Shown here: positions 1-42,470 of the stretch, piece after piece
How positions within the stretch are numbered: the stretch's first letter is position 1
Layout: every line of letters begins with the position of its first letter
DNA from: a bacterium
GTDB lineage: Bacteria; Armatimonadota; Zipacnadia; Zipacnadales; Zipacnadaceae
Length of the DNA stretch: 42,470 nt
Assembly (NCBI GenBank): GCA_030603495.1
Contig: JAUVXR010000022.1
Span: forward strand, 1-42,470
Reading direction: 5' to 3'
Program-made: the position numbers and the translations under genes
The notes under the pieces: generated by a model
What the model saw: only the letters and a program-made list of their open reading frames with translations
Database searches by the model: none
What the model was told of the DNA's origin: nothing

Positions 1-1
1 T

Positions 2-160
2 CGCAAGCTGGTCAATAATCGCGAGCACGAGGCCCAGTTCAGCGTCTTCACCCGCCTGAAGGGCTACGCCAAATACGGCGGATCGTTCAACTACCTAGGC
101 TTCGGAAACTTCTTCGGCCAGATCGGCGAGATCCGCATCTCGAATGCCCGGCGGTACTAG
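2..160 (+). CDS. C-terminal end of a LamG/concanavalin-like protein (partial)
   Basis: The frame is open from the left edge to a TAG at 158-160 and gives 52 residues ending in GQIGEIRISNARRY. This resembles the last beta strands of LamG/concanavalin A-like domains, which often end in a pattern like G-x-I-[DE]-E-[VI]-R-[IV]-S. Such domains usually sit at the end of secreted sugar-binding or sugar-cleaving proteins, which would suit the secreted hydrolase that follows. Only the tail is visible, so the full architecture and function are unknown. Confidence 0.5.
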   Translation, partial: RKLVNNREHEAQFSVFTRLKGYAKYGGSFNYLGFGNFFGQIGEIRISNARRY

Positions 161-290
161 CGGACATGAAATCCGGGCGGCAACCTTCCTTGCGCTGGAG
201 ACAATGGCGTCGCTACGGAGCGTATAGCCACGCCTGATGGTTATGACAACGACAGAGCATAGTACTTACCTTAGAAAGGGGCGAGCAACG

Positions 291-2441
291 ATGTCCAACT
301 TGCAACTGACTACTGCTGTATGGGGGATGCTGGGGCTGTTGGCATTTGCCACAATCTGCCAGGCCCAGTATCCGGAGTTACCCCCTGTGAAAGACTGGAC
401 AATCCTGAACCACACCGTTTGGTATAACGATGCCGGCACGATGCTCACTGATCACCTCAGACGGCTCGCTCGCGAAGCTGACGCACGCACGGAGGCGAGG
501 CGAAAAGCAGTTCGCACCACACAGGATCTGGCGGCGCGCAAGCACGAGATTGAGGAGTCCTTGCTGGATATTATCGGCGGCTTGCCGGAGAAGACGCCCC
601 TCAATGCCAGAGTCACCGGCCGTGTGGATCTGGAAGAATACGTTATTGAGAACGTCGTGTATGAGAGCCTGCCGGGTTTTGAGATCGCCGCCAATCTCTT
701 CATCCCTAAGGGGCGCTCCTTCCCGGCTCCGGCGGTGATCTGCCCATGTGGACACAGCCGGAAAGAGGACCCTGTTCACCACGGCATGGGTGCGGGCCTG
801 GCGAGCAACGGCTACGTGGCTCTGGTGGTAGACTCCCCTGATCGGGGCGAGCGCTGCGATCCTGGCAATGATCACTTCCGCGTCGGCGCCTTGACCTACC
901 TGACGGGGGCGAACTCAGAGCGCTACTTCATGTGGGATGTCGTCCGTGGGATTGATTACTTGCTGACGCGCGAGGAGGTCGACCCAGATCGTATTGCTTG
1001 TACCGGCGTGTCCGGAGGGGCAGTTTCCACCTTGCACGCAGCGGCTCTGGACAAGAGAATCAAGTGTGCCGTGCCGGTGTGCGGTGTGATTCCTCTACGC
1101 CAACTGATTGAAACCCTCTACACAAGCTGTCCAGAGCAGTTACACCAGAATACTCTCGGTAAGCAGATAGACGAAATGGAGATTGGCGCACTGATAGCAC
1201 CGCGACCGATGATGCTATTGCAAGGTCACCGGGATGATCTCTTCTTCGTGCCTGACTTCGTCCACGGTTGCCAGCAGATCGCCCACTACTACGAAGTCTC
1301 AGGCCATCGCGACCGTATCACTTGGGCCGTATTTGACTCTCCTCATGACTACAGTGGGGAGATGCGGGAAGCAATGTACGAATGGATGGGTAAGTGGATA
1401 GGCGATGACGAGACAACGGCAGTTGACCCGGGAGACAGGATGCACTTCCCCGAGCCACAGGAGTTGGCCTGCCATCCCGAGATCTCCTCAACATTCTTCT
1501 CCGTAAACGCCGACATTGCCCGCTCGCTGGCCCAGGCACGAGGCCAAGTTTCGCCCTCCGCCGAGCAAGTGCGCGAGCAAGCCAGGAGCCTACTAGCAGT
1601 TGATAGCCCGCCGCCCGCCGAGGTGGTGCCTACTGGGACCATGCTGGGAGAAGGTATTGCTGTGGAGAAGGTAGTTCTGCAGCCCAAACCTGACATTCAG
1701 GTTCCGCTGTGGGTGCTACGGCCGCAACCCGCGGAGGGTCCGCTCCCCGCTGTCCTCTACGCCGACGGCCACGGAAAAGCACGAGACGCAGAAGCTGGTG
1801 GCCATATCCGGCAGCTTGTGAAGGCGGGCTACCTGGTGGTTGCTCCCGACGTACGGGGCATTGGTGAAACGGCGATGTCCCCTACCCACTGGGACATACA
1901 CTCATGGTGCGATGTGGAGCGCGTCGCCGCCTGGACTAGTTTCGTGCTGAGCAAACCCGTCTTAGGGATGCGCGTGACCGATGTGCTCTGCGTGCTAGGA
2001 TATATGAGGAGCCGCCCCGACGTGAACTCGGACCGCATCGCTCTCTGGGGCAAAGGCCAGGGCGGCGTCTGGGCCTTGTATGCCGGCCTACTTGATGCAG
2101 ATGTCGCCGGGCTGATTGTGGAGAACGCTCCCACAAGTTATCTCGGGATGGCAACCGACATGGCGTACAGTTGGAACCAAACGCTGCTGCTGCCCAACGT
2201 CCTGCGCCACCATGACCTGCCCGAGGTTACCGCGGCCCTTGCCCCCCGATCAGTGCTATTTGTGAATCCAGCCGACTCGCGGGAGCAGCCGGTCTCAGAA
2301 GAGGCATTTGGGCAGGAATATGAAGCAGCTCGGCGTCTCTACGGAACTGCACCTGGCAGGCTGGTCGTGCATTGTGGTTTAGAGATCCAGGACATTATGT
2401 CTATTGCTGTGGGATGGCTCAATGACCTGCTGAGAGACTGA
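291..2441 (+). CDS. Secreted tandem alpha/beta hydrolase (acetyl xylan esterase/dienelactone hydrolase-like)
   Basis: This is a 716-residue protein. The ATG at 291 is preferred to an upstream in-frame ATG because an AAAGGGG ribosome site lies just before it and a signal peptide follows directly (cleavage near A25-Q26). Two alpha/beta-hydrolase units are visible. The first has a GVSGG nucleophile elbow (Ser about 241), an Asp in GHRDD (about 315) and a His in PHDYS (about 352), a full catalytic triad. The second (about 480-716) keeps the fold signature (PDVRGIGET; SDRIALWGKGQGG), but the nucleophile position is Gly (about 589), so it is probably inactive. The family includes deacetylases of plant polysaccharides and other esterases; the substrate is not evident. 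It is probably exported to the periplasm or beyond. Confidence 0.8.
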   Translation: MSNLQLTTAVWGMLGLLAFATICQAQYPELPPVKDWTILNHTVWYNDAGTMLTDHLRRLAREADARTEARRKAVRTTQDLAARKHEIEESLLDIIGGLPEKTPLNARVTGRVDLEEYVIENVVYESLPGFEIAANLFIPKGRSFPAPAVICPCGHSRKEDPVHHGMGAGLASNGYVALVVDSPDRGERCDPGNDHFRVGALTYLTGANSERYFMWDVVRGIDYLLTREEVDPDRIACTGVSGGAVSTLHAAALDKRIKCAVPVCGVIPLRQLIETLYTSCPEQLHQNTLGKQIDEMEIGALIAPRPMMLLQGHRDDLFFVPDFVHGCQQIAHYYEVSGHRDRITWAVFDSPHDYSGEMREAMYEWMGKWIGDDETTAVDPGDRMHFPEPQELACHPEISSTFFSVNADIARSLAQARGQVSPSAEQVREQARSLLAVDSPPPAEVVPTGTMLGEGIAVEKVVLQPKPDIQVPLWVLRPQPAEGPLPAVLYADGHGKARDAEAGGHIRQLVKAGYLVVAPDVRGIGETAMSPTHWDIHSWCDVERVAAWTSFVLSKPVLGMRVTDVLCVLGYMRSRPDVNSDRIALWGKGQGGVWALYAGLLDADVAGLIVENAPTSYLGMATDMAYSWNQTLLLPNVLRHHDLPEVTAALAPRSVLFVNPADSREQPVSEEAFGQEYEAARRLYGTAPGRLVVHCGLEIQDIMSIAVGWLNDLLRD

Positions 2442-2566
2442 CTCTCAGTGTAAGGAATACGGGAAGCAATGCGGCGAAGCAAAGGACGAGGAGTGGTTAG
2501 ATTGCTTTGCAGCGAGTGGTTGTCTCTCCGGTGGGCCGCAGTTGTCGTATTTGCTCTGGTGATATA

Positions 2567-2719
2567 TCATATCCCTCACTAAGGGTCAAACGCGTGCAGA
2601 AACGCCAGGGTATTTTCGAGGGTAGCATAACGAAACACTGCCGCTTCCTGTTCCAGATCACGACGGATGCCTACATTCTGCTGCGTGTGGGCAAGCATAG
2701 TATTTTGGAGAAAGCCTAA
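2567..2719 (+). pseudogene. C-terminal remnant of a RelE/ParE-type toxin
   Basis: The stretch reads SYPSLRVKRVQKRQGIFEGS followed by TKHCRFLFQITTDAYILLRV and GKHSILEKA. This matches the C-terminal half of RelE-superfamily toxins (typical pattern hPSLrvKk...giwEasit..yRftf...d.yilr.iGkHd). The usual N-terminal 35-40 residues are absent: the upstream frame (from 2507) does not resemble the family, and no antitoxin gene is adjacent. It is best read as a decayed toxin gene, in a 378-base spacer that otherwise shows nothing recognisable. Confidence 0.5.
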
Positions 2720-2819
2720 GGGGGCAGGAGGTTAATGGTGTGGGAGAGAACTATCCGGCGGGCGCACGCTGGCAAGGGCGAACGAGCCAAGTGAGTGCCG
2801 TAGATAAGGAGGCTCTGAT

Positions 2820-3698
2820 ATGCTGCGTCATCGAGCAGTAGGAAGTGTTCTTGGGGTACTGCTGCTGGCGCTTTCGACCCCGTTGGTTGCTGCCGACACG
2901 TTCACGCACCCACCTGAGAGCAGCACTGCGCCCGGAGAATGGGAAAGCCTTTACCCATACCCGCGCAATGCCACGATTGACTTTGCCACTGACCCCTGGG
3001 ACTCGGAGAATCCCTGGCCGACTGATCCTGACGATCCTACTGGTGAGGGGGATTGGGCGAAGGACCTCATCCCCGGCCTCAACTACGATGTTGCAGGCTG
3101 GGATGACGCTGGTCTATACGAGGGCGATTGGTGCGCTGAAAGTTGGCCTTATTTGACTTGGTATGCCGATGACCCGGCGGGTAGCGGTCGCACCGGCATC
3201 ATCGAGTTGTATAACGAAGGCCCCCCACCGGGATCGGCTCCAACAATGTATTGGCATCTTAGCAATTCCTCAGGAGCTGAAGCAAAGCACATCTGGCTGG
3301 AGATCGTCGTGCGCCCACCAGAGGATCGAATAGGCTATCTTGTCTACGACTACTACTTCGAGGTCGGTGCCGTCGTGGAAGATGATGGTCCATTTGGCGA
3401 CCCCTGCTGGGTAGGCGAGCCGGAATTGCGGTTCAGGGATGACCTCGCCTATGGCTGGGTAAGAGATACTTGGTACATAGAGATTGAGCCAAGTCCGGAT
3501 TGGGAACTTATAACGTGGACTTTCCAACCTCCATTAAGCGGGATGATCCCTCCCCCACCGAATCCTCCTTCGTGGTACTTGGACGAAATACACATCGCCA
3601 CCGAAGCCGTGCCTGAGCCTGGGACGATAGCACTGTTCGGCCTGGGGCTACTTGGAGTAGCAGCGCGGCTGCGGCGACGCTGCTCGTGGCGCAGGTAG
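2820..3698 (+). CDS. PEP-CTERM sorted exported protein
   Basis: This is a 292-residue protein with a Shine-Dalgarno AAGGAGG eight bases before the ATG. It has an N-terminal signal peptide (hydrophobic core GVLLLALSTPLVAA) and a classic C-terminal sorting tail: VPEPGTIALFGLGLLGVAAR then an Arg-rich end (RLRRR...RR). The PEP motif is at about residues 265-267. In this family the tail is recognised by an exosortase, and the protein is exported, often together with exopolysaccharide. The body (about 25-260) is rich in Asp, Pro, Trp and Tyr and has no domain I recognise. It may be a surface protein of the beta-sandwich type. No exosortase gene is in this window. Confidence 0.85.
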   Translation: MLRHRAVGSVLGVLLLALSTPLVAADTFTHPPESSTAPGEWESLYPYPRNATIDFATDPWDSENPWPTDPDDPTGEGDWAKDLIPGLNYDVAGWDDAGLYEGDWCAESWPYLTWYADDPAGSGRTGIIELYNEGPPPGSAPTMYWHLSNSSGAEAKHIWLEIVVRPPEDRIGYLVYDYYFEVGAVVEDDGPFGDPCWVGEPELRFRDDLAYGWVRDTWYIEIEPSPDWELITWTFQPPLSGMIPPPPNPPSWYLDEIHIATEAVPEPGTIALFGLGLLGVAARLRRRCSWRR

Positions 3699-3790
3699 TG
3701 TTCGGCAGAGAGGCGCTGGACCGCGTCAAGGAGGAGATCGGCGCTTGACTGACCGGCAGGTATATCATAGTTGCATAGGGAGGTAACACC

Positions 3791-3973
3791 ATGGACAGGA
3801 TAGAGGCTGTTGTTCGGTTGGCAGAAGCCAGCATAGCGAAGGGTGCAATTACTCCGCTACAGACTGGCGAAAAACACAATGAAGCATTCACAGAGGAGCT
3901 TTGCAAACACGTGGAGAAGCTGTATGAGACAGTAGCACAACTTGGGGGTCCTGCCAGCTTTGACGTTCGATAG
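3791..3973 (+). CDS. Small hypothetical protein, 60 aa
   Basis: The ORF is 60 codons with a good ribosome site (GGGAGGT) eight bases before the ATG. The product starts MDRIEAVVRLAEASIAKGA, is mostly amphipathic helix, has a single Cys, and has no signal peptide or TM segment. I do not recognise it. The strong -35 element of a downstream promoter overlaps its last codons. The ribosome site and normal composition argue for a real gene, but a function cannot be given. Confidence 0.5.
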   Translation: MDRIEAVVRLAEASIAKGAITPLQTGEKHNEAFTEELCKHVEKLYETVAQLGGPASFDVR

Positions 3974-3988
3974 TCTCTGTGGTATAAT
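3960..3988 (+). promoter_or_regulatory. Near-consensus sigma-70 promoter
   Basis: TTGACG at 3960-3965 is separated by exactly 17 bases from a perfect TATAAT at 3983-3988. Transcription would start near 3995, reading rightwards. No plus-strand protein gene lies downstream within a plausible distance; the next genes (4148-5814) are on the minus strand. The likely product is therefore the structured RNA described at 3995-4105. Confidence 0.75.
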
Positions 3989-3994
3989 ACCCTC

Positions 3995-4105
3995 GCAGTT
4001 GGTCAGCCGCTGCTTCGCCGGGGAAACTCAGTAACAGCCACGGCCACGACCAACGGCACGCACAACGACAGGACAGCCCCAGCTTCTCCTCGGAGAGCGA
4101 CGGGG
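3995..4105 (+). ncRNA. Candidate structured non-coding RNA
   Basis: The stretch directly downstream of the strong promoter folds into at least two stems. In the first, GTTGGTC (3998-4004) pairs with GACCAAC (4048-4054), extended inwards by GCCG (4006-4009) with CGGC (4041-4044). In the second, CCCC (4077-4080) pairs with GGGG (4102-4105), containing GC/GC and TCTCC (4085-4089) with GGAGA (4092-4096). There is no convincing ORF. It does not match the signatures I know for tmRNA, RNase P, SRP RNA or common riboswitches. The 3' end is uncertain, as no T-rich terminator is evident; it may extend to about 4140 and would then be convergent with the minus-strand gene at 4148. Confidence 0.45.
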
Positions 4106-4147
4106 TTAGTGCTAGGGGGGTCTTGGCCTGTATCGCGCATACCCAGT

Positions 4148-4444
4148 CTATTCGCTCCAGTCAGACGGCTCGGCCATGCGGCGGAACTTCTCGTAGCGGT
4201 GGGTGATTAGCTCTTCCGGCGACATTCCAGTCAACTCGTCGAGCGCCTCGAGCAGGACACTTTTCAGCAGGTGGGCGGCCTGGCGATGGTCAGTATAAGC
4301 GCCGCCGGGCGGCTCGGGGATGATCTGGTTAATCACGCCCAGCCCGCATCCCGGCTCTGGCGTCACATCAACGCGAGCAACACCGGCATGCAACTGCCCA
4401 TTATTGCTACCCGTAGTACGCATCTCCTTGGTACTGTCTGGCAT
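4148..4444 (-). pseudogene. Chimeric remnant: ceramidase-like N-terminus joined to AccA C-terminus
   Basis: The 98-residue ORF combines two unrelated pieces. Residues about 18-32 (LHAGVARVDVTPEPG) match the start of neutral/alkaline non-lysosomal ceramidase-type proteins. Residues about 35 onward (GVINQIIPEPPGGAYTD ... ELITHRYEKFRRM) match the C-terminal end of acetyl-CoA carboxylase carboxyltransferase subunit alpha (pattern IIPEPLGGAHR ... RY). Neither catalytic core is present. The ORF follows the DegT gene by 14 bases and has an AAGGGGG ribosome site, so it may be translated, but it most likely arose by a deletion fusing two genes. Confidence 0.65.
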
Positions 4445-4458
4445 TGTTGAATTCCCCC

Positions 4459-5814
4459 TTAAGATCCGGAGTAGTCTATTCTGGGCATTTCCCCCATAGT
4501 CGCGCGTGTTTCGGGCGACTTCGTGTGCACGTAGTCGATGAGTTCGCCACGATGCTCCACAAGCACCTTATGGAAGGCCTCGGCGTATTTCTCCATCAAT
4601 TGCAAGTCGTTGGGAGGACCGAAGGCATCGATACAGTGTCCTAGCACCAGCCGCCGCCTAGTGACGTCCGTTGCTACCGGGTACTCATCGGGGTCGTATT
4701 TCACGTCGCGGTCTGCAAAAGGACAGGTCCACGGGCAGCCTTTGCCGTATCCATCCCTGAATTGAAATAGGCTCTGAGCGGGAACGGGTCTGGTCTGCCA
4801 AGGTCGGGCGGGCACGCCTTCTGCGGCCAATACCTCCTTAAGACCCTCGCGGAACTGCTCCACCGGTATATCCAACCCTGCCTCCTCGGGCTCGACCAGT
4901 ATCGGATAGAAGAAATAAGTGTGGGTCCTATCCGGTGGCACATAGGGAGGACGCACCCCGGGTATCTGCTGCAATTGCTCAGTCAGATAGGCCCCGTTGC
5001 GGATGCGGACTTCGGTCATCGCGGGTAAGCGCTTTAGCTGGCTGTGTGCGAAGGCGGACTGGAGGGGATCGTGGCGGTAGTTCCAGCCCATTATGTAGGC
5101 GTCGTATTGCCGTGTCTCGCCCGCCTCGACAAGCTCACCGAACATCCGCGTCCTCTGGGCGAGTTCAAAGTACTTATCATTGCCAGTAGAGAACAGTCCG
5201 CCCTCCCCCAGGGCCGACAGACACTTTGAGCCGTTCATACTGCATCCGGCCATATCCCCCAGGGCGCCAACCTGTCGGCCCTGGTAGGTGGCCCCGGTGG
5301 CCTGCGCGCCGTCCTCGATGACCACGAGGTTGTAATTGCTGGCCACCTCGTAGATCTGCTCATAGTCGGCCGGCAGACCATGCAGGTCCACCGCAATGAT
5401 GGCCTTGGTCCGGTCGGTAATCTGCTCTTCAATCTTTTGCGGGTCAATATTATAGGTGCGTGCATCTACGTCCACAAAGATCGGCAGGCCATTGGAATGA
5501 AGCACGCAGGAAGCCGTGGCTAGGAAGGTATCGGCTGGCACCAGGACCTCGTCACCTGGTCCTACACCTGCTGCGGCAACGCACATATGCAATGCGGCGG
5601 TGCCCGAATTGCAGGCCAGAGCATACTTGGTACCGACAAACTGGGCCCAGGCGTGCTCTAGTGCTCTCGTGGAAGGGAACGGATACCGCCACGGGACTGC
5701 CTCGTCCAAAGCCGCCATTACTGCCTGCCTGTCCGCGTCGGTAACCTGGGGCCACGGCTTGATCAGACCGATAGGAACCACCTTGCATCCGCCATTGATG
5801 GCTAGTTTACCCAT
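4459..5814 (-). CDS. DegT/DnrJ/EryC1/StrS-family PLP aminotransferase
   Basis: This is a 451-residue protein with ribosome site AGAGGAG before the ATG. It has the fold-type I aminotransferase layout of the sugar aminotransferase family: NSGTAALH (about 69-76) for phosphate binding, VLVPADTF, VIEDGAQATGA with Asp about 168 contacting the PLP pyridine nitrogen, and the PLP Lys about 197 in CSMNGSKCLSALGEGG. Members aminate keto sugars of nucleotide-sugar or secondary-metabolite pathways, or act as PLP-dependent dehydratases. The protein is longer than the roughly 370-400 typical, with a C-terminal extension. No nucleotide-sugar genes flank it, so its substrate is unknown. Confidence 0.85.
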   Translation of the reverse strand: MGKLAINGGCKVVPIGLIKPWPQVTDADRQAVMAALDEAVPWRYPFPSTRALEHAWAQFVGTKYALACNSGTAALHMCVAAAGVGPGDEVLVPADTFLATASCVLHSNGLPIFVDVDARTYNIDPQKIEEQITDRTKAIIAVDLHGLPADYEQIYEVASNYNLVVIEDGAQATGATYQGRQVGALGDMAGCSMNGSKCLSALGEGGLFSTGNDKYFELAQRTRMFGELVEAGETRQYDAYIMGWNYRHDPLQSAFAHSQLKRLPAMTEVRIRNGAYLTEQLQQIPGVRPPYVPPDRTHTYFFYPILVEPEEAGLDIPVEQFREGLKEVLAAEGVPARPWQTRPVPAQSLFQFRDGYGKGCPWTCPFADRDVKYDPDEYPVATDVTRRRLVLGHCIDAFGPPNDLQLMEKYAEAFHKVLVEHRGELIDYVHTKSPETRATMGEMPRIDYSGS

Positions 5815-6323
5815 GGAAATTACTCCTCTAAGACTATTATTAACTTCATTACATTTGCAACTTCAGCTTGGTTAGTAGTGGCAAAATCGAAGGACACGCC
5901 AATTTCATCCCCAGCGAATCTATGGCGAATCAGCGCATCCGCGTCGATGATTCCCTCGCGCAGAAGCTGGAAACTGGTACAAAAGTCGCCCTATATATAG
6001 AGACTGTTGCCAAAGTTACCTCTTCGCAAGGAGAGGATACATCGCGGGTTGAAGTCCAACCCGGTTGCGACTTGCGGCTATTCAGTTGTGGGTGTCTGGG
6101 TCGCGCCGTCAGGCTACGTGCACCTTTGCAGGGCGCGGACCTTGCTCAGTTTCGCCCTATTAGCTTATCTCACCTCTTGTGCACATCAGCCTGGGCATAA
6201 TGCTTCCTGCGGCGGGCGGCAGGAAGCTGCCCGTCTCTGCGTATAGCCCACAGCCGCAGGAGGAATCAACACGAAAGCTGAGCGTGGAGCGTAATATGAC
6301 GTCGGCTCCTTCTGCAGCACGAC
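5815..6323. other. Gene-poor spacer with one possible remnant
   Basis: No intact gene is visible. On the plus strand an ORF read from an ATG at 5920 begins MANQRIRVDDSLAQKLETGT and looks protein-like for about 49 codons (to about 6066), then drifts into Cys/Arg-rich, non-protein-like sequence. I could not assign it to a family. It may be the start of a truncated gene. Confidence 0.3.
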
Positions 6324-6602
6324 TCACCCGTTGTCAGTGGGCATGGGCGGGTGCATGCATAGCGGCGTCTCGTAGGGCGAGATACCGACGACCTCGTCGC
6401 CCCTCCAGCGCAGACGGTATTGCTTTCCGCTGAGCATGGTCTCACACGTCGTCCGCTCCGGCAAGTCGAAGCGAAGAACAATCTCGGAGCCGGGGCGCAA
6501 GTCGGTTCGCGCCACGTGCAGATAGCTCGCCACGCGATTCAGCGGGTAGTCTCGTCCGTCCACCGTCAGGCAAATCGATTGCGGTGGCGCCCAGCTCGGC
6601 AC
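6324..6602 (-). pseudogene. C-terminal fragment of a glycosidase-like beta-sandwich protein
   Basis: The 92-codon ORF lies in the same frame as, and directly after, the stop of the gene ending at 6624. Its GTG start at 6602 has no clear ribosome site. The product begins PSWAPPQSICLTVDGRDYPL and includes RPGSEIVLRFDLPERTTCE and YRLRWRGDEVVGISP. This resembles the C-terminal beta-sandwich of large sugar-active enzymes (such as GH127/DUF1680-type proteins: a 'vP.W....v.vnG' strand followed by a 'GD.i.l.f.lP.r' strand). No catalytic part is present, so it is treated as a truncated remnant. Exact family uncertain. Confidence 0.4.
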
Positions 6603-6623
6603 GCCGTGGGTTTGCGCCAGCGG

Positions 6624-7529
6624 TTACTTGACATCGTCTTCTGCCTCCGCGGCGTTGGGCAGTATTGGCACTTTCGCCAGTTCAAACCGAAGCGGCTCAC
6701 GGTGCCAATTAGCGTGCCCATCCAGAAACGCGATGTTGCGACCGCCTCCGTGTCTGGGCTCGTTGTCCCAGACGATGGGCAGTTTCTGCTGCATCTCTTC
6801 GGATATATTCTCGAGCCCAGGTAAGGTGTGGAAGTCGACACACTCGTACGGCAGCGGTATTCGCCCAGTTGGGAAGTATGCCCCGTTCCAGAATCCGGGG
6901 CAGCGTGCTATCTCTGGCGTTCTCAGATATGGCTGTATGACCTCCTCCAGTTCTGTCATGGAACTCACCGGCAGCAAGGCTCCGTGGTCACGCTCGTATG
7001 TCAGAACCGCCGTCGCCAGTTGTGCCAGGTTTGACTGGCATGTCATACCTAAGAAACGCGGTACTTCAGTAGTGGCCTCGAAGGCCGGGATGACGGGTGC
7101 CGAGGCAACATTCATGATGATTCCAGCAAGTACAGCGCGGATGCGCCAGTTGGCAGATATCTTCGGCAGGCATCGGATTCTGTGTAGCAGCCACACCAGA
7201 GCAACTACTAGCGGCAATTCCACAATGATATTCGCCACGATGTCTGACGCTTCCAAGCCGAAAGCGAGCACAAGGCCGGACAATACGCTAACGGAGTTAG
7301 CCAGGATGGCGATGAGTACTGGAGCTAACCAGCCGATCCTGAAAATAACAGCAACGGCAACTGCTTCCAGTGCAAGGATCGCGGCTATGACCACAAGCGG
7401 CCATAAGCCCGGATATCTGAACACGCCTCTGTGATAGATGTCGATGTTGGCAAAAGATACACCCCCTGCCGACAGCGATAGCACAAGGCACAACCGCACA
7501 CATCTTGCCAGCTTGCTCCAGTTACGCAC
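6624..7529 (-). CDS. Polytopic membrane protein with H-x9-DG prepilin-type domain
   Basis: This is a 301-residue protein. Residues about 10-150 hold four to five hydrophobic segments. From about 160 comes a sequence typical of mature DUF1559/H-x9-DG pseudopilin-like proteins: TCQSNLAQLATAVLTYERDH then LLP, and the diagnostic His260-x9-Asp270-Gly271 (RHGGGRNIAFLDGH). Normal members have a single N-terminal prepilin helix; here it is replaced by a multi-TM module, which is unusual. A GAGGAG-like ribosome site precedes the ATG. These domains are abundant in Planctomycetota, Lentisphaerota and Armatimonadota; their role is unclear, probably at the cell surface. Confidence 0.65.
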   Translation of the reverse strand: MRNWSKLARCVRLCLVLSLSAGGVSFANIDIYHRGVFRYPGLWPLVVIAAILALEAVAVAVIFRIGWLAPVLIAILANSVSVLSGLVLAFGLEASDIVANIIVELPLVVALVWLLHRIRCLPKISANWRIRAVLAGIIMNVASAPVIPAFEATTEVPRFLGMTCQSNLAQLATAVLTYERDHGALLPVSSMTELEEVIQPYLRTPEIARCPGFWNGAYFPTGRIPLPYECVDFHTLPGLENISEEMQQKLPIVWDNEPRHGGGRNIAFLDGHANWHREPLRFELAKVPILPNAAEAEDDVK

Positions 7530-7599
7530 AGCAAATCCTCCTGTCTACTATGCAGTACCCGCAACTGTCAGCCGACCTCCGGGCGGGCGCCGTGCCGCA

Positions 7600-7795
7600 G
7601 TAGGTTCGCGCGGGCAGCGCCCCCAGCACACCGATCTGATGATTGCTCACGCCCAAAAAGAGTGCGTAGCCAGTCAGAAAAGATTGCAAAGCAACCGCAA
7701 GGTGCGACTGCCCCAACGTGCTGGAGGCTATCAGCCTGCTACGCGCGCGCCAGTTGCAGGCGGTCGGGGTTTTTGGGAATCGCTTCGCGAGTCAT
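7600..7795 (-). pseudogene. Frameshifted N-terminal remnant of an MFS transporter
   Basis: An ATG at 7795 starts MTREAIPKNPDRLQLARA and hits a stop. A change of frame at about 7740 continues with LAVALQSFLTGYALFLGVSN then HQIGVLGALP, which resembles TM1 and the loop to TM2 of many MFS permeases (pattern GyalfLGAs...iGlLgalP). After about 7610 the similarity ends. The remaining 7796-8059 shows no gene I can support. Confidence 0.45.
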
Positions 7796-8059
7796 ATTCG
7801 TGAATTGCGCTGACAAACCACAGCGCGTATTGTGCCCAATCTTACTTTCAACTGCTCAGCCTGGCAAGGGGAACACGAACACAGGGAACAGGGCCGGTAG
7901 TGGCGAAGTAGACCTGAGACGCGTGCCTTGGCTATTCCTTTCTGAATCTGTGTAATAAAACCTCTTCTGCAGGGCACTATCTAGACAGTAGAGTCTGCCC
8001 GGGCGGCCCAGCTGAGCGACAGACTCGGCGGAAGCGGACCAAGCGATCCAGAGGTTCTG

Positions 8060-8230
8060 ATGCCAATCTCGTACCGGGATGAGCAAATGGTCAGACGAAC
8101 GCGGCAGGGCGATAACGGAGCCTACGCCGAGATAGTGCGCACGCACCAAGCCCGGGTGATTGCGCCATCCTACCCGCCAGGAATACTCATGCCACTATTG
8201 GCTCCTCGTCCGCCTCATGATGAAACCTGA
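8060..8230 (+). pseudogene. Truncated ECF-type sigma factor N-terminus
   Basis: The 56-codon ORF reads MPISYRDEQMVRRTRQGDNG then AYAEIVRTHQARVIA. This is the start of sigma region 2 in ECF sigma factors (pattern DE.LV.r.q.GD..Ay.eLv..hq..v..la). The match ends abruptly after about residue 35 and is followed by an unrelated Pro-rich tail to the stop. The regions that bind core polymerase and DNA are missing. A weak GAGG ribosome site lies at 8051-8054. Confidence 0.6.
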
Positions 8231-8285
8231 CCGCGGATTGACCTTCCGCCGAAAACTAGTCTAGGCTGCAAGAGTACCGGGCGCC

Positions 8286-9229
8286 TCACTTTTGCACCGC
8301 CAACCGCCTCGGTTTTCGACCGCCGTTTACACATCGCATTACAGCAAATGATACGGAGTCGGCGCTGCGCTCAGCAGTGATGAGGCCCGCATGAGCGTGC
8401 GGAACTGGTATTTCAAGTATGCCGTTGCCGCGGTTTACCGTGGTGATGTCCCTGACATCAGCGGGAGCACCCGCTTGGCGAAGCTGAACCTTCGAAATCT
8501 CCTCCGTCTTGATGCCAAGCACTGTCAAATCACACACAATTGTGTCGCCGCCCTGCTGGCTAAGTCTGACAAAGGGGAACAGAATGGCGTCATCGGCGAG
8601 GAAGACGCTGGCCTGGATGCCTTCGTCGAGTGTCAGGCCCACGTTGTGGCGGTAGCGAGCTTGATACAGCAACGGGTCAATCTGCTTTTTGAGCAGTATG
8701 ATCTCACGGATGTCCTGCTTGAGCGCATCGCTGACCCCCCGAGAGCTTCGCGTTCCTGAGCATAAGGGGGCTCACCTGTCAACAGGGCCTGGCCGGCATA
8801 TCGGTGGGCTCGTTCGGGTTCGATGTCTCCATAAGAACCGAATATGCCGTAATAGGTGGGGAATACGTAGCGCAAGACCTGTGTAGTCCCGTACATGCTC
8901 AGGTTCGCATACTGCTGCTGCGCTGGATTGGGACACTCGATGTAAAAGACCAGATCAGGACGACGCGGTCGCAAGTACTGGGTGACCACGCGTAGGAATC
9001 CAGTGGAACCGGCCGTCCATTCTCCGTAATGGCGATGACGGTGTCTTTGCGGAGCGAAGTCCAGGTGGGCCGGTACCGCACCGAGCTGATCTAAATACAG
9101 CATATCGGGGTGACCGGCCAGCACAGCCTTCTCAACGTATTCCAGATATCGTTTGGCAGACTGGGCATTGGGAAAAGGCAAGGCCATGGGATGGTGATGG
9201 GTATGGTGTTCGGTGAACCACGGATGGGC
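8286..9229 (-). pseudogene. Frameshifted, N-truncated glycoside hydrolase-like gene (DUF6259-like)
   Basis: Two overlapping minus-strand frames make one product. The first (9229 down to about 8740) has HPMALPFPNAQSAKRYLEYV and GHPDMLYLDQLG, typical of a TIM-barrel glycosidase strand with a metal- or sugar-facing Asp, plus FPTYYGIFGSYGDIEP. The second continues with VSDALKQDIREIILLKKQID then a beta-sandwich tail to 8286. The frame changes at a run of six C at 8735-8740, so it may be an indel or a sequencing error. Independently, the N-terminal half is missing: an in-frame stop lies at 9230-9232. DUF6259 is the closest family I recall; the assignment is tentative. Confidence 0.5.
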
Positions 9230-9243
9230 CTATGGCACTGGCG

Positions 9244-9369
9244 TCACGCCTCGGCCGTGTCGGCCCGCTTTAGAATGTCTCTCATCTGGTTGAGAATGTC
9301 ATCAGGGATAGGCGTAACCTCGTGTGTTGCTGTAATCTGCTTGATCTTGTCCTTGATGCGGTCAACCAT
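9244..9369 (-). pseudogene. C-terminal remnant of a trimethylamine methyltransferase (MttB)-like gene
   Basis: An open frame runs from 9369 to a TGA at 9244-9246 and reads MVDRIKDKIKQITATHEVTP then IPDDILNQMRDILKRAD. This is like the last helix-rich 40 residues of MttB-family corrinoid methyltransferases (pattern ...ila.he..plpddv..e...Ilkrad). The homology stops exactly where IS3 sequence begins at about 9370, so the gene appears to have been cut by the insertion. Confidence 0.4.
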
Positions 9370-9370
9370 T

Positions 9371-9556
9371 GTCGGAGCGCCGGCTTGCAAAAAGATCGGG
9401 GTAACGGATCAGACTTACTACCGGTGGCGTGCGGAGTATGGGGGTATGCGAGTAGATCAAGCCAAGCGGCTCAAGCAGCTCGACAAGGAGAACAGCCAGC
9501 TGAAGAAAACCACGCGTCGCTGCGCTGGCCTCCTAGTTACCGACGCGTCCCAGTAA
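9371..9556 (+). pseudogene. IS3-family transposase OrfA remnant
   Basis: The frame reads ACKKIGVTDQTYYRWRAEYG then GMRVDQAKRLKQLDKENSQLKK. This is the helix-turn-helix plus leucine-zipper region of IS3-group OrfA. The N-terminal portion is lost and the sequence after QLKK no longer matches. The complementary OrfB remnant lies about 850 bases further on. Confidence 0.75.
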
Positions 9557-10117
9557 CTCCTCGCTCAGGCTCTCAACTGTATCTTGCATCAATGCCGCTT
9601 GTCGCCTTAGATCGTAATGGGCCTCTAACACCTTCTTGGCCACGTGAGCATTGGCTGCCAGCAGCGCCAAGAACGCGGCCAGCCCCAGCAGGGCCAGGAG
9701 GAGGATTTCGGGCTGGTCGAACACGCTGCCAAGTCCGGACGCTGCCACGCTCACCGCGATCGCTACTCCCAAGCTGGCGGCGAGGATACCTGCGATTATG
9801 CTGACTCCCCCCAGAAGGCGTAAACTGCGGCTGATGTTGTCTGCCGTCGCGACTGAGCGGGATGACCACAACGCGGTCGCCAGCATTGCAGCACCGAATG
9901 TGCCGAGCAATACAACGGGAAGGACGCGCTCACTCCAGGGCTGTTGATAGTCGGCAGCCGGCGGTGGACCTGCCGGATGGCCGTGCGCCACCCACTGTCC
10001 GCTTTCGTCTTTGATCCACGTATCTTCTGGACCCGAGAAAAGCCGAGCCAGGCCGACGGTTAGCACTAGGGCGACCATCACCAGCAGTCCCCACTTCAAT
10101 ATGTTCCAGGGATTCAT
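9533..10117 (-). CDS. Predicted integral membrane protein, unknown function
   Basis: This is a 194-residue protein. The ATG at 10117 is chosen because it overlaps the stop of the upstream helix-turn-helix gene as ATGA, indicating translational coupling; an upstream in-frame start at 10165 would lie inside that gene. It has four hydrophobic segments: near 5-25, 65-85, about 105-130 with Gly/Ala-rich sequence, and 133-155. A charged, probably coiled, C-terminus follows (HVAKKVLEAHYDLRRQAALM...). I do not recognise the family. The pair occupies the gap between the two IS3 remnants. Confidence 0.6.
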   Translation of the reverse strand: MNPWNILKWGLLVMVALVLTVGLARLFSGPEDTWIKDESGQWVAHGHPAGPPPAADYQQPWSERVLPVVLLGTFGAAMLATALWSSRSVATADNISRSLRLLGGVSIIAGILAASLGVAIAVSVAASGLGSVFDQPEILLLALLGLAAFLALLAANAHVAKKVLEAHYDLRRQAALMQDTVESLSEELLGRVGN

Positions 10118-10311
10118 GACCTTCGCTTCTCCTTTGTTGGGTCTACTTTCTTGGACTCCAGCCACGCATCCACATCGTGCTTGTCAAACCTGATGCTGCG
10201 GGGAGTGAGTCGTATGTAGCGCGGGCAATCCCCCGACTTAATGTAACGGTAAATCGTGCGCTTGGTTTCCCCGAGGTACTCTGCAAGCTCTTGCACCGAC
10301 ATGAGATACAT
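10114..10311 (-). CDS. Excisionase/MerR-like helix-turn-helix protein (HTH_17)
   Basis: The 65-residue product has the layout of helix-turn-helix domain family 17: MSVQELAEYLGETKRTIYRY (HTH), IKSGDCPRYIRLTPRSIRFD (wing) and DVDAWLESKKV. Such small proteins bind DNA as phage or plasmid excisionases or as regulators. The gene is preceded by a consensus promoter (10361-10389) and overlaps the membrane-protein gene by ATGA, so the two form an operon. An alternative start is the ATG at 10302. Confidence 0.8.
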   Translation of the reverse strand: MYLMSVQELAEYLGETKRTIYRYIKSGDCPRYIRLTPRSIRFDKHDVDAWLESKKVDPTKEKRRS

Positions 10312-10360
10312 GTTGTGTTCACCAGTGTATTAGGACGAGTTTGGCGACCTTACTATGACA

Positions 10361-10389
10361 ATTATACCAATCAGACGACATTTTGTCAA
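10361..10389 (-). promoter_or_regulatory. Perfect consensus sigma-70 promoter
   Basis: On the minus strand TTGACA (10389-10384) is followed after exactly 17 bases by TATAAT (10366-10361). It points at the helix-turn-helix gene 50 bases downstream. The promoter sits at the junction with the IS3 OrfB remnant, so it may be IS-derived or created by the rearrangement. Confidence 0.8.
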
Positions 10390-10402
10390 GACTCATTGTA
10401 GT

Positions 10403-10875
10403 GCTTTTCGGCTGTTTACGATCATCAATGAGTACAACCGGGAATGCTTGGCCATAGCGGTAGCCAGGCAACTGACTGGTCAAGACGTACAAGACCAGTT
10501 GACCCAGTTGCTTATCGGGCGGCGTCTCCCCGACTATATTCGTTCGGATAACGGTTCAGAGTTCACTTCTAAGACGGTGCGCAAGTAGCTGGACGATCTG
10601 GGGGTAAAGACACTATACATCGAGCCGGGTAGTCCCTGGGAGAATGGATATCTGGAGTCGTTCAATGACAAGCTGCGGGAGGAGCTTTTGAATACAGAGA
10701 TTTTTGATACGCTACAGGAAGCGCAGGCATGAGTGGCGCAATGGCAAAGAGGGTATAATACAGTCAGGCCCCACAGCGCACTTAACTATCGACCACCAGC
10801 ACCGGAGGCGATCCAGCCATGGCCTCCAGCTTTCGGCTACACCTCGCCTTATGGCCGTGGCTATACAGGTTGTAG
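10403..10875 (+). pseudogene. IS3-family transposase OrfB remnant with nonsense mutations
   Basis: The frame encodes the middle and end of an IS3 OrfB integrase-core (rve, DDE) domain: RLFTIINEYNRECLAIAVAR, YIRSDNGSEFTSKTVR (second catalytic Asp), PGSPWENGYLESFNDKLREE (catalytic Glu) and YNTVRPHSALNYRPP. Two in-frame stops, TAG at 10586-10588 and TGA at 10730-10732, break it. The first part of OrfB, including the first catalytic Asp, is missing. It is a dead element. Confidence 0.85.
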
Positions 10876-10929
10876 GACTGACATAGCAAGTGGTACCATT
10901 TGTGGGGGCAGGTCAGGGGTGATGAAGGT

Positions 10930-11097
10930 ATGAGACTCGTATTGTACTTGGGAGTTATTGCAATAATGGCGGCGATTGGGTATTCCTTTGGGGAGCAATA
11001 CTACGGCGAAACTGGTATGAAACTGGGGGCGTTTCTCGGCGGGGTATTTGGGCTGCTGGTGATATCCGGTTTGCGCGCGGCCAGTGTGGGCAGGTAG
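10930..11097 (+). CDS. Small two-TM membrane protein, 55 aa
   Basis: The ATG at 10930 has a GAAGG ribosome site. The product begins MRLVLYLGVIAIMAAIGYSF and has a second Gly-rich hydrophobic segment (GAFLGGVFGLLVISGL), with GEQYYGETGMK between. The small-xxx-small Gly spacing suggests helix packing. I do not recognise a family. It stands alone between the IS3 remnant and the convergent RuvC-like gene. Confidence 0.5.
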   Translation: MRLVLYLGVIAIMAAIGYSFGEQYYGETGMKLGAFLGGVFGLLVISGLRAASVGR

Positions 11098-11153
11098 GCA
11101 GCGTAAGGCACTAAGCAATCCAGTCGCAGCAGCCTCCGAGGCTCAGGAGTTGG

Positions 11154-11600
11154 TCATTGCTCCTGAGCTTCTTCTTCGAGCAGTCGCTCAGCGATGATGA
11201 TCGCCGCATAGTCGTCTACCGGCCTGGGTGGTATCCTCAACCCCAGGGGAATCAGCCGGGCCAAGCCCCGGGGCGGATGGTCCCGCCAGTATCTGCGACG
11301 GGCCAGCAGGGATGACATCGCTTCGCTAGTCCGTTCGATGGGCAGCTCGACCCCGGCTTCTGTCAGTTGCCTGGCTATCTCGGCACTGCCGGTCCGGTCG
11401 CCGATGGCCACGCGGACGATCTCGAAGCACTCTTGCAGGGCAGCGATGGTGCCGGGAAGCGCTTCAGGAGAGACAACGCTCTGGTAGAGCACCGATCGGT
11501 CGCCGGCGAGCAGAGCAACCCCACACTTGTCCGTGCCAGGATCGAGGCCCAGGACAAAGGTTGCTCCTTGGTGGCCTACGTCACGCTCCAGACTCTTCAC
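11154..11600 (-). CDS. RuvC/YqgF-like RNase H-fold nuclease
   Basis: This is a 148-residue protein. The first strand LGLDPGTDKCGVALL carries the catalytic Asp (about 20). Then come VAIGDRTGS, an acidic-site strand ending PIERTSE, the ARRRYW/HPPRGLARLIP segment, and VDDYAAIIIAERLL with the last catalytic Asp residues. These are features of RuvC-like Holliday-junction resolvases and YqgF pre-16S rRNA nucleases, in the variant seen in cyanobacteria and Armatimonadota. It overlaps the end of the DUF3084 gene by 20 bases, implying coupled expression. Substrate (branched DNA or rRNA) not decided by sequence. Confidence 0.75.
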   Translation of the reverse strand: MKSLERDVGHQGATFVLGLDPGTDKCGVALLAGDRSVLYQSVVSPEALPGTIAALQECFEIVRVAIGDRTGSAEIARQLTEAGVELPIERTSEAMSSLLARRRYWRDHPPRGLARLIPLGLRIPPRPVDDYAAIIIAERLLEEEAQEQ

Positions 11601-12939
11601 CCACTTCGATGGTGACCAGAAACGGCTGCATTCCGGCGCGGTAGACGTCTTCCGCGGCGATGGCTCTTACCGTCTGCGTCGCGCCGGCCGAGAGCAGTTG
11701 GTCATGGGCGGCGAGCAGCTCTTCGGCGGGCACGTCACCGTATTGGCCGGTCTCAGGGTGGGGGAGGACGCCCTGCTCCTGCGCTTCGCGGCGCAGCATG
11801 CTCAGGACAGCCCAGATCTGGGCGAAGACCTGGTCGCGCGGCCCGCCGCCGTCAATCCGAGTATGCACTATCGTTTCTCCCTGGGCATAGACCCGGGTAT
11901 TGGGAATAGCCAGCAGCATCACGGGAACCGGCTCCGGCTCCGGCTGAGTGACAAACACTGTGGCTAGTACCTTGATACTGACTATGTAGCTGTCTTGTTC
12001 GGCGCTCTGTATCACTCGGGCGACAGCCCGGACTATTCGCTCTTCGGGTACGTCGCCAAGGCGCTTACCTTCTGGTATGGGCGCCAGGACTTGGACGCTG
12101 CGGCCTTCTTTGACCGCTATGCCACTCGCGCGAGCTATCTTCGAGGCCAAGACTACGCTTTCCAACAACGTGGTTTCGATCTGCTCCGGGGTCTGGTCGG
12201 ACCTGATTACGTTACGAACGAGTTCGTGTCCCGCCTCGTACAGTACTGGTCCGTAGAAAGCACTCTTCCAGCCCTTCAAGATGTCTTCCAGCTCGTCCAC
12301 TTCGGTCTGTAAGGCGGCCACGTGCTTCTTCTTCGCTTCCAGTTCTTCCTGTACGGGCTCAAGTTGGCGGGTAAGGTCATCGAGGTCGCGCTTGCGCTTA
12401 TCCACTTCCAGCCCCAAGCTGTCCACCCGCCCGCCAAGGGTTTTCTGCCTGGCAGTCAATATGTCGTTCTTGCTCTGCACTTCTTGCAGGGCTGCCTTCG
12501 CGCCGCTCAAGGCTCTCTTGGCCTGCGTTCGTTCGCCCTCTAGTCTATCGCGCTCGCTTTGGGCTACTTCAGCTTCCTGCCGAGCCTCGCTAGCCTCCGT
12601 ACGTGCTTTCTGCGCATCGCGCTCGGTCTCGTTCTTGGTGTCGCTGAGTTCGTGGACCTGCTCACCTAGGTCTTTCTGCCGGTCGCGGAGGTGCTGGATG
12701 TTGAAGAGCGCGTCCTGGACGTAGCTGCTGCCCGACGCCGCCATGCCCATACCGATAAGCGGCAGGATCGCGCCGACGGCGATGCCCACAGCCCGAGCCG
12801 TCGTGCGAGGCCGCAGGCCGAAGAGGCTGCTACGGCGCTTGCCCAGGCGGTAGCCGATGACGTCACCCAGCCAGGCGATCACGCCGCCAGCGACTACGAG
12901 AGCTATGAGCGCGACTATTGTGTAGACAGGCACGTTCAC
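11581..12939 (-). CDS. DUF3084 membrane-anchored coiled-coil protein
   Basis: The start is set at the GTG at 12939, preceded by AGGGA; upstream in-frame codons overlap the LptF/G gene. The protein has two N-terminal TM segments (YTIVALIALVVAGGVIAWLG and AVGIAVGAILPLIGMGMAA), a long coiled coil rich in Glu, Lys, Arg and Ala (about 75-225), and a globular C-terminal domain with TVFVTQPEPEPVPVMLLAIP and a TGQYGDVPAEELL segment. This is the DUF3084 layout. Function unknown; the genes on either side (RuvC-like nuclease, Lpt permease) suggest a conserved envelope-associated operon. Confidence 0.8.
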   Translation of the reverse strand: MNVPVYTIVALIALVVAGGVIAWLGDVIGYRLGKRRSSLFGLRPRTTARAVGIAVGAILPLIGMGMAASGSSYVQDALFNIQHLRDRQKDLGEQVHELSDTKNETERDAQKARTEASEARQEAEVAQSERDRLEGERTQAKRALSGAKAALQEVQSKNDILTARQKTLGGRVDSLGLEVDKRKRDLDDLTRQLEPVQEELEAKKKHVAALQTEVDELEDILKGWKSAFYGPVLYEAGHELVRNVIRSDQTPEQIETTLLESVVLASKIARASGIAVKEGRSVQVLAPIPEGKRLGDVPEERIVRAVARVIQSAEQDSYIVSIKVLATVFVTQPEPEPVPVMLLAIPNTRVYAQGETIVHTRIDGGGPRDQVFAQIWAVLSMLRREAQEQGVLPHPETGQYGDVPAEELLAAHDQLLSAGATQTVRAIAAEDVYRAGMQPFLVTIEVGEESGA

Positions 12940-12967
12940 CACTTCCCTCGCTGTCCAGTGGCGCTGG

Positions 12968-14059
12968 TTAGTGCGAAGCGTCTGTGATAAGCCCGAGGCC
13001 AACGGCGTAAAGGATCAAATTCGGCAGCCACGCAGCCAGCATGGGCGACAGCGCGCCCTGCTCGCCGACCACCCGCAGGATATTGAAGATAATGTAGTAG
13101 GATAGAATAATCGCCAGCGAGATGCCCAAGCCCACACCGGTGGTGGTGCGCTTGGGCCGCAGCGCCAGGGGCGCGGCGATAAGCGCAAAGCCCAGGGCGC
13201 TCCACGGTGCGGCCAGGCGGATGTGGTAGTACTCGACCAGTTCAGGCAGCTTCTTGCGGGCCGGCGCAGGAAGCTGCCGCGTCCGCGCAATGTCGCGCTT
13301 GAGTTCAGCCAGGGACATGTCTATTGGCTTCCTGCGGGTGCGTTTAATCTGCCAGGGTGCCATGCCGATTTCGTATCGCAGGCTCTCCCCTCTTTCCTCC
13401 CGCCGCTCGCCATCGGCCAGGTAGGTATAGTGGATGGCGTTTTTCATGACTATCGTTGTGTCCTGCCAGAGCGCGGTTTCGGCTTGGTACCAGTCCCAGA
13501 ACTTGTCGTCGCGGAACTCGGCAATCCACACATCACGTAGTACGCCATGCTCCACGTCAAAGTGGTCGGCACGAAGTAGCATCTTGGGCTTTTGGTCATC
13601 AGGTAGCTGGAGCATTAGGTAGTCCTGTTCAGCAACTGTCCCCTGGGCGAGTTCCGTCAGCAGCTCGCTCGACGCCGTACTAGCGGGGGGTACAACCCCC
13701 TCATTGAGCGCCAGTGACACCACGGAAATGACCAATCCGGCCATTAGAACCGGCGCGGCCAGGCGCAGGAAGGATACGCCCCCGGCGCGCATCGCCTCAA
13801 TTTCACCGTCGCTGCTGAGCCGACCGATGGCCATTAGCGTGCCGAACATCGTCGCCATCGGTAGGGTTAGGATCACCGTCTGGGGCAGGCGATAGAGAAA
13901 GATGCGGGCGATCGGACCAGCCGGATAACCATCCCGGACGATCAGCTTCAGAGCATCGTAGAGCAGGTCAATACTGACCAGCACGATGATGAAGGCCCCT
14001 ACGCCAAAGACGAACGGGCCGACCATTTCGCGTAAGATGTACCTGTCTAGCTTGCGCAC
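12968..14059 (-). CDS. lptF: LptF/LptG-family lipopolysaccharide export permease
   Basis: This is a 363-residue protein, the usual family length, with the YjgP/YjgQ layout: N-terminal MRKLDRYILREMVGPFVFGV with TM1; two more TM segments around LPMATMFGTLMAIGRLSSDG and the cytoplasmic coupling helix EIEAMRAGGVSFLRL; a periplasmic beta-jellyroll (about 125-260); and three C-terminal TM segments. With LptB it would extract LPS from the inner membrane and pass it to LptC. Proteobacteria have an LptF/LptG heterodimer; only one permease gene is present here, so it may act as a homodimer or have a partner elsewhere. The F/G choice is arbitrary. Confidence 0.85.
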   Translation of the reverse strand: MRKLDRYILREMVGPFVFGVGAFIIVLVSIDLLYDALKLIVRDGYPAGPIARIFLYRLPQTVILTLPMATMFGTLMAIGRLSSDGEIEAMRAGGVSFLRLAAPVLMAGLVISVVSLALNEGVVPPASTASSELLTELAQGTVAEQDYLMLQLPDDQKPKMLLRADHFDVEHGVLRDVWIAEFRDDKFWDWYQAETALWQDTTIVMKNAIHYTYLADGERREERGESLRYEIGMAPWQIKRTRRKPIDMSLAELKRDIARTRQLPAPARKKLPELVEYYHIRLAAPWSALGFALIAAPLALRPKRTTTGVGLGISLAIILSYYIIFNILRVVGEQGALSPMLAAWLPNLILYAVGLGLITDASH

Positions 14060-14169
14060 GCCGCAATGCCTTCCACTCTAGCAGAATGCCCCTTCGCCCA
14101 GCTCACTGAGGGTCAGGGCAAGGATGCCCCTACCACAGGACTGATTGGTGGGGCGAAGCTTCGGCGGGC

Positions 14170-14889
14170 TCACATCCGGAATCGTTCGCCCAGGTAGTAC
14201 TTGCGGGCAATTGGGTCGTTGGGCAGATCGCTGGAGGGACCCTCGGTGCGGATTTCCCCCTCCGATATGATGTAGGCCCGGTCAGTGATGTCGAGAGTCT
14301 CGCGCACGTTATGGTCAGTGATGAGTATACCCATCTGCTCGGATTGTAGCTCGGCGACAATCTGGCGGATGTCGTCAATGGCGATTGGGTCTACGCCGGT
14401 GAACGGCTCGTCGAGCAGGATAAAGGAGGGGGAGGTGCACAGGGTACGCGCGATCTCCACGCGGCGCCGCTCGCCGCCGGATAGGACCTGCCCGAGCTGG
14501 CCCGCCAGGTGGCTGATGCCCAGCTTCTCCATCAGCTCGTCCGCCCGCTCGTTGCGCACGGCTGGCGTCATGGGCTGAAGTTCGAGGATAAGCATCAGGT
14601 TATCGCGCACCGAGAGCTTACGGAAGACTGACGGCTCCTGGGCCAGGTAGCCCAGGCCCCGGCGGCAGCGCTGGTGCATGGGGACAGCGGCAAGATCCTC
14701 GCCGTCGAGCAACACCTGCCCGTCGTCGGCCCGGACCAGTCCCAGAATCATATAGAAGCTGGTGGTCTTGCCGGCGCCGTTGGGGCCAAGCAGGCCCACA
14801 ATTTCGCCGCGGTCTACCCGGATATTGACGCCATCCACGACGCGGCGCCCCCCGTACGATTTAACGAGTCCTTCGGCGATTAGAGACAT
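14170..14889 (-). CDS. lptB: LptB, LPS-export ABC ATPase
   Basis: This is a 239-residue ABC ATPase with Walker A GPNGAGKTT (Lys about 41), Q-loop YLAQEPSVF, signature LSGGERRRVEIART, Walker B FILLDEPFTGVDP (Glu about 161) and switch His in ITDHN (about 193). YLAQEPSVFRKLSVRDN is characteristic of LptB. It powers LPS extraction with the permease at 12968-14059. The gene ends a few bases after the LptA-like gene within a minus-strand run lptC-lptA-lptB-lptF. Confidence 0.95.
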   Translation of the reverse strand: MSLIAEGLVKSYGGRRVVDGVNIRVDRGEIVGLLGPNGAGKTTSFYMILGLVRADDGQVLLDGEDLAAVPMHQRCRRGLGYLAQEPSVFRKLSVRDNLMLILELQPMTPAVRNERADELMEKLGISHLAGQLGQVLSGGERRRVEIARTLCTSPSFILLDEPFTGVDPIAIDDIRQIVAELQSEQMGILITDHNVRETLDITDRAYIISEGEIRTEGPSSDLPNDPIARKYYLGERFRM

Positions 14890-14894
14890 AGCAG

Positions 14895-15470
14895 TTATCC
14901 GCCGCCTTCTTGTTCAGGCTGCTCGGCTTCCAGCGGCGTCTCCACTTTCAGGCGGGCCTGGCTCATCTCGATAACGCTGGTCTTCAGGTCGGCTGTGATG
15001 GTATCACCGGTGATGTGGGCACGCCGGGAATCGGATCCTTCGGGAAGGCTGACGATGTCGGCACTGGCTCCACCGCTGAGGACGACCTTGTGCTGCTTGC
15101 CTGAATAGGTTGCGCCCTGGCGGGCTGTTGCAGCTATCTTGTAACGGTTCCCCTCGTCATCGGTCTGAGTGACCACCGAGAAATCGGTGGGGCCGTGTGT
15201 GGCGAGATGCTCAATGTCGTCACTGCCGGAGGACAGCTTGAAGGTCATCTTCGCCGAGGTCATAGTCGCCTGGTAGGGGCCGGTAATACTGAGCTTGCAG
15301 TGGCCGGTGAAGACGAACTGATTGGTTTTCAGATCGAGAGTCATATTGTCCCCGATGACGGTCGCCGTTCGAGTAGTCTTCTGGGCGGTCTGCCCGGAGA
15401 CGCTGGCGGCAAGGAATACCAGCACGGCCAGAACGGTTAGCAGCCACAGATAGATTGAGCAGAATCTCAT
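14895..15470 (-). CDS. lptA: LptA/OstA-like periplasmic LPS-transport protein
   Basis: This is a 191-residue protein with an N-terminal signal peptide (hydrophobic LWLLTVLAVLVFLAASVSG). The OstA-like beta-jellyroll repeats follow: ATVIGDNMTLDLKTNQFVFT, then GHCKLSITGPYQATMTSAKM, and later AHITGDTITADLKTS, all typical alternating strands of LptA. LptA forms the periplasmic bridge between LptC and the outer-membrane translocon. It lies five bases before lptB. The C-terminus is Glu/Gly-rich. Confidence 0.8.
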   Translation of the reverse strand: MRFCSIYLWLLTVLAVLVFLAASVSGQTAQKTTRTATVIGDNMTLDLKTNQFVFTGHCKLSITGPYQATMTSAKMTFKLSSGSDDIEHLATHGPTDFSVVTQTDDEGNRYKIAATARQGATYSGKQHKVVLSGGASADIVSLPEGSDSRRAHITGDTITADLKTSVIEMSQARLKVETPLEAEQPEQEGGG

Positions 15471-15488
15471 AGTTGTCTCCTAGCAATT

Positions 15489-16097
15489 CTAGTTACTGGG
15501 CAGCCGAGTGAAGCGCACCCCGCCGCTCATGCGCACTTGCTCAGCACGGTTGTCAAGGACTAGCCGGCTGGCGGTCGCCTGGTGTCCGCCATAGCGAAAC
15601 CGGACTCTGCCCTCCGCGATGAGCTTTTCGGTGTCAATCTGGTAGACCAGTTCGGGCATCTCGAACAACTGCGACCGGTCAGCCGTGTAGGCCTGCACTC
15701 CCTGGGAGAATTTCAGGGTGCGCTCCGGATAGTTGGTCAGGAATTCGGGCGCCTCGACTATCAGGGTTTGATATCCGGGACGCGTCAACTCCCAGCGAAC
15801 GTCAGCGGCGCGTAATGTCTGCGTGTCGCCGCTAAAGTCGAACTTTCCCGCCGCCGACAAGCGCCATAGGACGTTGCCGTCGGCGTCTTTTTGGGTCACC
15901 TCGGCACCCTTGATGGTCAGGTCCTGGAGTTCAGCGACCGCTTGGTCGGGGCCGGGCTCATCGGGTTCCGGTAGCTGAGTTCCAATCGGCTCCTCGACAG
16001 CAGGCGGATGGCGTGACGAGATGAGTCCCACAACCACCACGGTAAGTCCCGCCAGGACCGCCACAACTGCTATTGTCGGGCCAACGCGGCTGCCCAT
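15489..16097 (-). CDS. lptC: LptC, inner-membrane LPS-transport anchor
   Basis: This is a 202-residue protein with an N-terminal TM anchor (IAVVAVLAGLTVVVVGLIS). A periplasmic LptC-type jellyroll follows: LQDLTIKGAEVTQKDADGNV then LWRLSAAGKFDF, EFLTNYPERTLKFSQGVQAY and LIAEGRVRFRYGGHQATASR. The length matches the family. It is first in the lptC-lptA-lptB-lptF run and 12 bases from the glycosyltransferase gene upstream. Confidence 0.85.
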   Translation of the reverse strand: MGSRVGPTIAVVAVLAGLTVVVVGLISSRHPPAVEEPIGTQLPEPDEPGPDQAVAELQDLTIKGAEVTQKDADGNVLWRLSAAGKFDFSGDTQTLRAADVRWELTRPGYQTLIVEAPEFLTNYPERTLKFSQGVQAYTADRSQLFEMPELVYQIDTEKLIAEGRVRFRYGGHQATASRLVLDNRAEQVRMSGGVRFTRLPSN

Positions 16098-16108
16098 CTA
16101 GCACGCTC

Positions 16109-16807
16109 CTAGTCTACAAGCCAGAATTTGGTCAAGGCCCAGAAAGCCCGTATTCCGTCTGACCACCTTATTTTCTTGCCTTCCAAGACGGTGCGCGGAT
16201 GATAGGATATCGGCATTTCCACCACCTGCTGACCTCGCTGGCGGGCGAGCCTGGTCAGCTTCGCCGCTATCTCGAAATCCAGGTCAAAGCCCTCGCAGCG
16301 CAACTCCAGATTCTGGAGTGCCTCCGTCGGCGCCATTTTGTAGCAGGTGGCGATGTCTGTCAAGTCACTGCGGTACAGCAGGCGGTACCACATGGTCAGC
16401 GCATTTCGGCCCACGGCAAAGGCAGAGCTGGGCAGCTTCCGCTGCTCCTGGGCAGCGCCCAAAAGCCGGGAACCGAATACGGCTAGGACCCCGGGCTGCT
16501 GGACCTTCTCTAGGAGCTTCATCAGATCCCGTGGGTCGTACTCCAGATCAGCGTCCTGGATGACTGTGTACTGCCCGCGTGCCACTTCGACACCCTTCTT
16601 GACAGAATTACCCTTCTGCAAGTTCCTCGGCTGGAGGATGACCCGCAGATTGGGATAGTCGAGTTGCTCGACGATCTCGCGGGTGCCGTCAGTTGATTTA
16701 TTGTCCACCACGATCAGTTCGGTCTCGATCGGCAACTCGCGGACTCGCTCAATTATCGTGCAGACAGTGTCTTTTTCGTTGTAGACAGGTATGATGACCG
16801 ATAGCAT
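16109..16807 (-). CDS. Family 2 glycosyltransferase (polyprenyl-phosphate sugar transferase type)
   Basis: This is a 232-residue GT-A fold protein: MLSVIIPVYNEKDTVCTIIE, ETELIVVDNKSTDGTREIVE, RGQYTVIQDADLEYDPRDL with the metal-binding Asp pair, and the C-terminal RWSDGIRAFWALTKFW. It lacks TM segments. It resembles the soluble dolichol/undecaprenyl-phosphate hexosyltransferases that make lipid-linked sugars for GT-C enzymes. The GT-C membrane protein at 18841-20805 would be a natural consumer. Confidence 0.8.
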   Translation of the reverse strand: MLSVIIPVYNEKDTVCTIIERVRELPIETELIVVDNKSTDGTREIVEQLDYPNLRVILQPRNLQKGNSVKKGVEVARGQYTVIQDADLEYDPRDLMKLLEKVQQPGVLAVFGSRLLGAAQEQRKLPSSAFAVGRNALTMWYRLLYRSDLTDIATCYKMAPTEALQNLELRCEGFDLDFEIAAKLTRLARQRGQQVVEMPISYHPRTVLEGKKIRWSDGIRAFWALTKFWLVD

Positions 16808-16852
16808 AACTTGTCAAGCGACCGGGAGATTATTGAACTTGGCCGCAAGCCT

Positions 16853-16989
16853 CTGTAGGGGCCTATGTTGCGATAGCAACATCCGCCCGTGTCCGCTTCC
16901 GCAACATGCTACTCTCCCCTGCGGGATTACGCGCGTACTGTGCCGCGGGTGGATGTTTCGCAAACAACGCTCAACATTCGCCCCTACAG
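16853..16989. repeat. MITE-like element with terminal inverted repeats
   Basis: CTGTAGGGGC at 16853-16862 is inverted as GCCCCTACAG at 16980-16989. The similarity extends inwards (ATGTTG at 16865-16870 against CAACAT at 16972-16977), giving imperfect terminal repeats of about 18 bases around a 137-base unit. Inside is a perfect hairpin ATGTTGC-GATA-GCAACAT (16865-16882). There is no ORF. The element fills most of the 221-base gap between the glycosyltransferase and rfbG. Confidence 0.55.
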
Positions 16990-17028
16990 ACGGCAGACTG
17001 CAAAAGGTGCTGCCCCCGCTTCACTGTG

Positions 17029-18030
17029 TCAAAGTTCGCCTTGCAGATACTGTCGGTACCACTCGGTGGTCAGGACCAGGCCGTTCTCCAGTGAGGTTGT
17101 CGGCTCCCAGTCCAGGACTTCTCGGATCCGATCGGTGGCTAGGTACTGATCCTGGATCTCGGCACTGGCCGCGCCCAGGATTTCCGGTTGGATATCCTCG
17201 CGGCCTACGGCGCGGATGATCTGCTCGACGACTTCCAGTACCGAAACGGGCCGGCTGGTGCCGAAGTTGAAGGCACAGCCCGCGACTTTGGCCTCGTCCA
17301 ATTGCTCGCCAAGCTTGAGATACCCGGCCACTACGTCTTCCACGAACAGGTAATCGCGCCGAGGGCTACCGTCGCTGCGAATCTGGGGCTGTTGGCCTTC
17401 CAGTACCGCACAGATGGCATGCGGAATGAGTCGTGAGAAGTTAAGGTCACCCGGGCCGTACAGGTTAGCGCAGCGCGTCACCGCTACAGGCAGGCCCCAA
17501 GTATTGTGATACGTCCGGGCCAGGATGTCGGCGCACGCCTTGGAGGCATCGTACGGGTACAGGCCCAGCAGCAGGCTGTCTTCGGTATAGGGCAGATTGG
17601 GCTGCTGGCCGTAAGCTTTGTCGCTGCTGGCGACTACGACCCCCTCCAGCGGGCCGTTGCCTTCGTCCCAGGCCCGGCGGGCGACTTCTAGCAGATTATA
17701 GGTTCCTCGGATATTGCTCTCGAATGTAGCCAGCGGATTGGTGTTAGCCACGGTTACCAGGGCCTGGGCGGCCAGGTGCATCACCGTCTGGACCTGGTAT
17801 TCGTGCAGCAAGCGCTCGAGCAGTGCGTAGTCTGCCAGGTCACCGTGGACCAGAGTAGTTGCCTGGGCCAGCCCCTCCAGGTCAAAGTAGGTCTCACGAG
17901 GCTCGTCGCGCACCAAACCGATGACCTCGGCGTCGGCGGCGTGGAGGGCCTTGACGAGATGGGCGCCCAGGAAACCCTTGGCCCCGGTGACCAGGACCCG
18001 CCGCTGTGACCAGAACTGTGACTCAGTCAT
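17029..18030 (-). CDS. rfbG: CDP-glucose 4,6-dehydratase-like SDR enzyme
   Basis: This is a 333-residue extended short-chain dehydrogenase: NAD-binding TGAKGFLGAHL (about 15-25), MHLAAQALV, the active-site Tyr160-xxx-Lys164 in YPYDASKACADI, and RDYLFVEDVVAGYL. The sequence is closest in feel to RfbG, which turns CDP-glucose into CDP-4-keto-6-deoxyglucose. This is supported by the upstream cytidylyltransferase, whose 3' end it overlaps by eight bases. It is somewhat shorter than typical RfbG. Product: a deoxysugar for O-antigen or other surface glycans. Confidence 0.85.
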   Translation of the reverse strand: MTESQFWSQRRVLVTGAKGFLGAHLVKALHAADAEVIGLVRDEPRETYFDLEGLAQATTLVHGDLADYALLERLLHEYQVQTVMHLAAQALVTVANTNPLATFESNIRGTYNLLEVARRAWDEGNGPLEGVVVASSDKAYGQQPNLPYTEDSLLLGLYPYDASKACADILARTYHNTWGLPVAVTRCANLYGPGDLNFSRLIPHAICAVLEGQQPQIRSDGSPRRDYLFVEDVVAGYLKLGEQLDEAKVAGCAFNFGTSRPVSVLEVVEQIIRAVGREDIQPEILGAASAEIQDQYLATDRIREVLDWEPTTSLENGLVLTTEWYRQYLQGEL

Positions 18031-18844
18031 TCTCAGGGCCTCGATTGCCCGGGCAATCGGGTGGACTTTTCTGCCATGGCGGCTGGCCCGATTCCCACAG
18101 TTCGTTCAGTACGAGGCTGTCCTTGTAGGTGTCCATACAGGCCCAGAAACCCTCGTGGCGATAGGCCATAAGTTGGCCGGCCGTGGCCAACCGAGGCAAG
18201 GTATCGCGCTCGAGGACGTCATCGGGTTCGAGATAATCAAACACACCGCGCTCGAAGACGAAAAAGCCCCCGTTTATCCATTCGGGCAAGAGGGGCTTCT
18301 CTTCGATTCGCTCAACCAAGCCACTGTCATCTACGAACACGTGCCCGAATTGCGAGTAAGCCCGCACTACGGTAAACGTAGCTAGCTTGCCGTGTGACTT
18401 GTGAAACTCCAGCAGATCCGCCAGCGGTAGATCAGCGAGCCCGTCGCCATAGGTCAGCATAAACCGCTCTTCGTCTTCCAGAAAGGAATGTGCCTGGCGG
18501 ATACGCTCGCCGGTCGCTGAGTGCAGGCCGGTGCGACACAGTGTTACCGCCCACGGGCTGCCGGCCGGATTTATGACCATCGCCTCGACTGGCTGAGTCA
18601 GAGACTGGCTGGTGAGTTGGACATCCCTATCGAGGTAAGGGGCGTGGTGCAGAAAGAAGTCCACTATTTGCTCAGCTTTGTAGCCAAGGAGGATGACAAA
18701 GTCAGCAAAGCCGGCCGCCTGGTAAAGCTCCATAATGTGCCAGATTATGGGCCGGTCGCCGATCTGGAACAGCGCCTTGGGCTGCTCGGCAACGCCACCG
18801 TGCAACCGCGTGCCCCGGCCGCCGGCCAGAATTGCCACTTTCAT
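18023..18844 (-). CDS. rfbF: Glucose-1-phosphate cytidylyltransferase
   Basis: This is a 273-residue nucleotidyltransferase. The N-terminal MKVAILAGGRGTRLHGG is the nucleotide-binding loop; KALFQIGDRPIIWHIMELYQ and DFVILLGYKAEQIVDFF match RfbF; FMLTYGDGLADLPL carries the metal Asp; and INGGFFVFERGVFDYL is typical. It makes CDP-glucose from CTP and glucose-1-phosphate, the substrate of the next gene. Its ATG overlaps the preceding gene's stop as ATGA. Confidence 0.9.
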   Translation of the reverse strand: MKVAILAGGRGTRLHGGVAEQPKALFQIGDRPIIWHIMELYQAAGFADFVILLGYKAEQIVDFFLHHAPYLDRDVQLTSQSLTQPVEAMVINPAGSPWAVTLCRTGLHSATGERIRQAHSFLEDEERFMLTYGDGLADLPLADLLEFHKSHGKLATFTVVRAYSQFGHVFVDDSGLVERIEEKPLLPEWINGGFFVFERGVFDYLEPDDVLERDTLPRLATAGQLMAYRHEGFWACMDTYKDSLVLNELWESGQPPWQKSPPDCPGNRGPEND

Positions 18845-20805
18845 TCAGATAGTCTCCCCTGCCCGATCTGCCTGCCCGCGTCAGTCACCTGAAGCAAGCG
18901 GTAGGGCTGGCGGAACGACGGGGCTACCAAATACTTGAGATATCCCTCAGCCAGCGCGCCAGCGAGCAACGGCCCCACCGGCTCCCGATCCGCCGACAAG
19001 CGATTGAGCAGAGCGGGATGATACAACACGTGAGTTATGCCCAGCCGGTTGTATGCTCCCAGCAGATCGGCTGGCTCTTCCATTGTATCATAAATAATCA
19101 TCTGATGATAGACAGGGTCACCCCACAGGTAGTCCCGCTCCAGGTAGAACAAGCGCGGTTCGCCGTAGCTTATTACCTTAGCGTCTGGCGCGGCGTGGCG
19201 GTTAAGGTGGTCTATGACCGGGAAGGCCTCGAATGCTGACGTGAGGTACTGTTGCCGTGAAACCGTGCCGAGTACCTGCGGCAGCTCCATTGCTGAAAGC
19301 AGCATACTCACTGCCAGCACCATCAGCAGCCACGTGGAGACCACGACGGTGGGCGCCAGGCGTAGGGTGCTCGGGACCTGGGTGCAGCGATGGAGCGCAT
19401 AGCCCGCTGCCGGAGCAAACAATGCCAGTGTCGGCAGAAGATAGCGGGTAAGCTGCATCGAATACAGCCACCAGACCCAGAGCAGGGCAAAGACAATGAC
19501 CAGCGTCTTGAGCTTGGGCGGGCGGCCCGTGAACAGCAGCAGCATCGGCACGAAGATGAGATACAAGGGCCCAATGGAGTCGCACATCATCACCTTGAGC
19601 GGGCCGATAGGAACCGTGAAAAGGGCTGGTCGGAACGTAAGATTCAGCGGGGCCAGCAGCAGCCTGAGCGGCTCGCGGGGGCCAACGAAGAGTCGCTGGT
19701 AGCGCGGCAGAGCGTCTATAACCTCCTGCGGCGGCAAATCACCCACCCCGAACTCGAGCTGGTGGCGCTGATACCACCGGGCTTGCTCTGCCGACCACTG
19801 CTTACCGCCGAATACGTGGTAGGCAAAGGGATAGACGGGATTGCCGGTAACGAGCCAGCTCTTGACATACCATGGCGAGGCGACCACCACACCCAGCAGG
19901 GCAAAGACTGCCACAGGCCGCCACGCCGCTCTGCGCCAGGCGATGTAGAGGGCAACTGCCAGGAGGACGCCGAAATACGCAACGCCCTGCATCTTGACGG
20001 CCATGGCTGCACCGGCCAGAACGCCGCTGAGCATTGCGGGCTGTACCTCATTACTAGCGACCCACGCCAGGAAGAAATGAGTCGCCAATACCACATAGAC
20101 GACCACGGCCAGGTCTACGTAAGCAACACCCATCAGCCAGGAAAAGACCGGTGTGGTTGCCAGGATTACAGCGGCCCATGGCGCAGCCGGCGCCGAAGTA
20201 TGCTGGCGGGTCAACTCGAAGACGGCGCCCAGCGCCATAAGGCCGAAGCCGAAATGGAAGAGCTTGGCGGCAATCGGCCCGCGAAAGAGCAGCGCCAGAG
20301 CATAGAGCATCTGGAGGCTTGCGGGGAACTGGGAGTGGTGATCGTACCACAGCGGGTAGATGCGGCCCGCCTCGACCCACTTATTGGCCATGGCCAGGTG
20401 CTCGGCCAGTCCGTCCCAATCCAGTCCGGCGGGCAAGCTGAGGGCACTGACGAGCTTCGCCAACACCCAGATTGCAAGGAACCAGTAGAGCGGCCGCGCC
20501 GGCGAGTACAGAAAGGCCCTGCGCATGTCGCGGCTGAGTTCGCGTAGTGTATCTCTCAGCAGCCGGCCGCCCGATAGAGCGGTCAGGAACAACACCGTCA
20601 GTAACGAGATGACTGGGCCAGCGCGCAGCAGGCCAAGCAGCGCCAGCGCGAATATCAGGTAGGCCACCACCAGATACCCAACGGCCAGGAACAGCAGCAG
20701 ACGGGTCAACGAGGAGTCGAGGCGCAGGGAGATAAGTCGAGCCATCCCGGCCCCGACCAGTGCCGCAAGCAAGCTAATTGCCAGCCAGAAGAGTACGTCA
20801 ATCAT
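18841..20805 (-). CDS. GT-C membrane glycosyltransferase (PMT/ArnT-like)
   Basis: This is a 654-residue protein with about a dozen TM segments. After TM3 the first extracytoplasmic loop has PAGLDWDGLAEHLAMANKWV with Asp129, Asp131 and Glu135, the acidic signature of GT-C enzymes using lipid-linked sugars, then YPLWYDHHSQFPASLQMLYA. The C-terminal 200 residues are periplasmic (YGEPRLFYLERDYLWGDPVY). The likely role is transfer of a sugar from a polyprenyl carrier to an envelope acceptor, working with the GT2 and CDP-sugar genes. The acceptor is unknown. Confidence 0.75.
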   Translation of the reverse strand: MIDVLFWLAISLLAALVGAGMARLISLRLDSSLTRLLLFLAVGYLVVAYLIFALALLGLLRAGPVISLLTVLFLTALSGGRLLRDTLRELSRDMRRAFLYSPARPLYWFLAIWVLAKLVSALSLPAGLDWDGLAEHLAMANKWVEAGRIYPLWYDHHSQFPASLQMLYALALLFRGPIAAKLFHFGFGLMALGAVFELTRQHTSAPAAPWAAVILATTPVFSWLMGVAYVDLAVVVYVVLATHFFLAWVASNEVQPAMLSGVLAGAAMAVKMQGVAYFGVLLAVALYIAWRRAAWRPVAVFALLGVVVASPWYVKSWLVTGNPVYPFAYHVFGGKQWSAEQARWYQRHQLEFGVGDLPPQEVIDALPRYQRLFVGPREPLRLLLAPLNLTFRPALFTVPIGPLKVMMCDSIGPLYLIFVPMLLLFTGRPPKLKTLVIVFALLWVWWLYSMQLTRYLLPTLALFAPAAGYALHRCTQVPSTLRLAPTVVVSTWLLMVLAVSMLLSAMELPQVLGTVSRQQYLTSAFEAFPVIDHLNRHAAPDAKVISYGEPRLFYLERDYLWGDPVYHQMIIYDTMEEPADLLGAYNRLGITHVLYHPALLNRLSADREPVGPLLAGALAEGYLKYLVAPSFRQPYRLLQVTDAGRQIGQGRLSE

Positions 20806-20838
20806 AACTGTTCTATGGTGGCGAGATGGGTCCGTGAA

Positions 20839-20970
20839 CTAGCTTAGCAGCTCTACAACGGACCGAATAAACAGGCCAAAGATGCCCACTGACCAGATGA
20901 CTATCAACCCTTCCCGCCAGACGTCGGGCTGAGTCGGGCTGGGTGCAGGCTGCTGCGACGGCGTGGTCAC
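20839..20970 (-). CDS. Small single-TM protein, 43 aa
   Basis: A short frame starts with GTG at 20970, overlapping the holA stop as GTGA, and ends with TAG at 20841-20839. The product is a Pro/Gln/Ser-rich N-terminus (TTPSQQPAPSPTQPDVW), then a TM helix GLIVIWSVGIFGLFIRSVV and ELLS. The stop-start overlap and protein-like composition support a real gene. Function unknown. Confidence 0.5.
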   Translation of the reverse strand: MTTPSQQPAPSPTQPDVWREGLIVIWSVGIFGLFIRSVVELLS

Positions 20971-22034
20971 AGTTGGCACAGCTCCACCACCAGAGCTTCC
21001 AGGGCGTCGCGCTCATCGAGTTGCTCGCCTCCCTGCCCTTTGAGCACCAGGTCAGTCTGGTGCACGCAGGCTAGCGCACGCGCCAGTTGTGGGTCAGTGA
21101 ACCTGCGTGCCTGGTTGGTTAGCTTACGCCCCATCCACGTCCGGCCGCCGACGCTTGCCACCACGTTGTGTTCCACGGGGAACTTAGCCATCAGTTCATC
21201 GGGCACCTTGGTAGCGCGGTCAAGCCGATGGCCGGCGCGCGCGGCAACACGGGTCTGCCAGATGAGGCGGAACTGGCGGCTGATCATCCCCAGCAGCGAC
21301 AGCGCTTCGCCGCGGGCGGTGCCGGGCGGGAGCATTACGGCCAGTTCGCGCAATGCCTGGTCGGCGCGGCGAGTACCGAGGGCATCAACCAGCTTCCAAA
21401 TATCGCCCTGCTGGCTGCCCGAGCCGACGGCCTGGACGTCAGCTTCTTCGATTTGTGGCCGCTCGCCGACGTATGTCGCGGCCTTGGCTACCTCACTAAC
21501 GAGCATGTCCACCTCGTCTTCAGTAAGCTCCCTGAGCAGTTCTATGGCTGGCTCGGCAATCGTTTTGCCGTGCGTGCCGGCCTCCTGTGTAATCCACTCG
21601 GAGACAGCTTCCTTTTGGGGAGAGACAATGCGTACGATCTGGCCGACCTGCTTGACTGCCTTGGTGAGATCGGCCACCACGGCTGGCTTTCTGCCTTTTT
21701 CGGCCTCCGCACAGGTCATAATGACCGTGGTGCTCTCCGGCAGGCGTCCCAGGACGCGGGCGAGCATGCGTTGGTCGTCGGCGGCAAGGTCATCCACGCG
21801 CTTTACCATTATCACGCGGTCGGTGGCCAGCAGCGACCGGCTGCTCAGCTCGGCGCCGAACTGGTCAGGAGCAACTTCGCCAGCGACCAAGATGGACAGG
21901 CCATCGGCGCGCGCTTCGGGCGAGAGGCGCGCGTCAATTGTCTGCCGGGCAGCGCGGTCCTTGAGAATCTCGCTACTGCCATACAGCAGCGTGACCTGCG
22001 CTGTAGTATCAACTTGGGCGGCACGGGCAGGCAT
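20967..22034 (-). CDS. holA: DNA polymerase III delta subunit
   Basis: This is a 355-residue protein from the ATG at 22034; an upstream TTG at 22085 is possible but has no evident ribosome site. It begins with TLLYGSSEILKDRAARQTID, the typical HolA start, followed by ADQFGAELSSRSLLATDRVI-like clamp-loader fold, AVSEWITQEAGTHGKTI, and the C-terminal collar ARLRL-type helices (LSLLGMISRQFRLIWQTRVA; RFTDPQLARALACVHQTDLV). HolA is the clamp-opening subunit of the replication clamp loader. It stands between envelope genes, as it often does in bacterial genomes. Confidence 0.85.
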   Translation of the reverse strand: MPARAAQVDTTAQVTLLYGSSEILKDRAARQTIDARLSPEARADGLSILVAGEVAPDQFGAELSSRSLLATDRVIMVKRVDDLAADDQRMLARVLGRLPESTTVIMTCAEAEKGRKPAVVADLTKAVKQVGQIVRIVSPQKEAVSEWITQEAGTHGKTIAEPAIELLRELTEDEVDMLVSEVAKAATYVGERPQIEEADVQAVGSGSQQGDIWKLVDALGTRRADQALRELAVMLPPGTARGEALSLLGMISRQFRLIWQTRVAARAGHRLDRATKVPDELMAKFPVEHNVVASVGGRTWMGRKLTNQARRFTDPQLARALACVHQTDLVLKGQGGEQLDERDALEALVVELCQL

Positions 22035-22090
22035 AGAGCTGGCACTCCCTGCGAGGTTATCACCGGTCAGCCAACTTCGCCGCAATGAAA

Positions 22091-24160
22091 CTATATCCTC
22101 TTGCGCAGGCGGAGCCAGCGGCGGCGGAGCCTGTCAATCTGAGAGTCAGTGGCCGGCGCTGCCGAGTACCTCAACTCGTACAGAGCAGCAGTGACGCGCC
22201 GGAGGGTGCCGCCCAGGTGGACCGGGACGAGCTTGGCGCTCAGGACCGAATCGAGAAGTTCATTGGGCGTATGCTCGGGACCAGGGCGCAGGCCGTGCTT
22301 GCGGAGGGCTTTGCGGTAGAAGCGGTGCCACTCGCTCTCCAGACGGTTCCAGGCAAGCCTCCGGGCCAGTCGGGCTTGCCACCAGGCGCCCAAGAGGTTC
22401 ACGTTCACGAACATGGCGCCCAACAGCGCGATAAGTGCCAGGATGCCGAGCGCCAGCGTGCCTGCCCGCGTGGCCCTGGCGACTACCAGCCGGAATTGTC
22501 CGCTCCGCCACAGGCGGGCAAGTGTCTCTTCTTCGAGCCGCGTCTGGGCCTGCGGGTCAAAGGGGACCCAGCCGTAGCCCGGGAAGTAGACTTCAACCCA
22601 GGCGTGGGCATCCTTGCCGCGCACGAGGTACGTGCCCCGCGCGAAGTCATATTGGCCGGTGGCAAAGCCGGTGGCGACTCGGGTAGGCACGCCGGCCAGC
22701 CGGCACATCATAGCCATGGCGGTGGCAAAGAGGCCGCAGTCGCCCCGCTTGCTGGTCAACAGGAAGTAGATCGCTGAGTCCATATTGCGCGGCGTTCGCG
22801 GCGGTGATTCGGTGTACAGGTAGTTCTGCTCCAGGAATTCCATTATCTGGGTAACCTTGTCATAAGGCGTCTCGGCGCTGGCGGTGACTTCCTCGACCAA
22901 GCCACCCAACCGGGTCTCCACAGCAACCGGCACCCACCAATACCACGTGCGCCGGGTCCATTCGGGGCGCAGATATTGTGTACCGGCGGCGCGGAGTTGC
23001 TGCGGTGAAGGATCGGGTACCTTGGAGACCACGCGGTAGGAGCTGCCGACGGGCATAGCAGGTGCTACTTGGACCACCCCGGACGGCTGGCTGGTCAGTT
23101 CGGCCATCCATTGGGTGCCGCGCGCGTCTGTGATCGGGCCGACTTCGGCTGGCTGGGCCGCGGCAAATACTACCGCTGAGGAGATCTTCTCCAAATGGAA
23201 GACTTGCTCGAAGTCGGCGTCAATCAGCGAACGCAGCTCCGGCATCTGGTAGCGACCGCCGTCGGCGGCCCTCAACTCAATAGTCGCCTGGTCCTTGGCA
23301 AACCAGGACTGGCCCTCGTAGGTGTCGTAGACGCGGCCCCGCCATAAGGCGGGCGTATCCGACTCGACCGTCATAACTATCTGCTGGGTCAGGTGAGCCC
23401 GGCCGCCTCCGACCCAGAAACCACGGTCAGGCTCAGCGTAGTCGGCCGTGTTGACCTGGGGCCACCGCCAGGGAATCCGCTTGGCGTTCTCGTAGAGATC
23501 GGGTGACACCTGGTACATTATGTGGCTGGCGCCTGCTGCGATCACCGCTACTGCCAGGAACAGTACTGCCGTCGGTATCAGTTGATTCCCGCTCCACCGC
23601 AGCCACGTTGTCTGCCGGCGGCCTACTTCACGAATTCGCTCTGTTCTGAGCAGGTTATCGTAGGCAAGGGTGTAGATAGCCGCGAACAGATACACGAGAA
23701 ACGAGACAATAGTCACGGCGTTTAGGTTGACTGTGCCCATAAGGCCGAGGACAGCCAGACCGGAGACCAGGCAGAGGATAGTATGTTCCCGGCGGCTCTG
23801 GATGAAGCAGAAGCCCACCATGACCCAGGCGATTAGCGCGGCCAGGGCGATATCAGGCTGTGCGATTACTTGGAACGGGTAGAGCAGGCTGGCTGGGAAG
23901 ACGTCTACTCGCCGGGCGACGATGAAGGCGGTGAAGGCGCCGACAATGAGAATCGTGCCGAGAAAATTCAAGTTGGCGCTGCCGCGTGCCGTCAGAAAGC
24001 TGCAGACCAAGCCGGCGGCGATGGTCAGACAGACGGCTAGCTCGTAGAACGGCGCGTCCACTGTCGCGCCAATGACACTGACAGCCGCCACGCAGGCTAC
24101 CAGCAGCCCCCCAAACAGGGGCAACATGTCAAAGGCGTTCTGCCGACTAGCCGGCGACAC
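22091..24160 (-). CDS. TgpA-like membrane transglutaminase (DUF3488)
   Basis: This is a 689-residue protein starting with GTG at 24160, overlapping the DUF58 gene by 14 bases. Residues 1-215 hold six or more TM helices (DUF3488). A periplasmic region follows with a transglutaminase core: Cys475 in SKRGDCGLFATAMAMMCRLA, His519 in RGKDAHAWVEVYFPGYGW and Asp535 in VPFDP, a complete triad. A TM helix near 566-588 and a DUF4129-type cytosolic tail end the protein. The MoxR-DUF58-TgpA order is a widely conserved cluster of unclear function, probably protein cross-linking or processing at the envelope. Confidence 0.85.
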   Translation of the reverse strand: MSPASRQNAFDMLPLFGGLLVACVAAVSVIGATVDAPFYELAVCLTIAAGLVCSFLTARGSANLNFLGTILIVGAFTAFIVARRVDVFPASLLYPFQVIAQPDIALAALIAWVMVGFCFIQSRREHTILCLVSGLAVLGLMGTVNLNAVTIVSFLVYLFAAIYTLAYDNLLRTERIREVGRRQTTWLRWSGNQLIPTAVLFLAVAVIAAGASHIMYQVSPDLYENAKRIPWRWPQVNTADYAEPDRGFWVGGGRAHLTQQIVMTVESDTPALWRGRVYDTYEGQSWFAKDQATIELRAADGGRYQMPELRSLIDADFEQVFHLEKISSAVVFAAAQPAEVGPITDARGTQWMAELTSQPSGVVQVAPAMPVGSSYRVVSKVPDPSPQQLRAAGTQYLRPEWTRRTWYWWVPVAVETRLGGLVEEVTASAETPYDKVTQIMEFLEQNYLYTESPPRTPRNMDSAIYFLLTSKRGDCGLFATAMAMMCRLAGVPTRVATGFATGQYDFARGTYLVRGKDAHAWVEVYFPGYGWVPFDPQAQTRLEEETLARLWRSGQFRLVVARATRAGTLALGILALIALLGAMFVNVNLLGAWWQARLARRLAWNRLESEWHRFYRKALRKHGLRPGPEHTPNELLDSVLSAKLVPVHLGGTLRRVTAALYELRYSAAPATDSQIDRLRRRWLRLRKRI

Positions 24161-25388
24161 GTTGCCACCCCCTGAAGTTGGCGATCAGGCTCAGATCGCC
24201 CCGGATGGGGTAGACGCGGCAGCGGTGGGCGCGAAGCTGCTCGATGAAGTGGTGGTACGAGACTTGCGCACCATCCGCGGCCGCGGATGGCACTCCAAAG
24301 CTGGGGACGAACAGTGGGAACCAGATTAGCGAATTACCCCATGCCTGGAGGGTGGCGGCGACGGTGAGCATCTCTGGCCCGGTCTGCGGACTAATAATGG
24401 CCACTGCTCCTGCGCGGCTTAGTTGCTTGCGCCGGTGATCGAGCACCTGCAACAGCCGATCGGCGCTGTCGGCCCGGACCCGGGCCAGAGCTTCGAGGAT
24501 AGCGGTCTGCGATTGGTCCGGTCGGGTAAAGGGTACGCTCCAGTCGCGGCTGCCCCAGGCAATGAGTTGAGCTGCGCCTCCCTGGCGTAGTGCCAAGGCC
24601 AGCAGGCTGGCTGCCAGAGTGACGCTGTACTCGAGGGTGCTATGGCTGCCCACACCAATGTGAACATTGCGCGAGAGATCGAGAATGACGGTGGCGCCGA
24701 GGCTATGCTGTTCTTCGCGCTCGGTTACCACCAGTTTGTTAGTGTGGGCGCTCGCCTTCCAGTGAATGTGTCGCAGGTCGTCGCCGGGCACGTACTCCCG
24801 CACCCCATAGATATCCGGCCCCTGGGGGTTCTTACGGCGGGTTAGCGTGCGGGTAGCTACGCCGGCCGGTGTCGGCATCCACACGTTGGGCAGCGCCAGC
24901 GGCTTGGGATAAACAATCAGCTCCTGGGCCTGGGGCAAGCGGCGGTAGAATTCGTACATCCCCAACAGATCAGGCGAGGCCAGCTTCAAGTCCCCCAGTT
25001 GGTAGACGCCCCGCTGCTCGGGGACGACTTCATAGTGGAAGCTGCGGCGCTCGTAAGGCGCCAGGTCAGCGACCACCTGGTAGGGATCGTCACTGGCTTG
25101 CAGGCTGGGGGGGAGCACGTCTTCGACGGTGAACAAGAAGCGGCGGCGACCCGCCCGGTTGTGTACCGTCAAACTAGCTTTGACTGGCTCACCAGCGACT
25201 GCACGGCTCGCCAGGGACCGGGTCACGTCCAGCTTCTGCAGGTTAATGCGGGTGAGCAGGTAAGAGAGTGGCGCAAGCAGGCCCCAGGCTGCGGCCATGT
25301 AGAAAAGCTGGTAGACGTGCAGCACAAAGCCGACGGTGAGCAGGAACGCGCTGCCAAAGATTAGTGTATACCACTTGTGCGCTTTCAT
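24147..25388 (-). CDS. DUF58 (vWA-like) membrane protein
   Basis: This is a 413-residue protein. Two N-terminal TM helices (TLIFGSAFLLTVGFVLHVYQ and MAAAWGLLAPLSYLL) precede a beta-rich region and the DUF58 hallmark PDIYGVREYVPGDDLRHIHW, then KASAHTNKLVVTEREE and the vWA-like ATVILDLS. DUF58 proteins act with MoxR ATPases and transglutaminases. The gene lies 10 bases after moxR and overlaps the transglutaminase gene. Confidence 0.85.
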   Translation of the reverse strand: MKAHKWYTLIFGSAFLLTVGFVLHVYQLFYMAAAWGLLAPLSYLLTRINLQKLDVTRSLASRAVAGEPVKASLTVHNRAGRRRFLFTVEDVLPPSLQASDDPYQVVADLAPYERRSFHYEVVPEQRGVYQLGDLKLASPDLLGMYEFYRRLPQAQELIVYPKPLALPNVWMPTPAGVATRTLTRRKNPQGPDIYGVREYVPGDDLRHIHWKASAHTNKLVVTEREEQHSLGATVILDLSRNVHIGVGSHSTLEYSVTLAASLLALALRQGGAAQLIAWGSRDWSVPFTRPDQSQTAILEALARVRADSADRLLQVLDHRRKQLSRAGAVAIISPQTGPEMLTVAATLQAWGNSLIWFPLFVPSFGVPSAAADGAQVSYHHFIEQLRAHRCRVYPIRGDLSLIANFRGWQRVAG

Positions 25389-25398
25389 TGTTGCTTTC

Positions 25399-26346
25399 TC
25401 ACTGGCCGAGGGGCACTGGGACCCGGGCTAAGACCTGCTCGACCACCTCCCGGCTGGTCGTTCCCTGGAAAGCCACATCCGCCGACAGAATTATGCGGTG
25501 CCCCAGGGCCGGGTAAGCGACGTGCTTGATGTCGTCGGGAATAACATAATCGCGCTGGCATACCGCGGCCAGGGCCTGGCTGAGACGCATCAGGGCAATA
25601 CTGCCCCGCGGACTAGCTCCCAGTTCGACGGTGGCATCCTCGCGAGTGGCCCGGCTCAGGTTCACCATGTATTCTTTGAGGCTGTCGTCCAGGTGGATGC
25701 GGCGGACTTGCTGCTGCAATTCCACCAGTTCCGCGGGCGTCAGGACCGGCTCGACCAGTTCAATGGGGTGCTGCACCATCTGCTTGCTGAGCATGGCGAC
25801 TTCATCGGTGGGGCTGGGGTAGCCCAGGCTGATGCGCCCCAGGAAGCGGTCCAACTGGGCCTCGGGCAGCCGGTAAGTCCCCTCGTACTCAATCGGGTTC
25901 TCGGTGGCAATGACGAAGAAGGGATTGGGCAGCGGGTGGGTCACACCGTCCGCGGTGACCTGGAACTCCTCCATACACTCTAGTAGCGAGGCCTGCGACT
26001 TGGGTGTAGCCCGATTAATCTCGTCGACTAGAACGATATTCGCGAATACCGGACCGGGCCGGAACTCAAACTCGCCACTGCTCTGGTTGTAGACCGATAT
26101 CCCGGTCACGTCCGCTGGCAGCAGGTCGGGCGTGAACTGGATGCGCTTGAAGGTGCAGTCCAGTGACTTGGCCAGGGCGCGAGCCAGCATCGTCTTGCCC
26201 ACGCCGGGGATGTCCTCGATCAAGATATGTCCGCCGGCGAGCAGCGCCGCCACGGCTAATCGGACCACATCGGTCTTGCCGATAATCACGGTTTCGACGT
26301 TGTCAATCAGCGCCTGGATGGACTCGCCGCTCCGCATCTCGCTCAT
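25399..26346 (-). CDS. MoxR-family AAA+ ATPase
   Basis: The ATG at 26346 (GGGGA ribosome site) is chosen over a start at 26412 that would overlap the dehydrogenase gene. The 315-residue protein has Walker A EDIPGVGKTMLARAL (Lys51), Walker B NIVLVDEINRA (Asp108-Glu109), sensor 1 FFVIATENPIEYEGTYRLPE and the arginine-finger region QLDRFLGRISLGYP. MoxR ATPases are chaperone-like partners of vWA proteins. Upstream of DUF58 and TgpA it completes the classic trio. Confidence 0.9.
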   Translation of the reverse strand: MSEMRSGESIQALIDNVETVIIGKTDVVRLAVAALLAGGHILIEDIPGVGKTMLARALAKSLDCTFKRIQFTPDLLPADVTGISVYNQSSGEFEFRPGPVFANIVLVDEINRATPKSQASLLECMEEFQVTADGVTHPLPNPFFVIATENPIEYEGTYRLPEAQLDRFLGRISLGYPSPTDEVAMLSKQMVQHPIELVEPVLTPAELVELQQQVRRIHLDDSLKEYMVNLSRATREDATVELGASPRGSIALMRLSQALAAVCQRDYVIPDDIKHVAYPALGHRIILSADVAFQGTTSREVVEQVLARVPVPLGQ

Positions 26347-26369
26347 TACTGTCCCCGCTCTGCTTTCAG

Positions 26370-27542
26370 TTAATAGGCCTGCTCGTAGATCCCAATGATG
26401 TCTCGCATACACACCGTTCTGGGATTGCGGCTGATATGCGGGCTTTCTATGGCATCTGCGGCCATTCGGCCAATAGCCGACTTATCCACTCCCACGTGGC
26501 TCATTCGCCGGGGAGCTCCGACGTCCTGTGCCAGTTCGCGGACGGCTGCTACAGCCTGTCTACTGGCCGACTCAATACTCTGTTCATCATCTAAGACGCC
26601 CATAGCGGCACCAATGTTCGCGAATTCGGGCATTGCCGCAGGCCGGTTGAATTCCATCCCGAACGGTAGCAAGATAGCATTAGCCACGCCGTGTGGGACA
26701 TCAAACAGCGCGGACAGCGGTAGCGCCATAGCGTGGACGATACCCAGGCGGCTAACCGAGAAAGCCAGGCCTGCCATCATTGCCGCCCGCTGCATCCCTG
26801 CCTGGGCCTCGAGGTCTCCCGTGTTTCTTACCGCTGCCCGGAAATGTCGGGCAATGAGTTTGATGGCCTCGTGGACGCGCTTGCGGCTTGGCCCGGTCGC
26901 TTCCTTGCTGATGTAGGACTCGACGGCATGGGTCAGGGCGTCCATGCCGGCAGCTACCTGAGCTCCCCGGGGAGTCGAAGTCAGCAAAGTCGGGTCGAGC
27001 AGCGCGTATTTGGGGTAGAAGGATTCGTGGTTAAGTACCAGCTTGTGGTGAGTCTCGGTGAAGGTAATGACGGAAAACGGCGTGACCTCCGAGCCGGTGC
27101 CGGCGGTGGTGGGAACGGCGATGAAGGGCAGGACAGTGTCCGGCACTGTCGTTGGCTGCCCGGCGCACTCCTGGCTGAATATCCAGCCTTCCTGACCAGC
27201 CTCCGCGGCGATGGCCTTGCCTGCGTCCATACTCGAGCCCCCGCCGATGGCGACAATGATGTCAGCGCCCCGGCTGTGGGCATACTCACCGCCGGCGGCT
27301 ACGGTACGATCAGACGGCTCCGGTTCGACTTGATCGAAAACCTCGACTGTAGTCGTGGCCGGCGCCACCTCGCCCAGGCTAGCCACTTGAGGTAGCCGTG
27401 AGACGTTCTTTCCGCAGACCACCAGAACTCTGTGGCAGCCCAGTTTGTCGGTATACGTGAAGATCTGGGCCAGAGCGCCAGGGCCGGATATGACCTCTAC
27501 AGGATTGCCGGGCACTTTTTCGGTGCGGAGGTCAAGAGCCAT
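26370..27542 (-). CDS. Iron-containing alcohol dehydrogenase
   Basis: This is a 390-residue group III alcohol dehydrogenase: nucleotide-binding AIGGGSSMDAGKAIA (about 98-112), PTTAGTGSEVT, and the metal ligands Asp201 and His205 (GMDALTHAVES), His270 and His284 (HAMALPLSALFDVPHG). The full set predicts an active NAD(P)-linked, Fe(II)-dependent enzyme for a primary alcohol or aldehyde. The substrate is unknown. It is divergent from the protease/ubiquitin-like block, sharing a 199-base intergenic region with it. Confidence 0.9.
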   Translation of the reverse strand: MALDLRTEKVPGNPVEVISGPGALAQIFTYTDKLGCHRVLVVCGKNVSRLPQVASLGEVAPATTTVEVFDQVEPEPSDRTVAAGGEYAHSRGADIIVAIGGGSSMDAGKAIAAEAGQEGWIFSQECAGQPTTVPDTVLPFIAVPTTAGTGSEVTPFSVITFTETHHKLVLNHESFYPKYALLDPTLLTSTPRGAQVAAGMDALTHAVESYISKEATGPSRKRVHEAIKLIARHFRAAVRNTGDLEAQAGMQRAAMMAGLAFSVSRLGIVHAMALPLSALFDVPHGVANAILLPFGMEFNRPAAMPEFANIGAAMGVLDDEQSIESASRQAVAAVRELAQDVGAPRRMSHVGVDKSAIGRMAADAIESPHISRNPRTVCMRDIIGIYEQAY

Positions 27543-27643
27543 ACAGCCGGTCTCTCCCGGGCCGCAGAATGGATTATTGGCGCAATTATAGCACGGAGTA
27601 AGAGGATTGGCCAGGTTTGTGGTGGTATGCTGTATGCTCTGTA

Positions 27644-27673
27644 TTGACGGCTCTGCAAAGAAGGTTGTATGCT
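27644..27673 (+). promoter_or_regulatory. Possible promoter of the protease/ubiquitin-like block
   Basis: TTGACG (27644-27649), an 18-base spacer, then TATGCT (27668-27673), four of six -10 matches. It lies about 70 bases before the protease ATG at 27742 in the divergent intergenic region. No better candidate was found, and the 100 bases before the ubiquitin-like gene lack a convincing -10, so the block may be transcribed from here. Confidence 0.35.
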
Positions 27674-27741
27674 ACTACTTATATTATGGGCAAAATGCCG
27701 GAGCGCCTAAACCGTATCAACGCCACAAGGGGGCGTCACCG

Positions 27742-28644
27742 ATGAGGCACGAGTATCTGTGGGTTGCCGTAGTCGGCGTTGTTGGGGTGACTGCGGCGGT
27801 TTGCGCAGCAGACATGACCGCTGCTATCGAGCGGGTCGGGGAGAGCGTCTTCACGGTCAAGACCGGCGACCGGGTGGGGGCGGGCTTCATCGTCAGCGCC
27901 GATGGGCGCGCTCTGAGCAGCGCTCACGTGGTCGGGGAGGCCACAGAGGTCACGGTGACTCTGGCTAATGGGGTAGAGTTGAGCGCCACGGTGGTAGGCT
28001 GTGACGAAGTCCGGGACTTGGCTCTGCTCGATTTAGGCGTAGAGAATCTGCCCGTGGTCCAGTTTGCCTCGGCCTCGGGGCTGAAGCAGGGAACGAAGGT
28101 GGCCGCGCTGGGTGCGCCGCTTGGTCTGGGGGGATCGGTAACTGAAGGCATCGTCAGCGCGGTCGGTCGGCAGATTGATGACAAGGAGTACATCCAGATT
28201 GATGCAGCGCTGAACGAGGGCAACTCCGGAGGGCCCATCATTGACGAAAAAGGCCGTGTGGTCGGCGTGGCCACCGGGGTGGTCAAGGAGGCGGAGAATG
28301 TGGGCTTTGCCGTGCCCAGCGACGAAGCTATCGCTCTCCTGCAGAGTGTGGGGATGAAGCTGAGTCTGCCGCTGGACGAAGGGGCAACCCCTGTCTCGGT
28401 GGGTTCCGCCCCCGAACCAGCGAGGCCCACAGCACCGGTTTGGCCTCCTGCACCGAGAGCGAAGGCGCCTGGCTTGCTGTTGCTCATCGGCATTCCGCTG
28501 GTAGTCTCGCTGGTGGTCTCGTTGGTGGTTTCGCTGCTGGTCACCCGTGCTGTGGGGCGCGGGCCCAGTGCGCCCGAGGTTAGCCTCTTCCCACCCAGCG
28601 ACCAACAAGAAGACCTGTCCGATGTTGATATCACGCTGGAATAG
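27742..28644 (+). CDS. Membrane-anchored trypsin-like (HtrA/Do-type) serine protease
   Basis: This is a 300-residue protein. The ATG at 27742 is chosen for its AAGGGGG ribosome site and the signal peptide that follows (LWVAVVGVVGVTAAVCAA). The protease domain is complete: His62 in SSAHVVG, Asp92 in RDLALL, Ser162 in NEGNSGGPI. It has no PDZ domain, unlike DegP. A Pro-rich linker leads to a TM helix (about 244-268) and a 32-residue tail ending DLSDVDITLE. By topology the protease faces the periplasm and the tail the cytoplasm. The final VDITL resembles the motif shared by the ubiquitin-like cassette that starts 100 bases downstream, so it is probably part of that system (inference). Confidence 0.85.
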   Translation: MRHEYLWVAVVGVVGVTAAVCAADMTAAIERVGESVFTVKTGDRVGAGFIVSADGRALSSAHVVGEATEVTVTLANGVELSATVVGCDEVRDLALLDLGVENLPVVQFASASGLKQGTKVAALGAPLGLGGSVTEGIVSAVGRQIDDKEYIQIDAALNEGNSGGPIIDEKGRVVGVATGVVKEAENVGFAVPSDEAIALLQSVGMKLSLPLDEGATPVSVGSAPEPARPTAPVWPPAPRAKAPGLLLLIGIPLVVSLVVSLVVSLLVTRAVGRGPSAPEVSLFPPSDQQEDLSDVDITLE

Positions 28645-28743
28645 ACGGTGGTTAGTGGGCGGTGACGGCGGCTGTCCTACCAGAAGGGATACGTCTTGAC
28701 TGAAGCTCTAGTAACGGCTTCTTGACCTAAGGAGGTTAACTCG

Positions 28744-29013
28744 ATGGGTAAAGTAAGTGTGACGATACTTGACGCCACTGGCTCCAAGGAACAGAAGGCC
28801 AGCCTGCCGGATGACGCGCCGGTGCGCCGGATCATCGGCAAGCTCATCGAAATGATGAAGCTGCCGTCCACCGGCCCCGACGGCCAGCCGATGAGCTACA
28901 AGTTCCACCACAAGGCCTCGGGCAAGCAGCTCACCGACGACCAGACGCTGTCCGACGCCGGCGTCAAGGACGGTGATGTTCTGCGCCTCCAGCCGGAGAT
29001 CACCGCGGGCTGA
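28744..29013 (+). CDS. Ubiquitin-like beta-grasp protein (conjugation tag candidate)
   Basis: This 89-residue protein has a very strong Shine-Dalgarno AAGGAGG (28729-28735). It matches a ubiquitin/YukD-like beta-grasp: strand pair KVSVTILDATG / KQKASL-type, helix VRRIIGKLIEMMKL, YKFHHKASGKQLTDDQTLSD (counterpart of ubiquitin's IFAGKQLEDGRTLSD) and the last strand DGDVLRLQ. It ends ITAG: the terminal residue is Gly, with no extension after it and Ala instead of Gly before it. It would not need C-terminal processing before activation by the E1 encoded 23 bases downstream. Expected role: covalent modifier of target proteins. Confidence 0.85.
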   Translation: MGKVSVTILDATGSKEQKASLPDDAPVRRIIGKLIEMMKLPSTGPDGQPMSYKFHHKASGKQLTDDQTLSDAGVKDGDVLRLQPEITAG

Positions 29014-29036
29014 CGCGCGCCTGCGGAAATGAAGAT

Positions 29037-30233
29037 GTGGAGCAGATGACCGAAGACCAGGTTCTGGACATTGATCTTGAGGAGGACCGTTATCACCGGC
29101 TGCGGCTGATCCCCTGGTGGGACCAGGAGCGGCTGTTTGACGCCCGGGTAATGGTGGCCGGCGCCGGGGCGCTGGGTAACGAGATTCTCAAGCAGCTCGC
29201 CCTGCTCGGCGTGGGTAACATTTTTGTGGTGGATATGGATATCATCGAGGAGTCCAATCTCACCCGAGCGGTGCTCTTTCGCAAAGAAGACGAGGGCCAG
29301 CCCAAGGCGGAGGTGGCCGCGCGGGCACTGATGGCGCTCAATCCGGAGATTAGGGTCCAGAGCTTTGTGGGTAACATCGTATATGACGTAGGTGCCGGCG
29401 TCTTTGCGGATATGGATATCGTCATCGGCGCGCTGGATAACCGCGAGGCGCGGGTGGCGATAAATCAGGCGTGCTGGCAGTTGGGCAAGCCCTTTGTTGA
29501 CGGCGCCATTGAGATAATCCAGGGCGTGGCCCGGATCTTCTGCGGGCCGGACGGGCCCTGCTACGAGTGTACAATGAACGCCAAGGATTACGAGCTGCTC
29601 AGCCAGCGGCGCTCGTGCGCGCTGCTGTCGCGGGATGACCTGATTCTGGGCAAGGTGCCCACGACGCCGACAACTGCAGCGATTATCGCGGGCATCCAGA
29701 CCCAGGAGGCGGTGAAGTGGCTGCACCGCGACCGGGAAATGCCACTGCTTCTTGGTAGGGGCCTGGTGTATGACGGATTCAGCAATGAAACGTATATTGT
29801 GGAGTACCAGAGGCGCGCGGACTGCCCGGCGCATATCACGCTGCCGCCGGTGCAGGAGTTGGACAAGTCGGCGGATACCGCCACCGTCGGCGAGATGCTG
29901 GAACTGGTAAGGTCTGAAGTCTCGCCCGAGGCGGTGCTGGAGTTCGAGCGCGAAATCTGTATTGGCCTTCATTGCCCACACTGCCATGAGAGCGAGCCGG
30001 TCTTCCGCTCGCTGGGCAAGCTCACCGAGAGCGAGGGCCGTTGTCCGCACTGCCACGAGCTGCGCGAGCCGGAGCTGACTCACGCGATATATGGTGACGA
30101 GGATTACCTGGACCGGACCCTGGCGGAGATGGGCCTGCCGCTGTACGATATTGTCACTGGTCGAGATGGGTTGGAGCGGGCAGCCTTCTTGCTGGCTGCC
30201 GACCGCGAAACTGCCTTGGGCTGCCTGGCCTGA
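29037..30233 (+). CDS. E1-like (ThiF/MoeB-fold) ubiquitin-activating enzyme
   Basis: This is a 398-residue protein starting at GTG 29037 (ATG 29046 is an alternative). The adenylation domain has GAGALGNE (42-49), VVDMD (Asp66), ESNLTRAVLFR with Arg77 and Arg82, Lys90, and ALDNREAR (Asp134). CYEC (175, 178) is a zinc half-site. Cys194 in RRSCALLSRD sits where E1-type catalytic Cys residues lie, followed by TTPTTAAIIAGIQTQEAVK, as in E1 enzymes that pair with E2s. The C-terminal part adds two CPHC knuckles (313-316, 336-339), a zinc ribbon. The N-terminus carries VLDIDLEED (9-17), the motif shared across the cassette. It should activate the ubiquitin-like protein with ATP and pass it to the E2. 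Confidence 0.9.
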   Translation: MEQMTEDQVLDIDLEEDRYHRLRLIPWWDQERLFDARVMVAGAGALGNEILKQLALLGVGNIFVVDMDIIEESNLTRAVLFRKEDEGQPKAEVAARALMALNPEIRVQSFVGNIVYDVGAGVFADMDIVIGALDNREARVAINQACWQLGKPFVDGAIEIIQGVARIFCGPDGPCYECTMNAKDYELLSQRRSCALLSRDDLILGKVPTTPTTAAIIAGIQTQEAVKWLHRDREMPLLLGRGLVYDGFSNETYIVEYQRRADCPAHITLPPVQELDKSADTATVGEMLELVRSEVSPEAVLEFEREICIGLHCPHCHESEPVFRSLGKLTESEGRCPHCHELREPELTHAIYGDEDYLDRTLAEMGLPLYDIVTGRDGLERAAFLLAADRETALGCLA

Positions 30234-30263
30234 GGGCCGAGATCAGCCCGAAGAAGGTGTGCT

Positions 30264-31316
30264 ATGAGTGATCATGGGTTCGCGAACGTCAGTGGTAGCA
30301 GGCACGATCTGGATATCTCGCTGCAGCCGCCCAGGCCTGTGCCTGAGGAGCGACCGAAGGACACGGTGGTAATGGTCGCCCAGTCAGTGGTAGAGGAGGT
30401 GCGCCGCCACGGTGACAAGGACACCGCCCGGGAGCAGGGGGGCGTGCTGGTCGGCACCGTCGCATCCAGCCGCGATAAGGTCTACGTTACCGTGGAGGCA
30501 GCTATACCTGCGCCCCATGCTCGGGCCGATCGGAGCAGCGTGACCTTCACCCAGGAGAGCTGGGGGGAGATAAATCGCGTTAAGGATAGACAGTATCCCG
30601 ACCAGGACATCGTGGGCTGGTATCACACTCACCCGGGCTTTGGCGTCTTTCTTTCCGACTACGATACTTTCATTCATCGCAACTTCTTCCAAGCGCCGTG
30701 GCAGGTGGCGTTCGTGGTGGACCCGGTCTCCGAGCAGTCTGGCTTCTTCACCTGGAAGGACGGCGAGATCGTGCCCAGCGGCCAGTACAACGTCTTCAGC
30801 CCGCAGAAGGTGGAACGGCCCCAGCCACCAGCCCAGCCGGAGGCGCCGGTTTGGACTGAACCGGTGGTAGCGCCGCCGTCGGTGAATATCGTTACGATCG
30901 CGGCGCTGATGGTCTTGGCCCTGCAAATAGTCATTCTAGCGATGCTACTGCGCGGAGGGCCTAGTGGGCTACCCGTGGCTGGCGGTGGCGAAGCGGTAGC
31001 CACGCGGCTGGAGGCGGTCCAGGGCGAGTTGGCGACTAGTGCCGCGACGCTACACGAGCTAGCCGGGAAGCTCAGTCAAGTCAAGGCCTTGCCGTTGACC
31101 GCGGGGGCCACAGCAGCAGGAATAACCTACGAGTGGTACGAGGTCGAGGCCGGTGACAGCTTGTGGCGGATCGCCGAGCGGCACTATGACAAAGGGGAGC
31201 TTTATACACTGATTGCGGCGGAGAATGGCATTCCGCTGCCCGCCGGTACAATAGTACCCGGGCAAAAGTTGCGCCTGCCCGAACTGCCGGAGGAACCTGA
31301 TGTCGCCACTGAGTGA
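30264..31316 (+). CDS. JAMM/JAB isopeptidase with TM helix and LysM domain
   Basis: This is a 350-residue protein. Residues about 34-180 form a JAB/MPN domain with all zinc/catalytic residues: Glu57 (REQGGVLVG), His121 and His123, Ser131, Asp134 (GWYHTHPGFGVFLSDYD). A Pro-rich linker, a TM helix (about 209-229), a coiled spacer and a C-terminal LysM domain (about 290-338: YEVEAGDSLWRIAERHYDKG ... VPGQKLRLP) follow. LysM binds peptidoglycan or similar glycans, so the JAB domain should be cytoplasmic and LysM periplasmic. The N-terminus has DLDISL (15-20). JAMM enzymes remove ubiquitin-like tags. The 3' end overlaps the next gene by 17 bases. Confidence 0.9.
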   Translation: MSDHGFANVSGSRHDLDISLQPPRPVPEERPKDTVVMVAQSVVEEVRRHGDKDTAREQGGVLVGTVASSRDKVYVTVEAAIPAPHARADRSSVTFTQESWGEINRVKDRQYPDQDIVGWYHTHPGFGVFLSDYDTFIHRNFFQAPWQVAFVVDPVSEQSGFFTWKDGEIVPSGQYNVFSPQKVERPQPPAQPEAPVWTEPVVAPPSVNIVTIAALMVLALQIVILAMLLRGGPSGLPVAGGGEAVATRLEAVQGELATSAATLHELAGKLSQVKALPLTAGATAAGITYEWYEVEAGDSLWRIAERHYDKGELYTLIAAENGIPLPAGTIVPGQKLRLPELPEEPDVATE

Positions 31317-32043
31317 GTGTGGGGAGGAGCTTGACGTTGAGATTCAGCAAGCGGCTCCAATGGCGCTGGCCGAAGGGCTCGACCCGGCGGATGATGAAAG
31401 CCTCAGGCTGATTGCCCTGGGGCAGCCGGCTGAGGATCGACGGGTATTCGTGAGCTATCCCTGTCTCAAACAGATGCTGGCCCACACCCAACGCAATTTG
31501 GAGGAAGAGATCGCGGGGCTCCTACTGGGTCAGGTTTTCCGCGGCAGCTGCGGCCTGGTCACCGTCCTGGCGGAGGCCGTGCCCGCCGTCTACACCGACT
31601 CGGGACAGGGGCACGTCACCTTGTCCCACGAGACCTGGTCAGATATCTACCAGTATCTGGAGTCGCTGGCCGCAGACGCCGTGATCGTGGGCTGGTATCA
31701 CACTCACCCGGGCTTTGGGGTGTTTTTCTCCGCTCAGGATGACTTCATTCAGAAGAATTTCTTCGGAGCACCGGGACAGGTGGGGGCGGTGGTTGATCCG
31801 GTGGCGAAGAGCATCCTACTGTTTGCCTGCGACAATAACGAGGTGAAGCCGCTGGCGGGTATATGGCTAACTGCGGGCGAGGAAAGCTACGCTGCTGCCC
31901 AGCGGGTCGCGGCCGGGCTGTGTTACGACAGCCGGCGGCTGGCGGCTAGGGACTGGCTGAGAAGCTGGGGCAAAAAGCTGCGCGAAAGCCTGTCCGGGGA
32001 GCAGCCCGCAGAGGAGTCACTACCCAGCGAGAAGGAAGCTTAA
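31300..32043 (+). CDS. JAMM/JAB isopeptidase, second copy
   Basis: This is a 247-residue protein whose ATG lies inside the previous gene. It has a JAB domain (about 47-200) with Glu70 (EEEIAGLLLG), His134, His136, Ser144 and Asp147 (GWYHTHPGFGVFFSAQD), so active-site complete. No TM segment; the C-terminus is charged (LRSWGKKLRESLSGEQPAEE). The N-terminal tail has EELDVEIQQ (9-17), the shared motif. A 35-base stretch encoding the active site is identical to the first JAMM gene (30609-30643 and 31684-31718). A cytosolic deconjugase is the likely role. Confidence 0.9.
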   Translation: MSPLSECGEELDVEIQQAAPMALAEGLDPADDESLRLIALGQPAEDRRVFVSYPCLKQMLAHTQRNLEEEIAGLLLGQVFRGSCGLVTVLAEAVPAVYTDSGQGHVTLSHETWSDIYQYLESLAADAVIVGWYHTHPGFGVFFSAQDDFIQKNFFGAPGQVGAVVDPVAKSILLFACDNNEVKPLAGIWLTAGEESYAAAQRVAAGLCYDSRRLAARDWLRSWGKKLRESLSGEQPAEESLPSEKEA

Positions 32044-32049
32044 CGCCCT

Positions 32050-32583
32050 ATGAACGCCCGACTGCGGCGACTGTATGCCGACTACCAACAGATTCGTAAC
32101 GAGTTCACGGGCCACCCGTATATTGATGTCGAGCCGATTCGGGGGAACCCGCCCGAGGCATATCGCGTGGTCTATCACATGAAGGGCCTGGAGCTGGACG
32201 AGAGCAGCAACCGCCCGCGGGTGCGTAGCGAACATGCGGCGACAATCTACCTGCACCGGGATTATCCTCGCCACAAGCCTAAGTGTGCGATGGAGACGCC
32301 GATATTCCATCCCAACTTCGGCTCACACATCTGTATTGACGACTACTGGGCAGCCGGCGAGCTGCTCACCGATATTATCATCCAGATCGGCCAGATGATT
32401 CAATACCAGAGCCACAATTCCAAGAGCCCGCTGAATGCGGTGGCAGCACGCTGGGCGGCGCAAAATGAGCACCTATTTCCCATTGGGAACGCCGATCTGT
32501 ACCAGCCGGACCTAGATATAGACCTGGTAGCAGGCCCAGGCGCCGGGCTGCAGGAGACGGACATCGAGATAGAACTGCTCTAG
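32050..32583 (+). CDS. E2-like ubiquitin-conjugating enzyme
   Basis: This is a 177-residue UBC-fold protein: N-terminal helix MNARLRRLYADYQQIRNEFT, strands, then TPIFHPNFGSHICIDDYWAA. This has the HPN motif (87-89), catalytic Cys95 and the conserved Trp100, followed by LLTDIIIQIGQMIQYQSHNS and SPLNAVAARWAAQN (the E2 'spLN..Aa..w' helix). This is close to eukaryotic E2s in motif spacing. The C-terminal 27 residues form a tail with two copies of the cassette motif, DLDIDL (154-159) and DIEIELL (171-177). It should accept the ubiquitin-like protein from the E1 on Cys95 and act with the RING-like protein encoded next. Confidence 0.92.
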   Translation: MNARLRRLYADYQQIRNEFTGHPYIDVEPIRGNPPEAYRVVYHMKGLELDESSNRPRVRSEHAATIYLHRDYPRHKPKCAMETPIFHPNFGSHICIDDYWAAGELLTDIIIQIGQMIQYQSHNSKSPLNAVAARWAAQNEHLFPIGNADLYQPDLDIDLVAGPGAGLQETDIEIELL

Positions 32584-32650
32584 GCTGGTGCCGGTGTGCC
32601 CGGCAGTGGGTGGTGTTTGGCATCAACATGCATGGAAGCGACCTCCGCAA

Positions 32651-33385
32651 ATGCGCTGTCCCCTCTGTCGCGAAAATATCATAGTCCAGGGGCGCTTTTG
32701 CCCGAAGTGCGGCGACCAAATATTTGGCCGGCCTCTCCCGGGCCGGAGCGCGCCGCCGGATGGCCCCCGCCTGGAATTGGAGCTGCCCCCGCCCTCGGTG
32801 GGTAAACCGCGAGGAGAGGTTCTGGAAATAGAGCTTGAACCCTCGGTCCAACCGACTGGGGCAGGAGCCGGCGCGGTGGGCAAGCTGTGCCCGTATTGTC
32901 GCTTCCCCATCAAGGCGGGTGACGAGGTGGTCACTTGCCCAGACTGCCAGACGACGCTGCATGCCGATTGCTGGCGGGCCAACGAGGGATGTACTACTTA
33001 TGGCTGTCGCAGTTCGCCCCAGGTTGCGGTGGCCCGGCGGGCGAGCAGAGTCTATGGGCAGGCGGACGCTTCTGCCGGCTCGTACGGGTCGGCAAGGTGG
33101 GGCCAGGCGGTGCCGTTGGGTGCTCGGCAGCTCATCGAGGCGGAGTTCGACGGCCAGTGTACCAACGCGCTGCTCTTCACTATCCTGCAACTTTTTTTCT
33201 GTGCCGGCTTCCTCTCCATCATTACACTTGTCTGGGGTGTGTCGCTGCTGTCTCAAATGAAGCGACTCGACGTCACGCCGAGGCCAGCGCGCGGCCGGGC
33301 CATTGCGGCAGTGGTCATCAGTGGCGGCGTGATGTTGCTATGGCTGACCATTTTGGTACTGAAGCTGGGTGGCTCCAGCGGTTGA
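32651..33385 (+). CDS. Zinc-ribbon/RING-like E3 candidate with two TM helices
   Basis: This is a 244-residue protein; ATG 32651 is chosen, with GTG 32588 as the alternative giving 21 more residues. N-terminal zinc ribbon: CPLC (3-6) and CPKC (17-20). The linker has two shared motifs, LELELP (41-46) and VLEIELEP (57-64). A treble-clef/RING-like domain follows: Cys80, Cys83, Cys96, Cys99, His104, Cys107, Cys114, Cys119 (CPYC ... CPDC ... H-x2-C). It resembles the prokaryotic RING families reported next to bacterial ubiquitin-like systems. Two TM helices (172-198, 217-238) anchor it. It probably serves as an E3, bringing the E2 to membrane targets. Confidence 0.8.
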   Translation: MRCPLCRENIIVQGRFCPKCGDQIFGRPLPGRSAPPDGPRLELELPPPSVGKPRGEVLEIELEPSVQPTGAGAGAVGKLCPYCRFPIKAGDEVVTCPDCQTTLHADCWRANEGCTTYGCRSSPQVAVARRASRVYGQADASAGSYGSARWGQAVPLGARQLIEAEFDGQCTNALLFTILQLFFCAGFLSIITLVWGVSLLSQMKRLDVTPRPARGRAIAAVVISGGVMLLWLTILVLKLGGSSG

Positions 33386-33460
33386 CTTGTGGCCCGGCGA
33401 ATTACGCAGAAGCTAAGCCCAGACCTGTATTAACCCGCTTTGCGGGTCCTGTTACCGGCA

Positions 33461-34093
33461 ATGAGCAGCGAAGAGCCCGAAATCGAAATCAGCCCGGCTC
33501 AGTCGCCCGAGCGCCCGGTCCGGTCTCGGCCAGCGGCCCCGCTGGTGGTGGTCGGCGAGGTTGGGTCGGTGGGGGAGGGGCGCGCGATCTTCCTGCACGT
33601 CCGGGCCGTCGCGGCGATAATGGATTCGCTGCCGGGGCAAGAACGCATGGAGGTGGGTGGCCTGCTGGTAGGCGCTGAGTGTCAGGACCAAGTAGGCTCG
33701 TATCTGTTGATAGCTGGGGCAGTCGGTGCGGGCAGCGCCCGCAGCGCTGCCTTGTCGGTCACCTTCACACATGAGGCATGGGACCAACTGCTGGCGGAGA
33801 AGGCGGCGCGCTACCCAGGGGAGGCCGTGGTCGGCTGGTATCATACTCATCCGGGGCTGGGCGTGTTTCTCTCCCCACAGGACCTGTTCATCCACCACCA
33901 TTTCTTTGCCGAGGCCGTGCACGTGGCGCTGGTGGTTGACCCCGCTGACTTTACCTGGGGGATATTCTATTGGCAGGGACCGGACCTGGTTGCGGCGCAG
34001 GGCTGTTACGTATATGGCGAGCCGCAGGAAGGTTATGACCATCTGGCTGGGCTGTTGAGGAACTACCAGGCTGGTGGCACTCAAGACAACTAG
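33461..34093 (+). CDS. JAMM/JAB isopeptidase, third copy
   Basis: This is a 210-residue protein from ATG 33461. The JAB domain (about 40-190) is active-site complete: Glu64 (MEVGGLLVG), His128, His130, Ser138, Asp141 (GWYHTHPGLGVFLSPQD). It is more diverged from the other two copies in DNA sequence. The N-terminal tail holds EPEIEISPAQ (5-14), the shared motif in short form, followed by a Pro/Arg-rich linker. No TM segment. It closes the conjugation block; a 12-base palindrome GCGGATATCCGC (34101-34112) follows. Confidence 0.88.
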   Translation: MSSEEPEIEISPAQSPERPVRSRPAAPLVVVGEVGSVGEGRAIFLHVRAVAAIMDSLPGQERMEVGGLLVGAECQDQVGSYLLIAGAVGAGSARSAALSVTFTHEAWDQLLAEKAARYPGEAVVGWYHTHPGLGVFLSPQDLFIHHHFFAEAVHVALVVDPADFTWGIFYWQGPDLVAAQGCYVYGEPQEGYDHLAGLLRNYQAGGTQDN

Positions 34094-34236
34094 CGGGTGA
34101 GCGGATATCCGCCAACTCATCTGTCCGAGGCTGCAAGTCTGCGAGGTAGGAACGGAGGAATGTCCCGGGTAGGCAGAGAAACACTAAGTGCGGCGTTGTC
34201 GGGAAGCGAAACACGAGGAGCAGAAAGGGTGTCGAG

Positions 34237-34971
34237 ATGAAAGCTGCGATCAAGTTGGTGGTTATCGTATGTGCAGCACTTCTGGCCAGTGGACTCGGAG
34301 CCCAGGAGGCTGAACTGCCGGCGTCTGGGGAACAGCCCACCGCCCCGGCGCAGCCCGCTGCCGTGCCACAGCCCGCCGCCGTCACAGAGCCGTCGGCTGA
34401 AGACGGAGTTGCGGTCGAGACCGTTACCTCCTATCTGGACAAGATGAACTACGTCTACAAGGTGGACAAGTCGGCCAAGGTGCCGGAGATTGAGCTGCTG
34501 ATGCGGGGGAACAACGGTAACTACGACGTGCGCGTATTCATTGACAACCCCCGCAAGATCGTCTATGTCTGGGTGAATCGGCTTATGACTATTCCCGATC
34601 TCCACCCCCGCAAGTACGTGCTGCTCCAGAAGCTAATGGAACTGAACTGGGAGCTGTTGATCGGCAAGTACGAGTGGGATAAGAGTGACGGTGAGGTGCG
34701 CGTGTCGTACACCTTCAGTACGGAGAATGGAGTAGGCTACGATGCCTTCGTGGCTTGCTTCCAACTCTTGGTCTTGACCGCGGATCGGGACTACCCCAAG
34801 CTCATGCAGCTAATGTGGGGTAGTGTGGAGCAACCCTCAGCTCCGGCCGCAACCCTGGTGCCGCCCGAGAACAAGCCCGAAGAGGCTGCCATCAGCAAGG
34901 AAACTGAACCTAAGCCGGACACCAAGGCCAAGGAAAGCGAACCCAAGCCGGAGGCTCCCGAAAACCCGTAG
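34237..34971 (+). CDS. Exported YbjN-domain protein
   Basis: This is a 244-residue protein with ribosome site GAGGAG further upstream and AAAGGG nearer the ATG. It has a signal peptide (IKLVVIVCAALLASGLGAQ), a Pro/Ala-rich linker, then a YbjN/type III secretion chaperone-like fold (about 63-195): VTSYLDKMNYVYKV, EIELLMRGNNGNYDVRVFID, HPRKYVLLQKLMELNWELLI. The C-terminus is a Lys/Glu/Pro-rich repeat. YbjN proteins are implicated in regulation, but an exported form is unusual. It lies 143 bases after the third JAMM gene; whether it belongs to the conjugation system is open. Confidence 0.7.
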   Translation: MKAAIKLVVIVCAALLASGLGAQEAELPASGEQPTAPAQPAAVPQPAAVTEPSAEDGVAVETVTSYLDKMNYVYKVDKSAKVPEIELLMRGNNGNYDVRVFIDNPRKIVYVWVNRLMTIPDLHPRKYVLLQKLMELNWELLIGKYEWDKSDGEVRVSYTFSTENGVGYDAFVACFQLLVLTADRDYPKLMQLMWGSVEQPSAPAATLVPPENKPEEAAISKETEPKPDTKAKESEPKPEAPENP

Positions 34972-34985
34972 GGGACACTTCAAGC

Positions 34986-36506
34986 ATGACTCAGGAAAGC
35001 GGCTCAGGAAAATTGTGGGGAGGTCGCTTCTCAGAAGAGATAGCTGATCTCGCCCTTGAGTTCAGCGAATCAACTGCGGCGGATGCGCCGATGATCGCTG
35101 AGGATATCTGGGGCAGCGAGGCCCACAGCATAATGCTGGCCGTCTGCGGAATCATCAGCGAGGACGACCTGCGCGCCATCTTGTGTGGCCTGGAGAGCAC
35201 CCGCCAGCAATATGAGGCCGGCGAGTTCGAGCTTGACCCCCAGCTTGAAGACGTGCACATGAATGTGGAGAGCCATCTGCGAGAGACCTCCGGGCCGGAA
35301 GCGGCCGGTCGCCTGCATACCGCCCGCTCGCGTAACGATCAGGTCGTCACCGACGCTCGCATGCACCTGCGCGCGCGCCTGCTGGACGTACGCGCGGCGC
35401 TCGCTGACCTGCAACAGGTGCTCCTCGATTTGGGCACCGAGCACACCGAGACTGTAATGCCGGGCTACACTCACACCCAGCATGCCCAGCCGATTTCCGC
35501 GGGCTTCTGGCTCTCCGGCCATGCCACGAGCTTCCAGCGCGACCAGGAGCGACTTGCGCAGACCTACGAGCGTGTGAACCGCTGCCCCCTGGGAGCCTGT
35601 GCACTGGGCGGGACCTCGTTTGCCACCGACCGTGCCCTGACGGCACGGCTGTTGGGCTTTGAGGGTGTGCTGGAGCATGCGCTCGATGCCGTGGGCGCGC
35701 GCGACTTTGTGCTGGAAGCGCTCGCCGACCTGGCGATCATCGCGGCCAACCTCTCCAAGATAGCCGAGGAGTTTGTGCTGTTTTCTACCTACGAGTTCCG
35801 GATGATCGAAATTGACGACGCCTATGCCGCGGGCAGCTCGATAATGCCCCAGAAGAAGAACCCGGGCATGGCGGAGTTGACTCGCGCGCGGACCGGCATT
35901 GTCTACGGCCGGCTGATGCAGGTGCTGACGATGGTCAAGGCGCTGCCTTCGGGCTACAATCGGGATCTGCAGGAGGATAAACCGCCTCTGTGGGAGGCGC
36001 TGACCTCGGTGGAGAGCTGTCTGCGGATAGCCCGAGAGATGGTGGGCACGGCCAAACTGCACACCGAGCGGATGGCGGAGTTGGCCGACGGCAACTTCGC
36101 CGCCGCTACCGAACTGGCCAACTTCCTGGTACGGGAGCGTGACCTGCCCTTCCGCGATTGCCACCGGATTGTGGGTGGCCTCGTAGGGGCCCTGGCGGCT
36201 GAGAACCGGCTGCTGACCGACTATGAGCGGCTCCGGGAGCTGCTGGCCGAAGCTGGGCAGGAGGTCAGTGTGGCCGAACTGGCCGAAGTCGTGGATCCAC
36301 AGGCCTGCCTCCGCCGTCAGGTCAGCCTGGGCAGTACCGGGCCTGGGCAGGTTACTGAGATGATCGAACAGCTCCGCAAGGCAGTTGCTGCCAGTCGGCA
36401 GGAGATTGCTGATGCCCGCGAGGCCTCGGTCCAGGCTCGAGAGAAAACTGAGCGGATCGTCCAGCACGTGCTCGAGGGCGGAAGGCTGGCGGATCTGGCG
36501 CTGTAG
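34986..36506 (+). CDS. argH: Argininosuccinate lyase
   Basis: This 506-residue enzyme makes arginine and fumarate. It has all signatures: LWGGRFSEEIADLALEFSES at the start, HTARSRNDQVVTDARMHLR, YTHTQHAQPIS with the catalytic His, PLGACALGGTSF and the fumarase/lyase loop GSSIMPQKKNPG (283-294). It is about 45 residues longer than usual, through a Gln/Glu/Arg-rich C-terminal helix (SRQEIADAREASVQAREKTE). It starts 14 bases after the YbjN gene. Confidence 0.95.
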   Translation: MTQESGSGKLWGGRFSEEIADLALEFSESTAADAPMIAEDIWGSEAHSIMLAVCGIISEDDLRAILCGLESTRQQYEAGEFELDPQLEDVHMNVESHLRETSGPEAAGRLHTARSRNDQVVTDARMHLRARLLDVRAALADLQQVLLDLGTEHTETVMPGYTHTQHAQPISAGFWLSGHATSFQRDQERLAQTYERVNRCPLGACALGGTSFATDRALTARLLGFEGVLEHALDAVGARDFVLEALADLAIIAANLSKIAEEFVLFSTYEFRMIEIDDAYAAGSSIMPQKKNPGMAELTRARTGIVYGRLMQVLTMVKALPSGYNRDLQEDKPPLWEALTSVESCLRIAREMVGTAKLHTERMAELADGNFAAATELANFLVRERDLPFRDCHRIVGGLVGALAAENRLLTDYERLRELLAEAGQEVSVAELAEVVDPQACLRRQVSLGSTGPGQVTEMIEQLRKAVAASRQEIADAREASVQAREKTERIVQHVLEGGRLADLAL

Positions 36507-36545
36507 CTGAGGCGGACGATTTCACTCGACAGGGATCCCACCGGT

Positions 36546-37361
36546 ATGTATGCGAGGACCACACGGCTAACGCATCGCGAGCAGGTGGGGCCTGACTGCC
36601 ACCTGCTTGAGTTTGACTGCCCCGAGATCGCCGGCTCAGCCCGGCCGGGGCAGTTCGTGCACGTTCGGCTGACTGGCGGCTTCGACCCACTGCTGCGGCG
36701 GCCCTTTAGCGTAATGAACATCAACCCTGCCCAGGGCAGCTTCCAGGTACTGGTGCGCACGGTTGGGCGGGGTACGATGTTGCTGGCCCAGTCCGAGCCG
36801 GGCAGCGAGTTTCATATCATCGGGCCGCTGGGCAACGGGTTCGCACTACCGGGCCCGCCAGGAGAGGTCGTGCTGGTCGCTGGCGGGGTGGGTGTGGCTC
36901 CCCTGATTTTCCTGGCGGCGGCATTGCACCAGCCCGACAACTACCGGTACGTCCGGGCCTTGTTCGGTGCAGCTATCGGCGGTGACCTGTGCTCCTGGTT
37001 GGAGCTCTCGCTGGTGTGCGATGAATTCACGGCGGTCACCGAAGACGGGAGCGCTGGGGAACAGGGAATGGTGACCGACTTTTTGCCCGCGCAGCTCGAC
37101 CGCGGCGCGGGCTGTGTCTACGCCTGCGGGCCAACAGCGATGCTGGCCGAGGTAGCTGAGCAGTGCCGCCGTGGGTCCGTCCCGTGTTTTGTATCGCTGG
37201 AGCAGTGGATGGGCTGTGGGGTGGGTGTGTGTCTGGGCTGCGTGATTCCCACGCGGGCGGCGGGGGCAGAGCACTACCAGCGCGTCTGCAAGGATGGTCC
37301 GATCTTCGATGCGGCCGTGATAGACTGGGAGGCGATGCGCCGTGGCTGCGGGCCGGGTTGA
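36546..37361 (+). CDS. pyrK: Dihydroorotate dehydrogenase electron-transfer subunit
   Basis: This is a 271-residue ferredoxin-reductase-type protein: FAD-binding RRPFSVMN (51-58), FAD/NAD loop VVLVAGGVGVAPLIFL, and the [2Fe-2S] cluster Cys224, Cys229, Cys232 and Cys248 (CGVGVCLGC ... C). It passes electrons from PyrD's FMN to NAD+ in pyrimidine synthesis. It overlaps pyrD by 20 bases, as expected for a PyrDI-B/PyrK complex. Confidence 0.95.
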   Translation: MYARTTRLTHREQVGPDCHLLEFDCPEIAGSARPGQFVHVRLTGGFDPLLRRPFSVMNINPAQGSFQVLVRTVGRGTMLLAQSEPGSEFHIIGPLGNGFALPGPPGEVVLVAGGVGVAPLIFLAAALHQPDNYRYVRALFGAAIGGDLCSWLELSLVCDEFTAVTEDGSAGEQGMVTDFLPAQLDRGAGCVYACGPTAMLAEVAEQCRRGSVPCFVSLEQWMGCGVGVCLGCVIPTRAAGAEHYQRVCKDGPIFDAAVIDWEAMRRGCGPG

Positions 37362-38271
37362 TCTGCGCGTGGACTTGGCCGGTCTGTCCCTGGCGAATCC
37401 TGTGCTGGCCGCCTCGGGAACCTTCGGCTACGGCACGGAATACGCCGACCTGGTTGAGGTCAGCAAGCTGGGTGGAATCGTCACCAAGGGAATCACGCTC
37501 GCGCCTCGGGAGGGCAACCCGCCGCCGCGCATCTGCGAGACCCCTGCGGGCATGCTCAACGCAATCGGCCTGCAGAATCCGGGCGTTGACGCGTTTGTCC
37601 GCGACAAGATGCCAGCGCTGCGCGAGCTGGGTGTGCCGGTCATCGTGAATATCGCCGGCGAGACGGTGGCTGATTACGTCGCGCTCGCGGCCCAACTCAG
37701 CGAGTGCGACGGCATCGCCGCGCTGGAGTTGAATCTCTCCTGTCCTAATGTCAAGCAGGGCGGGATGCACTTCGGCATTGACTGTGAACTCACCCAGACG
37801 GTTGTGGCCGCGGTGCGCGAGGTCACCGAGCTGCTCCTGATAACTAAGCTCTCGCCGAACGTCACCGACATCGCCGAGATTGGCCAGGCAGCCGGGGACG
37901 GCGGGTCAGATATTCTCTCTCTCATTAACACCCTTTTGGGAATGACCATTGATATCCAGCAGCGGCGGCCGGTGCTGGCCAACGTGACCGGCGGACTCAG
38001 CGGGCCGGCCATTCAGCCGGTGGCGTTGCGCATGGTCTGGGAGCTGGCTCAGGCTGTTGACCTGCCGATAATTGGGATGGGCGGGATTACCAGTGCCGTG
38101 GACGCGCTCCAGTTCATTATGGCCGGTGCCACAGCAATTGCCGTGGGCACGGCCAATTTCGTTGCTCCTGGCGTCACCGGGTGCATCATCAAGGACATAG
38201 AAACCTTCTGCGAGGAGCAAGGAATAGCGAGAATAGCCGACCTCGTGGGTGCAGCCCATGCGGAAGTCTGA
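37342..38271 (+). CDS. pyrD: Dihydroorotate dehydrogenase, class 1B catalytic subunit
   Basis: This is a 309-residue FMN TIM-barrel enzyme starting with GTG inside pyrK. It has NPVLAASGTFGYGTEY, GGIVTKGITL, GMLNAIGLQNPG, the catalytic Cys134 in LNLSCPNVKQGG (class 1B uses Cys), LSPNVTDI, and the FMN-phosphate loop GMGGI / AIAVGTANF. It works with PyrK. The class 1B type fits an NAD-linked, often anaerobic-tolerant lifestyle. Confidence 0.95.
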   Translation: MAAGRVDLRVDLAGLSLANPVLAASGTFGYGTEYADLVEVSKLGGIVTKGITLAPREGNPPPRICETPAGMLNAIGLQNPGVDAFVRDKMPALRELGVPVIVNIAGETVADYVALAAQLSECDGIAALELNLSCPNVKQGGMHFGIDCELTQTVVAAVREVTELLLITKLSPNVTDIAEIGQAAGDGGSDILSLINTLLGMTIDIQQRRPVLANVTGGLSGPAIQPVALRMVWELAQAVDLPIIGMGGITSAVDALQFIMAGATAIAVGTANFVAPGVTGCIIKDIETFCEEQGIARIADLVGAAHAEV

Positions 38272-38286
38272 TTGGAGAGAATTGCG

Positions 38287-39447
38287 ATGATGCCCAAGCA
38301 TCTGCCGCAGGTTGGTATATCCCCGGATGAGTACGAATTCATCGAGCAGACCTGTCAGGAAGTGCTGGCTGGGGTCCGACACATAGCCCAAGACGGAACC
38401 GCCCTGTACTTTCCGGGGGGGGGATATGACGCTTGCTGGACCCGCGATTTCTGCTACATGGTCGAGGGGGCCGGACGGCTTATTCCCAGTGAGGAGATTC
38501 TCGCCTGCATTGATTTTCTACTGAGGGGCCAACGCGACGATGGCGCTATGCCTGATCGCGTGGAATCCGACGGCAAAGCGATATATATGGCCGGCCCGGA
38601 AGATGCGCCGCTGGGCGAAGACCCACCAACAGACAATGCGCAGTTCATGGTGAAGTTGGTCGCGGCCTATGTAGACCTCACCGACGAATACGCTGCTTTC
38701 CTCCAACGCCGGGAGCAGCTGTACGATGGGATGGAACAAGTTCCACGAGGCAAAGACGGACTGGTGGAGGTGGATCGCAACTATCCGCACTCAACCTACG
38801 GGTTTACCGATGGTATTGCCAAGACCGGTAAGGTCCTCTTCTCGTCGCTGCTCTACTGGGAAGCCTGCCGGCGGCTGGCCGAGCTGTGTGCCGGATGTGA
38901 GTATCACGACGAGGCTCACGACTGGTACGAACAAGCGGAGCTGCTCAAGCGCAGCCTTGACCAGTTCTACGACCACCAGTACGGTCTATACCGGGCTGCC
39001 TCGGACCAGTGCCGTCAACTCGACCTGTGGGGTAGCTCTTATGCCTGTGTAGTGCGACTGGCTTCGAAGAGCCGGGCGCGGCAAGTCGGCGAGTTCTTCT
39101 GCAGTGCCCCGGAGGTTAGCATCTGGCACGGGCACATCCGCCATCTGCCAGTGGGCGAATATTGGGAGAGGCTGCTCACGGAAATCGAGCTCGACACGTA
39201 TCAGAACGGGGCGTTCTGGGCGGTGCCCAGCGGCTGGGTAGCACAGGTGATGGCTACCTATGACGAAGCTGCAGCCCGCGATGTTATCTATGACCTGTTA
39301 GAGTTCTGGCGGGTCGAGGGGGTATACGAGTGTATCAGTCCCTATGCCCCGCCCCAGGTGGAGGGATATCCTGCCAGCGCCACCTGTGTGTTGGGTGCAG
39401 TGCGCCCAGACAAGAATCTGGGGGCCCGGAATGCGCCATCCGCTTGA
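38287..39447 (+). CDS. Six-hairpin (alpha/alpha6-barrel) glycosidase-like protein
   Basis: This is a 386-residue protein; the ATG at 38287 has GGAGAG upstream. The sequence is helical-hairpin rich with DACWTRDFCYMVEGAGRLIP, LLRGQRDDGAMPDRVESDGK, PPTDNAQFMVKLVAAYV and FWAVPSGWVAQVM. The 'WtRD' and 'tDN..f' motifs are typical of alpha-barrel glycosidases such as amylo-alpha-1,6-glucosidase-like and GH63/GH94-related proteins. Acidic residues in these motifs are candidate catalytic acids. No signal peptide, so cytosolic. The substrate is unknown; its place behind pyrD seems fortuitous. Confidence 0.65.
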   Translation: MMPKHLPQVGISPDEYEFIEQTCQEVLAGVRHIAQDGTALYFPGGGYDACWTRDFCYMVEGAGRLIPSEEILACIDFLLRGQRDDGAMPDRVESDGKAIYMAGPEDAPLGEDPPTDNAQFMVKLVAAYVDLTDEYAAFLQRREQLYDGMEQVPRGKDGLVEVDRNYPHSTYGFTDGIAKTGKVLFSSLLYWEACRRLAELCAGCEYHDEAHDWYEQAELLKRSLDQFYDHQYGLYRAASDQCRQLDLWGSSYACVVRLASKSRARQVGEFFCSAPEVSIWHGHIRHLPVGEYWERLLTEIELDTYQNGAFWAVPSGWVAQVMATYDEAAARDVIYDLLEFWRVEGVYECISPYAPPQVEGYPASATCVLGAVRPDKNLGARNAPSA

Positions 39448-39670
39448 AGAACTGGTGCAGGAGGTCGAAGAAGATATCGGCCATCGCATCGTGCTCCGGT
39501 CGGTCCGCCCACCGGAGCGGGAGTTTCGCGGCCGGATAGTGTCCCGAGGAGGCTATTTGCTGCTCGAATACCATGATGAGACGGCCGGCTATTTCTGGGA
39601 TCACGATATAATCAGGGAGCTTCTGGCGCTGGTTCGCGAAGGGTACCGGGATTTTGTGCTGTACGATTAG
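39431..39670 (+). CDS. Small hypothetical protein, 79 aa
   Basis: The ATG at 39431 lies inside the end of the previous gene (17-base overlap), suggesting coupling. The product begins MRHPLEELVQEVEEDIGHRI and continues with a predicted alpha-beta fold: REFRGRIVSRGGYLLLEYHD, FWDHDIIRELLALVREGYRD, FVLYD. No signal peptide or TM. I do not recognise the family, but its composition is that of a real cytosolic protein. Confidence 0.6.
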   Translation: MRHPLEELVQEVEEDIGHRIVLRSVRPPEREFRGRIVSRGGYLLLEYHDETAGYFWDHDIIRELLALVREGYRDFVLYD

Positions 39671-39752
39671 GACATGGTGCGGCGGCGGTTGGCTGACGAC
39701 GCCCAAGCGGAGTGCTAACTGTACGGGGAGCAGTGGTAATAGGTGGCTAACG

Positions 39753-40715
39753 ATGGGAAGCGGTAAGATGGGGCGAACATCAATCCTTATCAAGTTGATA
39801 GTCGCCGTCTGCTGTCTGGGGCTCAGTGCGATGTCCTGCGGCGACGGCAGCAACCTGCGCGACCAGACGGTGATGGCAATCGTGAACGGCACCCCGATTA
39901 CCGAGGCTCAGCTCATCGAGCGGCTCAAGTACGGCCCAGGACCCCGGGTGCTACTGAGAATGATAGATACCCGCTTGATAGTCGCCGAAGCCGCTCGACG
40001 CCAGATCAAGCCAGGGGGCGAGCAAGTAGAACTCAAGCTCAGCCAGGTGGCTTCTCGACTCGGCTCTGAACGTGAGCTGACGGCGATGCTGCGCGAGCAT
40101 AACACCTCGCGGGCCGAACTGAAAGACCGCTTGCGCGTGGATGCCATGCTTGACGAGATAGCTACGCAGCAGATCACGATCGAGGATGCCCAGGTGCAGC
40201 AGTACTACCAAGAGCACCTCGAAGAGTTCTCCCACGGTGAGCAGGTGCGGGCGCGGATGATACTCACCGAGACCCGGGAGAATGCTGAGGCGATTAAGGT
40301 CGCGCTGGACAGCGGGGGCGACTTCGCGGGGCTAGCTCAGGCTCTGTCCATTGATCCGGGCACTGCCCAGCAGGAAGGGGACATGGGCTACTTCGAGCGG
40401 GGGGATTATGCCGACGAGATTACACAAGTGGCTTTCTCGCTGGAACCGGGCCAGGTCAGTGGCGTATTCGCTGTCCCCGACGGCTACTGTATTATCAAGG
40501 TCGAGGGCCGCCGCCCGGCTGGCACGGAGGCGCTGGATCAAGTACAGGGGCAGATTGTGTCTCGCCTGAAGCACAGACAGCGCGATCAGATGCGCCAGCA
40601 ATGGCTGGTCGAGCAGCGCCAGCGGGCGCGCCTGAAGATCTCCGATCCGAGGCTGCGCGGGGTCATAGAGGCACTACTGGACACCGCCCCTCCGCCGAAT
40701 CCCTATGAGTTTTGA
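39753..40715 (+). CDS. PpiC/SurA-like peptidyl-prolyl isomerase lipoprotein
   Basis: This is a 320-residue protein; ATG 39753 has AGGTGG upstream (an ATG at 39768 is also possible). N-terminal signal with a lipobox-like end (LSAMSC, Cys29) suggests lipidation. A SurA/PrsA-type N-domain helix bundle includes AIVNGTPITEAQLIERLKYG. A parvulin rotamase domain follows (about 165-260): VRARMILTE, FAGLAQALSIDPGTAQQEGD, MGYFERGDYADEI and GYCIIKVEGRRP. It probably folds exported or outer-membrane proteins in the periplasm. Confidence 0.8.
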   Translation: MGSGKMGRTSILIKLIVAVCCLGLSAMSCGDGSNLRDQTVMAIVNGTPITEAQLIERLKYGPGPRVLLRMIDTRLIVAEAARRQIKPGGEQVELKLSQVASRLGSERELTAMLREHNTSRAELKDRLRVDAMLDEIATQQITIEDAQVQQYYQEHLEEFSHGEQVRARMILTETRENAEAIKVALDSGGDFAGLAQALSIDPGTAQQEGDMGYFERGDYADEITQVAFSLEPGQVSGVFAVPDGYCIIKVEGRRPAGTEALDQVQGQIVSRLKHRQRDQMRQQWLVEQRQRARLKISDPRLRGVIEALLDTAPPPNPYEF

Positions 40716-40913
40716 GGTGCATAGGGCCCCCGCACAGCCCTCGACCAGAACGCAGGGAAGTCTGGTATTTCTTACCCGCTAGCTGCTAACAGACTATCTG
40801 CCCAGCTACGGGCAGCAAACAGAGGAGAGTCTCACAAATCGGTCATTTGCCATGTAGATTATTGGCGGTCGGTACATCTTCGGGTGACGGCCGCGGTTAG
40901 AAAGGAACGCATT
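40716..40913. other. Spacer with a hairpin
   Basis: The gap between the foldase and beta-helix genes has a hairpin CTGCCC-AGCTAC-GGGCAG at 40798-40815, not followed by a T run, so it is not a clear terminator. Nothing else is recognisable. Confidence 0.3.
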
Positions 40914-42470
40914 ATGATGCCTTTTGCTTGGACACTGGGATTAATCTGTGTAGCCACGGTAGTAATGCTGGGATTGATGGAGGAGGGCCTCACGCTCTTC
41001 GTCGCGCCCGACGGAGACGACGCCAATCCGGGCAGCGCAGACTCACCCCTGGCCACACTGGCCGGGGCACGGGACGCAATTCGGCGCATGAAGGCGGCCG
41101 AGGGGCTGCCAGTGGGTGGAATCACAGTCGAACTCCGCGAGGGAGTCTACGAATTAGGCGCCGCTTTTGCGCTGGAGGCTGGTGACTCGGGTACCGCCCA
41201 GTCGCCTGTCGTCTACCGTGCCCAGGCGGGGACAGAGGTGCGAGTCTCTGGGAGCAAGGTGCTCACTGACTGGAGTCCGGTGACCGACGAGGCTGTCCTC
41301 AACCGCCTCGATCCCGAGGTCCGCGACGAGGTGCTGCAGGCCGATCTAGGCGCGCAAGGAATCACCGACTTCGGCGAGCTGAACAGCGGCAGGCTCGACC
41401 CCGAGGCCCGCGGCGAGGTTCTGCAGGCCGATCAGGGCGTGCAATGGATCACCGGCTTCGGCGAGCCCGACAGCGGCAAGATAGAGCTGTTCTTCCGGGA
41501 TGAGCCTATGACCGTGTCACGCTGGCCGAACGAGGGCTTCGTCAGGATCAGGGATGTGGTTGGCGGTGCCCCCTTTCAGCGCCGTAGCACCTCAGGCGAC
41601 AAGATCGGCAAGTTCACCTACGAGGGCGATCGGCCGACTCGGTGGGTTGATGAGAATGATGCATGGCTTCATGGCTATTGGTTTTTTGACTGGTCGGAGC
41701 AGCGTCAGAGAGTGGAGTCGATCGACACGGAGGCCCGCGTCATCTCTCTGGCGCCGCCCTATCACCAGTACGGATACCGCAAGGGCCAGTGGTTCTATGC
41801 CTTCAACCTCCTGTGCGAGATAGACACACTAGGCGAGTGGCACGTAGACCGCGAGAGCGGCATCCTGTACTTCCTTCCGCCGGCGCCGATTGACGAGGGG
41901 ACGGCGGCGGTCTCTGTACTTAGCACGTTGGTGGAAATGAACGACGTCAGTCACGTGACCGTACGTGGGATGATACTGGAGGGCGCACGGGGAACAGCCG
42001 TGACCATAAGAGGTGGCGAGGGGAACCTGGTGGCGGGGTGCACGATTCGCAACTGCGGAAGATGGGCCGTGGAAGTATCCGGGGGCCAGGCACATGGCGT
42101 TGTCGGATGTGACATCTACTACATGGGCGACGGCGGCATCATCCTGAGGGGCGGAGACCGCCGAACGCACACACCAGCCGGCCATTATGCTGAGAACAAC
42201 CACATCCACCACTATAGCCGCTGGAACCACGTTTACCGCCCGGGCATCACGCTGCGGGGAGTTGGCAACCGCGCTGCGCACAATCTGATCCACAATGCCC
42301 CCCACATGGGGATAGGCTTCTTCGGGAATGACCACGTTATCGAGTTCAACGAGATCCATAGCGTGTGCTACGAGTCCAATGATGCCGGCGCCATCTACAG
42401 TATGCGTGACTGGACGCAGCGTGGTACGATCATCCGTCACAACTACCTGCACCACATCAGCGGGTTTGAG
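40914..42470 (+). CDS. Right-handed parallel beta-helix protein (partial, runs off right edge)
   Basis: The ATG at 40914 (or 40917) has an AAAGGA ribosome site. The frame stays open for 519 codons to the window edge. An N-terminal hydrophobic segment (LGLICVATVVMLGLM) is a signal or anchor. The start of the mature part, LFVAPDGDDANPGSADSPLA then TLAGARDAIRRMK, is typical of secreted beta-helix (pectate-lyase-like) proteins. Later residues show the solenoid (VTIRGGEGNLVAGCTIRNCG, NDHVIEFNEIHSVCYESNDA). A 29-residue segment is tandemly duplicated at 41304-41477. Likely a polysaccharide-active or surface protein. Confidence 0.8.
   Translation, partial: MMPFAWTLGLICVATVVMLGLMEEGLTLFVAPDGDDANPGSADSPLATLAGARDAIRRMKAAEGLPVGGITVELREGVYELGAAFALEAGDSGTAQSPVVYRAQAGTEVRVSGSKVLTDWSPVTDEAVLNRLDPEVRDEVLQADLGAQGITDFGELNSGRLDPEARGEVLQADQGVQWITGFGEPDSGKIELFFRDEPMTVSRWPNEGFVRIRDVVGGAPFQRRSTSGDKIGKFTYEGDRPTRWVDENDAWLHGYWFFDWSEQRQRVESIDTEARVISLAPPYHQYGYRKGQWFYAFNLLCEIDTLGEWHVDRESGILYFLPPAPIDEGTAAVSVLSTLVEMNDVSHVTVRGMILEGARGTAVTIRGGEGNLVAGCTIRNCGRWAVEVSGGQAHGVVGCDIYYMGDGGIILRGGDRRTHTPAGHYAENNHIHHYSRWNHVYRPGITLRGVGNRAAHNLIHNAPHMGIGFFGNDHVIEFNEIHSVCYESNDAGAIYSMRDWTQRGTIIRHNYLHHISGFE
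41304..41477 (+). repeat. 87-base in-frame tandem duplication
   Basis: Two adjacent 87-base units (41304-41390, 41391-41477) encode RLDPEVRDEVLQADLGAQGI plus TDFGELNSG, then RLDPEARGEVLQADQGVQWI plus TGFGEPDSG. The copies differ at several codons, so the event is not very recent but has kept the reading frame of the beta-helix gene. Confidence 0.85.

Follow-up and report, generated by a model that had tools for sequence, protein, structure and literature searches.

The best-studied bacterial ubiquitin-like protein (Ubl) systems are mostly patchy, defence-type islands. Operons with a RING protein, a YukD-type protein, E1, E2 and JAB peptidases were reportedly predicted in a 2011 study (Burroughs, Iyer and Aravind, Mol BioSyst 7:2261); the set reported there comprises Prok-RING_1, a YukD-type Ubl, an HPN/Cys E2, a separate E1 and JABs. 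The same set occurs in the window analysed here, a stretch of 42,470 nucleotides from a bacterium whose 2.67 Mb genome is 93.5% complete: a YukD-like Ubl with a C-terminal Gly, a UBC-fold E2 with a catalytic Cys and HPN, and a prokaryotic RING protein together with JABs are found in one operon. The cassette is of an already predicted kind; what is new, and not known to belong to the 2011 description, is its core status throughout a clade, a motif shared by the tails of the operon proteins, and carriers of this motif unlinked to the operon. No report of these three features was found in the literature, in which recent papers on the topic were incompletely covered.

The operon of Caldiarchaeum subterraneum likewise encodes separate Ubl, E1, E2, RING and JAMM proteins, and its ubiquitin (6fno) is the best PDB match to the model of the Ubl described here. 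The Caldiarchaeum E1 contains a distinct catalytic Cys domain of ~60 aa (PMC11354881), which is absent from the present E1; three JABs, LysM/TM anchoring and a trypsin-like protease further set the present operon apart. Bil, Bub and type II CBASS are also bacterial E1/E2/JAB conjugation modules, whereas the genes studied here are single-copy core genes with an HPN E2, a RING protein and no mobile-element context. The BilB E2 has a CEHH motif (PMC11354881); in contrast, the E2 here has HPN followed by C95-IDDYW and lacks the Cys...Glu...His...His spacing of BilB. While E1 and E2 are fused in Cap2 of type II CBASS, they are encoded by separate genes in this operon, and no CD-NTase was found among the operon genes scanned with Pfam.

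The UFM1 system offers a further comparison. Its E1, UBA5, has about 400 aa and no separate Cys domain, as is the case here, and contains a short I-x-L docking sequence that we liken to the tail motif of the present operon. UFM1 has a single terminal Gly; so does the Ubl studied here, in which this Gly is preceded by Ala, not Gly. The two systems differ in that the E2 here is canonical (HPN/UQ_con) and not UFC1-like, in that a RING E3 takes the place of UFL1, and in that the motif occurs in all enzyme classes.

The operon and its predicted products

The operon extends on the plus strand from 27742 to 34093 and encodes, in this order, a protease, the Ubl, E1, JAB1, JAB2, E2, a RING protein and JAB3. 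A gene for a YbjN-like protein with an N-terminal hydrophobic segment follows (34237-34971; Pfam YbjN, 1.7e-6), as it does after JAB3 in near relatives (loci L016, L017, L024, and L025). In a Pfam profile search all named families of the operon scored above their curated cut-offs; the operon is real, far above chance. A preliminary description made from the DNA alone had listed the Ubl, E1, E2, a RING-like protein and three JAMM peptidases on one strand, with a protease at the head, and every one of these components was found, in an order conserved in relatives.

The trypsin-like protease (27742-28644; Trypsin_2, 9.5e-31) has largely conserved triad residues and, judged from hydropathy, an N-terminal signal or TM segment (about 27754-27810) and a C-terminal TM segment (about 28474-28530). 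It is followed by the YukD-type Ubl of 89 aa, which ends in ..PEITAG (28744-29013; YukD, 1.9e-16), and by an E1-like adenylating enzyme with a C-terminal zinc ribbon (29037-30233; ThiF, 5.6e-56). All three JAMM peptidases match Pfam JAB/Prok-JAB: JAB1 (30264-31316) has a TM segment by hydropathy (about 30864-30920) and a LysM domain (31137-31280; 1e-8), while JAB2 (31300-32043; JAB, 1.8e-12) and JAB3 (33461-34093; JAB, 1e-8) are soluble. The E2 is encoded at 32050-32583 (UQ_con, 2e-8), and the Prok-RING_1 protein (32651-33385; 4.9e-11) consists of a zinc ribbon, a linker, the RING domain (32876-33013) and two C-terminal TM segments recognised by hydropathy. Judging by relatives, translation of the RING protein probably begins at ATG 32651 rather than 32588, and that of JAB3 at ATG 33461 rather than 33440. 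Judged solely from hydropathy and charge, the protease would lie outside with a motif-bearing tail in the cytosol, JAB1 inside with its LysM domain outside, and the RING domain inside.

The AlphaFold2 model of the Ubl, built from an alignment of just eight sequences, is a beta-grasp fold with a pLDDT of 90.5; besides the Caldiarchaeum protein, ubiquitin, NEDD8, SUMO and bacterial Ubls are among its top 50 PDB matches. The model of the E2 is weaker (pLDDT 70, with residues 121-130 and the tail 152-177 below 50) but adopts a UBC fold, matching E2s of the Ubc13, UbcH5 and Rad6 type in the PDB, the best being of the Ubc13/UbcH5 type. The preliminary description had staked its reading on a beta-grasp fold for the 89-aa protein and a UBC fold for the 177-aa protein, and both folds were obtained.

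The Ubl terminus EITAG is invariant across all close homologues, and about a dozen of 26 homologues carry residues beyond TAG; such extensions suggest that precursors may be trimmed by a JAMM peptidase. In the E2, HPN and Cys95 (32332-32334) are invariant in the folding alignment and are also kept in a wider one, where the exceptions are two distant f18 sequences with HPH or NPH in place of HPN; Cys95 had been placed correctly from the outset. E1 homologues retain GAGALGN, with small changes in a few, and mostly CYEC. The candidate thioester residue Cys194 (29616-29618), located immediately before the crossover loop, is invariant in the homologues compared, and the nearest PDB match of the second half of E1 is UBA5, with a weak E-value of 0.14. 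The zinc ligands of the RING are conserved in relatives, and the JAMM residues E, HxH, S and D, read as intact in the preliminary description, are indeed intact in all three JABs and their aligned relatives.

Distribution in Armatimonadota and related operons

The source bacterium is placed in Zipacnadia, a class of Armatimonadota; among named relatives, Candidatus Zipacnadia MAGs come closest, with E1 identities of up to 90%. The paper describing Zipacnadia leaves ubiquitin unmentioned (PMC10290634). An E2 query matched 47 of 291 Armatimonadota genomes. Within the order of the window, 27 of the 29 genomes from families f1-f4 have the E2 (those that lack it are 67% and 81% complete), whereas none of the 12 genomes of the sister families f5-f6 does. 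The Ubl system is therefore core in this Zipacnadia-related order and not sporadic, unlike the clusters cited in the preliminary description. In the E1 tree, the f1, f3 and f4 sequences formed a group (96/96 support) that excluded f45/f21, Planctomycetota and Patulibacter, a topology compatible with long vertical inheritance inside the clade.

In family f1 the gene order protease-Ubl-E1-JAB1-JAB2-E2-RING-JAB3 is kept wherever contigs reach far enough, and f4, f45 and f21 loci contain a second E2 upstream of the protease. The combination of several JABs, a protease and membrane anchors, initially regarded as unusual, recurs throughout the clade. Related operons with the same catalytic residues are present in Planctomycetota and Patulibacter. 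In two planctomycetal loci (L019 and L022) the E2 has an extra cysteine-rich tail and the protease is a fusion of Prok-RING_1, a TM segment and trypsin; the protease is thus linked to the pathway in more than one phylum. Since the catalytic residues are kept clade-wide and across phyla, and since the Ubl and E2 folds were confirmed, the earlier reading of the operon as a tagging and deconjugation pathway is supported and remains the best account of its putative activity.

A tail motif in operon proteins and unlinked proteins

The operon proteins share a short motif alternating acidic and hydrophobic residues, which we defined post hoc as [LIVM][DE][ILV][DEST][LIVF]. It is found as LDIDL in the N-tail of E1 (29064-29078), LDISL in that of JAB1 (30309-30323), LDVEI in that of JAB2 (31330-31344), LDIDL and IEIEL in the C-tail of E2 (32512-32526 and 32563-32577), and LELEL and LEIEL in the RING-protein linker (32771-32785 and 32822-32836). 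The protease carries LSDVDITLE at its C-terminus. JAB3 has the N-terminal near-match EIEIS, replaced in relatives by EIEL, LEVEL or LELEL. The motif is common to every component class except the Ubl; it had been absent from the preliminary description.

The operon proteins, about 2,040 aa in all, contain eight motifs, counted by a separate reading because a simple gene caller had dropped E2, the RING protein and JAB3; the background is 0.49 motifs per 1000 aa in 274 proteins of the same genome, sampled from about 300 kb with that gene caller. A motif within 25 residues of an end was found in five of seven non-Ubl operon proteins and in 8 of 274 background proteins (binomial 4e-7, post hoc). 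When each tail was shuffled with its composition preserved (2,000 shuffles per clade), none of the 2,000 shuffles reached the observed counts in f1 (52/84 tails, 2.7 expected), f2-f4 (23/45, 0.9 expected) or f45/f21 (12/39, 0.5 expected). The motif is variable, being found in 3/13 JAB1 and 2/11 JAB3 tails in f1, and was seen in none of 19 tails from Planctomycetota and Patulibacter; it is therefore not essential to the cascade. When the Ubl surface was compared with motif occurrence, position 33 was Lys or Arg in all motif-bearing lineages and Leu or Val in Planctomycetota, but it was also Arg in Patulibacter, where the motif is missing.

Scanning the genome for the corresponding DNA pattern gave 56 motif matches versus 23 for a reversed control, most of them lying at a distance from the ends of proteins or in DNA that is probably not genic. 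Only three tail carriers looked meaningful. The first, L104, is a zinc protein resembling TerY_C (Pfam 0.004, below cut-off). It occurs in f1, f2 and f4 and, in a single case, in f6; those f1 (genus g1) and f2 members that were read keep the motif, and one f1 member (genus g4) lacks it. The second, L112, is a single-pass membrane protein whose homologues span f1-f6 and so come both from genomes that have the Ubl system and from genomes that lack it. Where the system is present, the tail of L112 homologues carries the motif before the TM segment in about 21 of 26 cases (13/14 in f1 and 8/12 in f2-f4, the latter including L204 after start correction), although the two f2 members read lack it. 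In f5-f6, which lack the system, the motif was found in 0 of 8 usable tails, though these are likewise acidic. The co-occurrence gave Fisher P values of 7e-5 to 4e-4 for slightly different counts, in a test that is not phylogenetically independent, as f5 and f6 may be one lineage. This pattern is what a docking motif for a component of the system predicts. The third carrier, L169, is another single-pass membrane protein, lineage-restricted, with a weak pattern (motif in 5/12).

Short hydrophobic strands with acidic flanks, lying in tails of which that of E2 (152-177) is predicted to be disordered (pLDDT <50; disorder for the E2 tail only), resemble SIM and UFIM sequences. SIMs are used by SUMO E3 ligases and effectors (PMC12687455), and in the UFM1-interacting sequence of UBA5, Ile343 and Leu345 (I-x-L) insert into hydrophobic clefts and bind UFM1 (PMC5428781). 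By analogy, the tail motif may be a SIM/UFIM-like Ubl-docking code. That the system has such a code of its own, one motif on E1, E2, RING protein, peptidases, TM protease and unlinked membrane proteins that marks writers, erasers and readers and predicts clients, is put forward tentatively, as a proposal slightly likelier to fail than to hold.

A probable membrane-associated conjugation pathway and its alternatives

We consider it probable, with some reserve, that the operon encodes a reversible, membrane-associated Ubl conjugation pathway in which the tail motif would act as a low-affinity docking peptide for the Ubl. E1 would adenylate the Ubl at its ...ITAG end and then hold it on Cys194, and the next carrier would be Cys95 of E2. 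Transfer of the Ubl to nearby, largely membrane-associated targets would be steered by the membrane RING protein. The JAMM peptidases may trim extended Ubl precursors where these are present and take the tag off again. We propose adenylation, thioesters on Cys194 and Cys95, RING-assisted transfer and JAMM release because they are the established chemistry of E1, E2, RING and JAMM proteins. JAB1 is probably tied to the cell wall side through its TM segment and LysM domain, and the predicted extracytoplasmic protease would contact the cytosol through its tail alone. The pathway may have an envelope-facing role. LDIDL-type motifs would dock the Ubl, like the SIM of SUMO or the UFIM of UBA5, and thereby gather writers, erasers and unlinked membrane clients. 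Against this account speak the terminus of the Ubl, with one Gly following Ala in place of Gly-Gly, and the report that YukD of B. subtilis is not conjugated (PMC1779556).

The cascade may be right while the partner of the motif is not the Ubl but a different hub, such as the RING protein, one of the JABs or a scaffold. Any shared hub would explain a motif in every class but the Ubl, and the motif is gone in Planctomycetota even though the Ubl there is still about 60% identical; on the other hand, contact with the Ubl is required of E1, E2, E3 and peptidases alike, and the eukaryotic SIM and UFIM precedents bind the Ubl. We think a different hub unlikely, if worth keeping in view.

Within a conjugation pathway, the Ubl could mark proteins for destruction by an energy-dependent protease, a role for which ubiquitin and Pup are precedents. 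HslUV is encoded in the genome and a protease gene heads the operon, but this protease is predicted to face outside, and no 20S proteasome match was found in the 93.5% complete genome, in which the sole PF00227 match is HslV beside HslU. Proteasomal tagging was rejected on this ground, since with HslUV as the sole find a 20S route is unlikely; destruction by energy-dependent proteases in general appears improbable.

An antiphage role like that of Bil or type II CBASS, themselves bacterial E1/E2/JAB systems, is suggested by partial matches of the E1 and the JABs to the PADLOC E1-E2 and JAB models. Yet PADLOC gave no match for the Ubl, the E2 or the RING protein, the system is core in its clade and not patchy, and the locus is flanked by an iron alcohol dehydrogenase, argH and pyrimidine (pyr) genes. 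No Ubl homologue was found in the plasmid, phage and viral-contig collections searched, and a mobile or defence origin was rejected for this reason; we regard a defence function as quite improbable.

That the Ubl stays unconjugated and serves as a subunit with a structural or regulatory task, as YukD does in type VII secretion, is very improbable. Passages of the 2006 survey by Burroughs, Iyer and Aravind (PMC1779556) place YukD, the Pfam family of this Ubl, beside genes for ESAT-6 export rather than E1/E2, and B. subtilis YukD is reportedly not conjugated, but the Ubl here has an invariant terminal ITAG in close homologues and E1, a Cys/HPN E2, a RING protein and three intact JAMM peptidases as neighbours, and a type VII secretion role was rejected as unlikely because no WXG100 match was found in the 93.5% complete genome.

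If a reversible, membrane-associated conjugation pathway is indeed encoded, its setting differs from that of defence-type islands: the set is stable, chromosomal and clade-wide, with separate E1, E2, RING and JAMM enzymes. It could serve as a model of a Ubl pathway operating in cells that lack a 20S proteasome. Should the tail motif bind the Ubl, bacterial Ubl networks would also have non-covalent reader motifs, and a list of candidate clients, here membrane proteins of the cell envelope, could be drawn directly from the motif.

Additional E2 and RING domains in relatives

In loci of family f4, from the same order as the window, and of families f45 and f21, a diverged E2 in which HPN and Cys are present was found 5' of the protease (L083, 5025-5525; L084, 12788-13288; L088, 3375-3965; L089, 6169-6672; L092, 6814-7335), and these systems therefore have two E2s. 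In one relative, a single 319-aa frame contains the Prok-RING_1 domain four times (G252:C30, L091, 2193-2939), and several RING genes stand in tandem in others. In Planctomycetota, a RING-TM-trypsin fusion adjoins an E2 that is extended at its C-terminus by a long stretch rich in cysteine (L019, 12913-15185; L022, 13559-15732).

Neighboring and unlinked genes

The MoxR AAA ATPase, DUF58 and transglutaminase/DUF4129 genes, which form a single minus-strand run in the window (22091-26412), are a cluster common among bacteria. Unlinked to the operon, a TerY_C-like zinc protein (L104, 975-1592, minus strand) contains GELEIELHG in its N-tail and is retained among near relatives.

A separate cluster in family f18

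Family f18, of the same phylum, carries an E1-Ubl-E2-JAB cluster (L100, 8248-10926; L101, 7886-10846), whose Ubl ends in THG or AHG. This cluster is a distinct, second system, separate from the window-type operon.

Follow-up and report, generated by a model that had tools for sequence, protein, structure and literature searches.

Bacterial operons combining RING, E1, E2, YukD and JAB genes were reportedly predicted by Burroughs, Iyer and Aravind in 2011. For Caldiarchaeum subterraneum, the excerpted texts of PMC5654768 and PMC6043591 describe a Ub-E1-E2-RING-Rpn11 system in which an Rpn11-like JAMM matures and removes the ubiquitin-like modifier (Ubl); according to the latter source, CsRpn11 trims the Ubl precursor to an exposed Gly. 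A figure legend in Fuchs et al. 2018 also names "bacterial lysM-associated JAMM sequences", left off the map for simplicity, and the excerpted text of that paper holds nothing on their topology, neighbourhood or mechanism (PMC6043591). In the bacterial Bil/Bub systems, BilA has two Ubl domains and BilB carries a CEHH motif (PMC11354881), and the operons are defence-linked or DNA-damage regulated (PMC13373217).

We analysed a window of 42,470 nucleotides (positions 1-42,470 of contig JAUVXR010000022.1, forward strand, assembly GCA_030603495.1) from WS1, that is, Candidatus Zipacnadia of the Armatimonadota. A run of seven genes on one strand encodes a YukD-type Ubl, an E1, a JAB-TM-LysM protein, a JAB, an E2, a membrane RING protein and a further JAB, most neighbours lying a few tens of bases apart or overlapping by as much, and the gene of a membrane HtrA-type protease precedes that of the Ubl.

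27742-28644, plus strand: HtrA-type trypsin-like serine protease (GNSGGP), ATG start at 27742 inferred; Pfam Trypsin_2, 1.3e-30
28744-29013, plus strand: YukD/ubiquitin-like modifier, 89 aa, ending ...LRLQPEITAG; Pfam YukD, 1.9e-16
29037-30233, plus strand: E1-like activating enzyme, ThiF fold, RxSC with Cys194, C-terminal Zn-ribbon; Pfam ThiF, 5.6e-56
30264-31316, plus strand: JAB-TM-LysM protein, 350 aa, ATG start
31300-32043, plus strand: second JAB, without TM, JAMM intact; Pfam JAB, 1.8e-12
32050-32583, plus strand: E2 with canonical HPN and Cys95; Pfam UQ_con, 2e-8
32651-33385 (start probable), plus strand: membrane RING protein with zinc ribbon, linker, RING and two TM helices; Pfam Prok-RING_1, 4.9e-11
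33461-34093 (start probable), plus strand: third JAB, without TM, JAMM intact; Pfam JAB, 1e-8

The candidate catalytic Cys194 of the E1 is invariant in the 10 aligned E1s, as are H87-P88-N89 and C95 in the E2 ortholog alignment, and the E2 matches yeast Ubc4/Ubc13 in the PDB at about 2e-11. In the RING protein, the eight ligands are conserved in the alignment, the Prok-RING_1 match lies above the cutoff, and the RINGs of RNF13/RNF12 ranked best in a Foldseek search of the model, with weak E-values of about 0.07-0.2. The full JAMM motif is present in 3/3 JABs. With a Gly-tailed Ubl, an E1 fold and its Cys, an E2 bearing HPN and Cys, and a RING finger, the cluster, which is chromosomal, encodes a complete predicted pathway for Ubl conjugation and deconjugation.

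Several other genes were noted around the cluster. In some genomes of the order, a second E2 paralogue that keeps HPN and Cys and is without the motif tail described below lies upstream of the HtrA gene (L051:12791-13288, L052:5025-5522, L056:5814-6332 and L022:13103-13642). Downstream of the third JAB, 34237-34971 encodes a probable secreted YbjN-family protein, whose place beside the cluster is conserved within the genus and in a sister genus. The genes for a MoxR AAA ATPase, a DUF58 protein and a membrane transglutaminase-DUF4129 protein (22091-26412, minus strand), a common trio, also adjoin the cluster; no motif link was found in them. A dedicated proteasome was considered and rejected: the sole PF00227 match in the genome is one open frame of 218 codons, taken as HslV-like.

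The Ubl orthologs (18, from the order and one other family) share 81% mean column identity, and ...EITAG is invariant to the terminal Gly in 18/18. This Gly is the last residue in 10/18, while in 8/18 it is followed by 1-10 further residues of unrelated sequence. A precursor of this kind is the ...EITAG-RWL of L043. The tail in other phyla reads PE[IV][TV]AG with few exceptions, and a variable extension is present or absent. A Gly followed by a variable extension is the pattern expected if a JAB trims a precursor to an exposed Gly; by analogy with CsRpn11, we infer a putative maturation site at which a JAB would cleave after ...EITAG.

The preliminary description had placed intact JAMM residues, a TM helix at 209-229 and a LysM at 290-338 in one chain, and each of these elements was confirmed in the 350-aa open reading frame at 30264-31316, down to the named residues.

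30360-30797, plus strand: Rpn11-like JAMM/JAB domain, residues 33-178, metal ligands and catalytic Glu all intact
30888-30953, plus strand: transmembrane helix, residues 209-230 (AlphaFold2 and hydrophobicity)
30990-31085, plus strand: predicted coiled-coil stalk, residues 243-274 (AlphaFold2)
31128-31280, plus strand: LysM domain, residues 289-339 (Pfam and AlphaFold2), predicted to lie on the periplasmic face of the inner membrane

Both JAB (residues 36-141, E=1.4e-9) and Prok-JAB (8.6e-8) match above their curated Pfam cutoffs, and LysM (PF01476) matches at 292-339 (1.3e-8, 35.0 bits against a cutoff of 20.9). Glu57, His121, His123, Ser131 and Asp134 are invariant in 24/24 aligned relatives. 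The only TM-grade segment, residues 209-227, is the sole strongly hydrophobic one (mean Kyte-Doolittle 2.77, Hessa-scale sum -2.6); the best segment elsewhere in the protein scores 1.1. In the AlphaFold2 model, pLDDT is mostly above 90 for the JAB core (33-178) and for the LysM (289-339), which has the E-H-H-E order of a beta-alpha-alpha-beta fold, and 84-87 for the helix at 209-230; residues 243-274 form a coiled-coil helix and the linkers are of low confidence. The top Foldseek matches were the Rpn11:ubiquitin complexes of yeast (5u4p) and Caldiarchaeum (6fnn), and a PDB profile search reached RPN11 with E=5e-20, so that by both searches the domain has the MPN fold and its closest kin among the ubiquitin-acting JAMMs. 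The protein is an Rpn11-like JAMM/JAB of the predicted isopeptidase type. Since its gene is embedded in a complete Ubl pathway, it very probably acts on a ubiquitin-like tag. The domain architecture is not due to chance, as JAB was matched by Pfam in 24/24 of the compared relatives and LysM in 18/24; in addition, a similarly placed TM is predicted in nearly all of them, a few falling below or near the hydrophobicity threshold.

All seven enzymes, the HtrA-type protease included, carry a short peptide of alternating hydrophobic and acidic residues in a disordered segment on the predicted cytosolic side.

28621-28638, plus strand: DVDITL in the HtrA tail
29064-29078, plus strand: LDIDL at the E1 N-terminus
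30306-30323, plus strand: DLDISL in the N-terminal tail of the JAB-TM-LysM protein
31330-31344, plus strand: LDVEI at the N-terminus of the second JAB
32512-32526 and 32563-32577, plus strand: LDIDL and IEIEL at the E2 C-terminus
32771-32785 and 32822-32836, plus strand: LELEL and LEIEL in the RING linker
N-terminus of the third JAB: PEIEIS, a weaker form (PEIEI)

Examples of the motif peptides are GSRHDLDISLQPP, EDLSDVDITLE and ETDIEIELL. Against a background of about 1.36 Mb of sampled genome stretches, the bare core was found in 6/7 enzymes and in 34/308 sampled proteins. When acidic flanks and a terminal position were required, the counts were 4/7 against 9/672 (Fisher p=2.8e-6), and with a stricter flank filter 3/7 against 12/1345 (p=3.8e-5), p-values to be read as descriptive, since the motif was defined with the proteins already in view and orthologs do not count as independent. 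The copy in the JAB-TM-LysM protein itself fails the acidic-flank filter. Ortholog segments contained the motif far more often than residue shuffles, with 15/17 against 0.5 expected for HtrA, 18/20 against 1.2 for the E1 and 15/21 against 0.35 for the RING protein. The stronger argument is that the motif recurs in unrelated folds and at differing positions, each time in a region predicted to be cytosolic. A short hydrophobic core with acidic flanks is also what defines a SUMO-interacting motif (SIM), and SIM-like docking of the enzymes to the Ubl would be the most economical reading.

The HtrA-type protease presents the motif from the opposite direction. Its order is signal peptide, protease, C-terminal TM and a predicted cytosolic tail ending in EDLSDVDITLE, and D[IVL]DI.L plus one residue ends this tail in 17/17 homologs. 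More K/R residues follow the C-terminal TM than precede it in 15/17 orthologs, and the reverse was seen in none; since positive charges follow the TM, the tails should lie inside. The protease is thus predicted to have the mirror topology of the JAB-TM-LysM protein, with the protease domain outside and the motif tail inside.

Similar peptides were observed away from the cluster. An unlinked single-pass membrane protein with a periplasmic coiled coil (G000:C13:7922-8587, L149) has the cytosolic N-tail EEIDIEIEE, kept in 13/14 orthologs with one a variant, and is a candidate for an extra partner or substrate. Its position about 3.5 kb from MreC/MreB raised a link to cell-wall genes that we rejected, the relatives being without MreB/MreC neighbours; the neighbour conserved in relatives is a HEAT-repeat protein. 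A zinc-ribbon, multi-TM DUF6159 protein (L150:3001-4083, G000:C14) has an N-terminal DTLEVELESP and is possibly a further member of the motif network. Among the L073-L136 loci, those of Planctomycetota have EIVFLD-like E2 C-termini, LTFLDD in E1 N-tails and DDIxFxE in JAB N-tails, and those of Acidobacteriota have DPW..KIVI in E2 tails. The docking motif may vary by lineage along with the Ubl.

Most genomes of the family, and several families of the order, contain relatives of the JAB-TM-LysM protein, and 34/61 of the relatives searched show some match. The wider pathway (Ubl, E1, JAB, RING, E2 and often a trypsin-like protease) is found in at least nine other phyla, Edaphobacter aggregans DSM 19364 and Tautonia sociabilis being cultured examples, with records from Planctomycetota, Acidobacteriota, Verrucomicrobiota, Myxococcota, KSB1, Sumerlaeota, Actinomycetota, Bacillota, Ignavibacteriota/Bacteroidota and Chloroflexi, some of these phylum names coming from metagenome-assembled genomes that may be mis-binned. 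A TM is predicted in 62/76 JABs of loci L069-L136, most of those without one being second, shorter paralogues. A LysM follows the TM, by Pfam, in 18/24 WS1-group proteins against 3/37 others (L069, L118 and L092 bear it beyond WS1). On the JAB tree the LysM label requires 5 changes and is strongly clustered and concentrated in WS1; for this reason we rejected LysM as a defining part of the pathway. It was apparently lost in L021 and L022/L024. The general feature is the membrane-anchored JAB, since JABs of other phyla nearly always have a TM, and the LysM is a lineage-specific elaboration found mainly in WS1.

The preliminary description had also proposed a transmembrane protein linking the state of the cell wall with removal of a Ubl tag. 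Much of this was supported, namely a protein that crosses the membrane and has its isopeptidase-type domain in the cytosol, a complete Ubl pathway, and a LysM predicted across the membrane in a genome with four PBPs and hence a wall. For the rest, a coupling of wall state to JAB activity would be an attractive reading, and the sequence is compatible with regulation by the wall as well as with mere anchoring to it. A LysM serving only as a static anchor, with a constitutive JAB parked at the wall or septum and not regulated by it, is given slightly less than even odds. Such an anchor agrees with the linker from TM to LysM, variable in sequence and length among the aligned relatives, and with relatives that work as JAB-TM proteins; as L021, L022, L024 and most other phyla have JAB-TM without LysM, the core function can do without wall binding. 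On the other side, LysM is retained over most WS1 families (the 18/24 above) and the stalk keeps its helix, observations that do not separate anchoring from sensing.

That the cluster serves in anti-phage defence, as Bil/Bub operons do, is unlikely. For the most part, the bacterial Ubl cascades known so far have links to defence (PMC12687455), and the E1 and the JAB gave distant matches to the PADLOC E1-E2 and JAB models. However, none of the PADLOC models was matched by the Ubl, the E2 or the RING protein, and no Ubl copies were matched in phages, plasmids or viral contigs. The Ubl, at the identity given above, evolves very slowly, and the gene order of the cluster is kept across families of the order, argH adjoining it in several genomes of the family. 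Nor does the cluster have the tandem-Ubl BilA or the CEHH motif of BilB (PMC11354881), having instead a single 89-aa Ubl and an E2 with HPN. On these grounds (PADLOC, mobile elements, rate and gene order) defence is the less likely role and was set aside. Envelope housekeeping or quality control is the likely one.

The expected arrangement, a predicted one, has the JAB domain in the cytosol and the LysM outside. E1 enzymes need ATP and are cytosolic by established biochemistry. There is no signal peptide, the JAB is N-terminal, and one TM lies between JAB and LysM, as in a single-pass protein; E1 chemistry and the shared motif place the JAB on the same inner side. Flanking charges were dropped as a decider for WS1, where K+R averages 2.21 before and 2.17 after the TM and gives no orientation signal, leaving the orientation to these other features; in other phyla the means are 2.62 before and 1.84 after, leaning N-in (21 against 10). 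We also weighed a cytosolic LysM on the JAB side of a re-entrant or peripheral hydrophobic helix, Kbp-like rather than a wall binder. The neutral charges would allow it, and the best PDB match of the LysM region is the LysM of Kbp (7pvc, 7.8e-10), by its record name a potassium-binding protein, so that LysM need not mean peptidoglycan binding. But the hydrophobicity values are those of a strong single TM, found at the same place in most relatives, the protein has no second TM, and the stalk separates TM and LysM, which makes this arrangement even less probable than a defence role. Only two LysM proteins were detected in the genome, this one and a LysM-G5 protein (L178).

A type VII (ESX/Wss) secretion role, with the JAB trimming a secretion component, takes its cue from YukD, a name from the WXG100 secretion system that Pfam ranks best for the Ubl, and is very improbable, as the neighbours are E1, E2, RING and JAB, these accompany the Ubl across about ten phyla, and a universal C-terminal Gly with a removable extension fits a modifier.

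Our main reading, to which we give a probability of roughly 0.6, is that the JAB-TM-LysM protein is a membrane-tethered deconjugating, and possibly Ubl-maturing, protease of this pathway, which would work on the inner membrane from its cytosolic side. This best explanation takes domain order, intact active sites, gene order and conservation from the sequences and models; its steps would run as follows. A JAB would trim any residues beyond ...EITAG of the Ubl, and the soluble JABs may both mature and recycle it. E1 and E2 would charge the Ubl, and the membrane RING protein would pass it to target lysines near the membrane, where the cytosolic N-terminal JAB domain would cleave the isopeptide bond. 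On the periplasmic side, the stalk and LysM would keep the enzyme tied to the wall, and its location or activity might thereby follow the envelope. The acidic/hydrophobic motif would let every enzyme dock, as a SIM does, on the Ubl or on a partner that they share, and the HtrA-type protease, whose active site faces outward and whose motif tail faces inward, may link envelope proteolysis to the same machinery. In the best reading, the cluster would be an inner-membrane hub of Ubl conjugation and deconjugation with a JAB tethered to, and perhaps gated by, peptidoglycan.

More tentatively, and in our view doubtfully, LysM engagement of peptidoglycan, perhaps with periplasmic HtrA activity, could act through single TM helices on cytosolic Ubl conjugation and deconjugation, a transenvelope circuit in which a SIM-like code would assemble the seven enzymes and further membrane proteins. 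If so, bacteria would run envelope homeostasis by a ubiquitin-like tag, and a real coupling of LysM and JAB would give a direct path from wall state to protein-tag removal. Apart from any wall coupling, the locus offers two concrete and testable predictions, a maturation site in the Ubl and a docking motif common to the enzymes. No known function for this pathway was found in the literature searched.

Compared with the operons of Burroughs and colleagues, the locus has the same gene set, and its RING protein matches the same Prok-RING_1 family. To our knowledge, that prediction was without the JAB-TM-LysM protein, the mirror-topology HtrA, the common cytosolic motif and the Ubl maturation site. 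The Caldiarchaeum system is similar in its single Ubl, E1, E2, small RING and Rpn11-like JAMM, and the JAB model matches CsRpn11; it differs in that CsUb has Gly-Gly with a tail where the WS1 Ubl has Ala-Gly, in having no known HtrA partner, and in that the WS1 cluster has three JABs. We know of no TM or LysM in the Caldiarchaeum JAMM or RING. The eukaryotic PA-TM-RING ligases, such as RNF13, whose RING was the top Foldseek match of the cluster RING protein, likewise span the membrane with the catalytic domain cytosolic and another domain luminal or outside; this is an analogy only, as the outside domain of glycan type belongs in WS1 to the JAB rather than to the E3. The Bil/Bub systems share a Ubl, an E1, an E2 and a JAB family protease, whereas the WS1 cluster has one Ubl, an HPN E2, a membrane RING, a membrane JAB and a membrane protease, and is chromosomal. 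Fuchs et al. 2018 had already noticed LysM in association with JAMM (PMC6043591). In the literature searched we found nothing that describes the TM and its topology, the mirrored HtrA, the site of Ubl maturation or the motif common to the enzymes. The general pathway was therefore known earlier, and the JAB-TM-LysM protein is a real and conserved variant of it. The bacterial Ubl pathways studied so far are mostly soluble and phage-defence-linked; what this locus indicates is a pathway, spread over about ten phyla, that is encoded on the chromosome, evolves slowly and centres on the membrane, its E1, E2 and RING near the eukaryotic ones and its deconjugase and E3 both in the membrane, and the Zipacnadia architecture suggests protein tagging wired to the cell envelope.
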